Source: Clostridia bacterium
GTDB taxonomy: Bacteria; Bacillota; Clostridia; Christensenellales; Aristaeellaceae
Assembly (NCBI GenBank): GCA_017936375.1
Contig: JAGBFR010000038.1
Span: 1-46,023 of the forward strand
Reading direction: 5' to 3'
DNA length: 46,023 nucleotides
Part shown: positions 1 through 46,023 of the stretch, piece after piece
Position numbering within the stretch: the first letter of the stretch is position 1
How the letters are laid out: each line of letters begins with the position of its first letter
Notes under the pieces: model-generated
The model's database searches: none
What the model was told of the DNA's origin: nothing
What the model saw: only the letters and a program-made list of their open reading frames with translations
Translations under genes and position numbers: made by a program

Positions 1-44
<44 letters not shown>

Positions 45-47
45 ATA

Positions 48-124
48 TGGTGGATTGAAGTGGACTCGAACCACCGACCTCCCGCTTATCAGGCGGGTGC
101 TCTAACCGACTGAGCTATCAATCC
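48..124 (-). tRNA. tRNA-Ile (GAT)
   Basis: This is a complete cloverleaf on the minus strand. The acceptor stem is GGATTGA paired with TCAATCC, the anticodon is GAT (complement of 88-90), the T-loop is GTTCGAGTC and the 3' CCA is encoded (48-50). It is the first gene of a leftward tRNA cluster that continues with tRNA-Asn. It is served by the promoter at 136-164. Confidence 0.96.
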
Positions 125-135
125 GAACAAAAAGG

Positions 136-164
136 ATTATACCGCCTCAATAAGGAAATGTCAA
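136..164 (-). promoter_or_regulatory. promoter of tRNA-Ile/tRNA-Asn cluster
   Basis: On the minus strand there is a perfect TTGACA (complement of 159-164), a 17-bp spacer and a perfect TATAAT (complement of 136-141). It ends about 12 bp before the tRNA-Ile 5' end, as expected for a strong stable-RNA promoter. Confidence 0.85.
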
Positions 165-220
165 TCCCTTTTTTGAATTTTTTGTATATCGCTGCAGCGG
201 CAGTGCATACAGGGCGTTTG

Positions 221-249
221 TTGACAGCCAAGAGCGGTGAGGGTATAAT
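221..249 (+). promoter_or_regulatory. promoter of trkA-trkH
   Basis: TTGACA at 221-226, a 17-bp spacer and TATAAT at 244-249 match the sigma-A consensus exactly. It lies 55 bp upstream of the trkA start and diverges from the tRNA promoter. Confidence 0.85.
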
Positions 250-304
250 ATATAATCAGAATAGTCCTGCTTTGCAGGCGTAATTTCTGGAGGAGCATCA
301 ATCT

Positions 305-1693
305 ATGAAGGCTGCGAAGAAAAAAGCCGGCGGCATGCATATCATCATTGTCGGCTGCGGCAAGGTGGGCCATACGCTGACCGAGCAGCTTGTCCGCGAG
401 GGCCATGATATCACCATCGTCGATGTGAGCGAGCGTGTGATTGCCGATGTATCCGAGGTCTTTGACGTCATGGGCGTGCGCGGCAACGGCGCGAGCCTGA
501 GCGTGCTGGAGGAGGCGGGCGTGCGCAGCGCCGATCTGATCATTGCTGTCACCGGCTCGGATGAATTGAACCTGCTCTGCTGTACCATCGCGCGCAAGGT
601 CGGCGGCGATCTGGCGGCGATTGCCCGCGTACGCAATCCCGATTACAGCCGCGAGCTGGTCTATCTGCGCCAGCAGCTGGGCCTTTCGATGATCATCAAC
701 CCCGAGCTGGAGGCTGCCAAGGAAATGGTCCGCATGCTCTCCACGCCGCAGGCGCTCTCCATCAGCGCGTTTTCGAAGGGCAGCGCGGAGCTCATCCGCT
801 TCAAGATCCCGCATGGCAATGTCCTTGACGGCAGGAAGATCATGGAGCTGGACAGCCTCTTCTCCTTTGGCTATCTGGTCTGCGCCGTCGAGCGCAGCGG
901 GTCGGTCACAATTCCCGACGGCTCCTTCGTCCTCCATGCGGGCGACGACGTCTCCGTCATTGCCTCTGCGCGCGATGTGCACAGGCTCTTTGAAAGCATC
1001 GGCATGCGCGGCCACGCCGTGCACAGCTGCATGATCGTCGGCGGAGGAAAGTCTTCCTATTATTTGGCGCGTCAGCTGCTGGACAGGAAGATGCAGGTCA
1101 AGATCATCGAATCCAACCGCGCCCGCTGCGAGGAGCTGAGCACGCTGCTGCCCGAGGCGCTGATCATCTGCGGCGACGGCGGCGACGAGGCGCTGCTGCG
1201 CGAGGCCGGGCTGAATTCGGAGGAGGCGTTTGTCGCGCTGACCGGCATCGACGAGGAAAACATCCTGCTCACGCTCTACGCCAAGCGCATCCCGGGCCTC
1301 AAGACGATCACCAAGATCAACCGCATCACATTCAACGACGTCATCGACGGGCTGGACCTGGGCAGCGTCGTCTATCCCAAGTATATCACCTCTGAGGCGA
1401 TCATCGCCTATGCCCGCGCGCGCAGCAAGTCTGTGGACAGCAACGTGGAGACGCTCTATCAGATGTTTGACGACCGCGTCGAGGCGCTTGAATTCCATAT
1501 CGGCAAGGACGCGCCGATCATCGGCACCCCGCTGATGAAGCTCAAAAAGAAGGACAGCCTGCTCATCGCCTGCATCAACCGCGGCGGCAGGATCTTCTTC
1601 CCGCGCGGACAGGACGAGATCATGGCCGGCGATTCCGTCATCGTCGTCACCACGCATACGGGCCTTGGCGATGTGAGCGATATTCTTGCATGA
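305..1693 (+). CDS. trkA: Trk potassium uptake regulatory subunit TrkA
   Basis: 462-aa cytoplasmic NAD(H)-binding gating subunit of the Trk/Ktr K+ channel. It is a tandem of two RCK modules, each an RCK_N Rossmann fold plus RCK_C. The first dinucleotide motif GCGKVG is at residues 17-22. A second, degenerate one (VGGGKSSYY) begins near residue 245 and is followed by the second RCK_C domain. The length matches full-length bacterial TrkA rather than the single-RCK KtrA/C type. The ATG at 305 is chosen because GGAGGA lies about 8 nt upstream. An internal ATG at 335, where the conserved MHIIIVGCG begins, has no ribosome binding site, so about 10 basic residues precede the fold. trkH starts 10 bp after the stop, so they form one operon. 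Confidence 0.95.
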   Translation: MKAAKKKAGGMHIIIVGCGKVGHTLTEQLVREGHDITIVDVSERVIADVSEVFDVMGVRGNGASLSVLEEAGVRSADLIIAVTGSDELNLLCCTIARKVGGDLAAIARVRNPDYSRELVYLRQQLGLSMIINPELEAAKEMVRMLSTPQALSISAFSKGSAELIRFKIPHGNVLDGRKIMELDSLFSFGYLVCAVERSGSVTIPDGSFVLHAGDDVSVIASARDVHRLFESIGMRGHAVHSCMIVGGGKSSYYLARQLLDRKMQVKIIESNRARCEELSTLLPEALIICGDGGDEALLREAGLNSEEAFVALTGIDEENILLTLYAKRIPGLKTITKINRITFNDVIDGLDLGSVVYPKYITSEAIIAYARARSKSVDSNVETLYQMFDDRVEALEFHIGKDAPIIGTPLMKLKKKDSLLIACINRGGRIFFPRGQDEIMAGDSVIVVTTHTGLGDVSDILA

Positions 1694-1703
1694 GGTATCT
1701 GAC

Positions 1704-3194
1704 ATGAATACAAAGAGTATCGCTTATATTCTCGGCTGGATTCTCAAGATCGAGGCGGCGCTGATGACCCTGCCGGCGGCGACTGCGCTCGTCTATGGGG
1801 AGAGGGAGGGCTTTGCCTTCCTGCTGGTGATGGCGCTGTGCGCGCTGTGCGGCTTCCTCCTCTCGGGCAGAAAGCCCATCAATCCCAGCTTCTATTCCCG
1901 CGAGGGCTTTGTCACGACGGCGCTTGGCTGGGTGCTCATGAGCGTTTTTGGCTGCCTGCCCTTTGTCATCACGGGCGAGATCCCGCGCTTTATCGACGCG
2001 CTCTTTGAGACGGTCTCCGGCTTTACGACGACGGGCGCAAGCATCATGTCGAGCGTGGAGGAGATGAGCCGTTGCTCGATGATCTGGCGCTGCTTCACGC
2101 ACTGGATCGGCGGCATGGGCGTTCTGGTCTTCCTGCTTGCGGTTGTGCCGATGGTCGGCGGCAGCAATATGCACCTGATGAAGGCGGAAAGCCCCGGCCC
2201 CTCTGTGGGCAAGCTCGTGCCCAAGGTGCGCTATACCGCGCGGATTCTCTATTATCTGTACATCGCGCTCACGGTGCTGGAGTTTGTCCTGCTCCTGATC
2301 TTCGGCATGACGCCCTATGAGGCGCTCTGTACCTCCTTCGGTACGGCGGGCACGGGCGGCTTTGGCATCTATAACAGCTCCATCGGCGGCTTCTCGCCGC
2401 AGATTCAGTGGATCGTGACGATTTTCATGATCGTCTTCGGCGTCAACTTCAACGTCTATTTCCTGCTGATCATGGGCAAGGCGCGCGATGCGCTGCGCTG
2501 CGAGGAGATGCGCTGGTATCTGGTGATCGTCGGCGCCGCGACGCTTCTGATCTTCGCCAATGCCTATGATACGGCGCTGACCATCGAGCACAATCTGCGC
2601 AATTCCGCTTTCCAGGTTGCCTCCATCATCACCACCACGGGCTTTGCGACCACGGATTTCAATCTCTGGCCTGAGTTTTCCAAGCTCATTCTTGTGCTGC
2701 TCATGTTTGTCGGCGCCTGCGCCGGCAGCACGGGCGGCGGCATGAAGGTTTCGCGCATGGTGATGGCGGCCAAGTCCCTCTTCCGCTACATCGGCTCCTT
2801 CCTGCATCCGCGCCGCGTGCGCCGGGTCAAGTTTGAGGATAAGGATGTGGATGAGGACACCGTCCGCTCCATCGGCGTGTATTTTGTCGCCGTGTTCTTT
2901 ATTGTCGTCGTGTCCTCGCTGATTGTCGCGCTGGATAACAAGGATCTGATCAGCACGTTCACCGCGGTTGCGGCGACGTTCAATAACATCGGCCCGGGTC
3001 TCAATGAGGTCGGTCCGACGGCTAACTTTGCCTCGTTCAGCGATTTGTCGAAGGCCGTGCTGATTTTTGACATGCTGGCTGGTCGTCTGGAGGTCTTCCC
3101 GGTGCTCATGCTCCTCTATCCGCCGCTGTGGCGCGAGGTGATCGACGAGCGCCGACGCAGGAAGCGCCGTCAGCAGATGCTCAGCGGACAGTAA
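1704..3194 (+). CDS. trkH: Trk/Ktr potassium transporter membrane subunit TrkH
   Basis: 496-aa polytopic K+ channel subunit that assembles with TrkA. The four MPM pore repeats can be followed: SGFTTTGAS, GTAGTGGFG, TTTGFATTD and FNNIGPG, each giving a selectivity-filter glycine. The C-terminal GRLEVFPVL motif is typical of TrkH/KtrB. The ATG at 1704 is preferred over an in-frame TTG at 1686 because GAGGT lies 6 bp upstream, just after the trkA stop. It provides the membrane path for K+ while TrkA senses nucleotides. No terminator separates it from the oxidoreductase 47 bp downstream, so read-through is likely. Confidence 0.95.
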   Translation: MNTKSIAYILGWILKIEAALMTLPAATALVYGEREGFAFLLVMALCALCGFLLSGRKPINPSFYSREGFVTTALGWVLMSVFGCLPFVITGEIPRFIDALFETVSGFTTTGASIMSSVEEMSRCSMIWRCFTHWIGGMGVLVFLLAVVPMVGGSNMHLMKAESPGPSVGKLVPKVRYTARILYYLYIALTVLEFVLLLIFGMTPYEALCTSFGTAGTGGFGIYNSSIGGFSPQIQWIVTIFMIVFGVNFNVYFLLIMGKARDALRCEEMRWYLVIVGAATLLIFANAYDTALTIEHNLRNSAFQVASIITTTGFATTDFNLWPEFSKLILVLLMFVGACAGSTGGGMKVSRMVMAAKSLFRYIGSFLHPRRVRRVKFEDKDVDEDTVRSIGVYFVAVFFIVVVSSLIVALDNKDLISTFTAVAATFNNIGPGLNEVGPTANFASFSDLSKAVLIFDMLAGRLEVFPVLMLLYPPLWREVIDERRRRKRRQQMLSGQ

Positions 3195-3241
3195 GCGCCA
3201 AAAAACACCGATTGAACATCACTGTCAGGGAGGATGGAATC

Positions 3242-4210
3242 ATGTTCAGATGGGGTATTCTTTCCACGGGCACGATCGCCCGCAATTTTGCCGAGACCTG
3301 CGCGAAGATGGACGACGTGGCCGTGCAGGCCGTCGCCTCCCGCGATGCGGCAACTGCGCGCGCCTTTGCCGATGAATTCGGCATCCCCACGGCGCACGGC
3401 AGCTATGAAGCGCTGGCCGCCGATCCCGAGGTGGATATCGTCTATATCGCCACGCCGCACAGCCGCCACTTTGAGGATATGAAGCGCATGATCGACGCGG
3501 GCAAGCACATCCTGTGCGAAAAGAGCTTCACCACCGACGCGCGTCAGGCGGAGGAGATCCTCGCATACGCAAGGGAGCGCGGCGTGTTCGTCATGGAGGC
3601 GTTCTGGACGAAGCTCATCCCGCTCTACCGGCAGATCGAGCAGATTGTCCGCAGCGGGGAGATCGGCGAGCTCAGGGCCGTTACCGCGCAGTACGGCTAT
3701 ACCACCGGGCGCATGGCGCGCAAGTTTGACGCGCAGCTGGCCGGCGGCACGCTGCTGGATATCGGCGTGTACGCCATCGGCTTTGCCTGCATGTTCATGG
3801 GCTATGCGCCGGAGCGCGTCGTCGCCTCCATGGTCATGAATGATCAGGGCACGGACGCCACCGACGCCGTCACCCTGCACAAGGATGGCGTCTGCGCGCA
3901 GCTGATCACGACGATCGGCGCGAATATCCCGACCTTCGGCGCGCTCTACGGCACGAAGGGACATATCGATATTCCGGATTTCAAGAATCCCCAGCGCGCC
4001 GTCGTCTGCGTGGACGGGCAGGCGCCGCGCGAGATCGTCTCCCCGTTTGAGATCAACGGCTTTGAGTATGAGATCCGCGAGGCGCAGGCCTGCGCGGCGG
4101 CGGGCCGGGGCGAGAGCGCTGTCATGACCCATGAAAACACCGTCGCCGTCATGCGCATCATGGACGAGGTCAGGCGTCAGTGCGGGCCCGTTTTCCCGTT
4201 CGAGGCGTGA
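3242..4210 (+). CDS. Gfo/Idh/MocA family oxidoreductase
   Basis: 322-aa NAD(P)-dependent oxidoreductase. The N-terminal Rossmann domain begins FRWGILSTGTIA. The family lysine is in CEKSFTTDARQAEE, where the usual EKP is EKS. The C-terminal GFO/IDH substrate domain contains GGTLLDIGVYAIGFA. The spacing and the FVMEAFWTK segment are closest to the dihydrodiol-dehydrogenase-like branch of the family, but the substrate (a sugar, inositol or diol) cannot be told from sequence. The ATG at 3242 follows GGGAGG by about 8 nt; upstream in-frame codons overlap trkH and are not used. It lies 47 bp after trkH, probably by read-through rather than shared function. A strong terminator follows. Confidence 0.88.
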   Translation: MFRWGILSTGTIARNFAETCAKMDDVAVQAVASRDAATARAFADEFGIPTAHGSYEALAADPEVDIVYIATPHSRHFEDMKRMIDAGKHILCEKSFTTDARQAEEILAYARERGVFVMEAFWTKLIPLYRQIEQIVRSGEIGELRAVTAQYGYTTGRMARKFDAQLAGGTLLDIGVYAIGFACMFMGYAPERVVASMVMNDQGTDATDAVTLHKDGVCAQLITTIGANIPTFGALYGTKGHIDIPDFKNPQRAVVCVDGQAPREIVSPFEINGFEYEIREAQACAAAGRGESAVMTHENTVAVMRIMDEVRRQCGPVFPFEA

Positions 4211-4248
4211 AGATTCCGCCAAATACATGAACATCGTGAATAAATATC

Positions 4249-4279
4249 GTGAGCGGATTGAACTCCGCTCACTTTTTTT
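4249..4279 (+). terminator. intrinsic terminator after the oxidoreductase
   Basis: A 9-bp perfect stem, GTGAGCGGA/TCCGCTCAC, has a 6-nt loop and is followed directly by seven Ts. It ends the trkA-trkH-oxidoreductase transcript. Confidence 0.9.
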
Positions 4280-4301
4280 ACCGGATTGACAACAAAAATG
4301 C

Positions 4302-4330
4302 TTTTCATTATTCGGTGAATCTGATATAAT
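4302..4330 (+). promoter_or_regulatory. promoter of the EF-G-like gene
   Basis: TATAAT at 4325-4330 is preceded by TG one base upstream (extended -10). TTTTCA at 4302-4307, 17 bp away, is a weak -35. A TTGACA at 4286 is too far (33 bp) to pair with it. Confidence 0.65.
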
Positions 4331-4404
4331 GGATGCCAGAATGAAGCGGAGAGCTGTAATCCGCTGAGAATAAAGCCGCCCTGCGGCTGTAAGGAGGCAC
4401 TTAT

Positions 4405-6483
4405 ATGAAGGAATACATGGTGAAGGATATCCGCAACATCGCGGTATTGGGACACGGCTCTGAAGGCAAGACCACGCTCGTCGAGGCGATGCTGTACGCT
4501 GCCGGCGTGATCGACCGCCAGGGTCGTGTCGAAGATGGCAACACTGTCAGTGACTATGATCCGGAAGAGATCAAGCGCCATAATTCCATCAGCGCGTCCG
4601 TCGCGCCCATCGAGATCCACAACAAGAAGCTCAACATCATCGACGTGCCGGGTTACTTTGACTTCGCGGGCGAAATGGCCGGCCCGCTGGCCGCCGTCGA
4701 GGGCGCTGTGATCGTCATGAGCGCCAGCACCGGTCTTTCCACCGGTTTTGAAAAGGCATGGGACGCAACCGGGAAGCAGCATGTCGCGCGCATGATCGTC
4801 GTCTCCCAGGTTGATCGTGAGAATATTAACTACCGCAAGGTTCTGGATGATCTGCGCGCCAAGTACGGCTCCTGCATCATCCCGACCGTCCTGCCGATCG
4901 GCGAGGGCACCAGCTTCAAGGGCGTTGTTGACGTGCTCTCCCGCAAGGCGTTCACCGGCGCGGGCAAGGACCGCAAGGAGATCGCGATCCCGGCCGAGAT
5001 GGAGGCGCTCGTTCAGGAGGCCATCGAGGCCTGCTATGAGGCCGCCGCGTCCACCAGCGAGGAGCTGATGGAGAAGTTCTTTGACGAGGGTGAGCTCTCC
5101 GATACCGATATGATGATCGGCCTGTCCGCCGGCATCTACGACGGCAGCATCGTGCCGGTCGTCCCGGTTTCCTCTATCAACGGCATCGGCATCCGTCCGC
5201 TCATGTACGAGCTGGCGACCTACATGCCCTCCCCGATGGAGCACACCTATCACGGCATCAACCCGAAGACCAAGACCATGCACATCCGCCATGCGGACAT
5301 GAGCGAGAGCTTCACCGCGCAGGTCTTCAAGACCATCGCCGACCCGTTCGTCGGCAAGCTGTCTCTGGTCAGGGTCATCTCCGGCGTGCTTACCCCGGCG
5401 ACCGCGCTCTACAACCCCAACAAGGATAAGCCCGAGAAGGCGGCCGGCCTCTTCATGCTCCGCGGCAAGAAGCAGATCCCGGTGTCCATGCTCTGCGCCG
5501 GCGACATCGGCGCCCTGTCCAAGCTGCAGTACACCGCCACCGGCGACAGCCTGAGCGAAATCGGCAAGGTCGTCCAGTATGAGGATATCGCCTTCCCGGC
5601 GCCGCAGATGTCTCTGGCCGTCTACGCCAAGAAGGCCGGCGAGGAAGATAAGGTCTTCTCCGGTCTGGCCCGCCTCTGCGAGGAAATGCCGGACGTCATC
5701 GTCGCCAAGGATCCGATGACCACCGAGACCCTCATCAGCGGCCAGGGCGAGCTCCAGCTGGAAATCGTCCGCCAGAAGCTGCAGGCCAAGTTCGGCGCGA
5801 ACGCTGACTTCCGCGAGCCGAAGATCGCCTATCGCGAGTCCATCCGCAAGACCATCAGCGTCCAGGGCCGCCATAAGAAGCAGTCCGGCGGCCATGGCCA
5901 GTTCGGCGATATCTGGGTCGAGTTCTCCCCGGCCGAGGAAGGCGTGGAGTTCGAGTTCGTCGACGCCGTTGTCGGCGGCGCTGTCCCGCGCAACTTCATC
6001 CCCTCCGTCGAGAAGGGCCTGCGCGACAACCTGGTCAAGGGCGTCCTCGCCGGCTTCCCGATGACCGGCCTGCGCGCGAAGCTGTACGATGGCTCCTACC
6101 ATCCGGTTGACTCCTCCGAAATGGCGTTCAAGACCGCTGCCCGCATCGCGTATAAGCAGTGTATCAACGCCTCCCCGGTTCTCCTTGAGCCGATCATGTC
6201 CGTTGAGATCACCGTGCCGGACGAGTACATGGGCGACATCATGGGCGACATGAACAAGCGCCGCGGCCGCATCATGGGCATGGACCCGATCGATGGCAAG
6301 CAGGTCATCAAGGCCGAAGTGCCGCAGGGCGAAATGTTCAAGTACGCGACCGACCTGCGCTCCATGACGCAGGCGAAGGGCTCCTTCAAGATGGCGTTCG
6401 AGCGCTATGAGGAAGTCCCGCAGATGATCGCCGCCAAGATCATCGAGGCCCACAAGGCCGATCTCGAGGACGACGAAGAGTAA
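4405..6483 (+). CDS. EF-G-like translation GTPase (EF-G2/FusA paralogue)
   Basis: 692-aa five-domain translational GTPase of the elongation factor G family. The G domain has G1 GHGSEGKTT (16-24) and G3 DVPGY (80-84). Domain II, then a domain IV segment (GGHGQFGDIWVEF) and the C-terminal domain V follow. Two positions differ from canonical EF-G. The catalytic histidine of DTPGH is Tyr84, as in the EF-G2 group. The guanine-specificity motif NKxD reads SQVD (134-137). It is therefore probably not the main translocase; that fusA normally lies in the str operon, outside this window. It could be a ribosome-associated or recycling factor with altered GTP use. AAGGAGG lies 8 nt before the ATG. It is monocistronic, with its own promoter and terminator. 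Confidence 0.88.
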   Translation: MKEYMVKDIRNIAVLGHGSEGKTTLVEAMLYAAGVIDRQGRVEDGNTVSDYDPEEIKRHNSISASVAPIEIHNKKLNIIDVPGYFDFAGEMAGPLAAVEGAVIVMSASTGLSTGFEKAWDATGKQHVARMIVVSQVDRENINYRKVLDDLRAKYGSCIIPTVLPIGEGTSFKGVVDVLSRKAFTGAGKDRKEIAIPAEMEALVQEAIEACYEAAASTSEELMEKFFDEGELSDTDMMIGLSAGIYDGSIVPVVPVSSINGIGIRPLMYELATYMPSPMEHTYHGINPKTKTMHIRHADMSESFTAQVFKTIADPFVGKLSLVRVISGVLTPATALYNPNKDKPEKAAGLFMLRGKKQIPVSMLCAGDIGALSKLQYTATGDSLSEIGKVVQYEDIAFPAPQMSLAVYAKKAGEEDKVFSGLARLCEEMPDVIVAKDPMTTETLISGQGELQLEIVRQKLQAKFGANADFREPKIAYRESIRKTISVQGRHKKQSGGHGQFGDIWVEFSPAEEGVEFEFVDAVVGGAVPRNFIPSVEKGLRDNLVKGVLAGFPMTGLRAKLYDGSYHPVDSSEMAFKTAARIAYKQCINASPVLLEPIMSVEITVPDEYMGDIMGDMNKRRGRIMGMDPIDGKQVIKAEVPQGEMFKYATDLRSMTQAKGSFKMAFERYEEVPQMIAAKIIEAHKADLEDDEE

Positions 6484-6515
6484 TTGCCCCTCGTTTCCCC
6501 GTCAAGTGCATACCG

Positions 6516-6547
6516 ACAGCCCCCGGAGTTTTCCGGGGGTTGTTTTT
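6516..6547 (+). terminator. terminator after the EF-G-like gene
   Basis: A 12-bp stem with a CCCCCGGA/TCCGGGGG core and a GTTT loop is followed by TTGTTTTTT. Confidence 0.92.
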
Positions 6548-6611
6548 TGCATAAATGCGCCGCAGGACAGCTTTGCATGGCACAGATGGATAGGGCGTTT
6601 GTCCGCTGCGG

Positions 6612-6762
6612 CGGGGAACCTCACCCGCCCCTCCGGGGCACCCTCCCCTCCCAGGGGAGGGCTTTGGGGTTTGTGAAATCCGCAGCCCGAAGCCTTCCCC
6701 TGAGAGGGAAAGGTGGATCGCCGCAGGCGAGACGGATGAGGTTCCCGCCCGCAGGCGGTTTA
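6612..6762. repeat. family-1 interspersed repeat, two inverted copies
   Basis: The right half (6690-6762) reads CCTTCCCC...GGTGG...GACGGATGAGGTTCCCGCCCGCAGGCGG, the same design as the copies at 19847, 24051 and 31594. The left half (6612-6663) begins GGGGAACCTCACCCG and is a diverged inverted copy. No gene is visible between 6484 and the rny promoter at 6856; this repeat fills most of it. Confidence 0.7.
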
Positions 6763-6855
6763 CCTGAATGCCTGAGGGACAGGCCGATATCGTTCCGGGG
6801 GATGTTTTATTGCCATCAAAATTCCACAAATTGTTCACCCATTTGTCATCTAGGC

Positions 6856-6884
6856 TTGACAGCGCCGGATTATGCCGTTACAAT
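6856..6884 (+). promoter_or_regulatory. promoter of the rny leader
   Basis: TTGACA at 6856-6861, a 17-bp spacer and TACAAT at 6879-6884. The predicted start near 6891 leaves a leader of about 275 nt before the rny start codon. Confidence 0.82.
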
Positions 6885-6890
6885 AGAATA

Positions 6891-7169
6891 AGTCAAAGTG
6901 AAAGCGTGTGCGGGTTGATCCTGCCGGCGAAGCTTAGCATCGGGGTTTTGCCCCCGTTTGATACAGCAATTCAATATGAGGACACCCTTTTTGTATGCAG
7001 GGGCGCTGTGCGTTTGTGCCCTTGCGCAGGTATGAGGGGCGTTGTCCCTTTGTTTTGCATAGCTTCATATCGTCTGGCGTCAACCTTCACACTTTTTGCC
7101 CGGCTGGGACGCAAGTCCACTAAATCGGAATGTGAGAAATCAGCAAGAAGGAGTGTGAAAAAGGTTGAC
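6891..7169 (+). promoter_or_regulatory. structured 5' leader of rny; candidate switch or embedded 6S-like RNA
   Basis: There is no good reading frame here, but there is extensive complementarity. Segment 7079-7092 (GTCAACCTTCACAC) can pair with 6906-6919 (GTGTG, GGTTGA, 2x2 internal loop). It can instead pair with 7153-7169 (GTGTG, AAGGTTGAC, an AAA bulge), which contains the rny TTG start. If the upstream pairing forms, further arms nest inside it: 6974-6979/7065-7070, 6994-6999/7056-7061, 7000-7002/7046-7048 and 7006-7012/7023-7029. A local hairpin CGGGG/CCCCG lies at 6931-6946. The result is a long rod of about 200 nt ending in TTTTT (7093-7097). What is seen is the complementarity; a regulatory switch, or a separate 6S-type RNA sharing this promoter, is inference. 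Confidence 0.5.
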
Positions 7170-8757
7170 GTTATTGTCTTTTGTCATCGCGCTGCTTGCG
7201 CTGGCCGCCGGCGCCGCCGGAGGCTATATCTACCGCAAGAACGTTCAGGAAAAGAAGATCGGCCGTACCGAGGAGTACGCCCGCAATCTGCTTGACGACG
7301 CACAGCGCCGCGCTGAGGAGAAGAAGAAGGAGAGCATTCTGGAGGCGAAGGAAGAGGTTATCCGCCTGAAGAATGAGCTCGATCGCGAGATCCGCGACCG
7401 CCGCGCCGAGGTTCAGCGCAGTGAGCGCCGCGTCGCCCAGAGGGAAGAGACCCTCGATAAGAAGGCCGATAACCTTGACGCCCGCGAGACCACCCTCGAG
7501 CGCAAGCAGAATGAGCTCGACCGCCTCACGCAGGAGGCGCAGGAGTTCTCTGCCCGCCAGAAGGCGGCAGCCGAGGCTGCGGAAGCCGCTGCCAAGGATC
7601 TGGATGAAAAGCGCCGCGTGGAGCTTGAGCGCGTCGCCAAGATGACGCAGGACGAGGCACGCGACATGATCGTCCAGCGCATCCAGAAGGAAGCCTACCA
7701 CGACGCCGGCGTGCTCGTGCGCGACATCGAGCGCACCGCCCGCGACGAGGCTGAGAAGAAGGCGCGCAACATCGTCGCCATGGCGATCCAGCGCTGCGCC
7801 TCCGACCACGTGGCCGAGACGACGGTCTCCGTGGTCTCCCTGCCCAATGAGGACATGAAGGGCAGGATCATCGGCCGTGAGGGCCGCAACATCCGCACGC
7901 TGGAGACGGCGACGGGCGTTGATCTGATCATCGACGACACCCCGGAGGCGGTCATCGTCTCCGCGTTCGATCCGGTGCGCCGCGAGATTGCCCGCATCGC
8001 GCTGGAGAAGCTCATCGCCGACGGCCGTATCCATCCGGCCCGCATCGAGGAAATGGTCGAGAAGGCCCGCCGCGAGGTGGACAACCAGATCCGCGAGACC
8101 GGCGAGCAGGCGATCTTCGAGACGAATATGCACGGCATCCACCACGAGCTGGTCAAGCTCCTGGGCCGCATGCGCTACCGCACCAGCTATGGCCAGAACG
8201 TGCTCAAGCATTCCATCGAGGTCTCTCACCTCGCCGGCCTGATGGCCGCGGAGCTCGGCGCGGATGTCACCCTCGCCAAGCGCGCCGGCCTGCTGCATGA
8301 CATCGGCAAGGCTGTCGACCATGAGCTTGAGGGCACGCATGTGGAGCTGGGCGTGGAGATGGCCAAGCGCTATCACGAGTCCCCGGAGGTCATCCACTGC
8401 ATCGCTGCGCACCACAACGACATCGAGCCGCAGACCGTCGAGGCCGTCATCGTGCAGGCCGCCGACGCGATCTCCGCTGCCCGCCCGGGCGCGCGCCGCG
8501 AGTCCATCGAGAATTACATCCGCCGCCTCGAGAAGCTTGAGGAGATCGCCTCCAGCTTCCAGGGCGTGGAGAAGTCCTTCGCCATCCAGTCCGGCCGCGA
8601 GGTCCGCATCATGGTCAAGCCGGAGGACATCACCGACGAGGGCACGCTGGTCCTCGCCCGCGAGATTGCCAAGCGCATCGAGAATGAGCTGGAGTATCCG
8701 GGCCAGATCAAGGTCAACGTCATCCGCGAGACCCGCTGCACCGAGTTCGCGAAGTAA
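7165..8757 (+). CDS. rny: ribonuclease Y
   Basis: 530-aa membrane-anchored endoribonuclease that starts bulk mRNA decay in Firmicutes. In order: a transmembrane anchor (2-22), a long charged coiled coil (about 30-200), a KH RNA-binding domain with [11 protein letters not shown] (233-243), and an HD phosphodiesterase domain with the metal-binding His378-Asp379 in LLHDIGK. The length and order match the family exactly. The start is TTG at 7165, with AAGGAG at 7148-7153. No other in-frame start leaves the anchor intact. The start codon lies in the 3' arm of the leader helix described at 6891-7169, so translation may be controlled by RNA folding. It is monocistronic, followed by a terminator. Confidence 0.96.
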
Positions 8758-8770
8758 GCTGCATACAAGC

Positions 8771-8797
8771 GCCCCCTGCTCCGGCAGGGGGTGTTTT
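8771..8797 (+). terminator. terminator after rny
   Basis: An 8-bp GC stem, CCCCCTGC/GCAGGGGG, has a 4-nt loop and is followed by TGTTTTCTTT. Confidence 0.88.
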
Positions 8798-8804
8798 CTT
8801 TCCC

Positions 8805-8834
8805 TTGACGCTCCCCGGCGCAGCGGGCTATAAT
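8805..8834 (+). promoter_or_regulatory. promoter of recQ
   Basis: TTGACG at 8805-8810, an 18-bp spacer and TATAAT at 8829-8834, 32 bp before the recQ start. Confidence 0.8.
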
Positions 8835-8866
8835 AAACTGAAGTTTTATGTGCAAAGGAGAAGGCC

Positions 8867-10708
8867 ATGCCCGCAGTACATCCCATGAATGCCGCCCGCC
8901 GCGTGCTGGCCGAGGTCTTTGGCTACAGCGCCTTCCGCCCGGGGCAGGAGAAGGTCATCGCCGCGACGCTCTCGGGCCGCGACGTGATGGCCGTCATGCC
9001 CACGGGCGCGGGCAAGTCGCTCTGCTATCAGATTCCCGCGCTGGTCATGGAGGGCGTGACCATCGTCGTTTCGCCCCTGATTTCGCTCATGCGCGATCAG
9101 GTCAACGCCCTCATTCAGAATGGCGTGCGCGCCGCCTATCTCAACAGCTCGCTCACCCCGCGCCAGCACATGCTCGCGCTGGATAACGCCCGCCGGGGCG
9201 TGTATAAGATCATCTACGTCGCGCCGGAGCGGCTGATGACCCCGTCCTTCCTGTCCTTTGCCAAGGAGGCGAGGATCGCGCAGATCGTCGTGGACGAGGC
9301 GCACTGCGTCTCCCAGTGGGGGCAGGATTTCCGCCCGGGCTATCTGCAGATCGCGCCGTTCATCGCCAGCCTGCCGGCGCGCCCGGTGGTGACCGCCTTC
9401 ACCGCGACGGCGACGGATACCGTCCGCCGGGACGTCATCCGCCTGCTGGGGCTTCAGAATCCCTACGGCGTGACGACGGGCTTTGACCGGCCGAATCTCT
9501 TCTTCGAGGTGCGCCGCCCGAAGGACAGGGACATGGCGCTGCTGCGCTTCGTGCGGGAGCATGAGGGGCAGAGCGGCGTGGTCTACTGCGCCACGCGAAA
9601 GGGCGTGGAGGAGGTCGCGCGCATGCTCTGCGACAATGGCGTGGACGCCGTGGGCTATCACGCCGGCATGAGCGACGAGGAGCGCGGCCGCGCGCAGGAG
9701 GAGTTTGTCGCCGATACCGCGCCGGTCATCGTCGCGACGAATGCCTTCGGCATGGGCATCGACAAGTCGAACGTCTCCTTCGTCGTCCATTACAACATGC
9801 CCAAGGACCTGGAGAGCTACTATCAGGAGGCGGGGCGCGCCGGGCGCGACGGCGAGGACGCGGTCTGCTGCCTGCTCTATCAGCCGTCGGATGTGCATCT
9901 TTGCAATTACCTCATCGAGCATTCCATGGAGGCCAGCGAGCTGGACGAGGAGACGCAGAAGGTCGTCCTCGAGCGCTCGCGCGAGCGCCTGCGCCAGATG
10001 ACGTACTACGCGACGACGGGCGGCTGCCTGCGCACGCGGATTCTGCAGTACTTCGGCGAGACGCCGGAGAAGCCCCGCTGCGGGAACTGCTCCTCCTGCA
10101 TGATGGAGCATGCCGAGCGCGACGTGACCCGCGAGGCGGGCATGATCGTCGCCTGCGTGCTGGCGATGAACGGGCGCTACGGCAAGGCGGCTGTGGCGAA
10201 GGTCCTCGCCGGGGCGAAGGACGAGCAGCTGCGCGCGCGGGGGCTTGACAAGCTCTCCTCCTACGGGTGCCTGAAGCACGAGGGCGAGGCGAATATCCGC
10301 GCGATGATCGACGAGCTCGTCATGAATGAGGCGCTGGAGGTCAGCGGCGGGCAGTATCCGCTGCTCAAGGCGGGCCCGCGCGCGAGGGAGACGCTCCTTG
10401 GCGACGAGCCGGTGCGCGTGGCATTTGCCGCGCCCGTGCCGGAGGAGAAGCGACGCCGCGTCAGCCCGAAGAAGACGGTCGACAAGGGCCTGCTCTCCCG
10501 GCTCATTGCGCTGCGCCGCAGCATCGCAGAGGAGCAGCATGTGCCGCCGTTCATCATCTTCACCAATGCGACGCTCAAGGACATGGCGCACAAGCAGCCG
10601 CGCACGCGGGCACAGATGCTGCGCGTAGACGGCGTGGGCGAGGGCAAGATGGCCCGCTACGGCGACGCCTTCCTGAGGGAGATCGATGACTATCTCGAAC
10701 GTGAATGA
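8867..10708 (+). CDS. recQ: ATP-dependent DNA helicase RecQ
   Basis: 613-aa 3'-5' superfamily 2 helicase for recombination and fork repair. Walker A PTGAGKS is at 45-51, the DEAH box at 143-146 followed by the aromatic-rich loop (SQWGQDFRPGY), and motif VI QEAGRAGRDG at 320-329. A four-cysteine zinc site follows (C387, C405, C408, C411), then a winged-helix RQC region and a C-terminal HRDC domain (about 535-612). This is the complete canonical RecQ layout. The ATG at 8867 follows AAGGAG by about 7 nt. The glycosyltransferase downstream starts 17 bp after its stop, with no terminator between, suggesting co-transcription. Confidence 0.96.
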   Translation: MPAVHPMNAARRVLAEVFGYSAFRPGQEKVIAATLSGRDVMAVMPTGAGKSLCYQIPALVMEGVTIVVSPLISLMRDQVNALIQNGVRAAYLNSSLTPRQHMLALDNARRGVYKIIYVAPERLMTPSFLSFAKEARIAQIVVDEAHCVSQWGQDFRPGYLQIAPFIASLPARPVVTAFTATATDTVRRDVIRLLGLQNPYGVTTGFDRPNLFFEVRRPKDRDMALLRFVREHEGQSGVVYCATRKGVEEVARMLCDNGVDAVGYHAGMSDEERGRAQEEFVADTAPVIVATNAFGMGIDKSNVSFVVHYNMPKDLESYYQEAGRAGRDGEDAVCCLLYQPSDVHLCNYLIEHSMEASELDEETQKVVLERSRERLRQMTYYATTGGCLRTRILQYFGETPEKPRCGNCSSCMMEHAERDVTREAGMIVACVLAMNGRYGKAAVAKVLAGAKDEQLRARGLDKLSSYGCLKHEGEANIRAMIDELVMNEALEVSGGQYPLLKAGPRARETLLGDEPVRVAFAAPVPEEKRRRVSPKKTVDKGLLSRLIALRRSIAEEQHVPPFIIFTNATLKDMAHKQPRTRAQMLRVDGVGEGKMARYGDAFLREIDDYLERE

Positions 10709-10725
10709 GAGGGGGATGCCCTTTG

Positions 10726-12198
10726 ATGAATAAAAAGTGCAGGCGGCTGCTCATCGCATCGGCAGGCTGCCTGCTCACGGCGGCGTGGCTGTTGCTGCTC
10801 TGCTCTCAGTGCTCGCCGCTGTTTCCGACGAATGTGTGGGGCGATGCGAACTGCCTGCTGACCGTCGGGCGCGTGATGCGCAGCGGCGGCGTGCTCTATC
10901 GCGATATCTATGAGCAGAAGGGGCCGACGCTCTATCTGATTCACGCCATCGCCGCGATGATCGACGGCGGCAGCTTCTTTGGCGTGTATGTGATGGAGGT
11001 GCTGTCCCTCGCGGCGGCGCTGTTTGCCGCCTTTAAGATCCTGCGCGCGCGCCTGTGCATGCGCGGCTCGCTGGCGGGCGTGGTGCTCCTCGGCGCGGGG
11101 CTGCTGGTGTGCACCGCCTTCATGCAGGGGGACAGCGCGGAGGAATTCTGCCTGCCGTACCTGCTGGGCGCGCTCTATGCCATGACGGCCTGCCTGGCGG
11201 AGGATGGCACGATGCGCCCGCGCGCGCTCTTTGCCTGCGGGCTGGCGGCGGGCATGGTCGCCACGATCAAGTACAGCATCCTCGGCCTGTTCGTCGGCCT
11301 GTGCCTTGCGGAGGGCGTCGCGGCCCTTCGCGCGGGCGGTATGCAGCGCGCGCTGCGCAGCGCGGGCGTGTTCCTTTCGGGCATGCTGCTGCCCATCGCC
11401 CTGTGGGTCGTGTATTTCGCGGAAAACGGCGCGATGGGGGATTTCTATACCGCCTATATCTACAACAATATCTTCCTCTACGACGCGCAGGAGGGGCTCT
11501 CCGCAGCCGCCGCTGCGAAGGCTGTGCTGCATTACCTCGCGGATAATGCCCTCTGGGTCGTCCCGGCGGCGCTGGGCGTGGTCTGCACCGCGCTGGATCG
11601 CGGGATGCGGGGGCAGGCGCGCCTCGGCGTGCTGCTGGCGGCGGCCTGCTCCGTGCTGGCGGTCTGCTTCCTCGGGCGGCTGTGGGTGTATTGCCCGCTG
11701 GTGCTCGGCGTGTTTGCGGTCTTTGGCCTGCGCGCGCTGCTGGAGCGCTTTGCCGTGTTCATGACGGCGCGCGGCCGGCTCTGGTACAGGCGCGGCACGC
11801 TGCCCGCCTGCGCGGCGCTGGCGCTGGCGCTTGCGCTTTTTGCCAGCCCGAATGCCTATCTGCGCGGGGAGAAGATGGAGAATCTGGCGCAGCACAGGCT
11901 CGCGCAGCACATCCCGGCGGGCGCGTCGCTGCTGCAGTACAGCCATCTGGACGACGGGCTCTACCTCGCGGCGGATACGCTGCCGCAGCAGAAGTACTTT
12001 GTCCGGCTGAATGTGGCCTATGACGACATGCGCGCGGAGCTCGACCGCTATGCGGCGGAGGCAATCCCGGAGTATGTGCTCGTCTCCTGGCGGCCGCTGC
12101 CGGAGCAGTTTGACCGCTATCAGCTGATCGCCGAGGACGCGGGCTATGACGACGAGGGGCGCGTCAACAAGGCGCTCTATCTCTACCGGAGGAAGTAA
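10726..12198 (+). CDS. GT-C fold membrane glycosyltransferase, GT39/ArnT-like
   Basis: 490-aa polytopic protein with about ten hydrophobic segments. The N-terminal extracytoplasmic loop holds WGDAN followed by LYRDIYEQKGPTLYLIHA. This DxxYEQKGP layout is typical of the dolichyl-phosphate-mannose/ArnT-like (GT39/GT83) families, which use polyprenyl-phosphate sugars to glycosylate proteins or envelope lipids. The C-terminal 90 residues are soluble and probably face outside. The acceptor and donor cannot be told. The ATG at 10726 is chosen because GAGGGGG lies 10 nt upstream. An ATG at 10705 overlaps the recQ stop and lacks a ribosome site. It forms an apparent operon with recQ upstream and the dehydrogenase 4 bp downstream. 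Confidence 0.75.
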   Translation: MNKKCRRLLIASAGCLLTAAWLLLLCSQCSPLFPTNVWGDANCLLTVGRVMRSGGVLYRDIYEQKGPTLYLIHAIAAMIDGGSFFGVYVMEVLSLAAALFAAFKILRARLCMRGSLAGVVLLGAGLLVCTAFMQGDSAEEFCLPYLLGALYAMTACLAEDGTMRPRALFACGLAAGMVATIKYSILGLFVGLCLAEGVAALRAGGMQRALRSAGVFLSGMLLPIALWVVYFAENGAMGDFYTAYIYNNIFLYDAQEGLSAAAAAKAVLHYLADNALWVVPAALGVVCTALDRGMRGQARLGVLLAAACSVLAVCFLGRLWVYCPLVLGVFAVFGLRALLERFAVFMTARGRLWYRRGTLPACAALALALALFASPNAYLRGEKMENLAQHRLAQHIPAGASLLQYSHLDDGLYLAADTLPQQKYFVRLNVAYDDMRAELDRYAAEAIPEYVLVSWRPLPEQFDRYQLIAEDAGYDDEGRVNKALYLYRRK

Positions 12199-12202
12199 GG
12201 CT

Positions 12203-13291
12203 ATGAATATGAGGTCGATGGACGGGGATGTGCGCGTCCCCGCCGGAGCGCTCCGCGCGTTCATGGAGCGCGCGTTTGCAGCCGAGGGCTTTGCTGCGGA
12301 GCAGGCGGCGCAGATCGCCGATGTGCTCATGCAGGCGGATCTCTTTGGCATCGAGAGCCACGGCGCGCAGCGCATGATGTACTATCACAGGAATATCGCC
12401 TCCGGCAGCGCCGTTGTGGGCGCGGAGCCGGAGATTCTGCGGCAGACGCCCGTCTCTGCGCTGGTGGACGGGCATTTTGCCATGGGCCATCTCGCCGCGC
12501 GCATGGGCATGCAGCTGGCGATCGACAAGGCGAAGGCGGCGGGCGTGGGCATCTGCGCCGTGCGCAATTCCTCGCATTACGGCATCGCGGGCTATTACAC
12601 GCTGATGGCGGCGCGCGAGGGGCTGGCGGCCTTCTCCATGACCAATACCGGCCCGATCATGACGCCGACCTTCGGCGTGGAGATGATGCTGGGCACCAAT
12701 CCCATCGCCTTCTGCATGCCGGCGGATCCCGTGCCCTTCTGGTTTGACGCGTCGACGACGGTCGTCACCCTCGGTAAGGTCGAGGTGCATGCCAAGCGCG
12801 GGCGCGTGATGCCGGAGGGCTGGACCATCGGCGCGGACGGGCAGCCCTGCCGCGACGCGCAGAGGATGAATGATTCCATTCTCGCGGGCGAGATGGGCGG
12901 CATCCTGCCCCTCGGCGGCGCGGGGGAGACGCTCGGCGGGCACAAGGGCTACGGCCTTGGCGTCATGGTCGAGGCGCTCACCGGCGTGCTCGCGCAGGGG
13001 CTGACCGCGCCGGATATGCAGGGCGCGCACGGCGACCACACCTGCCACTTCTTTATGGCGTTTGATCCGGCGATGTTCGGCGACGCAGGGGAGATCCGCG
13101 CGGGCATGAGCCGCTACCTTGCCCGCCTGCGGGAGAGCGAGCGGGCCCCGGGCTGCGCGCGCATCTATACCCCGGGCGAAAAGGCCTTTGCCGCGCAGCA
13201 GGACAGGCTGGAGCGCGGCGTCCCTGTGGAGAATAAGACCCTCGCCGAGCTGCGGCAGATTGCATCGGAGCTGGGCATTGAGGGGATTTGA
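12203..13291 (+). CDS. Ldh2/MDH2-type NAD(P)-dependent oxidoreductase
   Basis: 362-aa member of the malate/L-lactate dehydrogenase 2 family (with YlbC/AllD, YiaK/DlgD and ComC), unrelated to Rossmann LDH. Family marks are SHG with His53, RNSSHYG (121-127, catalytic-type His125), PTFG followed by GTNPIAF (164-170), and GHKGYGLGVMVEALTG. It interconverts a 2-hydroxy acid and a 2-oxo acid with NAD(P). The exact substrate (malate, lactate, ureidoglycolate, diketogulonate or sulfolactate) is unknown. GGAGGA lies 9 nt before the ATG, 4 bp after the upstream stop. It is convergent with a TRAP-type permease. In E. coli yiaK sits beside the yiaMNO TRAP transporter, so a shared organic-acid substrate is a reasonable inference. 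Confidence 0.88.
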   Translation: MNMRSMDGDVRVPAGALRAFMERAFAAEGFAAEQAAQIADVLMQADLFGIESHGAQRMMYYHRNIASGSAVVGAEPEILRQTPVSALVDGHFAMGHLAARMGMQLAIDKAKAAGVGICAVRNSSHYGIAGYYTLMAAREGLAAFSMTNTGPIMTPTFGVEMMLGTNPIAFCMPADPVPFWFDASTTVVTLGKVEVHAKRGRVMPEGWTIGADGQPCRDAQRMNDSILAGEMGGILPLGGAGETLGGHKGYGLGVMVEALTGVLAQGLTAPDMQGAHGDHTCHFFMAFDPAMFGDAGEIRAGMSRYLARLRESERAPGCARIYTPGEKAFAAQQDRLERGVPVENKTLAELRQIASELGIEGI

Positions 13292-13348
13292 GCATCTAAG
13301 CGGTTCGTAAGCGATGCGGAATGTCCGGAGATTGCTGCACATAAATCA

Positions 13349-13382
13349 ATCACCCCCGGAGTGTTCTTGCTCCGGGGGTGAT
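13349..13382. terminator. bidirectional hairpin between convergent genes
   Basis: A 13-bp perfect stem, ATCACCCCCGGAG/CTCCGGGGGTGAT, has an 8-nt loop and lies between the dehydrogenase (+) and the small membrane gene (-). Flanking T-runs are weak on both strands. Confidence 0.7.
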
Positions 13383-13394
13383 GTGCTGATTGAG

Positions 13395-13664
13395 TTACTT
13401 GTTCTTGCCGCCGGTCAGCGCCATCTCGCCGCCCAGATACATGGCGACGAGGCCCAGCAGCACGAGGAGGGTGGTCATATAGACCAGCACCGGGATGTAC
13501 TGCTTGTAGATGAAGGTGCAGATCGCCGCGGCGGTATCGCCGCCGATGACCAGCGCAGCCATGTAGCCAAAGAAGGTCAGGCCGCCGCCGAAGAGGCTGA
13601 TCATGATGCCCCAGCCGAAGACGGTCTTGAGCGCGTTGGAGAGCTTTTTCATATTCTCTTTCAT
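13395..13664 (-). CDS. small membrane protein paired with TRAP-type permease
   Basis: 89-aa protein with two hydrophobic spans (about 15-40 and 55-80). It has conserved-looking GWGIMISLFGGGLTFFGY and a short C-terminal tail. It is too small for a normal four-helix DctQ small permease (about 160 aa). The start follows AAGGAGG by 7 nt, and that site overlaps the region just after the permease stop; the gap is 12 bp, so the two are translated from one message. It is most likely an accessory or reduced small subunit of the transporter. I do not recognise a named family. Confidence 0.7.
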   Translation of the reverse strand: MKENMKKLSNALKTVFGWGIMISLFGGGLTFFGYMAALVIGGDTAAAICTFIYKQYIPVLVYMTTLLVLLGLVAMYLGGEMALTGGKNK

Positions 13665-13676
13665 GGTAATGCCTCC

Positions 13677-15035
13677 TTACAGGCCGAGGATCGGCAGCCA
13701 GCCCATCAGCACGACCACCTGCATCAGGAACTGACCGGCAACCCACCAGAGGTTATTCTTGAAGGTTTTGCCGAAATCGGACTCCGCCAGCGTCATGCCG
13801 GCGTACATGCCCAGGCCAAGCGGCGGGGTGATGCCGCACATGACGCCGCAGATGCACGGGAGCATTGCCGCGGCGAGCAGAGGATCGACGCCCACGGAGG
13901 CGAGGGTGGTGATGAAGGTCGGTCCGAAGATGACGACCAGCGAGGAGCCCGGGATCACCATGCCCAGGAAGCAGGTCAGCAGGCAGATGAAGACGACCAT
14001 GCCCAGACGGGAGAAATTCATGGAGACGATGAAGGCCTCCATCTCCTCGGCGACGTTCATGTCCTTGAACAGGCCGCCGATCATGTAGCCGATGACGCAC
14101 ACGCCGATGGCCGGAGAGATGGACTTCACGCCGTCGGCGAACATCTTCGCCATGCGCTTGGGCGCGATCATGGACTTATCCGGCGCGATCAGGCAGGCGT
14201 AGATGGACGCGATGCCCGCGATGAAGAGCAGCAGGGAGGAGGAGAAGTACTTCGCGCCCTGCGCGCCGAGGCGCGCGGTGAAGAAGCTCTCCTTGAACAG
14301 ATAATCCAGCAGGAACGGCAGCAGGATGATGACCGGCAACAGCAGGCCCTGCCAGCCCTCGCGCAGCACCTTACGCAGATCCGGCAGATCCTCCTTGGCC
14401 ATCGGCCTGACATGGTAGTACTTGCAGAAGCCCCAGACCGTCAGAAGGCGCTGGATGACGAACCAGATGGAGATGCCCCAGAGGATGATCCAGAACTGGC
14501 CGGTGGTTATGTTCATCGCCGGATACAGCGCGGTGAAGGCGCCGAGCGCGGCGACGATGTTGGAGGACGGGGGAATCATGTTGCCCAGATAGCTGGAATT
14601 GCTCTCGACATTGGCGGCGAGCTCGCGCGGGAAGCCGGACTTGATCATCGCGGGGATGGTCAGCGTGCCGGTGGCCATGACGTTGCCGGGGCCGCTGCCG
14701 CTGAGCGCGCCCATGAAGCTGCTGGCGATGACGGAGACATAGCCGGCGCCGCCCGTCACGCGGCCGAGCAGGGAGAGGATGATCGCTACGCAGGAATCGA
14801 TGATCTTCGTCTTCGTCAGGATGATGGACATGGCGACGAAGGCGGTCATCGAATAGAGCAGGCTGGTGGACAGGCCGGTATGGATGTAGCTGAACACATT
14901 GCCCCAGGTACCGGTGATTGTCAGCAGGATGATAAAGCTCAGCAGCACAGCCTCGTAGACCGGCCGCTTCATCAGCGCGAACCAGATGGCGATAACGCCC
15001 AGCATGACGCCCAGATAGATAAATGCGGAAGGCAT
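13677..15035 (-). CDS. TRAP transporter large permease (DctM-like)
   Basis: 452-aa polytopic protein of the DctM/ion-transporter superfamily with about 12 membrane spans. Diagnostic segments are FMGALSGSGPGNVMATGTLT, then SNSSYLGNMIPPSSN in the first half. The matching inverted-repeat segment in the second half is IPGSSLVVIFGPTF...CGITPPLGLGMYAGM. It would carry an organic acid with Na+ or H+. AAGGAGG precedes the ATG by 7 nt. No substrate-binding protein (DctP or TAXI) gene is nearby, which is odd for TRAP systems. The LysR gene diverges from it across a 215-bp gap and is the likely regulator. Confidence 0.85.
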   Translation of the reverse strand: MPSAFIYLGVMLGVIAIWFALMKRPVYEAVLLSFIILLTITGTWGNVFSYIHTGLSTSLLYSMTAFVAMSIILTKTKIIDSCVAIILSLLGRVTGGAGYVSVIASSFMGALSGSGPGNVMATGTLTIPAMIKSGFPRELAANVESNSSYLGNMIPPSSNIVAALGAFTALYPAMNITTGQFWIILWGISIWFVIQRLLTVWGFCKYYHVRPMAKEDLPDLRKVLREGWQGLLLPVIILLPFLLDYLFKESFFTARLGAQGAKYFSSSLLLFIAGIASIYACLIAPDKSMIAPKRMAKMFADGVKSISPAIGVCVIGYMIGGLFKDMNVAEEMEAFIVSMNFSRLGMVVFICLLTCFLGMVIPGSSLVVIFGPTFITTLASVGVDPLLAAAMLPCICGVMCGITPPLGLGMYAGMTLAESDFGKTFKNNLWWVAGQFLMQVVVLMGWLPILGL

Positions 15036-15091
15036 CGTGACTCCTCCTTGTTATTCTGTCGTGGTTATAGAGAGTATTCTTAACGGGTTAT

Positions 15092-15120
15092 ATTATGCCG
15101 GAGAATCGGCGTTTTGTCAA
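15092..15120 (-). promoter_or_regulatory. promoter of the TRAP permease operon
   Basis: On the minus strand: TTGACA (complement of 15115-15120), a 17-bp spacer and CATAAT (complement of 15092-15097). It lies in the permease-lysR divergent gap, where LysR proteins normally bind. Confidence 0.78.
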
Positions 15121-15250
15121 GCCCTAAAGCCGCGATTTTTGCCGAATTCAGCGGAGAAAAACATATTTCTTGCATCTTTGTCCGATTGAGAGTAAACTAC
15201 TTGAAGAATCATCCGGGCCATGCGCCCGTTTATCCGCGAGGAGGTACCCC

Positions 15251-16162
15251 ATGAATCAGCGCCAGATGCATTACGCCCTGACCGTTGCCCGCTGCCGCAG
15301 CTTTTCCCAGGCGGCGGAGGAGCTGGAGGTCTCCCAGCCTGCGCTCAGCAAGCAGATCATCAGCCTCGAGCAGGAGCTGGGCGTGCGCCTGTTTGACCGC
15401 GCGACCACGCCGGTCACGCTGACCCCGGCGGGCGAGGTCTTCATTCGCAGGGCGGGCCGCCTGCTGAGCGAGGAGGACGAGCTCGTGCGCGCAATGGAGC
15501 GCTTCCGCACGGGGGAGAGCGGGCGGCTGACCATCGGCATCGCGCCCTCCCGCAGCCCGTATCTGACGCCGCCGCTGCTGCTCGCGCTGCGCGCGCAGTT
15601 CCCGGGGCTGCAGTTTGTCCTCTGCGAGAGCAACAGCACGCAGCTGCACAAGGGGATTCTCGAGGGGCAGTACGACTTTGCGATCATGAATCTGCCGGTG
15701 GACGAGAGCCAGCTGGAGGCGATCCCGCTGGAGAAGGATACGCTCGTCCTCGCCGTGCCGCGCGCCATGCTGCCCCTGATCGGGCGCGATGAGGCTGCGC
15801 AGGAGGCGATCCCGCTGGAGGCCTGCGGCGCGCTGCCGTTTATCGCGCTGAGCCAGGGGCAGGAGCTGCGCCGCCTCTTTGATAAGCTCTGCACCCTTTC
15901 CGGCGCGCAGATCACGATCGGCGCGGAGGTCGTGAGCATCTCCACGGCGTGGGCGCTGGTGCAGGCGGGCGTGGGCGCTGCCGTCCTTCCGCGGCAGATG
16001 ATCGACGCGGAGGGCAGCGCGGAGGCCGTCCTCTTCCCGCTCGAGCAGAGCACCTATACCCGCCAGCCTGCGATCATCACCCGCCGCGGGCAGGAGCGCT
16101 CGGCCTATGCCGCCGCCGCCATTGAGCTGCTGACCGGGCGCGGCGTGGAGAATCGCGCATGA
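15251..16162 (+). CDS. LysR family transcriptional regulator
   Basis: 303-aa regulator. The N-terminal winged helix-turn-helix (1-60) contains RSFSQAAEELEVSQPALSKQIISLEQELGVRLFDR. The periplasmic-binding-protein-like effector domain spans about 90-295 (GRLTIGIAPSRSPYLTP...). The ATG at 15251 follows a perfect AGGAGGT by 5 nt; in-frame codons upstream to 15170 lack the family start and are rejected. It diverges from the TRAP permease gene, the classic LysR arrangement, so it probably controls that operon in response to the transported acid. Its stop overlaps the MATE start by 4 bp (ATGA), so the exporter is under the same control. Confidence 0.93.
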   Translation: MNQRQMHYALTVARCRSFSQAAEELEVSQPALSKQIISLEQELGVRLFDRATTPVTLTPAGEVFIRRAGRLLSEEDELVRAMERFRTGESGRLTIGIAPSRSPYLTPPLLLALRAQFPGLQFVLCESNSTQLHKGILEGQYDFAIMNLPVDESQLEAIPLEKDTLVLAVPRAMLPLIGRDEAAQEAIPLEACGALPFIALSQGQELRRLFDKLCTLSGAQITIGAEVVSISTAWALVQAGVGAAVLPRQMIDAEGSAEAVLFPLEQSTYTRQPAIITRRGQERSAYAAAAIELLTGRGVENRA

Positions 16163-17487
16163 GAAAGATGACGCAGGGCAGCATCGCGCGCCATCTGCTG
16201 GCCTATGCGCTGCCGCTGATTCTGGGCAATTTCTTCCAATTGACATACAATGCGGTCGACTCGATCGTCATCGGCAGATTCGCCGGGGAGCGCGCGCTGG
16301 CGGCGGTCAGCGCGGCAAATCCCGTGATGACGATCGTGATCCTCGGCGTTTCCGGCATATCGCTGGGCGCGTCGGTGCTCATGAGCCGCTTCTACGGCGC
16401 GGGGGATGAGGATGCGCTGCGGCGCGAGGCGGCGACGACGATCGTCTTCGGCTTCTTCGCTTCGATTGCGGTCTTCGTGCCGGGGCTTTTGCTCAGCGGG
16501 CATATCCTTTCGCTCCTGCGTGTCCCGGCTGAGATCCTGCCGACGGCGAAAACCTACCTGCGCATCATTTTCATCGGCTTCCTCTTCACCTTCCAGTATA
16601 ATATCCTCGCCGCTGCGCTGCGCAGCATCGGCGATTCGCGCGCGCCGGTCGTCTTTCTCGCGGCGAGCTCCGTGCTCAATGCGCTGCTGGATGTGCTCTT
16701 TGTCGCCGGCTTGGGCTGGGGCGCGGCGGGCGCGGGCACAGCGACGGTCATCGCGGCGGCGGTGAGCGCGCTGCTCTGCGCGGCGTATATCAATAAGAAG
16801 GTACCGCTCCTTCGCCTCACCCCGGCGCAGCTGCGGGTGGACAGGGCGCTCCTCGCCGAGACGATCCGCACCGGCGGCGTCACCGCGCTGCAGCAGGCCT
16901 GTCAGCCCGTGGGCAAGGTGCTCATTCAGAGCGTCATCAACGCGCAGGGCGTGGCGATGATCGCGGCGTTCAATGCTGTCACCCGTGTGGACGACTTTGC
17001 CTGCATCCCGGAGCAGAGCATCGGCGCGGCGATGATGACCTGCATCGCGCAGAATCGCGGCGCGGGGGAGAAGGCGCGCGTGCGCGAGACGCTGCGGCGC
17101 GGCATGGCGATTGAGCTGTGCTACGGCGTGATGATCTGCGTGGTGACGCTCCTCGTGCGCACGCCGGTCATGCGCCTCTTTGCCGCGCAGGACAGTGCGG
17201 ACATGGTGCGCACCGGCGTGGATTATCTGTCGCTGATGGCGTTTTTCTACATCCTGCCCGGCCTGACCAACGGCATACAGGGCTATTTCCGCGGCATGGG
17301 CGAGATGAAGACGACCCTTGCCGCGACGGCGATCCAGATTTCCATCCGCGCGCTGGTGGTGTGGCTGCTCGTCCCGCGCGTGGGCCTTTCCGGCGCGGCT
17401 GTCGCCTGCGCGCTGGGCTGGAGCGTGATGATGGTCTTTACCTTCCTGCGCTGGCGGACGGTTTCGCGCAGGTATGAGGACGCATGA
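16159..17487 (+). CDS. MATE family efflux transporter
   Basis: 442-aa, 12-span Na+ or H+ coupled multidrug/toxin exporter. It starts with the family pattern SIARHLLAYALPLILGNFFQLTYNAVDSIVIGRF, and has the mid-protein repeat LRSIGDSRAPVVFLAASSVLNALLDVLFV and the second-half QGYFRGMGEMKTT. It is translationally coupled to lysR by an ATGA overlap. The substrate is unknown; coupling to the LysR/TRAP locus could mean export of a related metabolite. A second MATE gene of a different subgroup lies at 28268-29635. Confidence 0.93.
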   Translation: MRKMTQGSIARHLLAYALPLILGNFFQLTYNAVDSIVIGRFAGERALAAVSAANPVMTIVILGVSGISLGASVLMSRFYGAGDEDALRREAATTIVFGFFASIAVFVPGLLLSGHILSLLRVPAEILPTAKTYLRIIFIGFLFTFQYNILAAALRSIGDSRAPVVFLAASSVLNALLDVLFVAGLGWGAAGAGTATVIAAAVSALLCAAYINKKVPLLRLTPAQLRVDRALLAETIRTGGVTALQQACQPVGKVLIQSVINAQGVAMIAAFNAVTRVDDFACIPEQSIGAAMMTCIAQNRGAGEKARVRETLRRGMAIELCYGVMICVVTLLVRTPVMRLFAAQDSADMVRTGVDYLSLMAFFYILPGLTNGIQGYFRGMGEMKTTLAATAIQISIRALVVWLLVPRVGLSGAAVACALGWSVMMVFTFLRWRTVSRRYEDA

Positions 17488-17493
17488 GTGCAT

Positions 17494-17550
17494 ACAGAAA
17501 CCCCCGCTTCCCGACCGGATCAGACCGGCAGGAGGCGGGGGTTGTTTATG
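17494..17550. repeat. direct repeat copy 1, also a bidirectional terminator
   Basis: 57 bp nearly identical to 19777-19836; the other copy differs only by three single-base insertions. It contains a 13-bp hairpin, AACCCCCGCTTCC (17499-17511) with GGAGGCGGGGGTT (17531-17543), followed by TTGTTTA, and so ends the MATE transcript. On the other strand it ends the Cro/C1 gene, whose stop codon (17546-17548) lies inside the repeat. Confidence 0.85.
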
Positions 17551-17884
17551 TTTGGTCGGCTGCGGTTCGGCAGCTGTTTTTTGATTTGTAAATCAGGTAA
17601 TTCATGTAGCTTTCCAGTTCGCTGAGCTGATCGGAAGGAAAGGAAGATGGAATACGGAGAACAATTTGATTGGATGCGGCGCCGGGATTGTCGGTGACGC
17701 CGAGCAGGTAATCGACGGTGACATGGAAGTATCCGGCGATCAGAATCTTGATGGCGTCCGGCGGTTCGCTTTTATCCCGTTCATAGGATGAAATGGAGTG
17801 CTTATTGATATTGAGAATGCCAGCGAGTTCGTCCTGAGTGAGGCCTGCGTCTTTGCGTAACTCCTGTAATCGCTCTCCAATCAT
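17546..17884 (-). CDS. Cro/C1-type helix-turn-helix repressor
   Basis: 112-aa regulator. The XRE DNA-binding domain fills residues 1-66 (IGERLQELRKDAGLTQDELAGILNINKHSISSYERDKSEP), followed by YFHVTVDYLLG. A short C-terminal part (70-112) may dimerise. The ATG at 17884 is preferred over one at 17893 because AAGGA directly abuts the latter, while it gives the former a 9-nt spacing. It diverges from the zinc-ribbon gene. Its own TATAAT (complement of 17915-17920) is overlapped by a TAGAA-N5-TTCTA dyad, and the second identical dyad sits at the start of the divergent promoter. The repressor therefore probably controls both itself and the island genes. Confidence 0.87.
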   Translation of the reverse strand: MIGERLQELRKDAGLTQDELAGILNINKHSISSYERDKSEPPDAIKILIAGYFHVTVDYLLGVTDNPGAASNQIVLRIPSSFPSDQLSELESYMNYLIYKSKNSCRTAADQT

Positions 17885-17918
17885 GATGATCATTCCTTCA
17901 CATTTGATGGGATAATTA

Positions 17919-17933
17919 TAGAATATTCTTCTA
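17919..17933. promoter_or_regulatory. operator A, TAGAA-N5-TTCTA
   Basis: A perfect 5-bp dyad, TAGAA TATTC TTCTA, starts inside the -10 (complement of 17915-17920) of the leftward repressor promoter. It is identical in its half sites to operator B, 60 bp away centre to centre. It fits autorepression. Confidence 0.6.
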
Positions 17934-17948
17934 TTTCTATTCGAAAAC

Positions 17949-17977
17949 TAGACAAATAATACGAATAGTGATAAAAT
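17949..17977 (+). promoter_or_regulatory. promoter of the zinc-ribbon/secreted-protein genes
   Basis: TAGACA at 17949-17954, a 17-bp spacer and TAAAAT at 17972-17977. Operator B begins one base after the -10. Confidence 0.68.
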
Positions 17978-17994
17978 GTAGAAAAATATTCTAC
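17978..17994. promoter_or_regulatory. operator B, GTAGAA-N5-TTCTAC
   Basis: GTAGAAAAATATTCTAC is a perfect 6-bp dyad covering the expected transcription start. Its half sites match operator A. Confidence 0.6.
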
Positions 17995-18050
17995 TGCAAA
18001 GGGTCGGAGGGGAAAAATATTCGACGATTTGCAGAGAAACGGAGGGAAAC

Positions 18051-18605
18051 ATGGAGTATTTGATCGGGTATATTATTGGCTTGCTGATCTATGGCGTCAT
18101 CTTCGGATTTATAACGGCGCATGTTGCGGAGAGCAAGGGCTATGACGGTGGTTTCTGGTGGGGATTCTGGCTGGGAATCATTGGATTGCTTGTTGTTGGT
18201 TTCAGGCCGGATAACAGGTCGCATCAGTCTTCTGCTTCTGTGACGCCGTCTTGGGCATCGTCCTCTTCTTCCGATCCTTCACCGGGAAATACGAAGGGCT
18301 GGACGTGCGTATGTGGAGGCAAGAATCCTTCTTCTATCGATTATTGCCTGTCATGCCGCCGTTCAAAGGCAGATTGCGTTGCCGAGAAAAAGATCTGCCC
18401 GCATTGCGGCGCCGGCAACAAGCCGACGAACACGATTTGCTTTGCCTGTGATAAGCCGCTTGAAGAAAAAGAAGTCAAGGCACAGACGACCGAGCAGGTG
18501 GATTATGCTGCGATGCTTGAGCAGCTGGCCAAGCTGCATGATCAGCATGTTCTGACGGATGAGGAGTTCCAGCAGAAGAAGGCGGAGATTCTGGCGAAGA
18601 TGTGA
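18051..18605 (+). CDS. membrane-anchored double zinc-ribbon protein with SHOCT domain
   Basis: 184-aa protein of unknown function. Two membrane spans (about 4-24 and 35-52, WGFWLGIIGLLVVG) are followed by a Ser/Pro-rich linker. A first zinc finger of W-x-C-x-C...N...C-x2-C type follows (C86, C88, C99, C102), then a second zinc ribbon (C116, C119, C130, C133). The C-terminal SHOCT motif spans 152-184 (LEQLAKLHDQHVLTDEEFQQKKAEIL). SHOCT is a short oligomerisation module common in prophage and bacterial membrane proteins. The zinc parts should face the cytoplasm. GGAGG lies 6 nt before the ATG. It is the first gene of an apparent three-gene unit under operators A and B. Confidence 0.8.
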   Translation: MEYLIGYIIGLLIYGVIFGFITAHVAESKGYDGGFWWGFWLGIIGLLVVGFRPDNRSHQSSASVTPSWASSSSSDPSPGNTKGWTCVCGGKNPSSIDYCLSCRRSKADCVAEKKICPHCGAGNKPTNTICFACDKPLEEKEVKAQTTEQVDYAAMLEQLAKLHDQHVLTDEEFQQKKAEILAKM

Positions 18606-18651
18606 GGATGTTTTATAACGTGCATTAATAAGTTTTGGTGAGGGATGAATT

Positions 18652-19131
18652 ATGAAGAGAAAGGTATTTGTTTTAGCATTTGCGGTTTTGCTGACACTTA
18701 ACTTCTGCGCTATTGCGATTGCTGAGTATGACAGTTCAATCAGACTGAGTATTACAGATCATTTGGATGAGACTGCTGATGAGTTTTATAGCTCTGCTTT
18801 TAATCGAGCGTTTCTTACACTTGCAATTGCGCTTGATGTTAAGGTGAAGAATCCTTCCTTTGATCTCTCGGATATTGTGAATTACCCATCGTATGTAGGC
18901 TATGACAATGATGGGCTGCTCATGATTGCTTATGTAACAAGTGGTGACGAAGCAATATATGTGCTCTATACACCAGGAACGGAACAAGGTACATATGGGA
19001 CTTTTTCCGGTAATTACGGAGGGTATATAGAATATATGATGGAAGAATCTAGCCTTGAGTACAAGAAGAATTCGACAGCTACTATCTCGGGAATTGTTAG
19101 TGATCTTGCAGACTACTTAGAGAATCAATGA
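18652..19131 (+). CDS. secreted protein, island paralogue 1 (unknown function)
   Basis: 159-aa protein with a clear Sec signal peptide (KRKVFVLAFAVLLTLNFCAIAIA, predicted cut after Ala24). The mature part is acidic and mostly polar. Core motifs are YVGYD (81-85) and YVLYTPGTEQGTYGTFSGN (103-121). The same motifs sit at the same positions in the next gene (YIGYD 81-85; WVLFKIGYPTGYYGEFSTN 102-120), so the two are diverged tandem duplicates. Codon use is AT-rich, unlike the GC-rich neighbours, which points to acquisition from elsewhere. GAGGG precedes the ATG. I recognise no family. Confidence 0.78.
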   Translation: MKRKVFVLAFAVLLTLNFCAIAIAEYDSSIRLSITDHLDETADEFYSSAFNRAFLTLAIALDVKVKNPSFDLSDIVNYPSYVGYDNDGLLMIAYVTSGDEAIYVLYTPGTEQGTYGTFSGNYGGYIEYMMEESSLEYKKNSTATISGIVSDLADYLENQ

Positions 19132-19176
19132 AAATATAGTAAACTAATGCTATAAGAAAACGAAAGGATGAAAATA

Positions 19177-19659
19177 GTGAAGAAGAAACTATTTGGATGG
19201 TTTTGCCTGTTCATTCTGTTGTTCACTTTTTCTTGCGCATATGCAGAAGAAGAGAATGCAGTTGACCTTTGGTTGCTGACGGAAGTGGCAGCAGAATATG
19301 GATATTCGGATAGCGAATGGCTGAAAAATGAGGATAATCGTGCATTGTTATCGGTGATTGTTCAGACGGCGCTCATGAATTATGAAAATGATTTGGGCGG
19401 ATATAACGAAGGGGCATATATTGGATATGATGGGGAAACCCACATGGCTTTGTATCCTAAAGAGTACTCTGGTACATATTGGGTGTTGTTCAAAATCGGT
19501 TATCCCACGGGTTATTATGGCGAGTTCTCTACTAATGCGGAAACTTGCGCCTTTGCATTGATTGATGAAGGCTTTGACATCGAAAAAGTAGAAGGAATAA
19601 AGATGTTTGCGGCATCGAATCGGTATTTGGAGTTTCTGGAAGGGTTGATAGAAGAATAA
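19177..19659 (+). CDS. secreted protein, island paralogue 2 (unknown function)
   Basis: 160-aa exported protein, paralogous to the preceding gene. The signal peptide MKKKLFGWFCLFILLFTFSCAYA is probably cut after Ala23; a lipid-modified Cys20 is a weaker alternative. I prefer the GTG at 19177 over the ATG at 19168. The AAAGGA site overlaps that ATG but lies 8 nt before the GTG, and the GTG start also puts YIGYD at residues 81-85 exactly as in the paralogue. The mature domain is rich in Tyr, Gly and Glu and ends in an acidic helix. AT-rich codons. It is the last gene before repeat copy 2. Function unknown. Confidence 0.75.
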   Translation: MKKKLFGWFCLFILLFTFSCAYAEEENAVDLWLLTEVAAEYGYSDSEWLKNEDNRALLSVIVQTALMNYENDLGGYNEGAYIGYDGETHMALYPKEYSGTYWVLFKIGYPTGYYGEFSTNAETCAFALIDEGFDIEKVEGIKMFAASNRYLEFLEGLIEE

Positions 19660-19685
19660 AACCAGAGCATGAATGAGATAAAGCT

Positions 19686-19728
19686 GATAGTGGTCTGCTC
19701 TGCGCGCCCCACCCGCCCGCCCACTATC
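19686..19728. repeat. inverted repeat GATAGTGG/CCACTATC
   Basis: 8-bp perfect arms (19686-19693, 19721-19728) enclose a GC-rich 27-nt loop ending in CACCCGCCCGCC. The following CCGCGCCCTGTCCGGCAGGG resembles 20080-20105, suggesting another small repeat pair around the island end. Confidence 0.45.
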
Positions 19729-19776
19729 TTCCGCGCCCTGTCCGGCAGGGCTGACGAAGGCTGTAAACCCAATTGA

Positions 19777-19836
19777 ACAGAAAACCCCCGCTTCCCGACC
19801 GGATCAGACCGGCAGGGAGGCGGGGGATTGTTTATG
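19777..19836. repeat. direct repeat copy 2, hairpin terminator
   Basis: 60 bp matching 17494-17550 except for three inserted bases, in the same orientation. Stem CCCCCGCTTCCC (19785-19796) pairs with GGGAGGCGGGGG (19815-19826), followed by ATTGTTTA. It ends the island transcript and marks its right boundary. Confidence 0.83.
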
Positions 19837-19846
19837 CAAGCCATAT

Positions 19847-19912
19847 GACCTTCCCCTATGGGGAAGGTGGCATTGCCGCAGGCAATGACGGATGAGGTTC
19901 CTGCCCGCAGGC
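19847..19912. repeat. family-1 interspersed repeat
   Basis: It begins GACCTTCCCCTATGGGGAAG (a hairpin), continues GGTGGCATTGCCGCAGGCAATGACGGATGAGG and ends CCCGCAGGC. It lies immediately after repeat copy 2. The rest of 19913-20120 is GC-rich with short repeated words and no credible gene. Confidence 0.75.
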
Positions 19913-20120
19913 AGAATGCTTCTTGCGATGGGGTTACGGGCTGCTTCGCAGCCAGCTCTGCGTGCCCCTCCGGGGAGCCCGCATAGTCGCGGTGTACCAC
20001 CGCTCCTTGCGGTTCCCCACGCTCCGCCTCGCTTCATCGCCCACTGGGCGCGCTCGGCTACGGTGCCCGCCCGCCCAAAGGCTTCCGCGCTCTGCTGCGG
20101 CAGGGTTACGGGTGAGCTTC

Positions 20121-21962
20121 TCAGCCCTCTCCGCGCCTCGCGCGGGCAGCGAGCTTCTTGCGCATCTCGACCTCGAGCACGCGCTTGCGCATGCGCAGGT
20201 TCTTCGGGGTGATCTCCAGCAGCTCGTCGTCGTCGATGAACTCCAGACACTCCTCGAGCGTCAGACTCTTCATGGAGGTGAGCTTCATGGCGGTCTCCGC
20301 GCCGGCGGAGTTGCGGATGGAGGTCAGGTGCTTCTGGCGGCAGACGTTGACGTCGATGTCGCCGGTGCGCGCATTGGAGCCGACGATCATGCCGGTATAC
20401 ACCGCAGTGCCCGGGCCGTAGAAGAGCGTGCCGCGATCCTGCGCGTAGAACAGGCCGTACATGACCGCCTCGCCGGTGTCGGTGGAGACCAGCGCGCCGC
20501 AGTTGCGGTGCGGGATGTCGCCCTTGAACGGCTCATAGTGGTCAAACACGGCGCTCATGACGCCCTCGCCGCGGGTGTCGGTCATGAACTCGCTGCGGTA
20601 GCCGAAGAGGCCGCGGCTGGGCACGGTGAACTCGAGCCTCACGCGGTCGGTGCCGGACATGTTGTCCATGATGCCGCGGCGGCGGCCGATCTTCTCAATG
20701 ACCGCGCCGGCGTACCCGCTGGGCACGTCGCAGACCATCTTCTCCACCGGCTCCATCTTGACGCCGTTTTCGTCGTACTGGATGAGGACCTCCGGCTTGG
20801 AGACCTGGAACTCATAGCCCTGACGGCGCATGTTCTCAATGAGGACGGAGAGGTGCAGCTCTCCGCGGCCGCTGACGCGGAAGGCGTCGGGGGACTCGGT
20901 CTCCTCCACGCGCAGGGAGACGTCGGTCTCGAGCTCGCGCATGAGCCTCGCGCGCAGGTGGCGGGAGGTGACATATGTGCCCTCGCGGCCGGCGAAGGGG
21001 CTGTCGTTGACGGAGAAGGTCATCTGAACGGTCGGCTCGGTGATCTTGACGAACGGCAGCGGCTCAACCGTATCCGGCGCGCAGATGGTATCGCCGATCA
21101 TGATGTCCTCAACGCCGGTGATCGCGACGATTTCGCCCATGGAGGCCTCTTCGACCGGCACGCGCTTGAGGCCGTCGAAGGCGAAGAGGCTGCTCAGGCG
21201 GAAGGCCTCGTGCAGATCCGGATTCTCATGGTTGCAGCGGGTCTTCATGGTGTTGAGCTTCATCGCGCCGCGGGTGATGCGGCCAATGCCGATGCGGCCG
21301 ACGAACTCGTTGTAGTCGATCGTGGAGATGAGCATCTGCGCCGGGCCCTCGGGATCGCCCTTCGGCGCGGGGATGTACTCAAGGATCGTGTCAAACAGCG
21401 GGCGCAGGTCGGTGCCGGGCTGGGCAAGGTCGAGCGTCGCCGTGCCGGCGCGGGCGCTGGCATAGACGATCGGGGTATCGAGCTGGCTCTCGTCCGCGTC
21501 GAGATCGATCATCAGGTCGATCGCCTCGCTGACGACCTCGTCGCAGCGCGCGTCCGGGCGGTCCACCTTATTGACCACGATGATCACCGGCAGGCCCAGA
21601 TCCAGCGCATGCTGGAGGACGAAGCGGGTCTGGGGCATCGGGCCCTCGAAGGAGTCGATCAGCAGCAGCACGCCGTCGACCATCTTGAGCACGCGCTCAA
21701 CCTCGCCGCCGAAGTCCGCGTGGCCGGGGGTGTCGACGATGTTGATCTTCACGTCCTTGTACATGGCGGAGGTGTTCTTGGCCAGGATCGTGATGCCGCG
21801 CTCGCGCTCAAGGGCGTTGCTGTCCATGACGCGGTCAGCGACCTGCTGATTCTCGCGGAAGACACCGCCCTGCTTGAGCATCTCGTTGACCAGCGTGGTC
21901 TTGCCGTGGTCAACGTGGGCGATGATGGCGATATTTCGGATATTCTCGCGGATGATTTCCAA
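20121..21962 (-). CDS. typA: ribosome-associated GTPase TypA/BipA
   Basis: 613-aa translational GTPase that acts in ribosome assembly and stress or cold adaptation. G1 AHVDHGKTT (15-23), GITI switch [17 protein letters not shown] and NKVDRPDAR are all canonical. The EF-G-like domains II, III and V follow, then the TypA-specific C-terminal domain ending [19 protein letters not shown]. The start is TTG at 21962 ([21 protein letters not shown]), with AAGAAGG 8 nt upstream. The frame stays open further upstream but through repeat-like DNA with no family similarity. It lies downstream of prfC in the same direction across 196 bp; its own promoter was not clear. Confidence 0.95.
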
Positions 21963-22158
21963 TGAAATGGCCTTCTTTCTATGCTGAAACCTTATGGATA
22001 AGGGGACATACAATCGGTTTGGCTGCGGGCCGCAATGGTCGTTTCGCTCCGCTGCGGCCGGATGGGCGGCTGCGCCGCATGGGGCTGACCCGGGCTGCCG
22101 CCCGGACCTGCCAAGGGATTTCATCCCTTGACCCTTCTTCGCTTCGCGGCGGAATACG
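21963..22158. other. typA-prfC spacer, GC-rich repeat-like
   Basis: No gene. It holds a CCTTAT-GG-ATAAGG dyad (21990-22003). It also has GC-rich words such as GGGCTGCCGCCCGGACC and CCAAGGGATTTCATCCCTTG (a hairpin), of the kind seen in the repeats elsewhere in the window. Confidence 0.5.
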
Positions 22159-23772
22159 TTAGTCGCCGTGGCGGGAAGCGGTCTCGGCGAGCTCGAGGCC
22201 CTCGTTGTGCTCGAGCGCCCAGCGGATGGACCACTCGTTTTCAAAGAGGATCACGTCGCGCTCATGGCTGTCCTTGGCGAGGGAGGAGGTGCTGGAGAGC
22301 TTGAGATCCTCCACCGCCTTCGGGGACTTGGTGATCCAGCGCACGTAGCGGTAGTTCAGCTGCTCGCGGCGGATTTCGGCGTTATACTCGGTCTTGAGCC
22401 TGTGCTCGAGCACCTCGAACTGCAGCACGCCGACGACGCCGACGATGATCTCCTCAAAGCCGATGCCCGGGCGCTTGAAGGTCTGGATGGTGCCCTCCTC
22501 CGCCAGCTGCACGACGCCCTTGACGAACTGCTTGCGCTTGAGGCTGTCCACGGAGGAGCAGCGCGCGAAGAATTCCGGCGCGAAGACCGGGATGCCCGCG
22601 TAGCGGCGCTTTTTGCCGGTGCAGAGGGTATCGCCCAGCGCGAAGATGCCCGGATCGAACAGGCCGATGATGTCGCCCGGATAGGCGGTCTCCACGGCGT
22701 CGCGCTCGTCCGCCATGAACTGCTGCGGCTGCTTGAGCTGCACCATCTTGTTCGTGCCGCTGTGCCAGACGTTCATGCCCTTGGTGAACGTGCCGGAGCA
22801 GATGCGCATGAACGCGAGGCGGTCGCGGTGCGCGGGATTCATGTTCGCCTGAATCTTGAAGATGAAGCCGGAGAAGTCGCTGTCCGTCGGCTCGACCACG
22901 CCCTGATCGCTCTCATGCGCGGCCGGCGGGGTGGAGTACTCGAGGAAGCGGGTGAGGAACGGCTCCACGCCGAAGTTGGTGATTGCCGAGCCGAAGAACA
23001 TCGGCGTCAGCTCGCCCGCGCGCACGAGGTCGAGATCGAATTCGTCGCCGGCCATGTCCAGCAGCTCGATTTCGTCCATCAGGCGGTTATACAGGCGCTC
23101 GCCCAGCAGATCGGGCAGGCTCGGGTCGTCCAGCGGGACATCCATCTTCTCCACGCGGGTCTTGCCGTGGTCGCCGCTCTCGTAGAGCTCGACCAGCTTC
23201 GTATCGCGGTGATAGACGCCCTTGAAGTCGCCGTCCGTGCCGATCGGCCAGTTGACCGGGACGGCGCGGATGCCGAGCACCTGCTCGAGCTCCTCCATCA
23301 GGGAGAAGGGATCCTTCGCCGCGCGGTCCATCTTGTTGACGAAGGTGAAGATCGGGATATTGCGCAGGCGGCAGACCTTGAAGAGCTTGATCGTCTGCGC
23401 CTCAACGCCCTTGGCGGCGTCGATCATCATCACGGCGCTGTCCGCCGCGACGAGCACGCGGTAGGTATCCTCGGAGAAGTCCTGGTGGCCCGGGGTGTCG
23501 AGGATGTTGATGTGGAAGCCGTCAAACTCGAACTGCATCGCGGACGAGGTGACGGAGATGCCGCGCTGCTTTTCGATCTCCATCCAGTCGGAGGTCGCGT
23601 GCTTGTCGCTCTTCCTCGCCTTGACGCTGCCCGCGGTGCGGATCGCGCCCGAGTAGAGCAGCAGCTTCTCGGTCATGGTCGTCTTGCCGGCGTCCGGATG
23701 GGAGATGATGGCGAAGGTTCTGCGGCGGGCGGTTTCGCTCGTCAGATCGCCGGGGATATAGTTTTCGGGCAT
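22159..23772 (-). CDS. prfC: peptide chain release factor 3
   Basis: 537-aa GTPase that recycles RF1/RF2 from the ribosome after peptide release. G1 SHPDAGKTT (24-32), RGISVTSS switch I, LDTPGHQDFSEDTYRVL (91-107) and NKMDR (146-150) are exact RF3 signatures. Domain II and the RF3-specific C-terminal domain (GVVGVLQFEVLEHRLKTEYN) are complete, and the length matches the family. AAGGAGG is 7 nt before the ATG. A usable promoter lies about 125 bp upstream. It may be transcribed together with typA, making a pair of ribosome GTPase genes. Confidence 0.96.
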   Translation of the reverse strand: MPENYIPGDLTSETARRRTFAIISHPDAGKTTMTEKLLLYSGAIRTAGSVKARKSDKHATSDWMEIEKQRGISVTSSAMQFEFDGFHINILDTPGHQDFSEDTYRVLVAADSAVMMIDAAKGVEAQTIKLFKVCRLRNIPIFTFVNKMDRAAKDPFSLMEELEQVLGIRAVPVNWPIGTDGDFKGVYHRDTKLVELYESGDHGKTRVEKMDVPLDDPSLPDLLGERLYNRLMDEIELLDMAGDEFDLDLVRAGELTPMFFGSAITNFGVEPFLTRFLEYSTPPAAHESDQGVVEPTDSDFSGFIFKIQANMNPAHRDRLAFMRICSGTFTKGMNVWHSGTNKMVQLKQPQQFMADERDAVETAYPGDIIGLFDPGIFALGDTLCTGKKRRYAGIPVFAPEFFARCSSVDSLKRKQFVKGVVQLAEEGTIQTFKRPGIGFEEIIVGVVGVLQFEVLEHRLKTEYNAEIRREQLNYRYVRWITKSPKAVEDLKLSSTSSLAKDSHERDVILFENEWSIRWALEHNEGLELAETASRHGD

Positions 23773-23894
23773 GGATATGTCCTCCTTGGGGGTTCACGGT
23801 GTGCATGTATGGCTGTGCGAAGACGCGGGAGACCCCTTCAATGCGGTGAATTCCCCATCACAATCTTGCGCGGATCACGTTTTTTCACAATTAT

Positions 23895-23923
23895 ATAGTA
23901 TACCACAAGGCCCTTTCTTTGAA
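23895..23923 (-). promoter_or_regulatory. putative promoter of prfC
   Basis: On the minus strand TTTTCA, a 17-bp spacer and TATACT. The -35 is weak but the same TTTTCA pattern precedes the EF-G-like gene. Confidence 0.45.
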
Positions 23924-24045
23924 AAGCGGGAAGCCGCAGAAAAAATGCTTGCCTGAGTTGGAAAAAGCGCACGAAGAGGATGCTGACTCTCCCTCCGTCA
24001 TCGCCCCAAGGATTTGAAATGAAGCGCTGAGATAATTTGATAACA

Positions 24046-24120
24046 AAAAAGACCTTCCCCGATGGGGAAGGTGGCAGCCCGCAGGGCTGACGGATGAGGT
24101 CCCCGCCCGCAGGCGGTTTA
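24046..24120. repeat. family-1 repeat acting as terminator for the SH3-like gene
   Basis: The repeat (24051-24120) ends 7 bp past the stop codon of the leftward gene at 24128. Read leftward, its end is the hairpin GACCTTCCCC/GGGGAAGGTC followed by TTTTTTG, a good intrinsic terminator. It is the same family as 6690, 19847 and 31594. Nothing else was found in 23924-24045. Confidence 0.75.
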
Positions 24121-24127
24121 TCATGGC

Positions 24128-24754
24128 TTACAGCACACACGCCGCGGGCACGAATACCCGCGCTGGCACGCCGCCGATCTCGCACTGCACATAGAGCCAG
24201 TCGTCAAGTGCGGCGAGCACGATCACCTGCTCCCCGCGCGGGAGGGTGATGCTCCAGTTCAAATAGGGATCCACGGCGAGGGGATTGTCCGTCGCGGGCG
24301 CGTCGTCCTCGATCATCGCGGGCAGCGCGTCCTCAAAGGCGAGCACGGGCGTGTCGTCGCCCAGTGGAATCGCGGCGGCCTCCACATAGCCCACGGGGCC
24401 GAAGGCCTCCGGCGTGCCCTGCGCGGCCATGGCCCAGCAGTCGCTGCAGCCGAAGAGGACATACGGCTGCGAGAGGTCGAGCGTCTGCTTCCCATGGCGG
24501 TAGAAGCCCTGCGTCGGGCCGCAGTAGAGCGGGATGGGGTCGCTGCCGTCCATCGTCGGCATCTGCACGCAGGAGAGCGGGGAAACGAGCGGCTCCTCCG
24601 CCTTTACAGGCGCGGCGCAGAGGAGAACCACGGCGGCGGTCAGGCCTGCAAGGCGGCGGATACGCGGCGCGTATGCTGAGCTGCCTGCTGCGCAGACCCG
24701 CAGCAGAATCAGGCATGTAACGAGAATGTCCATGGCGAGCAGCATGATGAGCAT
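24128..24754 (-). CDS. exported protein with two SH3-like segments (unknown function)
   Basis: 208-aa protein. It has two hydrophobic stretches, 1-21 and about 36-50; the second ends VKAEE like a signal peptide cut site. The outer part has two SH3b-like segments. One is IPLYCGPTQGFYRHG...YVLFGCSDCWAMAA...GPVGYVEAAAIP. The other is NWSITLPRGEQVIVLAALDDWLYVQCEIGG...RVFVPAACVL. Such domains bind cell-wall peptides or mediate envelope contacts. The ATG at 24754 follows GGAGG by about 8 nt and lies just after a strong promoter. It diverges from the sugar ABC genes. Several cysteines (LYCGP, GCSDCW, VQCE) could form disulphides outside. Confidence 0.65.
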   Translation of the reverse strand: MLIMLLAMDILVTCLILLRVCAAGSSAYAPRIRRLAGLTAAVVLLCAAPVKAEEPLVSPLSCVQMPTMDGSDPIPLYCGPTQGFYRHGKQTLDLSQPYVLFGCSDCWAMAAQGTPEAFGPVGYVEAAAIPLGDDTPVLAFEDALPAMIEDDAPATDNPLAVDPYLNWSITLPRGEQVIVLAALDDWLYVQCEIGGVPARVFVPAACVL

Positions 24755-24791
24755 GGGATATCCCTCCGCATGATGTGTGTTGATGCAGTTG

Positions 24792-24820
24792 ATTGTAGCC
24801 CTCTTTGGACAGATTGTCAA
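24792..24820 (-). promoter_or_regulatory. promoter of the SH3-like gene
   Basis: On the minus strand: perfect TTGACA (complement of 24815-24820), 17-bp spacer and TACAAT (complement of 24792-24797). Confidence 0.8.
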
Positions 24821-24835
24821 TGAATGCGGGACAAT

Positions 24836-24845
24836 AAAGCGCTTT
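24836..24845. promoter_or_regulatory. AAAGCGCTTT palindrome, possible LacI-family operator
   Basis: A perfect 10-bp palindrome with a central CpG, typical of LacI/GalR-family operators, lies between the divergent promoters of the SH3-like gene and the sugar ABC operon. No LacI gene is in the window, so the link is weak. Confidence 0.3.
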
Positions 24846-24952
24846 TCTGCGGAGCGGACGCGCTGAAGAGACGCTAAAATGGCGGCTGGATGTAATATAT
24901 GAAATCTAAATGGAATGCGCGGATGATATATGTACAATTGTGTCTAAAAACA

Positions 24953-24981
24953 TTGACAGCGCAAGTAATACGGGGTATAAT
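24953..24981 (+). promoter_or_regulatory. promoter of the sugar ABC operon
   Basis: TTGACA at 24953-24958, a 17-bp spacer and TATAAT at 24976-24981 are exact consensus. The spacing to the ATG is 67 bp. Confidence 0.87.
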
Positions 24982-25048
24982 ATATGAAGATTCTCCGGGC
25001 GCGCTGCGCATTCCGGGAGTGATCGAATAATTGAAGGAGGAAACTTTC

Positions 25049-26302
25049 ATGAAGAAGTTTCTGTGCATCCTGCTTGCGGCGATGATGATCATCGGCTGCG
25101 CGTCCGCCATGGCTGAGGAGAAGATCAAGCTCCAGATCTACGCTCAGTATGCTGACGACGATACCAAGGTTCCCTATGACTACGCTGTTGAGAAGCTCGC
25201 CGAGGCCTATCCGAACGTCGAGCTCGAGCTCATCCCGCAGGCGCAGGACGACGGCGCCACCCTGCTGGCCCTCGCGACCGCCGGCAAGCTCCCGGACATC
25301 TATCAGACCGGCTCCGGCATCGTGACCACCCTGCGCAACAGCAAGCAGATGATGGTCCTCAACGACGTCGCGGAGAAGACCGGCTTCCTCTCCAAGGTCT
25401 ACGAGACGGAGAAGCAGTTCATGTTTGCCGACGACGGCAACGTCTACGCTTTCCCGTACGCCGGCCAGGAGTACGTCCTCTGGTTCGTCAACAACGCGCT
25501 GTTCGAGCAGTACGGCGTTGCGATCCCGACCACCTATGATGAGCTGATCGCCGCTGCCGAGGTCTTCAATGCCAACGGCATCGTCCCGATGGCGCTCTTC
25601 GGCCAGGAGGGCTGGATCTCTGCCGCCATGTACGACGCGATCGCGACCCGCTACATCTCCGCCGGCATCAAGGGCCTGGACAACGGCACCACCTCCATCG
25701 AGGATGAGGCCTACCTGAAGGCTGCTGAGGATCTGGTGAAGCTGGCGAAGGCCGGCGTCTTCCAGGCTGCCGTCACCACCACCAACTATGACCAGGCTTC
25801 CGAGATGTTCCTGAACGGCAAGGCTGCCATGTTCCTCAACGGCCAGTGGTACATCGAGGATGCGACCAAGGCGCTGGGCGACGACGTGACCTGGATTGCC
25901 TACCCGTCCTATGACGCCGCGTCCTACGAGGCGAACAAGCACGCCTTCTCCGGCGGCGGCGGCTCCATCTCCGGCTACGCTGTCAATCCGGACTCCCCGA
26001 ACGCCGAGCTGGCCGCTGAGGTCGCCGCGTTCATTTCCGAGAAGTACTGCGAGGCGAAGGTTACCCTGCGCAACAACCCGCTGGTCGCCGTCAACACCGG
26101 CCTGATCAACGATAACTTCCCGAAGATGATGCAGGAGCTGGTGGCTGAGATGCCCAACATGACCTCCACCACTGCCTTCACCTGGGGTCTGACCAATACC
26201 ACTCTGTCCAACGCCATCGGCGTCGCCGGCCAGTCCCTGCTGAGCGGCCAGTACGAGGCGCAGGAAGTGATCGATCAGCTGGTCTTCGAGCTTGGCTGGT
26301 AA
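25049..26302 (+). CDS. extracellular sugar-binding lipoprotein of an ABC importer (family 1)
   Basis: 417-aa high-affinity binding protein. The N-terminal signal has a lipobox IIGC with Cys17 as the likely lipid anchor. The mature protein follows the MalE/family 1 plan: IKLQIYAQYADDD, YDYAVEKLAEAYPNVELELIPQ, then WYIEDATKALGDDVTWIAYP and GGGGSISGYAVNPDSPN, with aromatic residues for stacking on sugar. The ATG at 25049 is chosen because AAGGAGG lies 8 nt upstream; in-frame codons back to 25031 precede that site. Two MalF/MalG-type permeases follow. A hairpin in the 89-bp gap probably leaves this gene with more mRNA than the permeases. The sugar is unknown. Confidence 0.92.
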   Translation: MKKFLCILLAAMMIIGCASAMAEEKIKLQIYAQYADDDTKVPYDYAVEKLAEAYPNVELELIPQAQDDGATLLALATAGKLPDIYQTGSGIVTTLRNSKQMMVLNDVAEKTGFLSKVYETEKQFMFADDGNVYAFPYAGQEYVLWFVNNALFEQYGVAIPTTYDELIAAAEVFNANGIVPMALFGQEGWISAAMYDAIATRYISAGIKGLDNGTTSIEDEAYLKAAEDLVKLAKAGVFQAAVTTTNYDQASEMFLNGKAAMFLNGQWYIEDATKALGDDVTWIAYPSYDAASYEANKHAFSGGGGSISGYAVNPDSPNAELAAEVAAFISEKYCEAKVTLRNNPLVAVNTGLINDNFPKMMQELVAEMPNMTSTTAFTWGLTNTTLSNAIGVAGQSLLSGQYEAQEVIDQLVFELGW

Positions 26303-26325
26303 TCAAGGTTTGACTTAAAGCTAAT

Positions 26326-26359
26326 GGGGGCTGTCGTGTCAACCGGCGCGGCAGCCCCC
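26326..26359 (+). terminator. intercistronic hairpin between binding protein and permeases
   Basis: An 11-bp stem, GGGGGCTGTCG/CGGCAGCCCCC with one G-U pair, is followed only by TCTCATTT. A leaky terminator or mRNA-stabilising hairpin fits, as often seen after binding-protein genes. Confidence 0.7.
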
Positions 26360-26391
26360 TCTCATTTCACCCATAACGGAGGATCTTCTTC

Positions 26392-27306
26392 ATGAAGAAA
26401 TATCTGTCGAACCGCAAGGCGATCATCGTCTTCTGTCTGCCGGCGATTATTCTCTTCTGCGTGTTCATCTTTATCCCGATTCTTCAGGTATTCTACTACA
26501 GCTTCTTCGATTGGGACGGCGTCAACAAGGCGACCTTCGTCGGCCTTGCCAACTACAAGCGCCTGCTCTTCAAGGATCCTGTCTTCAAGATTGCCAACGC
26601 GAACGGCTTCAAGTTCGGCGCGGTCATCACCGTCTACCAGCTCGTGCTGGCGACGATCTTTGCCATCGCCGTCTCCGACAAGCGCATCCGCTTCCGCAAG
26701 TTCTTCCGTACGGCGTACTTCATTCCGGTCGTGCTCTCCGTTACCGTCGTCTGCCAGCTCTGGGGCAACGTCCTCAACGCGGACAACGGTCTGCTCAATA
26801 CCCTGATGCGCATGCTGGGCGTGGAGTGGAGCCAGAACTGGCTCAATGACCGCGGCACGGCCATCTATGCCGTCGCGTTCGTCAATGCGTGGCAGTGGAT
26901 GGGCTATCAGTTCGCGCTGATCGTCGCGGGCATCAAGTCCATCGGCGAAGATTTCTACGAGGCTGCTGAGATCGACGGCGCGACCTCCCTCAAGGCGCAC
27001 TGGTACATCACTCTGCCGCTGCTCAAGGACACCTTCAATTTCTGCCTGCTCATCTCCGTGACCGGCGGCATCAAGGCGTTCTCCGAGATCGACATCATGA
27101 CCGGCGGCGGCCCGGGCAATGCGACCTACACGCTGACCTACATCATGTATAACTACGCCTTCGGCCGTCAGAAGTTCGGCTACGGCCTGACCTCCTCCGC
27201 GGTGCTGGTCATCGAGTGCCTGGTCATCATCCTCGTGCTCAACTGGCTCTTCAAGGACCGCGAGACCCCGCTGTTTGCCCGCAGGAAAGGAGCTGAACTC
27301 GCATGA
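26392..27306 (+). CDS. sugar ABC transporter permease, MalF/UgpA-type
   Basis: 304-aa inner-membrane permease with six spans. It starts KAIIVFCLPAIILFCVFIFIPILQVFYYSFFDWDG, typical of the carbohydrate uptake transporter-1 family. The cytoplasmic EAA loop for ATPase docking reads YEAAEIDGATSLKAHWYITLPLL. Its stop overlaps the next start (ATGA at 27303-27306), giving translational coupling and equal amounts of both subunits. GGAGG precedes the ATG. No ATPase gene lies nearby, so a shared MsmK/MalK-like ATPase encoded elsewhere is expected. Confidence 0.93.
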   Translation: MKKYLSNRKAIIVFCLPAIILFCVFIFIPILQVFYYSFFDWDGVNKATFVGLANYKRLLFKDPVFKIANANGFKFGAVITVYQLVLATIFAIAVSDKRIRFRKFFRTAYFIPVVLSVTVVCQLWGNVLNADNGLLNTLMRMLGVEWSQNWLNDRGTAIYAVAFVNAWQWMGYQFALIVAGIKSIGEDFYEAAEIDGATSLKAHWYITLPLLKDTFNFCLLISVTGGIKAFSEIDIMTGGGPGNATYTLTYIMYNYAFGRQKFGYGLTSSAVLVIECLVIILVLNWLFKDRETPLFARRKGAELA

Positions 27307-28163
27307 GCAAAAAAGGTTCCGGCCCGCGCAAGTATACGGGCGTCTCTTCGCTGATCTTCACGGTCTTCCTCTGGGCGTATGCGATCTTCTCGCTCTATCC
27401 CATGCTCTGGATGATCCTCTACTCCTTCAAGGACAACACCGAGATTTTCCAGACCAATCCCTTCGGCCTGCCGAAGGTCTGGCGCTTTGAAAACTATGTC
27501 AACGCGTGGAACCAGTACGACGTGCCGCTGTACTTCAAGAACAGCGTCGTCGTCGGCGCCGGCACGGTCATCCTGACCATCATCTGCGCGATGATGTTCA
27601 CCTTCGCTGTCACCCGCCTGCATTGGAAGGGCCGCGACACCGCGCGCACCTTCATCTCCACCGGCCAGTTCATCCCGGTGCAGGCCATCCTGCTGCCGGT
27701 CGTGCAGACCGTCTCCGCCCTGCACATCATGGACACCTACTGGTCCCTGATCCTGCCGTATGCGGCGATCAACCTCGCCTTCTCCTGCATGGTCTACTAC
27801 GGCTTCTTCAAGGGCATCCCGAAGGAGATGGAGGAGGCCGCCTGTATCGACGGCGCGAGCATCTGGCAGACCTTCTTCCAGATCATCATGCCGCTCGTCG
27901 GCCCGGCGACCATGACCATCGCCATCTATGTCTTCCTCTCCGCGTGGAATGAGTTCCTGCTGGCCAACGTGCTCGTGGGCACCACGGCCAATCTGAAGAC
28001 GCTCCCGCTGGGTGTGCTCTTCTTCCAGGGCCAGTTCACCACCGACTGGGGCTCCATGGGCGCGACCATGGTGATCGCCTCCCTGCCGGCCATCGTGGTC
28101 TACTGCCTGTTCTCCGAGCAGGTTGAGGGCGCGATGACCACCAGCGGCGCGGTCAAGGGCTGA
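27303..28163 (+). CDS. sugar ABC transporter permease, MalG/UgpE-type
   Basis: 286-aa partner permease with six spans. Markers are FSLYPMLWMILYSFKDNTEIF near the N-terminus and the EAA loop MEEAACIDGASIWQTFFQIIMPLVGPA. The C-terminus is LPAIVVYCLFSEQVEGAMTTSGAVKG, where the final GxxxGAVKG is a hallmark of MalG-like subunits. It is coupled by 4-bp overlap to the upstream permease and followed by a terminator. With the lipoprotein at 25049 it forms a complete importer apart from the ATPase. Confidence 0.93.
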   Translation: MSKKGSGPRKYTGVSSLIFTVFLWAYAIFSLYPMLWMILYSFKDNTEIFQTNPFGLPKVWRFENYVNAWNQYDVPLYFKNSVVVGAGTVILTIICAMMFTFAVTRLHWKGRDTARTFISTGQFIPVQAILLPVVQTVSALHIMDTYWSLILPYAAINLAFSCMVYYGFFKGIPKEMEEAACIDGASIWQTFFQIIMPLVGPATMTIAIYVFLSAWNEFLLANVLVGTTANLKTLPLGVLFFQGQFTTDWGSMGATMVIASLPAIVVYCLFSEQVEGAMTTSGAVKG

Positions 28164-28175
28164 TACCTTATGCAT

Positions 28176-28206
28176 AAAACCCTCCTCGATCCGGGGAGGG
28201 TTTTCT
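28176..28206 (+). terminator. terminator of the sugar ABC operon
   Basis: Stem AAAACCCTCC/GGAGGGTTTT, then TCTTGTTTT. Confidence 0.85.
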
Positions 28207-28219
28207 TGTTTTCTGCAAG

Positions 28220-28249
28220 AAAAACGCCTTCTCCTGTGTGGAGAAGGCG
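28220..28249 (-). terminator. terminator of the leftward MATE gene
   Basis: A perfect 10-bp stem, CGCCTTCTCC/GGAGAAGGCG (28225-28234, 28240-28249), lies 19 bp past the MATE stop. Read leftward it is followed by TTTTTC. The tandem with the previous hairpin insulates the convergent genes. Confidence 0.85.
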
Positions 28250-28267
28250 CTGTTTTCATGGATGGGG

Positions 28268-29635
28268 TCAGGCGGCCTTTGCGTCCCTGCCGCGCAGCCA
28301 GTCCGTCCTGAAATAGAGGAAGATGAAGGCCAGCGAGCTCATGCTCCACGTGAAGGGATAGGCGATGGAGACGGAGGTGAGCACCGGGCGCAGCGCAGCC
28401 ATCAGCGTCACGAACGGCACGCGCACGCCGCACCAGCAGATCGCCATCACGAGCATGGAGGTTGTCGCTTTGCCTGCGCCGCGGAAGATTGCGGCCATCG
28501 AATGGCTGAACGCGCAGAGGAAGAAGAAGGGCACGATCGTCCTCTGGTGCATCACGCCGTAGGAAAGGACCTCGGCGCTGGAATCAAAGAGGGCGATGAG
28601 CGAGGGGGAGAAAATGTAGATCAGCAGTGCCACGCTCTCTGCGACGGCGATTGAGCAGGCGACGCCGATCCTCGCGCCGCGCCGCGCGCGGTCCTGCCGC
28701 CCTGCGCCCAGATTCTGGCTGACGAAGGTGGTCAGCGCCATGTTGAAGCAGATCACCGGCAGGAAGGCAAAGCCCTCGATGCGCGAGTGCGCGCCGCAGC
28801 CCGCCATGGCCGCCGCGCCGAAGGCGTTGATATTCGCCTGCACGACGACGTTGGCGACGGAGATGATGCAGTTGGATACGCCGGAGGGCAGGCCGTTCTG
28901 CAGGATCTCGCGCAGGGCGCGCGCCTCAAAGCCGATCTTGCGCAGGCTGACGCGATAGTCGCGGTCGCTGTGCATCAGGCGGATCATGCAGAGCACCATG
29001 CTCACCAGCTGGGAAATCGCCGTCGCTGCAGCGGCGGAGCCCACGCCCCAGCCGAGGACGCCGACAAAGAGCAGATCCAGCACGACGTTGATGATCGAGG
29101 AGAGGATCAGGTACTGCAGCGGATGGCGGCTGTCGCCGACGGCCTGCAGGATGCCCATGCAGATGTTGTAGAGCACAAAGGCGATCGAGCCGTAGAAATA
29201 CGTCCTGAAATAGCTGATCGACTGGGGCAGCACGGATTCCGGCGTGCCCATGAGGCGCAGGAGCGTCGGCGTGAGGGTCACGCCCACGGCGGTCAGCAGC
29301 AGGCCGGCGGCAATGCCGAAGGCGAGCATCGTGTGGATGGTCTTCTGCACGCGGGGGATGTCGCGCGCGCCGTAGTGCCGGGCGATGACCACGCCCGCGC
29401 CGCCCGCGACGCCGTTGAAGAAGCCGACCATCAGGTGGATCAGGTTGCCGGAGGAGCTGACCGCGGCGAGGGCCTCGCTGCCCAGAAAGTTGCCCACGAT
29501 CAGCGAGTCCGCCGTGTTATACAGCTGCTGGAAGAGATTGCCCAGCAGCAGCGGCAGGGCGAAGGCGATGAGCTGGCGGGCGATGGGCCCCTCGGTCATC
29601 AGGGTGGATTTGGCTGGCTTGACGGTGCGGTGCAT
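28268..29635 (-). CDS. MATE family efflux transporter (second copy, different subgroup)
   Basis: 455-aa, 12-span exporter. The first-half motifs are GPIARQLIAFALPLLLGNLFQQLYNTADSLIVGNFLG and GGAGVVIARHYGARD. The second half holds FVSQNLGAGRQDRARRG and AIFRGAGKATTSMLVM. It resembles the NorM/DinF-like group common in Clostridia, distinct from the MATE gene at 16159, with only general similarity. I use the ATG at 29635; an in-frame TTG at 29644 lies only about 3 nt from the AAGGA site. It has its own good promoter. Substrate unknown (drugs or metabolites). Confidence 0.92.
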   Translation of the reverse strand: MHRTVKPAKSTLMTEGPIARQLIAFALPLLLGNLFQQLYNTADSLIVGNFLGSEALAAVSSSGNLIHLMVGFFNGVAGGAGVVIARHYGARDIPRVQKTIHTMLAFGIAAGLLLTAVGVTLTPTLLRLMGTPESVLPQSISYFRTYFYGSIAFVLYNICMGILQAVGDSRHPLQYLILSSIINVVLDLLFVGVLGWGVGSAAAATAISQLVSMVLCMIRLMHSDRDYRVSLRKIGFEARALREILQNGLPSGVSNCIISVANVVVQANINAFGAAAMAGCGAHSRIEGFAFLPVICFNMALTTFVSQNLGAGRQDRARRGARIGVACSIAVAESVALLIYIFSPSLIALFDSSAEVLSYGVMHQRTIVPFFFLCAFSHSMAAIFRGAGKATTSMLVMAICWCGVRVPFVTLMAALRPVLTSVSIAYPFTWSMSSLAFIFLYFRTDWLRGRDAKAA

Positions 29636-29695
29636 GGCGGTCAAACATCCTTTCGTCTTTGATCGGAAGTGTGGGAGCGTGATGCAATTTCGATC

Positions 29696-29724
29696 ATTAT
29701 ACGCCCTTTATCGTGCAGATTCAA
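29696..29724 (-). promoter_or_regulatory. promoter of the second MATE gene
   Basis: On the minus strand TTGAAT (complement of 29719-29724), a 17-bp spacer and TATAAT (complement of 29696-29701). Confidence 0.8.
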
Positions 29725-29741
29725 TCGTCTGCATGTAAAAA

Positions 29742-29990
29742 CAGCCGCGCAGCATGGCGCGGCTGGGTACAGGTGCGTATTCTTGCGATATGGCGAAGCC
29801 GTACTTCCCGCGGGCTCCTTCCACCAGCCTGACGGCTGGTCCCCCTCCCTCCCGGAGGGAGGCTCGTCGCGTGTATCACCTATAGATCAGCTGTGCTGAT
29901 TCGCTGAGCGACGCTTACCCAAGGCTCCCTCCGGGAGGGAGCTGTCGGCGGAGCCGACTGAGGGAGCCTGCGGGCGCAGGGGCAGGTTCC
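29742..29990. repeat. hairpin-rich family-3 repeats between MATE and argH
   Basis: No gene here. A CAGCCGCG/CGCGGCTG hairpin lies near 29742-29766. A CCCTCCCTCCCGGAGGGAGG element lies near 29843-29866. A related element at 29931-29990 has CTCCCTCCGGGAGGGAG then GTCGGCGGAGCCGAC and TGAGGGAG. The last copy ends 25 bp beyond the argH stop and may serve as its transcript end, though no T-run follows. Confidence 0.65.
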
Positions 29991-30014
29991 ATATAAAGGG
30001 AGGGTCTTGGGATA

Positions 30015-31397
30015 TCAGATCGCAAACCCCTTCATCCACGCCTCACCGGCCTCGATGGAGGCCTTCACGCGCCTGGGGGCGGGGCCGCCCGGGACGTCGC
30101 GCAGCTCCACGCACGCCTTCATCGAGCAGGCCTCAAAGACGTCCTCCTCAAACAGCTCGGAGAAGCCCTTGAGCTCGCTAAGCGTGAGGTCGAGGATGGC
30201 CCTGTTCTCCTTCACGCAGTGCAGTACGAGGCGGCCGATGACCGCGTGCGCATCGCGGAAGGGCATGCCGTGCTTGACGAGGTAGTCCGCCGCGTCGGTG
30301 GCGTTGGTGAAGCCGCCGGCCGCGCCGCGCTCCATGTTCTCCGTGCGGAAGGTGCAGGCGGCGAGCATGGCGTTGAAGACGACGAGGGACTTGACCAGCG
30401 TGTCGCGCGCGTCAAAGAGCGCCTCCTTGTCCTCCTGCATGTCCTTGTTGTAGGCGAGCGGGAGGCCCTTGAGCGTGGTGAGCAGGCCCTGCAGGTCGCC
30501 GTAGACGCGGCCCGTCTTGCCGCGGATGAGCTCGGCGACGTCGGGGTTCTTCTTCTGGGGCATGATGGAGGAGCCGGTCGCGTAGCCGTCGTCCATCTCC
30601 ACGAACTTAAACTCGTGCGTGTTCCAGAGGATCAGCTCCTCGCAGAAGCGGGAGAGGTGCATCATGCACACGCTGGCGGCGTAGAGGTAATCGCAGACGA
30701 AGTCGCGGTCGGAGACGCCGTCCAGGCTGTTCTGGCTGATCGCGGAGAAGCCCAGCAGCTGCGCGGTGTACTCGCGGTCGAGCGGGTAGGTCGTGCCGGC
30801 GAGCGCGCCGGAGCCCAGCGGCATCACATCCGCATGGGCATGGACCTCCTTCATGCGCTGCATGTCGCGCGTGAACATCTGGAAGTACGCCATCATGTGA
30901 TGGGCGAGGGTGATGGGCTGCGCGCGCTGCAGGTGCGTATAGCCGGGCATGATCGTCTCAAGGTGATCCTTGGCGATGGAGAGCAGCGTCTCGCACAGCT
31001 CGCGCATGAGGCCGGCGGCTTCCTTCGCAGCGTCCTTGACGTACATGCGGCAGTCCAGCGCGACCTGATCGTTGCGGCTGCGGCCGGTGTGCAGGCGCTT
31101 GCCCGCGTCGCCGATGCGCTCGATGAGCAGCTTTTCCACATTCATGTGGATATCCTCGGCGTCCAGCTCGAACTGCACCTTGCCCGCGGCGATGTCGGCC
31201 ATGATCTCCTTGAGACCGGCGACGATCTTTTCGGCGTCCGCCTGCGGGATGATGCCCTGACGGCCCAGCATGGTGGCATGGGCGATGGAGCCGGTGATGT
31301 CCTGCTGATAGAGGCGCTGGTCAAAGGTGATGGAGGAGTGGAAGTCGTCGACGAGACCGTCGGTTTTCTTTTCAAAGCGTCCGCCCCAGAGTTTCAT
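30015..31397 (-). CDS. argH: argininosuccinate lyase
   Basis: 460-aa cytoplasmic homotetramer that splits argininosuccinate into arginine and fumarate, the last step of arginine synthesis. It has the KLWGGRF start, HTGRSRNDQ (103-111), GYTHLQRAQP (152-161), and the fumarase-superfamily signature GSSIMPQKKNPD (275-286) with the catalytic serine in the flexible loop. Full length. AGGAGG lies 10 nt before the ATG. It follows argG in the same direction. The 266-bp gap holds a family-1 repeat, a family-2 repeat and a hairpin, so read-through from argG may be partial. Confidence 0.97.
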   Translation of the reverse strand: MKLWGGRFEKKTDGLVDDFHSSITFDQRLYQQDITGSIAHATMLGRQGIIPQADAEKIVAGLKEIMADIAAGKVQFELDAEDIHMNVEKLLIERIGDAGKRLHTGRSRNDQVALDCRMYVKDAAKEAAGLMRELCETLLSIAKDHLETIMPGYTHLQRAQPITLAHHMMAYFQMFTRDMQRMKEVHAHADVMPLGSGALAGTTYPLDREYTAQLLGFSAISQNSLDGVSDRDFVCDYLYAASVCMMHLSRFCEELILWNTHEFKFVEMDDGYATGSSIMPQKKNPDVAELIRGKTGRVYGDLQGLLTTLKGLPLAYNKDMQEDKEALFDARDTLVKSLVVFNAMLAACTFRTENMERGAAGGFTNATDAADYLVKHGMPFRDAHAVIGRLVLHCVKENRAILDLTLSELKGFSELFEEDVFEACSMKACVELRDVPGGPAPRRVKASIEAGEAWMKGFAI

Positions 31398-31424
31398 AGG
31401 CTGTGTCCTCCTGTTTGAATAAGA

Positions 31425-31457
31425 AAGGAGGCTGCAGGGAAAAGCTGCAGCCTCTTT
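31425..31457 (-). terminator. hairpin just upstream of argH, possible attenuator
   Basis: A 13-bp stem around AGGCTGCAG/CTGCAGCCT has a 7-nt loop. Read leftward (argG to argH) it is followed by TTTCTTATTC. It ends about 27 bp before the argH start, overlapping none of its ribosome site. Confidence 0.55.
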
Positions 31458-31472
31458 GTGGTTGTCAGGAAT

Positions 31473-31550
31473 GTGGGGCGCTGCCCCACCGCCCCGCCAA
31501 AGGGCTTTCCGGTCGCCCTTTGGAAACCTTCGGCTCCTGAAGCGACTGGG
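31473..31550 (-). repeat. family-2 interspersed repeat, copy 1
   Basis: Read leftward it gives CCGAAGGTTTCCAAAGGGCG, then ACCGGAAAGCCCTTTGGCGGG and a GTGGGGCAGCGCCCCAC hairpin. It matches 33736-33811 closely over about 70 bp, in opposite orientation. Confidence 0.8.
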
Positions 31551-31593
31551 AAATTTGTGTCATGATATGGCTGGCACAGGTGCACGGCCATGG

Positions 31594-31657
31594 GACCTTC
31601 CCCGATGGGGAAGGTGGCAGCCCGGAGGGCTGACGGATGAGGTCCCGCCCGCAGGCG
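31594..31657. repeat. family-1 interspersed repeat after argG
   Basis: GACCTTCCCCGATGGGGAAG, then GGTGGCAGCCCGGAGGGCTGACGGATGAGG and CCCGCAGGC. It ends 7 bp beyond the argG stop, the same spacing as the copy at 24051-24120 has to its gene. Confidence 0.78.
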
Positions 31658-31663
31658 ATGGGC

Positions 31664-32884
31664 TTATAGACCGGCCTTTTCCTTCATCATCGCCTGCACC
31701 TTGAGCGGCAGGCCGTAGAGGTTGATGAAGCCAGCGGAATCCTTGTGGCTGTACAGCTCGCCGGAGTCGCCGAAGGTGGCGATATCCTCCATGTACAGGC
31801 TGTACGGAGAGGTCACGCCCGCGCCGATGACGTTGCCCTTGTAGAGCTTGACGCGGCTGTGGCCGGTGACGTACTGCTGGGTCACGTCGACGAAGGCGCT
31901 CATGGCCTCGCGCAGCGGGGTGTACCACAGGCCGTTGTAGACCAGCTCGGCGAACTTGGGCGCCATCTGATCCTTGTAGTGCATGGTGTCACGGTCGACG
32001 GTGATCTCCTCGAGGTTGCGGTGCGCAGCGTAGAGGATCGTTCCGCCCGGGGTCTCGTACACGCCGCGGGACTTCATGCCCACCAGACGGTTCTCGACCA
32101 TGTCGGCGATGCCCACGCCGTTGCGGCCGCCGAGCTTGTTGAGGGTCTCAAGGACGGTGATGGCGTCCATCTTCTCGCCGTTGACGGCGACCGGAACGCC
32201 CTTTTCAAACTCGATGTCCACATACTCCGGCACGTCCGGCGCATCCTCGGGGTACACGCCCATGCACAGCAGGTCGCGCGGCGGCTCGTTGGCCGGGTTC
32301 TCGAGGTCGCAGCCCTCGTGGCTCAGGTGCCACAGGTTGCGGTCCATGGAGTAGGGGCGGTCCTTCTTGACCGGGACCGGGATGCCGCGGGCCTCGGCGT
32401 ATTCGATCTCTTCCTCGCGGGTCTTGATATCCCACTCGCGCCACGGGGCGATGATCGGCATATCCGGCGCGAAGGCCTTGATCGTCAGCTCGAAGCGGAC
32501 CTGATCGTTGCCCTTGCCGGTACAGCCGTGGCAGATGGCGTCGCAGTTCTCGGCCTTGGCGATCTCAACGAGGCGCTTGCCGATCAGCGGGCGGGCAAAG
32601 GAGGTGCCCAGCAGGTACTTGCCCTCGTAGATGGCGTCCGCCTTGAGGGTCGGCCAGATGAAGTCCTCGACGAACTCCTTGCGCAGATCCTCGATGTAGA
32701 GCTTCTCCGCGCCGGTCTTCTTCGCCTTCTCGTGCAGCGGCTCGAGCTCCTCGCCCTGGCCGACGTCCGCAGCGCAGCAGACGACGGCGCAGCCGTAGTT
32801 TTCCTTCAGCCACGGGATGATGATGGACGTATCCAGACCGCCGGAGTAGGCCAGCAGCACGCGGTTATACTTTTTATTTGCCAT
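31664..32884 (-). CDS. argG: argininosuccinate synthase
   Basis: 406-aa ATP-dependent ligase joining citrulline and aspartate to argininosuccinate. The N-terminal PP-loop AYSGGLDTS is at 12-20. [15 protein letters not shown] and the citrulline/aspartate-binding region with [29 protein letters not shown] are all present. The length is normal. The ATG at 32884 follows GGAGG by 8 nt; an upstream in-frame ATG at 32899 lacks a site. It is first in argG-argH. Earlier pathway genes are not in the window, so citrulline comes from genes elsewhere. Its promoter is at 32959-32987. Confidence 0.97.
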
Positions 32885-32958
32885 GGTGTATCCCTCCATA
32901 TGATATGCAGCTTGCGGCCGTCCCCCGCCGAGCGAAGGAAGTACCGTTACGAATTGGT

Positions 32959-32987
32959 ATTATAGCGCGTTGCTCATAAAAATGCAA
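32959..32987 (-). promoter_or_regulatory. promoter of argG
   Basis: On the minus strand a perfect TATAAT (complement of 32959-32964), a 17-bp spacer and a weak TTGCAT -35. A weak -35 fits regulation by an arginine repressor, but no clear ARG box was recognised. Confidence 0.6.
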
Positions 32988-33135
32988 GCGGAATGCATGA
33001 ATATTCGATGCACGGATGCAGATTTGGAAGATAACGACAGAATAGCAGGAGATTATTGGTCTGAAAATGTGGAGTCTTTGCGTGAAAATGTATAATAATG
33101 TGTATACTGTGTATATTGTGCGGAAGGGGCGGTGA

Positions 33136-33164
33136 TTGACAGCGGGCATAAAATAGGATAAACT
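33136..33164 (+). promoter_or_regulatory. promoter of ruvC
   Basis: TTGACA at 33136-33141, a 17-bp spacer and TAAACT at 33159-33164. Just upstream are three TGTATA words (33089, 33101, 33110). Confidence 0.68.
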
Positions 33165-33203
33165 GAACGGGTATATGACTTTTATGGCGAGAGGCATAAG
33201 AAT

Positions 33204-33698
33204 TTGAGAATACTGGGCATTGACCCCGGCCTTGCGACGATGGGCTGGGGCGTGATTGAGACGGATGGGTACCGCGACAGGCTCGTCAATTACGGCGCGC
33301 TGATCACCTATCCCAAGGATACCTTCCCCACGCGCCTTGGCAGCCTGTATCAGGGCGTGAAGGGGCTGATCGATACCTTCAAGCCGGACGAGATTGCCTT
33401 TGAGGAGCTCTTCTTCTCCAAGAACATCACCACCGGCATTCAGGTGGCGGGCGCGCGCGGCGTGGCGCTGGCGGCCTGCCAGAGCTATACGGATAAGCTC
33501 TATGAGTATACGCCCATGCAGATCAAGCAGGCGATCACCGGCTATGGCAATGCCGAGAAGAAGCAGATGCAGATGATGGTGCGCATGCGCCTTGGCCTGA
33601 CCGAGGTGCCCAAGCCCGACGACGCGGCGGACGCCGTCGCCTGCGCGATCACTCATGCGCACGCGGGCGTGCAGCGCGAGCAGTTCAGGATCAAGTAA
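33204..33698 (+). CDS. ruvC: Holliday junction resolvase RuvC
   Basis: 164-aa dimeric endonuclease that cuts four-way junctions. The acidic catalytic set is visible: Asp7 in LGIDPGL, Glu67 in AFEELFF, and Asp140/Asp143 in PDDAADAVACAITHAH. The length matches the family. The start is TTG at 33204 (MRILGIDPG), with GAGAGG about 8 nt upstream; no ATG is available nearer. It is first in a ruvC-ruvA-DUF4250-ruvB row. A family-2 repeat separates it from ruvA. Confidence 0.95.
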   Translation: MRILGIDPGLATMGWGVIETDGYRDRLVNYGALITYPKDTFPTRLGSLYQGVKGLIDTFKPDEIAFEELFFSKNITTGIQVAGARGVALAACQSYTDKLYEYTPMQIKQAITGYGNAEKKQMQMMVRMRLGLTEVPKPDDAADAVACAITHAHAGVQREQFRIK

Positions 33699-33735
33699 AT
33701 CCACAGGTATAAAGATGAAGTGATTGTTCTATCAA

Positions 33736-33811
33736 TCCAGTTGGCCGAAGCCGAAGGTTTCCAAAGGGCGATCGGAAAGCCCTTTGGCGGGGGATGGGGC
33801 AGAGCCCCATG
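33736..33811 (+). repeat. family-2 interspersed repeat, copy 2
   Basis: It reads GCCGAAGGTTTCCAAAGGGC, then GATCGGAAAGCCCTTTGGCGGGG and an ATGGGGCAGAGCCCCAT hairpin. It is the inverted partner of 31473-31550. It sits between ruvC and ruvA and is open in the ruvA frame. Confidence 0.8.
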
Positions 33812-33869
33812 CTTTGAAGGAACAAAACTTTTGATGACGGTTGTATATAGGAAAGCTGGTGTTTATTCA

Positions 33870-34478
33870 TTGATCGCATTTATCGAAGGCAAGGTCGCCG
33901 AGAAGAACCACGGCGAGCTGATCATCAATGCCGGCGGCGTCGGTTTTTCCCTCCTGTGCTCGAATGCGACAGTCTCCGCCGCGCCGGGCAAGGACGAGAA
34001 CTTCCGCTGCTACACGGTGATGAACGTGCGCGAGGATGCGATGGAGCTCTTCGGCTTCGCCACCAAGATGGAGCGCGAGATGTTCAAAAAGCTCTGCACG
34101 GTCACGGGCGTCGGCGCGAAGACGGCGCTGGGCATCCTCTCCACGATGTCTATCCGCGATCTGTCCATCGCCATCGTGACGGGGGACGACAAGGCGCTCG
34201 CCCGCGCGCCGGGCATCGGCAAGAAGACGGCCCAGCGCATCGTGCTGGAGCTGCGCGATAAGGTCGACCAGCAGGAGGTCTCCTCCGCGAAGGCCGGTGC
34301 GGCGATTCCTGCGGCGGCGGCCCCGGTTGGCGGCGTGCACAGGGAGGCGCAGGCTGCGCTGCAGGCGCTTGGCTACACCTCCGCCGAGGCGGCGAGGGCC
34401 ATCAACCTCGTGCGCGATCAGGCGGATACCGTCGATCAGCTCGTCCTCGCCGCGCTGCGGCAGATGAGCACGCTGTAA
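33870..34478 (+). CDS. ruvA: Holliday junction branch-migration subunit RuvA
   Basis: 202-aa tetrameric junction-binding protein. It has the OB-fold start IAFIEGKVAEK, two helix-hairpin-helix motifs (TVTGVGAKTALGIL and RAPGIGKKTAQRIVLEL), a flexible Ala/Pro linker, and the C-terminal domain III that docks RuvB (EAQAALQALGYTSAEAARAI). I choose the TTG at 33870, giving the family length. An ATG at 33834 with AAGGA 11-12 nt upstream would add 12 residues and cannot be excluded. The frame stays open upstream through the family-2 repeat, but that part is not ruvA. Confidence 0.92.
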   Translation: MIAFIEGKVAEKNHGELIINAGGVGFSLLCSNATVSAAPGKDENFRCYTVMNVREDAMELFGFATKMEREMFKKLCTVTGVGAKTALGILSTMSIRDLSIAIVTGDDKALARAPGIGKKTAQRIVLELRDKVDQQEVSSAKAGAAIPAAAAPVGGVHREAQAALQALGYTSAEAARAINLVRDQADTVDQLVLAALRQMSTL

Positions 34479-34502
34479 GCGTATATAATAGGAGGAAACG
34501 CC

Positions 34503-34676
34503 ATGCTGCCCAAGGATCCCGTGATGCTCTTGAGTGTCGTCAATATGAAGCTGCGCGACGCGTACGCGTCCCTTGACGCGCTGTGCGACGATTTGGACGT
34601 CTCCCGCGGCGAGATCGAGGCCGCGCTCGCCGAGATCGGCTACGCGTACAGCGCACAGAGCAACCAGTTTATTTGA
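34503..34676 (+). CDS. DUF4250 small protein
   Basis: 57-aa protein, MLPKDPVMLLSVVNMKLRD... followed by a short helix-turn-helix-like segment (LDALCDDLDVSRGEIEAALAEIGYAYS) and ending AQSNQFI. The MLPKDPVMLLS start and NQF end are those of DUF4250, a family of unknown function found in Firmicutes and gut bacteria. AGGAGG lies 6 nt before the ATG at 34503. It lies 24 bp after ruvA and before ruvB, thus in the ruv transcript. The fold hints at nucleic-acid contact but this is not shown. Confidence 0.85.
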   Translation: MLPKDPVMLLSVVNMKLRDAYASLDALCDDLDVSRGEIEAALAEIGYAYSAQSNQFI

Positions 34677-34840
34677 TGCTTCATTGCTGATAGATTGATT
34701 CTTCCTGTTCAGTATGGAAGCAGAGAAGGGGTGGTGGGGGCGATCGATAAGCCCCTGCTCAGTCTGCCGGATTCAGAGCATATCCCGAATGGATTACAGA
34801 GTTTGATGACAGATAACCGGGCAACCGGGAGGTTAATGAA

Positions 34841-35890
34841 ATGGAAGAGGAACGCCTTGTCATGAGCGGCTTCCGCATGGAAGACGACGATCAGGAAAGC
34901 AGCCTTCGCCCCAAAACGCTGCGCGACTATGTCGGCCAGCAGGCGGTGAAGGACAGCCTGAATATCTATATCCAGGCCGCGCGCCAACGCCGTGAGCCGC
35001 TGGATCATATCCTGCTCTACGGCCCGCCCGGCCTCGGCAAGACCACGCTGGCCAATATCGTCGCCAGCGAAATGGGCGCGAACATCCGCGTGACCAGCGG
35101 CCCGGCGATCGAGCGCCCGGGCGACCTCGTCGCGCTGGTGTCCAATCTCTCGCAGGGCGACGTGCTCTTCATCGATGAGATCCACAGGCTCTCGCATGCG
35201 GTGGAGGAGGTGCTCTACCCGGCGATGGAGGACTATGCGCTGGATATCGTCACCGGCAAGGGCGCGATGGCCAACAGCATCCGCATTCAGCTGCCCAGGT
35301 TCACGCTCATCGGCGCGACAACCCGCGCGGGCTCGCTCTCCGCGCCGCTGCGCGACCGCTTCGGCATCATCTTCCGCCTGCAGATGTACACGACGGAGGA
35401 GCTCATGCAGATCGTCTATCACTCCGCCGGGGTGCTGGATATCCGCGCGGACGAGGAGGGCGTGCGCGAGATCGCGCGCCGCAGCCGCGGCACGCCGCGT
35501 ATCGTCAACCGCCTGCTCAAGCGCGTGCGCGACTATGCGCAGGTGCGCGGCGACGGCGTGATCACCCTGCAGATGGCGCGCGAGGCGCTGCGCCTCTTGG
35601 ATGTGGACGACATCGGCCTTGATCGCACCGACCGCGCGATCCTGCAGACGATGATGGTCAAGTTCGGCGGCAGGCCCGTCGGCCTTGACACCCTCGCGGC
35701 GACGACCGGCGAGGACGCCGTGACCATCGAGGACGTCATCGAGCCGTACCTCATGCAGCTGGGCTTCATCATGCGCACCCCGCGCGGCCGCATCTGCACG
35801 GAGGCGGCCTACCGCCATATGGGCGTGCCGATGCCGCTGGATATGCGCGCGCAGGCGAAGGTCGAGGGGCAGACGAGCCTGCTGGATTGA
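34841..35890 (+). CDS. ruvB: Holliday junction branch-migration helicase RuvB
   Basis: 349-aa AAA+ motor that drives branch migration with RuvA. It has [12 protein letters not shown], Walker [12 protein letters not shown], Walker [11 protein letters not shown], sensor 1 [18 protein letters not shown] and a C-terminal winged helix ending [14 protein letters not shown]. Full length. GGGAGG lies about 9 nt before the ATG. The 164-bp gap from the DUF4250 gene has no terminator or clear gene. A T-rich hairpin follows the stop. Confidence 0.96.
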
Positions 35891-35905
35891 TCTGAGAAAA
35901 CATGA

Positions 35906-35946
35906 GGGAGGGGCAGAGCCCCTCCCCTGCAGTTTTTGTTTTTCCT
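35906..35946 (+). terminator. hairpin after ruvB (repeat-like terminator)
   Basis: Stem GGGAGGGGC/GCCCCTCCC with AGA loop, then CTGCAG and TTTTTGTTTTTCC. A second GGTTCTGCCCCTCCC word at 35963-35977 could compete for pairing. The GGGGCAGAGCCCC core recalls the end of the family-2 repeat. Confidence 0.6.
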
Positions 35947-36019
35947 GCACCCGTGTAGGGAGAGGTTCTGCCCCTCCCAAAGGGTGTTCCCATTGAACGA
36001 GATTGATTGAAGAGAAACG

Positions 36020-37048
36020 ATGAAAACATCCGATTTTAACTACAACCTGCCCGAGGAGCTGATCGCGCAGACGCCCGTCTACCCGCGCGATTCCAGCCGC
36101 CTGCTCGTCTATCACAGGGACGGCGGGGCGATCGAGCATAAGGTCTTTTACGATGTGATCGACTATCTGAATCCCGGCGACGTGCTCGTCGTCAATCAGA
36201 CCCGCGTCATCCCCGCGCGCCTGTACGGCGTGAAGGAGGGAACGGGCGGCGCGATCGAGTTCCTGCTGCTGCGCAGGCTGAATCTGACCGACTGGGAGGT
36301 CATCCTCAAGCCCGGCAAGAAGGCCAAGCCCGGCGCGCGCTTCGTCTTTGGCGAGGGCGAGCTGGTGGCGGAGGTGCTCTCCATGGCGGAGGACGGCGGG
36401 CGCACGGTGCGCTTCTTCTATGAGGGCGTGTTTGAGGATGTGCTGGACAGGCTGGGCCAGATGCCGCTGCCGCCGTATATCCATGAGAAGCTGGAGGACC
36501 GCACGCGCTATCAGACCGTCTATGCGAAGATCGACGGCAGCGCGGCCGCGCCGACGGCGGGCCTGCACTTCACCCCCGAGCTCATGGAGCGCGTGAAGGC
36601 GAAGGGCATTGAGATCGTTCCCGTGCTGCTGCACGTGGGCCTTGGCACGTTCCGCCCGGTGAAGGAGGAGGACGTCTCCAACCACCACATGCACAGCGAG
36701 TATTACGAGGTCACGCCCGAGCAGGCGGAGGCGATCAACGCCGCCCGCGCGCGCGGCGGCCGCGTGGTCTGCGTCGGCACGACGAGCGTGCGCACGCTGG
36801 AGACCGTCGCCGATGAAAACGGCGTCGTCCATCCCGGCAGCGGCTTTACGCAGATCTTCATCACCCCGGGCGTGAAGATCAAGGCGGTCGACGCGCTGAT
36901 CACCAATTTCCATCTGCCGCAGAGCACGCTGCTGATGCTCATCTCCGCGCTGATGACCCGCGAGGAGGCGCTGCGCGCATATGAGATCGCCGTGGGCGAG
37001 CGCTATCGCTTCTTCAGCTTTGGCGATGCGATGATGATCATGGACTGA
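36020..37048 (+). CDS. queA: S-adenosylmethionine:tRNA ribosyltransferase-isomerase
   Basis: 342-aa enzyme that moves the ribosyl group of SAM onto 7-aminomethyl-7-deazaguanine in tRNA to give epoxyqueuosine. Family marks: [81 protein letters not shown] and [16 protein letters not shown]. Full length. The ribosome site is weak (GAAGAG). It is followed by a strong terminator and then tgt, which acts one step earlier in the same pathway. Confidence 0.96.
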
Positions 37049-37073
37049 GCCGCAAACGCAATCCGAGATACAG

Positions 37074-37104
37074 GGAACGGACCTTCGGGGTTCGTTCCTT
37101 TTTT
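37074..37104 (+). terminator. terminator after queA
   Basis: A 10-bp stem GGAACGGACC/GGTTCGTTCC-type with a TTCGG loop, followed by six Ts. Confidence 0.9.
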
Positions 37105-37118
37105 CAATGTTTCTCCGC

Positions 37119-37147
37119 TTGAATGGCCGCGATAACCATGCTATAAT
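37119..37147 (+). promoter_or_regulatory. promoter of tgt
   Basis: TTGAAT at 37119-37124, 17-bp spacer, TATAAT at 37142-37147 with an extended TGC before it. Confidence 0.85.
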
Positions 37148-37159
37148 CGTTTCCGATAA

Positions 37160-38341
<1,182 letters not shown>

Positions 38342-38365
38342 GTTTGCTTGAAAGGACAGAATGCC

Positions 38366-40024
38366 ATGCTCAGGCTTTTCAGGGAACATGAAATCCGCAG
38401 GGAGCTTTCCCTCTCTCCGCTCTGGACGCTGACGACGATGGACGAGGGCGGCCTTGCCGCGCCGGTTCAGGTTGCCGTGCCCTCCGTGCTGGAGAGCGTG
38501 CCCGGCCTTGTCGCCTACAAGGGCCGCGCGGCGTATGAGAATGCCTTTACCGGCGGCGGTACGCTGCGCTTTGTCTTCGGCGGCGTGAGCTTCATGGCGA
38601 AGGTCTATCTGGACGGCGCGCTGCTCGCCGAGCACTACGGCGCGTACACCGCCTTTGATGCGATCGCCGAGAATGTGCCGCAGGGCAGGCATGTCCTGCG
38701 CGTGGAGGTGGACAACCGCTACGGCGAGGCCTCCGCCCTGCACGTGGAAAACGACTATTACAGCTACGGCGGCATCAACCGCCCCGTCGCCCTCGAGCAG
38801 CTGGGCAGCGCGTACATCACGCGGCTGGCCGTCGTCCCGCGCCTTGAAGACGGCGTGTGGGTTGCCGACGTGCAGGCCGATGTGCGCAGCCTGAGCGATG
38901 AGGATGTGACGATCAGCGCGGTGCTGCGCGCGGCGGACGAGGGCACGCAGGCTCTCCCGCAGACGCTGCCCGCCCGCGGCTGCGCGACGCTGGGCGCGCG
39001 GCTGACGCTTGCTGACGCGACCCCGTGGAGCCCGGCGAGCCCCGTGCTCTATGGTGTATCCGCCGTCCTCGCCGTCAATGGCAGGGAGGAGGATGACCTG
39101 CGCGACCGCTTCGGCTGCCGCGAGGTGCGCGTGGAGGGGAATCGGATTCTCCTCAACGGCGAGCCGCTGCGCATCAAGGGCTTCAACCGCCATGAGGACT
39201 ACGGCAGCCTCGGCAGCGCCGTGCCGGCGGAGGTCATGGCGCGCGACCTGCAGCAGATGCGCGATATCGGCGCGAACGCCGTGCGCACCTGCCATTATCC
39301 GAATGATCCGCGCTTCCTCGACCTGTGCGACGAGATGGGCATGCTCGTCTGGGAGGAGTCCCATGCGCGCGGCCTCACGCTCGCGCAGATGCAGCACCCG
39401 CTCTTTAAGGAGCAGACGGAGCTGTGCGTGCGCGAGATGATCGCCCAGCACATCAATCATCCGTCCATCTTCATCTGGGGCTGCCTCAATGAGTGCGACG
39501 ACATCACGCCCGAGGGCGCGGCGATCTACCGCTGGAATCTGAATCTGCTGCGCGAGCTGGATCCCTCCCGCCCGGTGACGGCGGCGCTGCTGGACCGAAA
39601 GGGCAGCCTGATCTTCGGCGACTGCGACGTGTGCAGCGTGAATCTCTACCCGCTCTGGTATCACCCGACCGACCCGGCTGTGCATGTGGAGAACATGGCG
39701 CAGTACGTCGCGGCATGCGGCGGCGCGGGCAAGCCTGTGATCGTCAGCGAGATCGGCGCGGGCGCGATCTACGGCTACCGCGATCCCGGCGCGATGAAGT
39801 GGACCGAGGAGCGGCAGGCGCAGATCCTCGCCCGTCAGATTGACGCCGTGCTGGGCAATCCCGCCTGCACGGGTATCTTCCTCTGGCAGTTTGCCGACGT
39901 GCGCGTGGACGAGAGCTGGTTTGACAAGCGGCCCGGCTGCGTGAATAACAAGGGCGTTGTCGACCGCTGGCGCAGGCCGAAGCTGTCTTACCAGAAGGTC
40001 AAGGAATGCTTTGCCAAGTACTGA
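38366..40024 (+). CDS. glycoside hydrolase family 2, beta-glucuronidase-like
   Basis: 552-aa intracellular enzyme (no signal peptide). It has a jelly-roll sugar-binding domain (about 1-155), an immunoglobulin-like domain (160-255) and a TIM barrel (255-552). The acid/base is Glu376 in the LNE motif and the nucleophile Glu462 in VSEIGAG. The NxK motif that grips the glucuronate carboxylate is present as Asn527-Lys529 (NNKG), which favours glucuronidase over galactosidase. The loop inserted after VWEE in drug-glucuronide enzymes such as E. coli GusA is missing (ESHARGLTLAQMQHP), making it a no-loop type and likely to prefer sugar or polysaccharide glucuronides. ATG at 38366 with AAAGGA upstream. 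It lies only 24 bp after tgt. Confidence 0.83.
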   Translation: MLRLFREHEIRRELSLSPLWTLTTMDEGGLAAPVQVAVPSVLESVPGLVAYKGRAAYENAFTGGGTLRFVFGGVSFMAKVYLDGALLAEHYGAYTAFDAIAENVPQGRHVLRVEVDNRYGEASALHVENDYYSYGGINRPVALEQLGSAYITRLAVVPRLEDGVWVADVQADVRSLSDEDVTISAVLRAADEGTQALPQTLPARGCATLGARLTLADATPWSPASPVLYGVSAVLAVNGREEDDLRDRFGCREVRVEGNRILLNGEPLRIKGFNRHEDYGSLGSAVPAEVMARDLQQMRDIGANAVRTCHYPNDPRFLDLCDEMGMLVWEESHARGLTLAQMQHPLFKEQTELCVREMIAQHINHPSIFIWGCLNECDDITPEGAAIYRWNLNLLRELDPSRPVTAALLDRKGSLIFGDCDVCSVNLYPLWYHPTDPAVHVENMAQYVAACGGAGKPVIVSEIGAGAIYGYRDPGAMKWTEERQAQILARQIDAVLGNPACTGIFLWQFADVRVDESWFDKRPGCVNNKGVVDRWRRPKLSYQKVKECFAKY

Positions 40025-40065
40025 GAATTCCGCGCCCGGTCAGTCGGTGAATTTTCGTGCAATAC

Positions 40066-40094
40066 TTGAAGTTTTGCCGGTGACAGGGTATAAT
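40066..40094 (+). promoter_or_regulatory. promoter of yajC
   Basis: TTGAAG at 40066-40071, 17-bp spacer, TATAAT at 40089-40094. Confidence 0.78.
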
Positions 40095-40135
40095 AGTGAA
40101 GTTGGCTTAAAATTTTGAAAGGATGTGTCTTTCCT

Positions 40136-40528
40136 ATGAAGTACGAACTGATGAACCTGCTGGCGGACGCCGCTGCGACCGCTGCTGATCCCGCTGCCGC
40201 CGAGATGGCCGAGATGTCCACCGGCGCGACCATCATCTACACCCTCGTTCAGCTGCTCCCGATGATCCTGATCTTCGTGGTCTTCTATTTCATGCTGATC
40301 CGTCCGCAGCGCAAGAAGGATAAGGAAGCGCAGCAGATGCTCAAGAACCTCAAGGTCGGCGACCGCATCTGCACCATCGGCGGCTTCTACGGCACCATCG
40401 TGCGCATCAAGGACGACGTGCTGACCATCGAGGTTGGCGACGCCAAGACCCAGATGATGATCGCGCGCTGGGCTGTCAAGAACATCGACACCCTCTCCAT
40501 CGAGAACGACGCCGAGACCCTCATCTGA
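40136..40528 (+). CDS. yajC: preprotein translocase accessory subunit YajC
   Basis: 130-aa single-span protein of the SecDF-YajC complex. An Ala-rich extracytoplasmic N-terminus leads into the span IIYTLVQLLPMILIFVVFYFMLIRPQRKK, whose FYFMLIRPQ ending is diagnostic. The basic cytoplasmic domain follows with GDRICTIGGFYGTIVRIKDD. The N-terminal extension before the span (about 37 residues) is longer than in E. coli YajC. ATG at 40136 with AAAGGA 12 nt upstream. A strong terminator follows, so it is monocistronic. secD and secF are not in the window. Confidence 0.93.
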   Translation: MKYELMNLLADAAATAADPAAAEMAEMSTGATIIYTLVQLLPMILIFVVFYFMLIRPQRKKDKEAQQMLKNLKVGDRICTIGGFYGTIVRIKDDVLTIEVGDAKTQMMIARWAVKNIDTLSIENDAETLI

Positions 40529-40546
40529 TCCCCGTACGCATACAAG

Positions 40547-40592
40547 ACCCCGCTTTGTCATAGGGTTCACCATGACAGGGCGGGGCTTTTTT
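40547..40592 (+). terminator. terminator after yajC
   Basis: Stem CCCCGCTTTGTCAT with ATGACAGGGCGGGG (one TT/GG mismatch) followed by TTTTTT. Confidence 0.88.
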
Positions 40593-40618
40593 CATGCCCG
40601 CCTGCGGGAGGGATGACG

Positions 40619-41116
40619 ATGGACAGCAGGACAATCGGAGAAAAAACGGCGAAGACCGGCACGGACGCCTTTATTCCGCGGCGGGAACGCGGGCTGGATT
40701 CTTTTACCAGGAGCATGCGGCGCGGGCTGCGCCGGGGCAGGGGAAAGGGCGCGCTGGGCGCCGTGCTGCGCGGCGTGCTCGTCGGCGCGGCGATCACGGT
40801 GGTCGGCGTGGCGGTATTCGCGCTGGCGCTGATGTGGTGGGACGCGGGGGACCGCGCGGTGACGGCGATCAATCAGGTGATCAAGTTCGTCGCGATCCTC
40901 GCCGCCGTGACCACCGCGACGGACGGCGGGCAGAGCGGCGGCATGATGCGCGGCGCGGCGACGGGCCTTGCGTATATGGCGCTGGGCGTCGCCTGCTACT
41001 GCCTGCTGATGGGGCAGGGCGTGCGCTTTACGGCGTATCTCGCGGATCTGGGCATGGGCATCGCCGCAGGCGGTCTGTTTGCGATGATCCTCGGGGGGAG
41101 GAAGGCGGAAGCGTAG
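40619..41116 (+). CDS. TIGR04086 family membrane protein
   Basis: 165-aa protein with a basic cytoplasmic head and four hydrophobic spans. The pattern GVLVGAAITVVGVAVFALALMWWD and INQVIKFVAILAAVTTA, with paired small residues, fits the TIGR04086 family. That family usually neighbours yajC/secDF in Clostridia; the assignment rests on context plus pattern. ATG at 40619 is chosen because GGGAGG lies 8 nt upstream; the ATG at 40613 is too close to it. Function unknown. It is followed by the regulator gene with its own promoter. Confidence 0.78.
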   Translation: MDSRTIGEKTAKTGTDAFIPRRERGLDSFTRSMRRGLRRGRGKGALGAVLRGVLVGAAITVVGVAVFALALMWWDAGDRAVTAINQVIKFVAILAAVTTATDGGQSGGMMRGAATGLAYMALGVACYCLLMGQGVRFTAYLADLGMGIAAGGLFAMILGGRKAEA

Positions 41117-41129
41117 ACCGGCATGTGTA

Positions 41130-41159
41130 TTGAGGCGGCCTGAGCGCCTGTGCTATAAT
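41130..41159 (+). promoter_or_regulatory. promoter of the HTH-TPR regulator
   Basis: TTGAGG at 41130-41135, 18-bp spacer, TATAAT at 41154-41159 with an extended TGC. Confidence 0.75.
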
Positions 41160-41191
41160 GGGGTATCACACTCCACAGGAGGGCATGGGCG

Positions 41192-42424
41192 ATGAGCGCA
41201 TACACTGGCTGGCTGATCCGAAGGAAGCGGATGGAGCTGAATTATTCACAGGAGGGGCTGGCGAAGGGGATCTGCGCGGTGAGCTATCTGAGCAAGATCG
41301 AACAGGGGCTCGTAGAGCCGGGGCAGGAGATCCTTGACAGGCTCTTTGATGCGCTGGGGATTGACTTTGTGCGCGATCCTGTGCTTGAAAAGGAGGCGCA
41401 GGCGCAGCTCGACCGTTTCTTTTTCCTCTTTGAGGCCGACGAGCCGTATGATGAGCAGCGCGCCTTCTTTGAGAAGCACGGTGAGCGCCTTGCGTGCAGC
41501 GAGTTTGCGCTCTCTTATCAGGTCTATCGGCTGATTTCCGAGGCGTCTGTTGAGGATGCTGAGCAGCCGTGCGCCATGCTGGCGCAGCTGGAGCCTTTCA
41601 TGCACTGCCTGCCCGCCCGCCTTGCGCAATGGGTGCTGATCGTGCGGGCGGAATACGAGGAGAATCCTGAGGATGAATGGGCTGTGCTTTGTGAGGCTGC
41701 GCGGCTCAGATCCTGCTGTGTGGCGACGTATAAGCTCGCGGTCTGCGCTTATCGGCGGGGGCAGTACAGCCTCTGTGCGGAGCTTGCGGAGCGGGCGTAT
41801 TCGGAGGCGGCTTATGAGGGGAATCCGGCGACCATGATCTGGAGCTGCCATACGCTGGGCGCGTGTGCCTGTAACCGACATGACATGGAGCAGGCGGTGC
41901 GGTATTATGAGCGCGTGCGTGCGCTTACGCGCGGCTATCGCATTGATATGGGAAGCTACATTGATTACAATTTGGGATCGAGCTATCTGGAAATGGGCAG
42001 GGATGAAGATGCGCTGCGCTATCTGGAACGGGCACGGGAAGTCGATGGGGATGTGCTGCACAACACATTGCTGCATCAGAAGAAGTCGATCCTTTATCAT
42101 CGCCTCGGCAGGCGTGAGGAGGCGCAGGCGCAGCTCGCCCTTGCGCAGGCGTGCTTTGACCAGCGGGAATGGCCGGCGTGGCGCAGGCCGGAGCTGATTG
42201 GGCAGATGCTTGGCTTCGCCCGCCTGCTGCTTGATGGCATGGAGAATACGGAGGCGTTTGAACGGATCACGCGTGCGCTGTATAACGACGCCGGCACATG
42301 GTTTGGCCATGGGTTCAGGCGCTTCTACGGGAGCTATCTGGTTCAGCTGTGCAAAGCACAGCGGCGCTACAAGGAGGCGCTGGCGCTCAGCGAGGAGATG
42401 GCGGAGGCGGAGATGTTCTTCTGA
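41192..42424 (+). CDS. HTH regulator with TPR repeats (RRNPP-like)
   Basis: 410-aa regulator. The Cro/C1-type helix-turn-helix (about 5-60) reads WLIRRKRMELNYSQEGLAKGICAVSYLSKIEQG. The rest is alpha-helical with TPR-like repeats, for example GSYIDYNLGSSYLEMGRDEDALRYLERAREVD and the following LLHQKKSILYHRLGRREEAQAQLALAQA. This is the plan of Rgg/PlcR/PrgX-type regulators that bind short peptides, but no peptide gene was found beside it. AGGAGGG lies about 10 nt before the ATG. It is upstream of an MFS transporter it may regulate. Confidence 0.83.
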   Translation: MSAYTGWLIRRKRMELNYSQEGLAKGICAVSYLSKIEQGLVEPGQEILDRLFDALGIDFVRDPVLEKEAQAQLDRFFFLFEADEPYDEQRAFFEKHGERLACSEFALSYQVYRLISEASVEDAEQPCAMLAQLEPFMHCLPARLAQWVLIVRAEYEENPEDEWAVLCEAARLRSCCVATYKLAVCAYRRGQYSLCAELAERAYSEAAYEGNPATMIWSCHTLGACACNRHDMEQAVRYYERVRALTRGYRIDMGSYIDYNLGSSYLEMGRDEDALRYLERAREVDGDVLHNTLLHQKKSILYHRLGRREEAQAQLALAQACFDQREWPAWRRPELIGQMLGFARLLLDGMENTEAFERITRALYNDAGTWFGHGFRRFYGSYLVQLCKAQRRYKEALALSEEMAEAEMFF

Positions 42425-42449
42425 TTCCGGATGTTTCCTGAAAAATAAA

Positions 42450-42521
42450 TATAAAGCGGATTAAAGCACGGATTTGAGTAATGAATTTCTCAAAACCACG
42501 GGCTTATATCCGCTTTATTTT
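42450..42521. promoter_or_regulatory. inverted repeat between the regulator and the MFS gene
   Basis: Arms ATAAAGCGGAT and ATCCGCTTTAT enclose about 45 nt. Inside is a second dyad, TTTGAG/CTCAAA (42473-42492 region). The outer right arm is followed by TTTTTG. It could be a long terminator for the regulator or an operator before the MFS gene. A weak extended -10 (TGCTATGCT) lies at 42524-42532. Confidence 0.45.
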
Positions 42522-42559
42522 TGTGCTATGCTGATTGCAGAAAAACGGAGGTACAGCAC

Positions 42560-43783
42560 ATGAAGAAGAAAACACTCTGGACGAAGAACTTTACCATTAT
42601 TTCTCTGGGTACGCTCATCAGCGCCGTCGGCGGTGTAGCGATGAATCTGGGGCTCAGCCTCGTCGTGTTTGACAGGACGCAGTCGACGTGGCTGACGGGC
42701 TTTTTCGCGGCGGTGTCCATGATCCCGGGCATGACACTGCCCATCCTGCTTGGCCCGGCGATCGACCATGCCAACAGGAAGCATATGATTGTCGCGCTGG
42801 ATGCGCTCAGCGGCGTATGTTATCTGGCGTTCCTTGCGTATATCCGCGCATATGGCTTTGTTTATGGGGCGTACGTGGCGTTCAGCCTGATTCTCGGGTG
42901 CATCGGCTCGGTGTACAGCCTCGCTTATCAGAGCCTGTATCCGGATATGATCCCTGAGGGCTTTGCACAGCAGGGCTACGCCATCTCAGGAATGATCTAT
43001 CCGCTGGCGACGACGCTGGTTACGCCGCTTGCGGCACTGGTGTATGAGCGATGCGGCGTGGAGACGATTTTTCTGCTGGAGGGTGCGCTGCTGCTGACGG
43101 CGGCCGCATTTGAGTCGCAGATCGACCATTGCCCTGAGAAGAGGAAGGGCGCGCAGAGCCTGCGGGAATATGGGCAGGATATCCTTGAAGGGTTTCGCTA
43201 TCTCAAGCGGGAGAAGGGCATGCGCAGTATATACAGCTATATGATGATTACCAATGCCGCCGGCAATGGTGTGGGGCTGATGGCGATGTCCCATTTCCAG
43301 ACCTCTTCGGTGCTGACTAACGCCATGTACGGACTGCTTACCTCGGCGGAGACACTCGGGCGGCTGATCGGTTCGGCGGTGCATTATCTCTTTAAGATCC
43401 CGGAGGAGAAACGCTATGCGCTGACTGTGCGCGTGTATATGATCTATGAGGCCTGCGATGGACTCATGCTCTTCATGGCGTATCCGGTGATGCTTGTGCT
43501 GCGCTTTGCCTGTGGTTTCCTTGGCTCACAGACGGCGGCGCTGCGCTCAGCAGCTGTGCAGAACTATCTGCCGCAGGATATGCGCGCAAGGGTATACGGG
43601 CTGTTTGATGTGCTGGCTTCGCTGGGAATGATGACGGTGCAGATGGGTGTGGGCGTATTGGGAGAGGTAATGGCCTATCGGCATGTTGCGCTGCTGATGG
43701 CTGCTCTCTCCCTTGCGGCCAACCTGCTGCTGATCGTGCGCAATAAGCGACATGTGGAGCCGATTTATAATTGGAAGGTATAA
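42560..43783 (+). CDS. MFS transporter
   Basis: 407-aa, 12-span major facilitator. It starts with NFTIISLGTLISAVGGVAMNLGLSLVVFDRTQSTWLTGFF and the motif-A-like loop GPAIDHANRKHMI between spans 2 and 3. This is the multidrug-type subfamily seen in Firmicutes (MFS_3/enterobactin-exporter-like). The ATG at 42560 follows GGAGG by 8 nt; 13 in-frame codons upstream lack a site. The neighbouring HTH-TPR regulator suggests inducible export. Substrate unknown. Confidence 0.9.
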   Translation: MKKKTLWTKNFTIISLGTLISAVGGVAMNLGLSLVVFDRTQSTWLTGFFAAVSMIPGMTLPILLGPAIDHANRKHMIVALDALSGVCYLAFLAYIRAYGFVYGAYVAFSLILGCIGSVYSLAYQSLYPDMIPEGFAQQGYAISGMIYPLATTLVTPLAALVYERCGVETIFLLEGALLLTAAAFESQIDHCPEKRKGAQSLREYGQDILEGFRYLKREKGMRSIYSYMMITNAAGNGVGLMAMSHFQTSSVLTNAMYGLLTSAETLGRLIGSAVHYLFKIPEEKRYALTVRVYMIYEACDGLMLFMAYPVMLVLRFACGFLGSQTAALRSAAVQNYLPQDMRARVYGLFDVLASLGMMTVQMGVGVLGEVMAYRHVALLMAALSLAANLLLIVRNKRHVEPIYNWKV

Positions 43784-43784
43784 G

Positions 43785-43815
43785 AAACCGCCCGGCCATC
43801 TGGCCGGGGCGGTTT
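43785..43815. terminator. bidirectional terminator between MFS gene and yhbY
   Basis: Stem AAACCGCCC/GGGCGGTTT, extended by GGCCA/TGGCC with one bulged G. It ends both convergent genes. Read leftward it is followed by TTTCTTATA. Confidence 0.82.
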
Positions 43816-43830
43816 GCGCTATCCAGTTGT

Positions 43831-44118
43831 TTACGGCAGCACGATCTTGGGATCCTTCTCCCTCGCGCGGTAGATCACGAAGCGGTTGCCGATGCACTGC
43901 ACGGGCTCCGCATTCGCGCCCTCGCACAGCTCGGTGATCGCCTCGCGGGTGGTGAGGGGGCAGTTCTGCAGGATGGTGCCCTTGATCAGCTCGCGCGCCT
44001 CGAGCGCGTCGGAGAGCTGCTTGATCATGTTGTCGTTCACGCCGTCCTTGCCCACGTGCAGGATCGGCTCCATGGTATTGGCCAGGCCGCGCAGATACGC
44101 GCGCTGCTTGCTCGTCAT
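43831..44118 (-). CDS. yhbY: CRM-domain RNA-binding protein YhbY
   Basis: 95-aa single CRM domain: MTSKQRAYLRGLANTMEPILHVGKDGVND and the GxxG-type RNA loop, then VQCIGNRFVIYRAREKDPKIVLP. These proteins bind pre-50S ribosomal subunits. It lies 119 bp downstream of obgE in the same direction, a common Firmicutes pairing that joins two ribosome-assembly factors. AGGA lies 9 nt before the ATG. Confidence 0.93.
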   Translation of the reverse strand: MTSKQRAYLRGLANTMEPILHVGKDGVNDNMIKQLSDALEARELIKGTILQNCPLTTREAITELCEGANAEPVQCIGNRFVIYRAREKDPKIVLP

Positions 44119-44237
44119 ATTGAAATCCTCGTTTCTTATTTACAGTATATATGGAAGTGAGTGGGAAAAACGCCCGCGTGTACAAAGGCTGCATGCCTTG
44201 GCAAACATTGGCGGAAGGGAATCCGCCCTCAGGGCGG

Positions 44238-45533
<1,296 letters not shown>

Positions 45534-45609
45534 TCAGAAAAACGCGCGGCGCGGGCGCCGGCTGCGCGGCAAAAAGTGAGATAATGCCGCAAAAATCAAC
45601 ATCCGAGTG

Positions 45610-45638
45610 ATTATACTCTGATTTGATCTTTGCGTCAA
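45610..45638 (-). promoter_or_regulatory. promoter of obgE-yhbY
   Basis: On the minus strand TTGACG (complement of 45633-45638), 17-bp spacer, TATAAT (complement of 45610-45615). Confidence 0.83.
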
Positions 45639-45702
45639 GGGATTGCCCTCAACATTTTCTCGCGAAAAGTCGAAAAACATTCAAAAAACTTCAGATACGG
45701 GC

Positions 45703-45731
45703 TTGATTTTTATGGATATGTGTGCTATCAT
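45703..45731 (+). promoter_or_regulatory. promoter of rpsF
   Basis: TTGATT at 45703-45708, 17-bp spacer, TATCAT at 45726-45731. Confidence 0.8.
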
Positions 45732-45737
45732 ACGTAA

Positions 45738-45777
45738 CTGGCACATCCTTGTTCTGCATGGAACATTGCAGAGCCAG
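45738..45777 (+). promoter_or_regulatory. rpsF leader hairpin
   Basis: CTGGC (45738-45742) pairs with GCCAG (45773-45777), stacked directly on TCTGCA/TGCAGA (45753-45758, 45767-45772), leaving a 10-nt bulge on the 5' side. Its place between promoter and ribosome site fits feedback by S6:S18, but the known CCG bulge was not seen. Confidence 0.45.
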
Positions 45778-45801
45778 AGTCCAAAAGGAGGTGAAAGGAT
45801 C

Positions 45802-46023
45802 ATGAATAAGTACGAACTGATCTACATCATCGATACCGCCGTCGAGGAGACTGCCCGCAAGGAGCTCATCGAGAAGTTCAACGGTATCATCGCTGCCAAC
45901 GGCGGCGAGGTTGTCAAGGTTGAGGAGTGGGGCAAGCGCCGCCTGGCCTACGCCATCGACTACAAGACCGAAGGTTACTACGTGTACGTTGCTTTCAACG
46001 CGGCTTCCGAGCTGCCGAAGGAG
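45802..46023 (+). CDS. rpsF: 30S ribosomal protein S6, 5' part (runs off the window)
   Basis: The first 74 codons are present: MNKYELIYIIDTAVEETARKELI, then GGEVVKVEEWGKRRLAYAIDYKTEGYYVYVAFNA. The KYE start, WGKRRLAYxI and EGYYV motifs are diagnostic of bS6. AAAGGAGGTGAAAGG sits about 5-10 nt before the ATG, a very strong ribosome site. In Firmicutes rpsF leads ssb and rpsR, which should lie just beyond the right edge. Confidence 0.96.
   Translation, partial: MNKYELIYIIDTAVEETARKELIEKFNGIIAANGGEVVKVEEWGKRRLAYAIDYKTEGYYVYVAFNAASELPKE

Follow-up and report, generated by a model that had tools for sequence, protein, structure and literature searches.

Two mutually exclusive helices in the rny leader of uncultured gut Clostridia: a probable switch in the control of RNase Y

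Ribonuclease Y (RNase Y) begins much of the mRNA decay in many Firmicutes, and in the open PMC literature searched the setting of its level has been explained only for Bacillus subtilis, in an account (PMC10303841; abstract, section 3.4 and Discussion) in which the enzyme cleaves the 5′ UTR of its own mRNA, the first 50 nt being the most strongly cut, and lowers its own synthesis. The rny locus considered here raises the question of whether the leader of an RNase Y mRNA can itself be a switch and, if so, what would throw it. Comparison of the window (the whole stretch of 46,023 nucleotides of DNA that was analysed) with its relatives leads to the view that these uncultured gut bacteria very probably have a genuine gene switch in the leader of their RNase Y mRNA, and that it probably acts in cis, as a two-state device controlling rny translation.

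In the window, rny is flanked by an elongation-factor-G-like gene (4405-6483) upstream and recQ downstream. A terminator-like hairpin 3′ of rny and a good promoter match (8805-8834) ahead of recQ, both found within 8767-8834, suggest that rny is transcribed as a single-gene unit. A GC-rich intergenic repeat directly upstream of the rny promoter (6601-6790) has 79 matches in the window's own genome, itself counted and both strands included, and is a dispersed REP- or MITE-like element. The position of the strong match to a sigma-A-type promoter (Table 1) puts the predicted start of the rny transcript at about 6891, which gives a leader of about 274 nt and places the start ahead of arm A; the original prediction depended on a start upstream of 6919.

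Three arms, here named A, B and C, were confirmed on the sequence at the coordinates originally proposed for them. As had been claimed, B can pair with either A or C, and the latter covers the TTG start. The first pairing, P1, consists of 6906-6910/7088-7092 and 6912-6919/7079-7086, thus 13 pairs with one C.U mismatch (6911/7087), and it closes a long rod of some 210 nt (estimated beforehand at about 200 nt). The second, P2, consists of 7079-7085/7163-7169 and 7086-7092/7153-7159, making 14 pairs with an AAA bulge (7160-7162), and takes in the start codon together with the last base of the Shine-Dalgarno sequence. How readily such a layout arises by chance was gauged by searching for any 18-nt stretch that pairs well with both the first 45 nt and the last 36 nt of the leader; the weaker of the two helices reached -22.7 kcal/mol, compared with -13.7 +/- 1.9 kcal/mol in dinucleotide shuffles, and none of 400 shuffles was as good. 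The fold of the rod itself (6891-7100) has a z score of -4.36, equalled in none of 200 shuffles.

Table 1. Features of the rny locus, with positions in the window
Feature	Positions	Strand	Basis
Predicted sigma-A-type promoter TTGACA-17-TACAAT of the rny transcript	6856..6884	+	Match at the same place in 25/25 genus leaders, window included
Rod closed by P1; putative ON state	6891..7103	+	Folding
Arm A, predicted transcript 5′ end; 6906-6919 is the 5′ strand of P1 (anti-sequestor)	6891..6919	+	Conserved; pairs counted
Small hairpin CGGGG/CCCCG, conserved as CGG-loop-CCG	6941..6956	+	Sole helix in the 5′-domain consensus
GTTTGATACA, strongly conserved stretch; candidate sensor or cleavage element	6956..6965	+	5′-domain alignment
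Terminator-like hairpin and TTTGTTTTG within the rod	7034..7057	+	Window scan; similar in 10/25 genus leaders, window included
Arm B, switching strand, partner A (P1) or C (P2)	7079..7092	+	Covariation pair counts
Shine-Dalgarno AAGGAG	7148..7153	+	Sequence; predicted unpaired 0.94 with B barred from downstream pairing, 0.07 with B free
Arm C, 3′ strand of P2, holding the TTG start 7165-7167; putative OFF state	7153..7169	+	Folding, pair counts
rny, ribonuclease Y; start TTG 7165-7167	7165..8757	+	NCBIfam TIGR03319 equivalog match, 761.4 bits, E 4e-229

A DNA search recovered the leader from 16 of 60 genomes, a figure that includes the window's own; all 16 belong to its genus. A protein search found rny in 27 of the 29 genus genomes. 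There was no rny match in G012 and G014, and the matches in G017 and G020 lack the 5′ end of the gene; with these last two dropped, the comparative set comprises 25 genus leaders, namely the window and 24 relatives. The named source records are metagenome-assembled genomes of Clostridia, many of them from animal guts, and include Candidatus Ventricola intestinavium (L037). Every one of the 25 leaders has a TTGACA...TA(A/C)NAT promoter match and all three arms, and 22 have AGTCA 6 or 7 nt after the promoter match. As the middle of the rod is too variable for a whole-leader alignment of all 25, the arms and subsets were analysed in its place. Some peculiarities of single loci were seen as well: in L007, L037 and L068 there is a duplication of AGTCAGTC at the predicted transcript start, the first copy lying 2 nt after the promoter match; one genome (G010:C87:4120-5697) has one in-frame TAG within rny, which may be an assembly error; and THF riboswitches occur near rny in two relatives (L044, 4126-4224; L057, 439-537, minus strand).

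The covariation of the two helices was assessed in several ways. Arm B was located by its CACAC core, with equivalents set by hand in L030, L034 and L043, so that pairing of the core is partly selected; covariation in the flanks is not affected in this manner. Native A:B pairings had a mean of -24.6 kcal/mol, compared with -20.8 kcal/mol for species-swapped arms, and native B:C pairings -27.8 compared with -23.4 kcal/mol; none of 20000 permutations reached the native mean for either, and in just five species (A:B) and four (B:C) did no other of the 25 partners pair better than the native one. Because relatedness inflates such a swap test, a tree-based pair test was also run, on an rny tree of 24 species (L108 omitted) with a win or loss called at more than 0.5 kcal/mol. 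Over its 12 non-overlapping nearest pairs, some of which are not sisters and which are thus not fully independent, native B:C gave eight wins, three ties and one loss against the chimera (L037-L038, +6.5 kcal/mol), and native A:B six wins, four ties and two losses (L033-L007 and L035-L039).

Pair counts point the same way for both helices. For P2, counted in 18 of the 25 species (the divergent L043, L044, L045, L046, L064, L088 and L108 omitted), both sides had changed at 9 of 19 pairs, compared with 3.4 in shuffles, and 93.8% of cells were paired, compared with 90.0%, values that none of 500 shuffles reached; when the strands were slid, pairing fell to 27-43%. For P1, counted in 16 species (L032 and L042, with long inserts, being omitted in addition), both sides had changed at 4 of 17 pairs against 1.4 in shuffles (reached by 2 of 500), and 87.5% of cells were paired against 85.5% (reached by 1 of 500). 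Slid controls of P1 were 29-56% paired with up to three both-side-changed pairs, so that a slide of -2 gives three against the four observed, and columns 21-282 are unpaired in 10 of the 16 species. By these counts the covariation of P1 is backed less strongly than that of P2. What we regard as the most telling case of covariation comes from L030, in which the B base equivalent to 7091 has changed from A to T and both of its alternative partners, 6907 in A and 7154 in C, from T to A. The start region has the sequence GATG in L034, L036 and L038, where the start codon would seem to be ATG, and P2 still covers it.

As far as sequence comparison can tell, then, two exclusive helices that share arm B are under selection, which upholds the on/off layout of the original prediction by the sort of check that had been proposed with it. 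The leader thus has the features of a bistable RNA in general, namely two exclusive helices with a common strand, both maintained in evolution (P2 strongly, P1 more weakly), and, going by sequence and folding predictions, one of them would block the ribosome site and start codon.

Predicted folding gives the two helices an order. When equilibrium structures were computed at each transcript length of the window leader, P1 was complete with the transcript end at 7093, P1 and P2 competed at 7160-7165, and P2 had displaced P1 at 7170. In full leaders P2 is the more stable predicted end state in 23 of the 25 species, by a median of 7.9 kcal/mol over all 25, the exceptions being L007 and L037, in which B is predicted to favour the upstream pairing. 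The mean predicted openness of the Shine-Dalgarno sequence is 0.68 when B is barred from downstream pairing, compared with 0.32 when it is free, and that of the start region 0.41 compared with 0.22, the former value being higher in 22 of 25 species for each. These predictions indicate that P1 exposes the rny start and P2 hides it, and it is from the equilibrium folds and openness values that P1 is taken as the early, open state and P2 as the late, closed one. During transcription, arm A at the 5′ end would capture arm B to form the rod closed by P1, an order that is itself computed, and the Shine-Dalgarno sequence and start codon would then emerge free, allowing RNase Y to be made. Were P1 lost or absent, B would pair with C, the start region would be buried in P2 and rny would be off.

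Within the rod, the GATACA element or its equivalent has an unpaired probability of 0.85 in the window and a mean of 0.53 over the 25 species, compared with 0.35 for whole rods. For RNase Y of Staphylococcus aureus the favoured cleavage position is after a G within A/U-rich sequence (PMC4608709), and the window's GTTTGATACA would, by analogy, fit that preference, with a G that varies among relatives. A fixed RNase Y site after the G of GAUACA was considered and dropped, since G precedes AUACA in just 16 of 25 genus leaders (and in 42 of 55 of the cores from other genera described below). Upstream-ORF attenuation was likewise set aside, the small ORFs of the window and of L028 being unlike each other when the printed leaders were compared by eye. 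L043 has a long hairpin followed by TTTTTT (2286-2450) inside its leader, upstream of arm B, and this leader may combine termination with masking of the start codon.

The leader appears to be dedicated to its gene. A covariance model trained on the initial 95 nt of all 25 leaders gave 25 matches, all to its own training leaders and each directly before rny, the four genus genomes that lack a match being those noted above as having no rny or no 5′ end of it. With strict filters, under which weak matches could be lost, the model found no second copy in the 29 genus genomes, and with the same filters none in 31 genomes outside the genus. By Rfam 15, the leader matched no family when the window and 20 related loci were scanned at the gathering score, nor did the leader region up to E 10, and 20 rny upstreams of other genera gave only two sub-threshold, chance-like matches up to E 2; no match thus assigns the leader to a described riboswitch class. 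Searches of the open PMC literature brought up no paper seen to describe such an rny leader. The main texts of PMC6429828 and PMC8040213 make no mention of rny or RNase Y, and the supplements of the latter, a paper that reports thousands of candidate RNAs, could list it. By kind the leader belongs with other bistable leaders, and among regulatory RNAs it appears to be undescribed.

What would throw the switch is a separate matter. Autogenous control by RNase Y is judged the most likely trigger, a tentative choice inferred from two observations: the lack of a second copy in the genus genomes, which points to the gene product more than to a general metabolite sensor as the controlling agent, without proving it, and the cutting by B. 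subtilis RNase Y of its own leader (PMC10303841, in the parts cited above). With RNase Y in excess, the enzyme, or decay begun by it, would remove or open the 5′ part of the leader and so tip it into P2. The anti-sequestor coincides with the mRNA's predicted 5′ end, so any cleavage or trimming close to that end would flip the leader to OFF, a behaviour that would suit feedback by a decay enzyme. Another protein, a small RNA or temperature, even taken jointly, would make an improbable trigger.

The known systems closest to this one share some of its features. The B. subtilis case resembles it in that rny is controlled at its own 5′ UTR (here putatively), with the leader directly upstream of rny in all 25 cases here, and in that the ribosome site can lie in strong structure; it differs in that control runs through mRNA decay, RNase Y cutting the leader and the early ORF before RNase J1 acts, and in that no exclusive helix pair is described in the abstract, section 3.4 or Discussion of PMC10303841. 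Escherichia coli RNase E is likewise a decay enzyme that feeds back on its own leader, the rne 5′ UTR; as told in those parts of PMC10303841, however, a leader stem-loop is bound there without cleavage and cutting takes place elsewhere. A further likeness is to the adenine riboswitches discussed next.

In the usual riboswitch layout the 5′ strand of P1 lies at the 5′ end of the transcript and its 3′ strand is the switching strand, and in ON-type riboswitches such as adenine add and pbuE that 3′ strand is common to the sensor domain and the OFF hairpin. The rny leader has this very layout, the 3′ strand of P1 being common to an OFF hairpin over the ribosome site (in the window's genus) or to a terminator (in the other genera considered below), and on layout alone a ligand that stabilises P1 would fit as well as RNase Y. 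That a compound or ion binds the rod, stabilises P1 and keeps B off C is somewhat less likely than control by the enzyme. The exclusive, covarying helices speak for such a riboswitch, as do the conserved stretches within the rod and the co-transcriptional decision implied by the analogous arms of other genera, which adjoin a terminator-like hairpin. However, a metabolite riboswitch often serves several genes whereas this leader serves one and has no second copy in the genus genomes, the central part of the rod differs greatly among species in both length and sequence, with no compact conserved aptamer core found, and the leader has neither an Rfam match nor a known aptamer or ligand. A different objection to a switch of any sort is that P2, being far more stable, could make the leader simply inhibitory. 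P2 would then merely lower rny translation, P1 would aid co-transcriptional folding or protect the 5′ end against decay, and no signal would be regulated. The preference for P2 in the full leader agrees with such static control, as does the strong structure in which the B. subtilis rny ribosome site can also sit (PMC10303841, same parts), but both helices covary on the common arm B, and a static leader has no need for P1 to track the bases of B; this account is therefore improbable.

The remaining explanations fare worse. The hairpin at 7034-7050 with TTTGTTTTG may be a weak terminator, so that alternative folds of the rod would act there and not on the start codon, and TTTGTTTTGTG-like sequence does recur in the alignment. 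In our scan, however, the terminator-like match was confined to the 10 leaders of Table 1 and lacking from the other 15, the T run is interrupted by G, and the hairpin lies upstream of both B and C, which leaves P2 over the start codon unexplained; attenuation in the rod is accordingly given little credence. Still less is given to the notion that the rod is a separate small RNA, for instance 6S RNA, lying before rny by accident. A rod of about 200 nt with its own promoter, and with TTTTT directly after P1, is indeed reminiscent of 6S RNA (RF00013), but in 25 of the 29 genus genomes a 6S RNA above the Rfam cut-off lies elsewhere, in no case at the rny leader, and 6S RNA was thus rejected (the window's genome, an assembly 81% complete, and G005, G018 and G025 gave no 6S match); the leader has no Rfam match, and B has a covarying pairing with the rny start as well. 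Lastly, many helices are possible in a GC-rich leader, but chance complementarity is hardly credible in the face of the shuffles and of the covariation among related species. A switch that acts on the rny start remains the preferred reading, with RNase Y as its favoured trigger.

The rny leaders of other genera in the family were examined for a comparable arrangement. From the 187 of 200 family genomes with rny, 100 loci were picked by hand for a spread across genera. Of these, 99 lie upstream of rny in 41 other genera, and the hundredth, L108, comes from a member of the window's genus (G011). Judged by promoter pattern, the 99 comprise 71 leaders of at least 180 nt, 24 shorter ones and four without a promoter. 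A core of GCTGTT..ATA.A (or GCCGTT) near the predicted start is present in 55 of the 71 long leaders, from 16 genera, and in none of the 24 short ones, and a GGC-like arm, a weak motif on its own, lies within the first 16 nt of 57 of the 71. A further 33 upstreams come from loci presumed to lie outside the family, with an rny protein of no more than 64% identity; 29 have a promoter by the same pattern, and none of these has the core. Among 42 leaders with a promoter and a stricter core pattern, a hairpin-and-T-run pattern lies 73-135 nt before rny in 35 and is lacking in seven. A strict form of the pattern was found in 14 of the 200 family genomes, directly before rny in 13; the fourteenth case (G231) sits close to the end of a contig, and no rny is seen beyond it.

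In these genera pairing is possible between the leader's 5′ end and the 5′ half of the terminator-like hairpin, by matches that are lineage-specific (for example CGGCTGAA/TTCAGCCG in L189, CGGCTTTG/CAAAGCCG in L205 and CGGCTGTAG/CTACAGCCG in L170). When native and permuted arm pairs were compared in 37 leaders, 6 of 50000 permutations reached the native mean, and 144 of 50000 did so at the level of genera (14 genera); with the arms cut more widely the effect was weaker, 444 of 20000 permutations reaching the native mean for 35 leaders. A 20-row alignment of the 5′ domains is poor around GATA and was excluded from the counts. The arrangement is of similar logic to that of the window's genus, and thus analogous on the same gene, with a putative 5′-end anti-terminator and a terminator-like hairpin in the place of B:C, but the sequence differs. 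No sign of common ancestry with the GGC...GCTGTT..ATA.A leaders came from the 5′-domain model of the genus, which recovers none of the 99 (a single match had E 3.1), and the likeness is for that reason limited to the logic and a short motif. The core-bearing leaders among L109-L207, which include the three just named, possibly form a separate, undescribed attenuator class.

It can be asked whether all of these leaders belong to one class of switch dedicated to RNase Y throughout the family. The first 30 or so nucleotides would then be a removable anti-sequestor in the window's genus and an anti-terminator in up to 16 other genera, and RNase Y, or the decay that it begins, would sense its own activity through loss of the 5′ end and so turn the gene off. 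Such a family-wide class is doubtful at present; if it were true, A and C would resemble each other as rivals for B, in one logic with two outputs. For the genus itself, both exclusive folds are visible in the covariation, and the question of how the level of RNase Y is set thus becomes testable with defined mutations. With RNase Y as the trigger, the leader would amount to a clean feedback device, made of RNA, on a decay enzyme; with a ligand as the trigger, it would be an orphan riboswitch in charge of RNA turnover.
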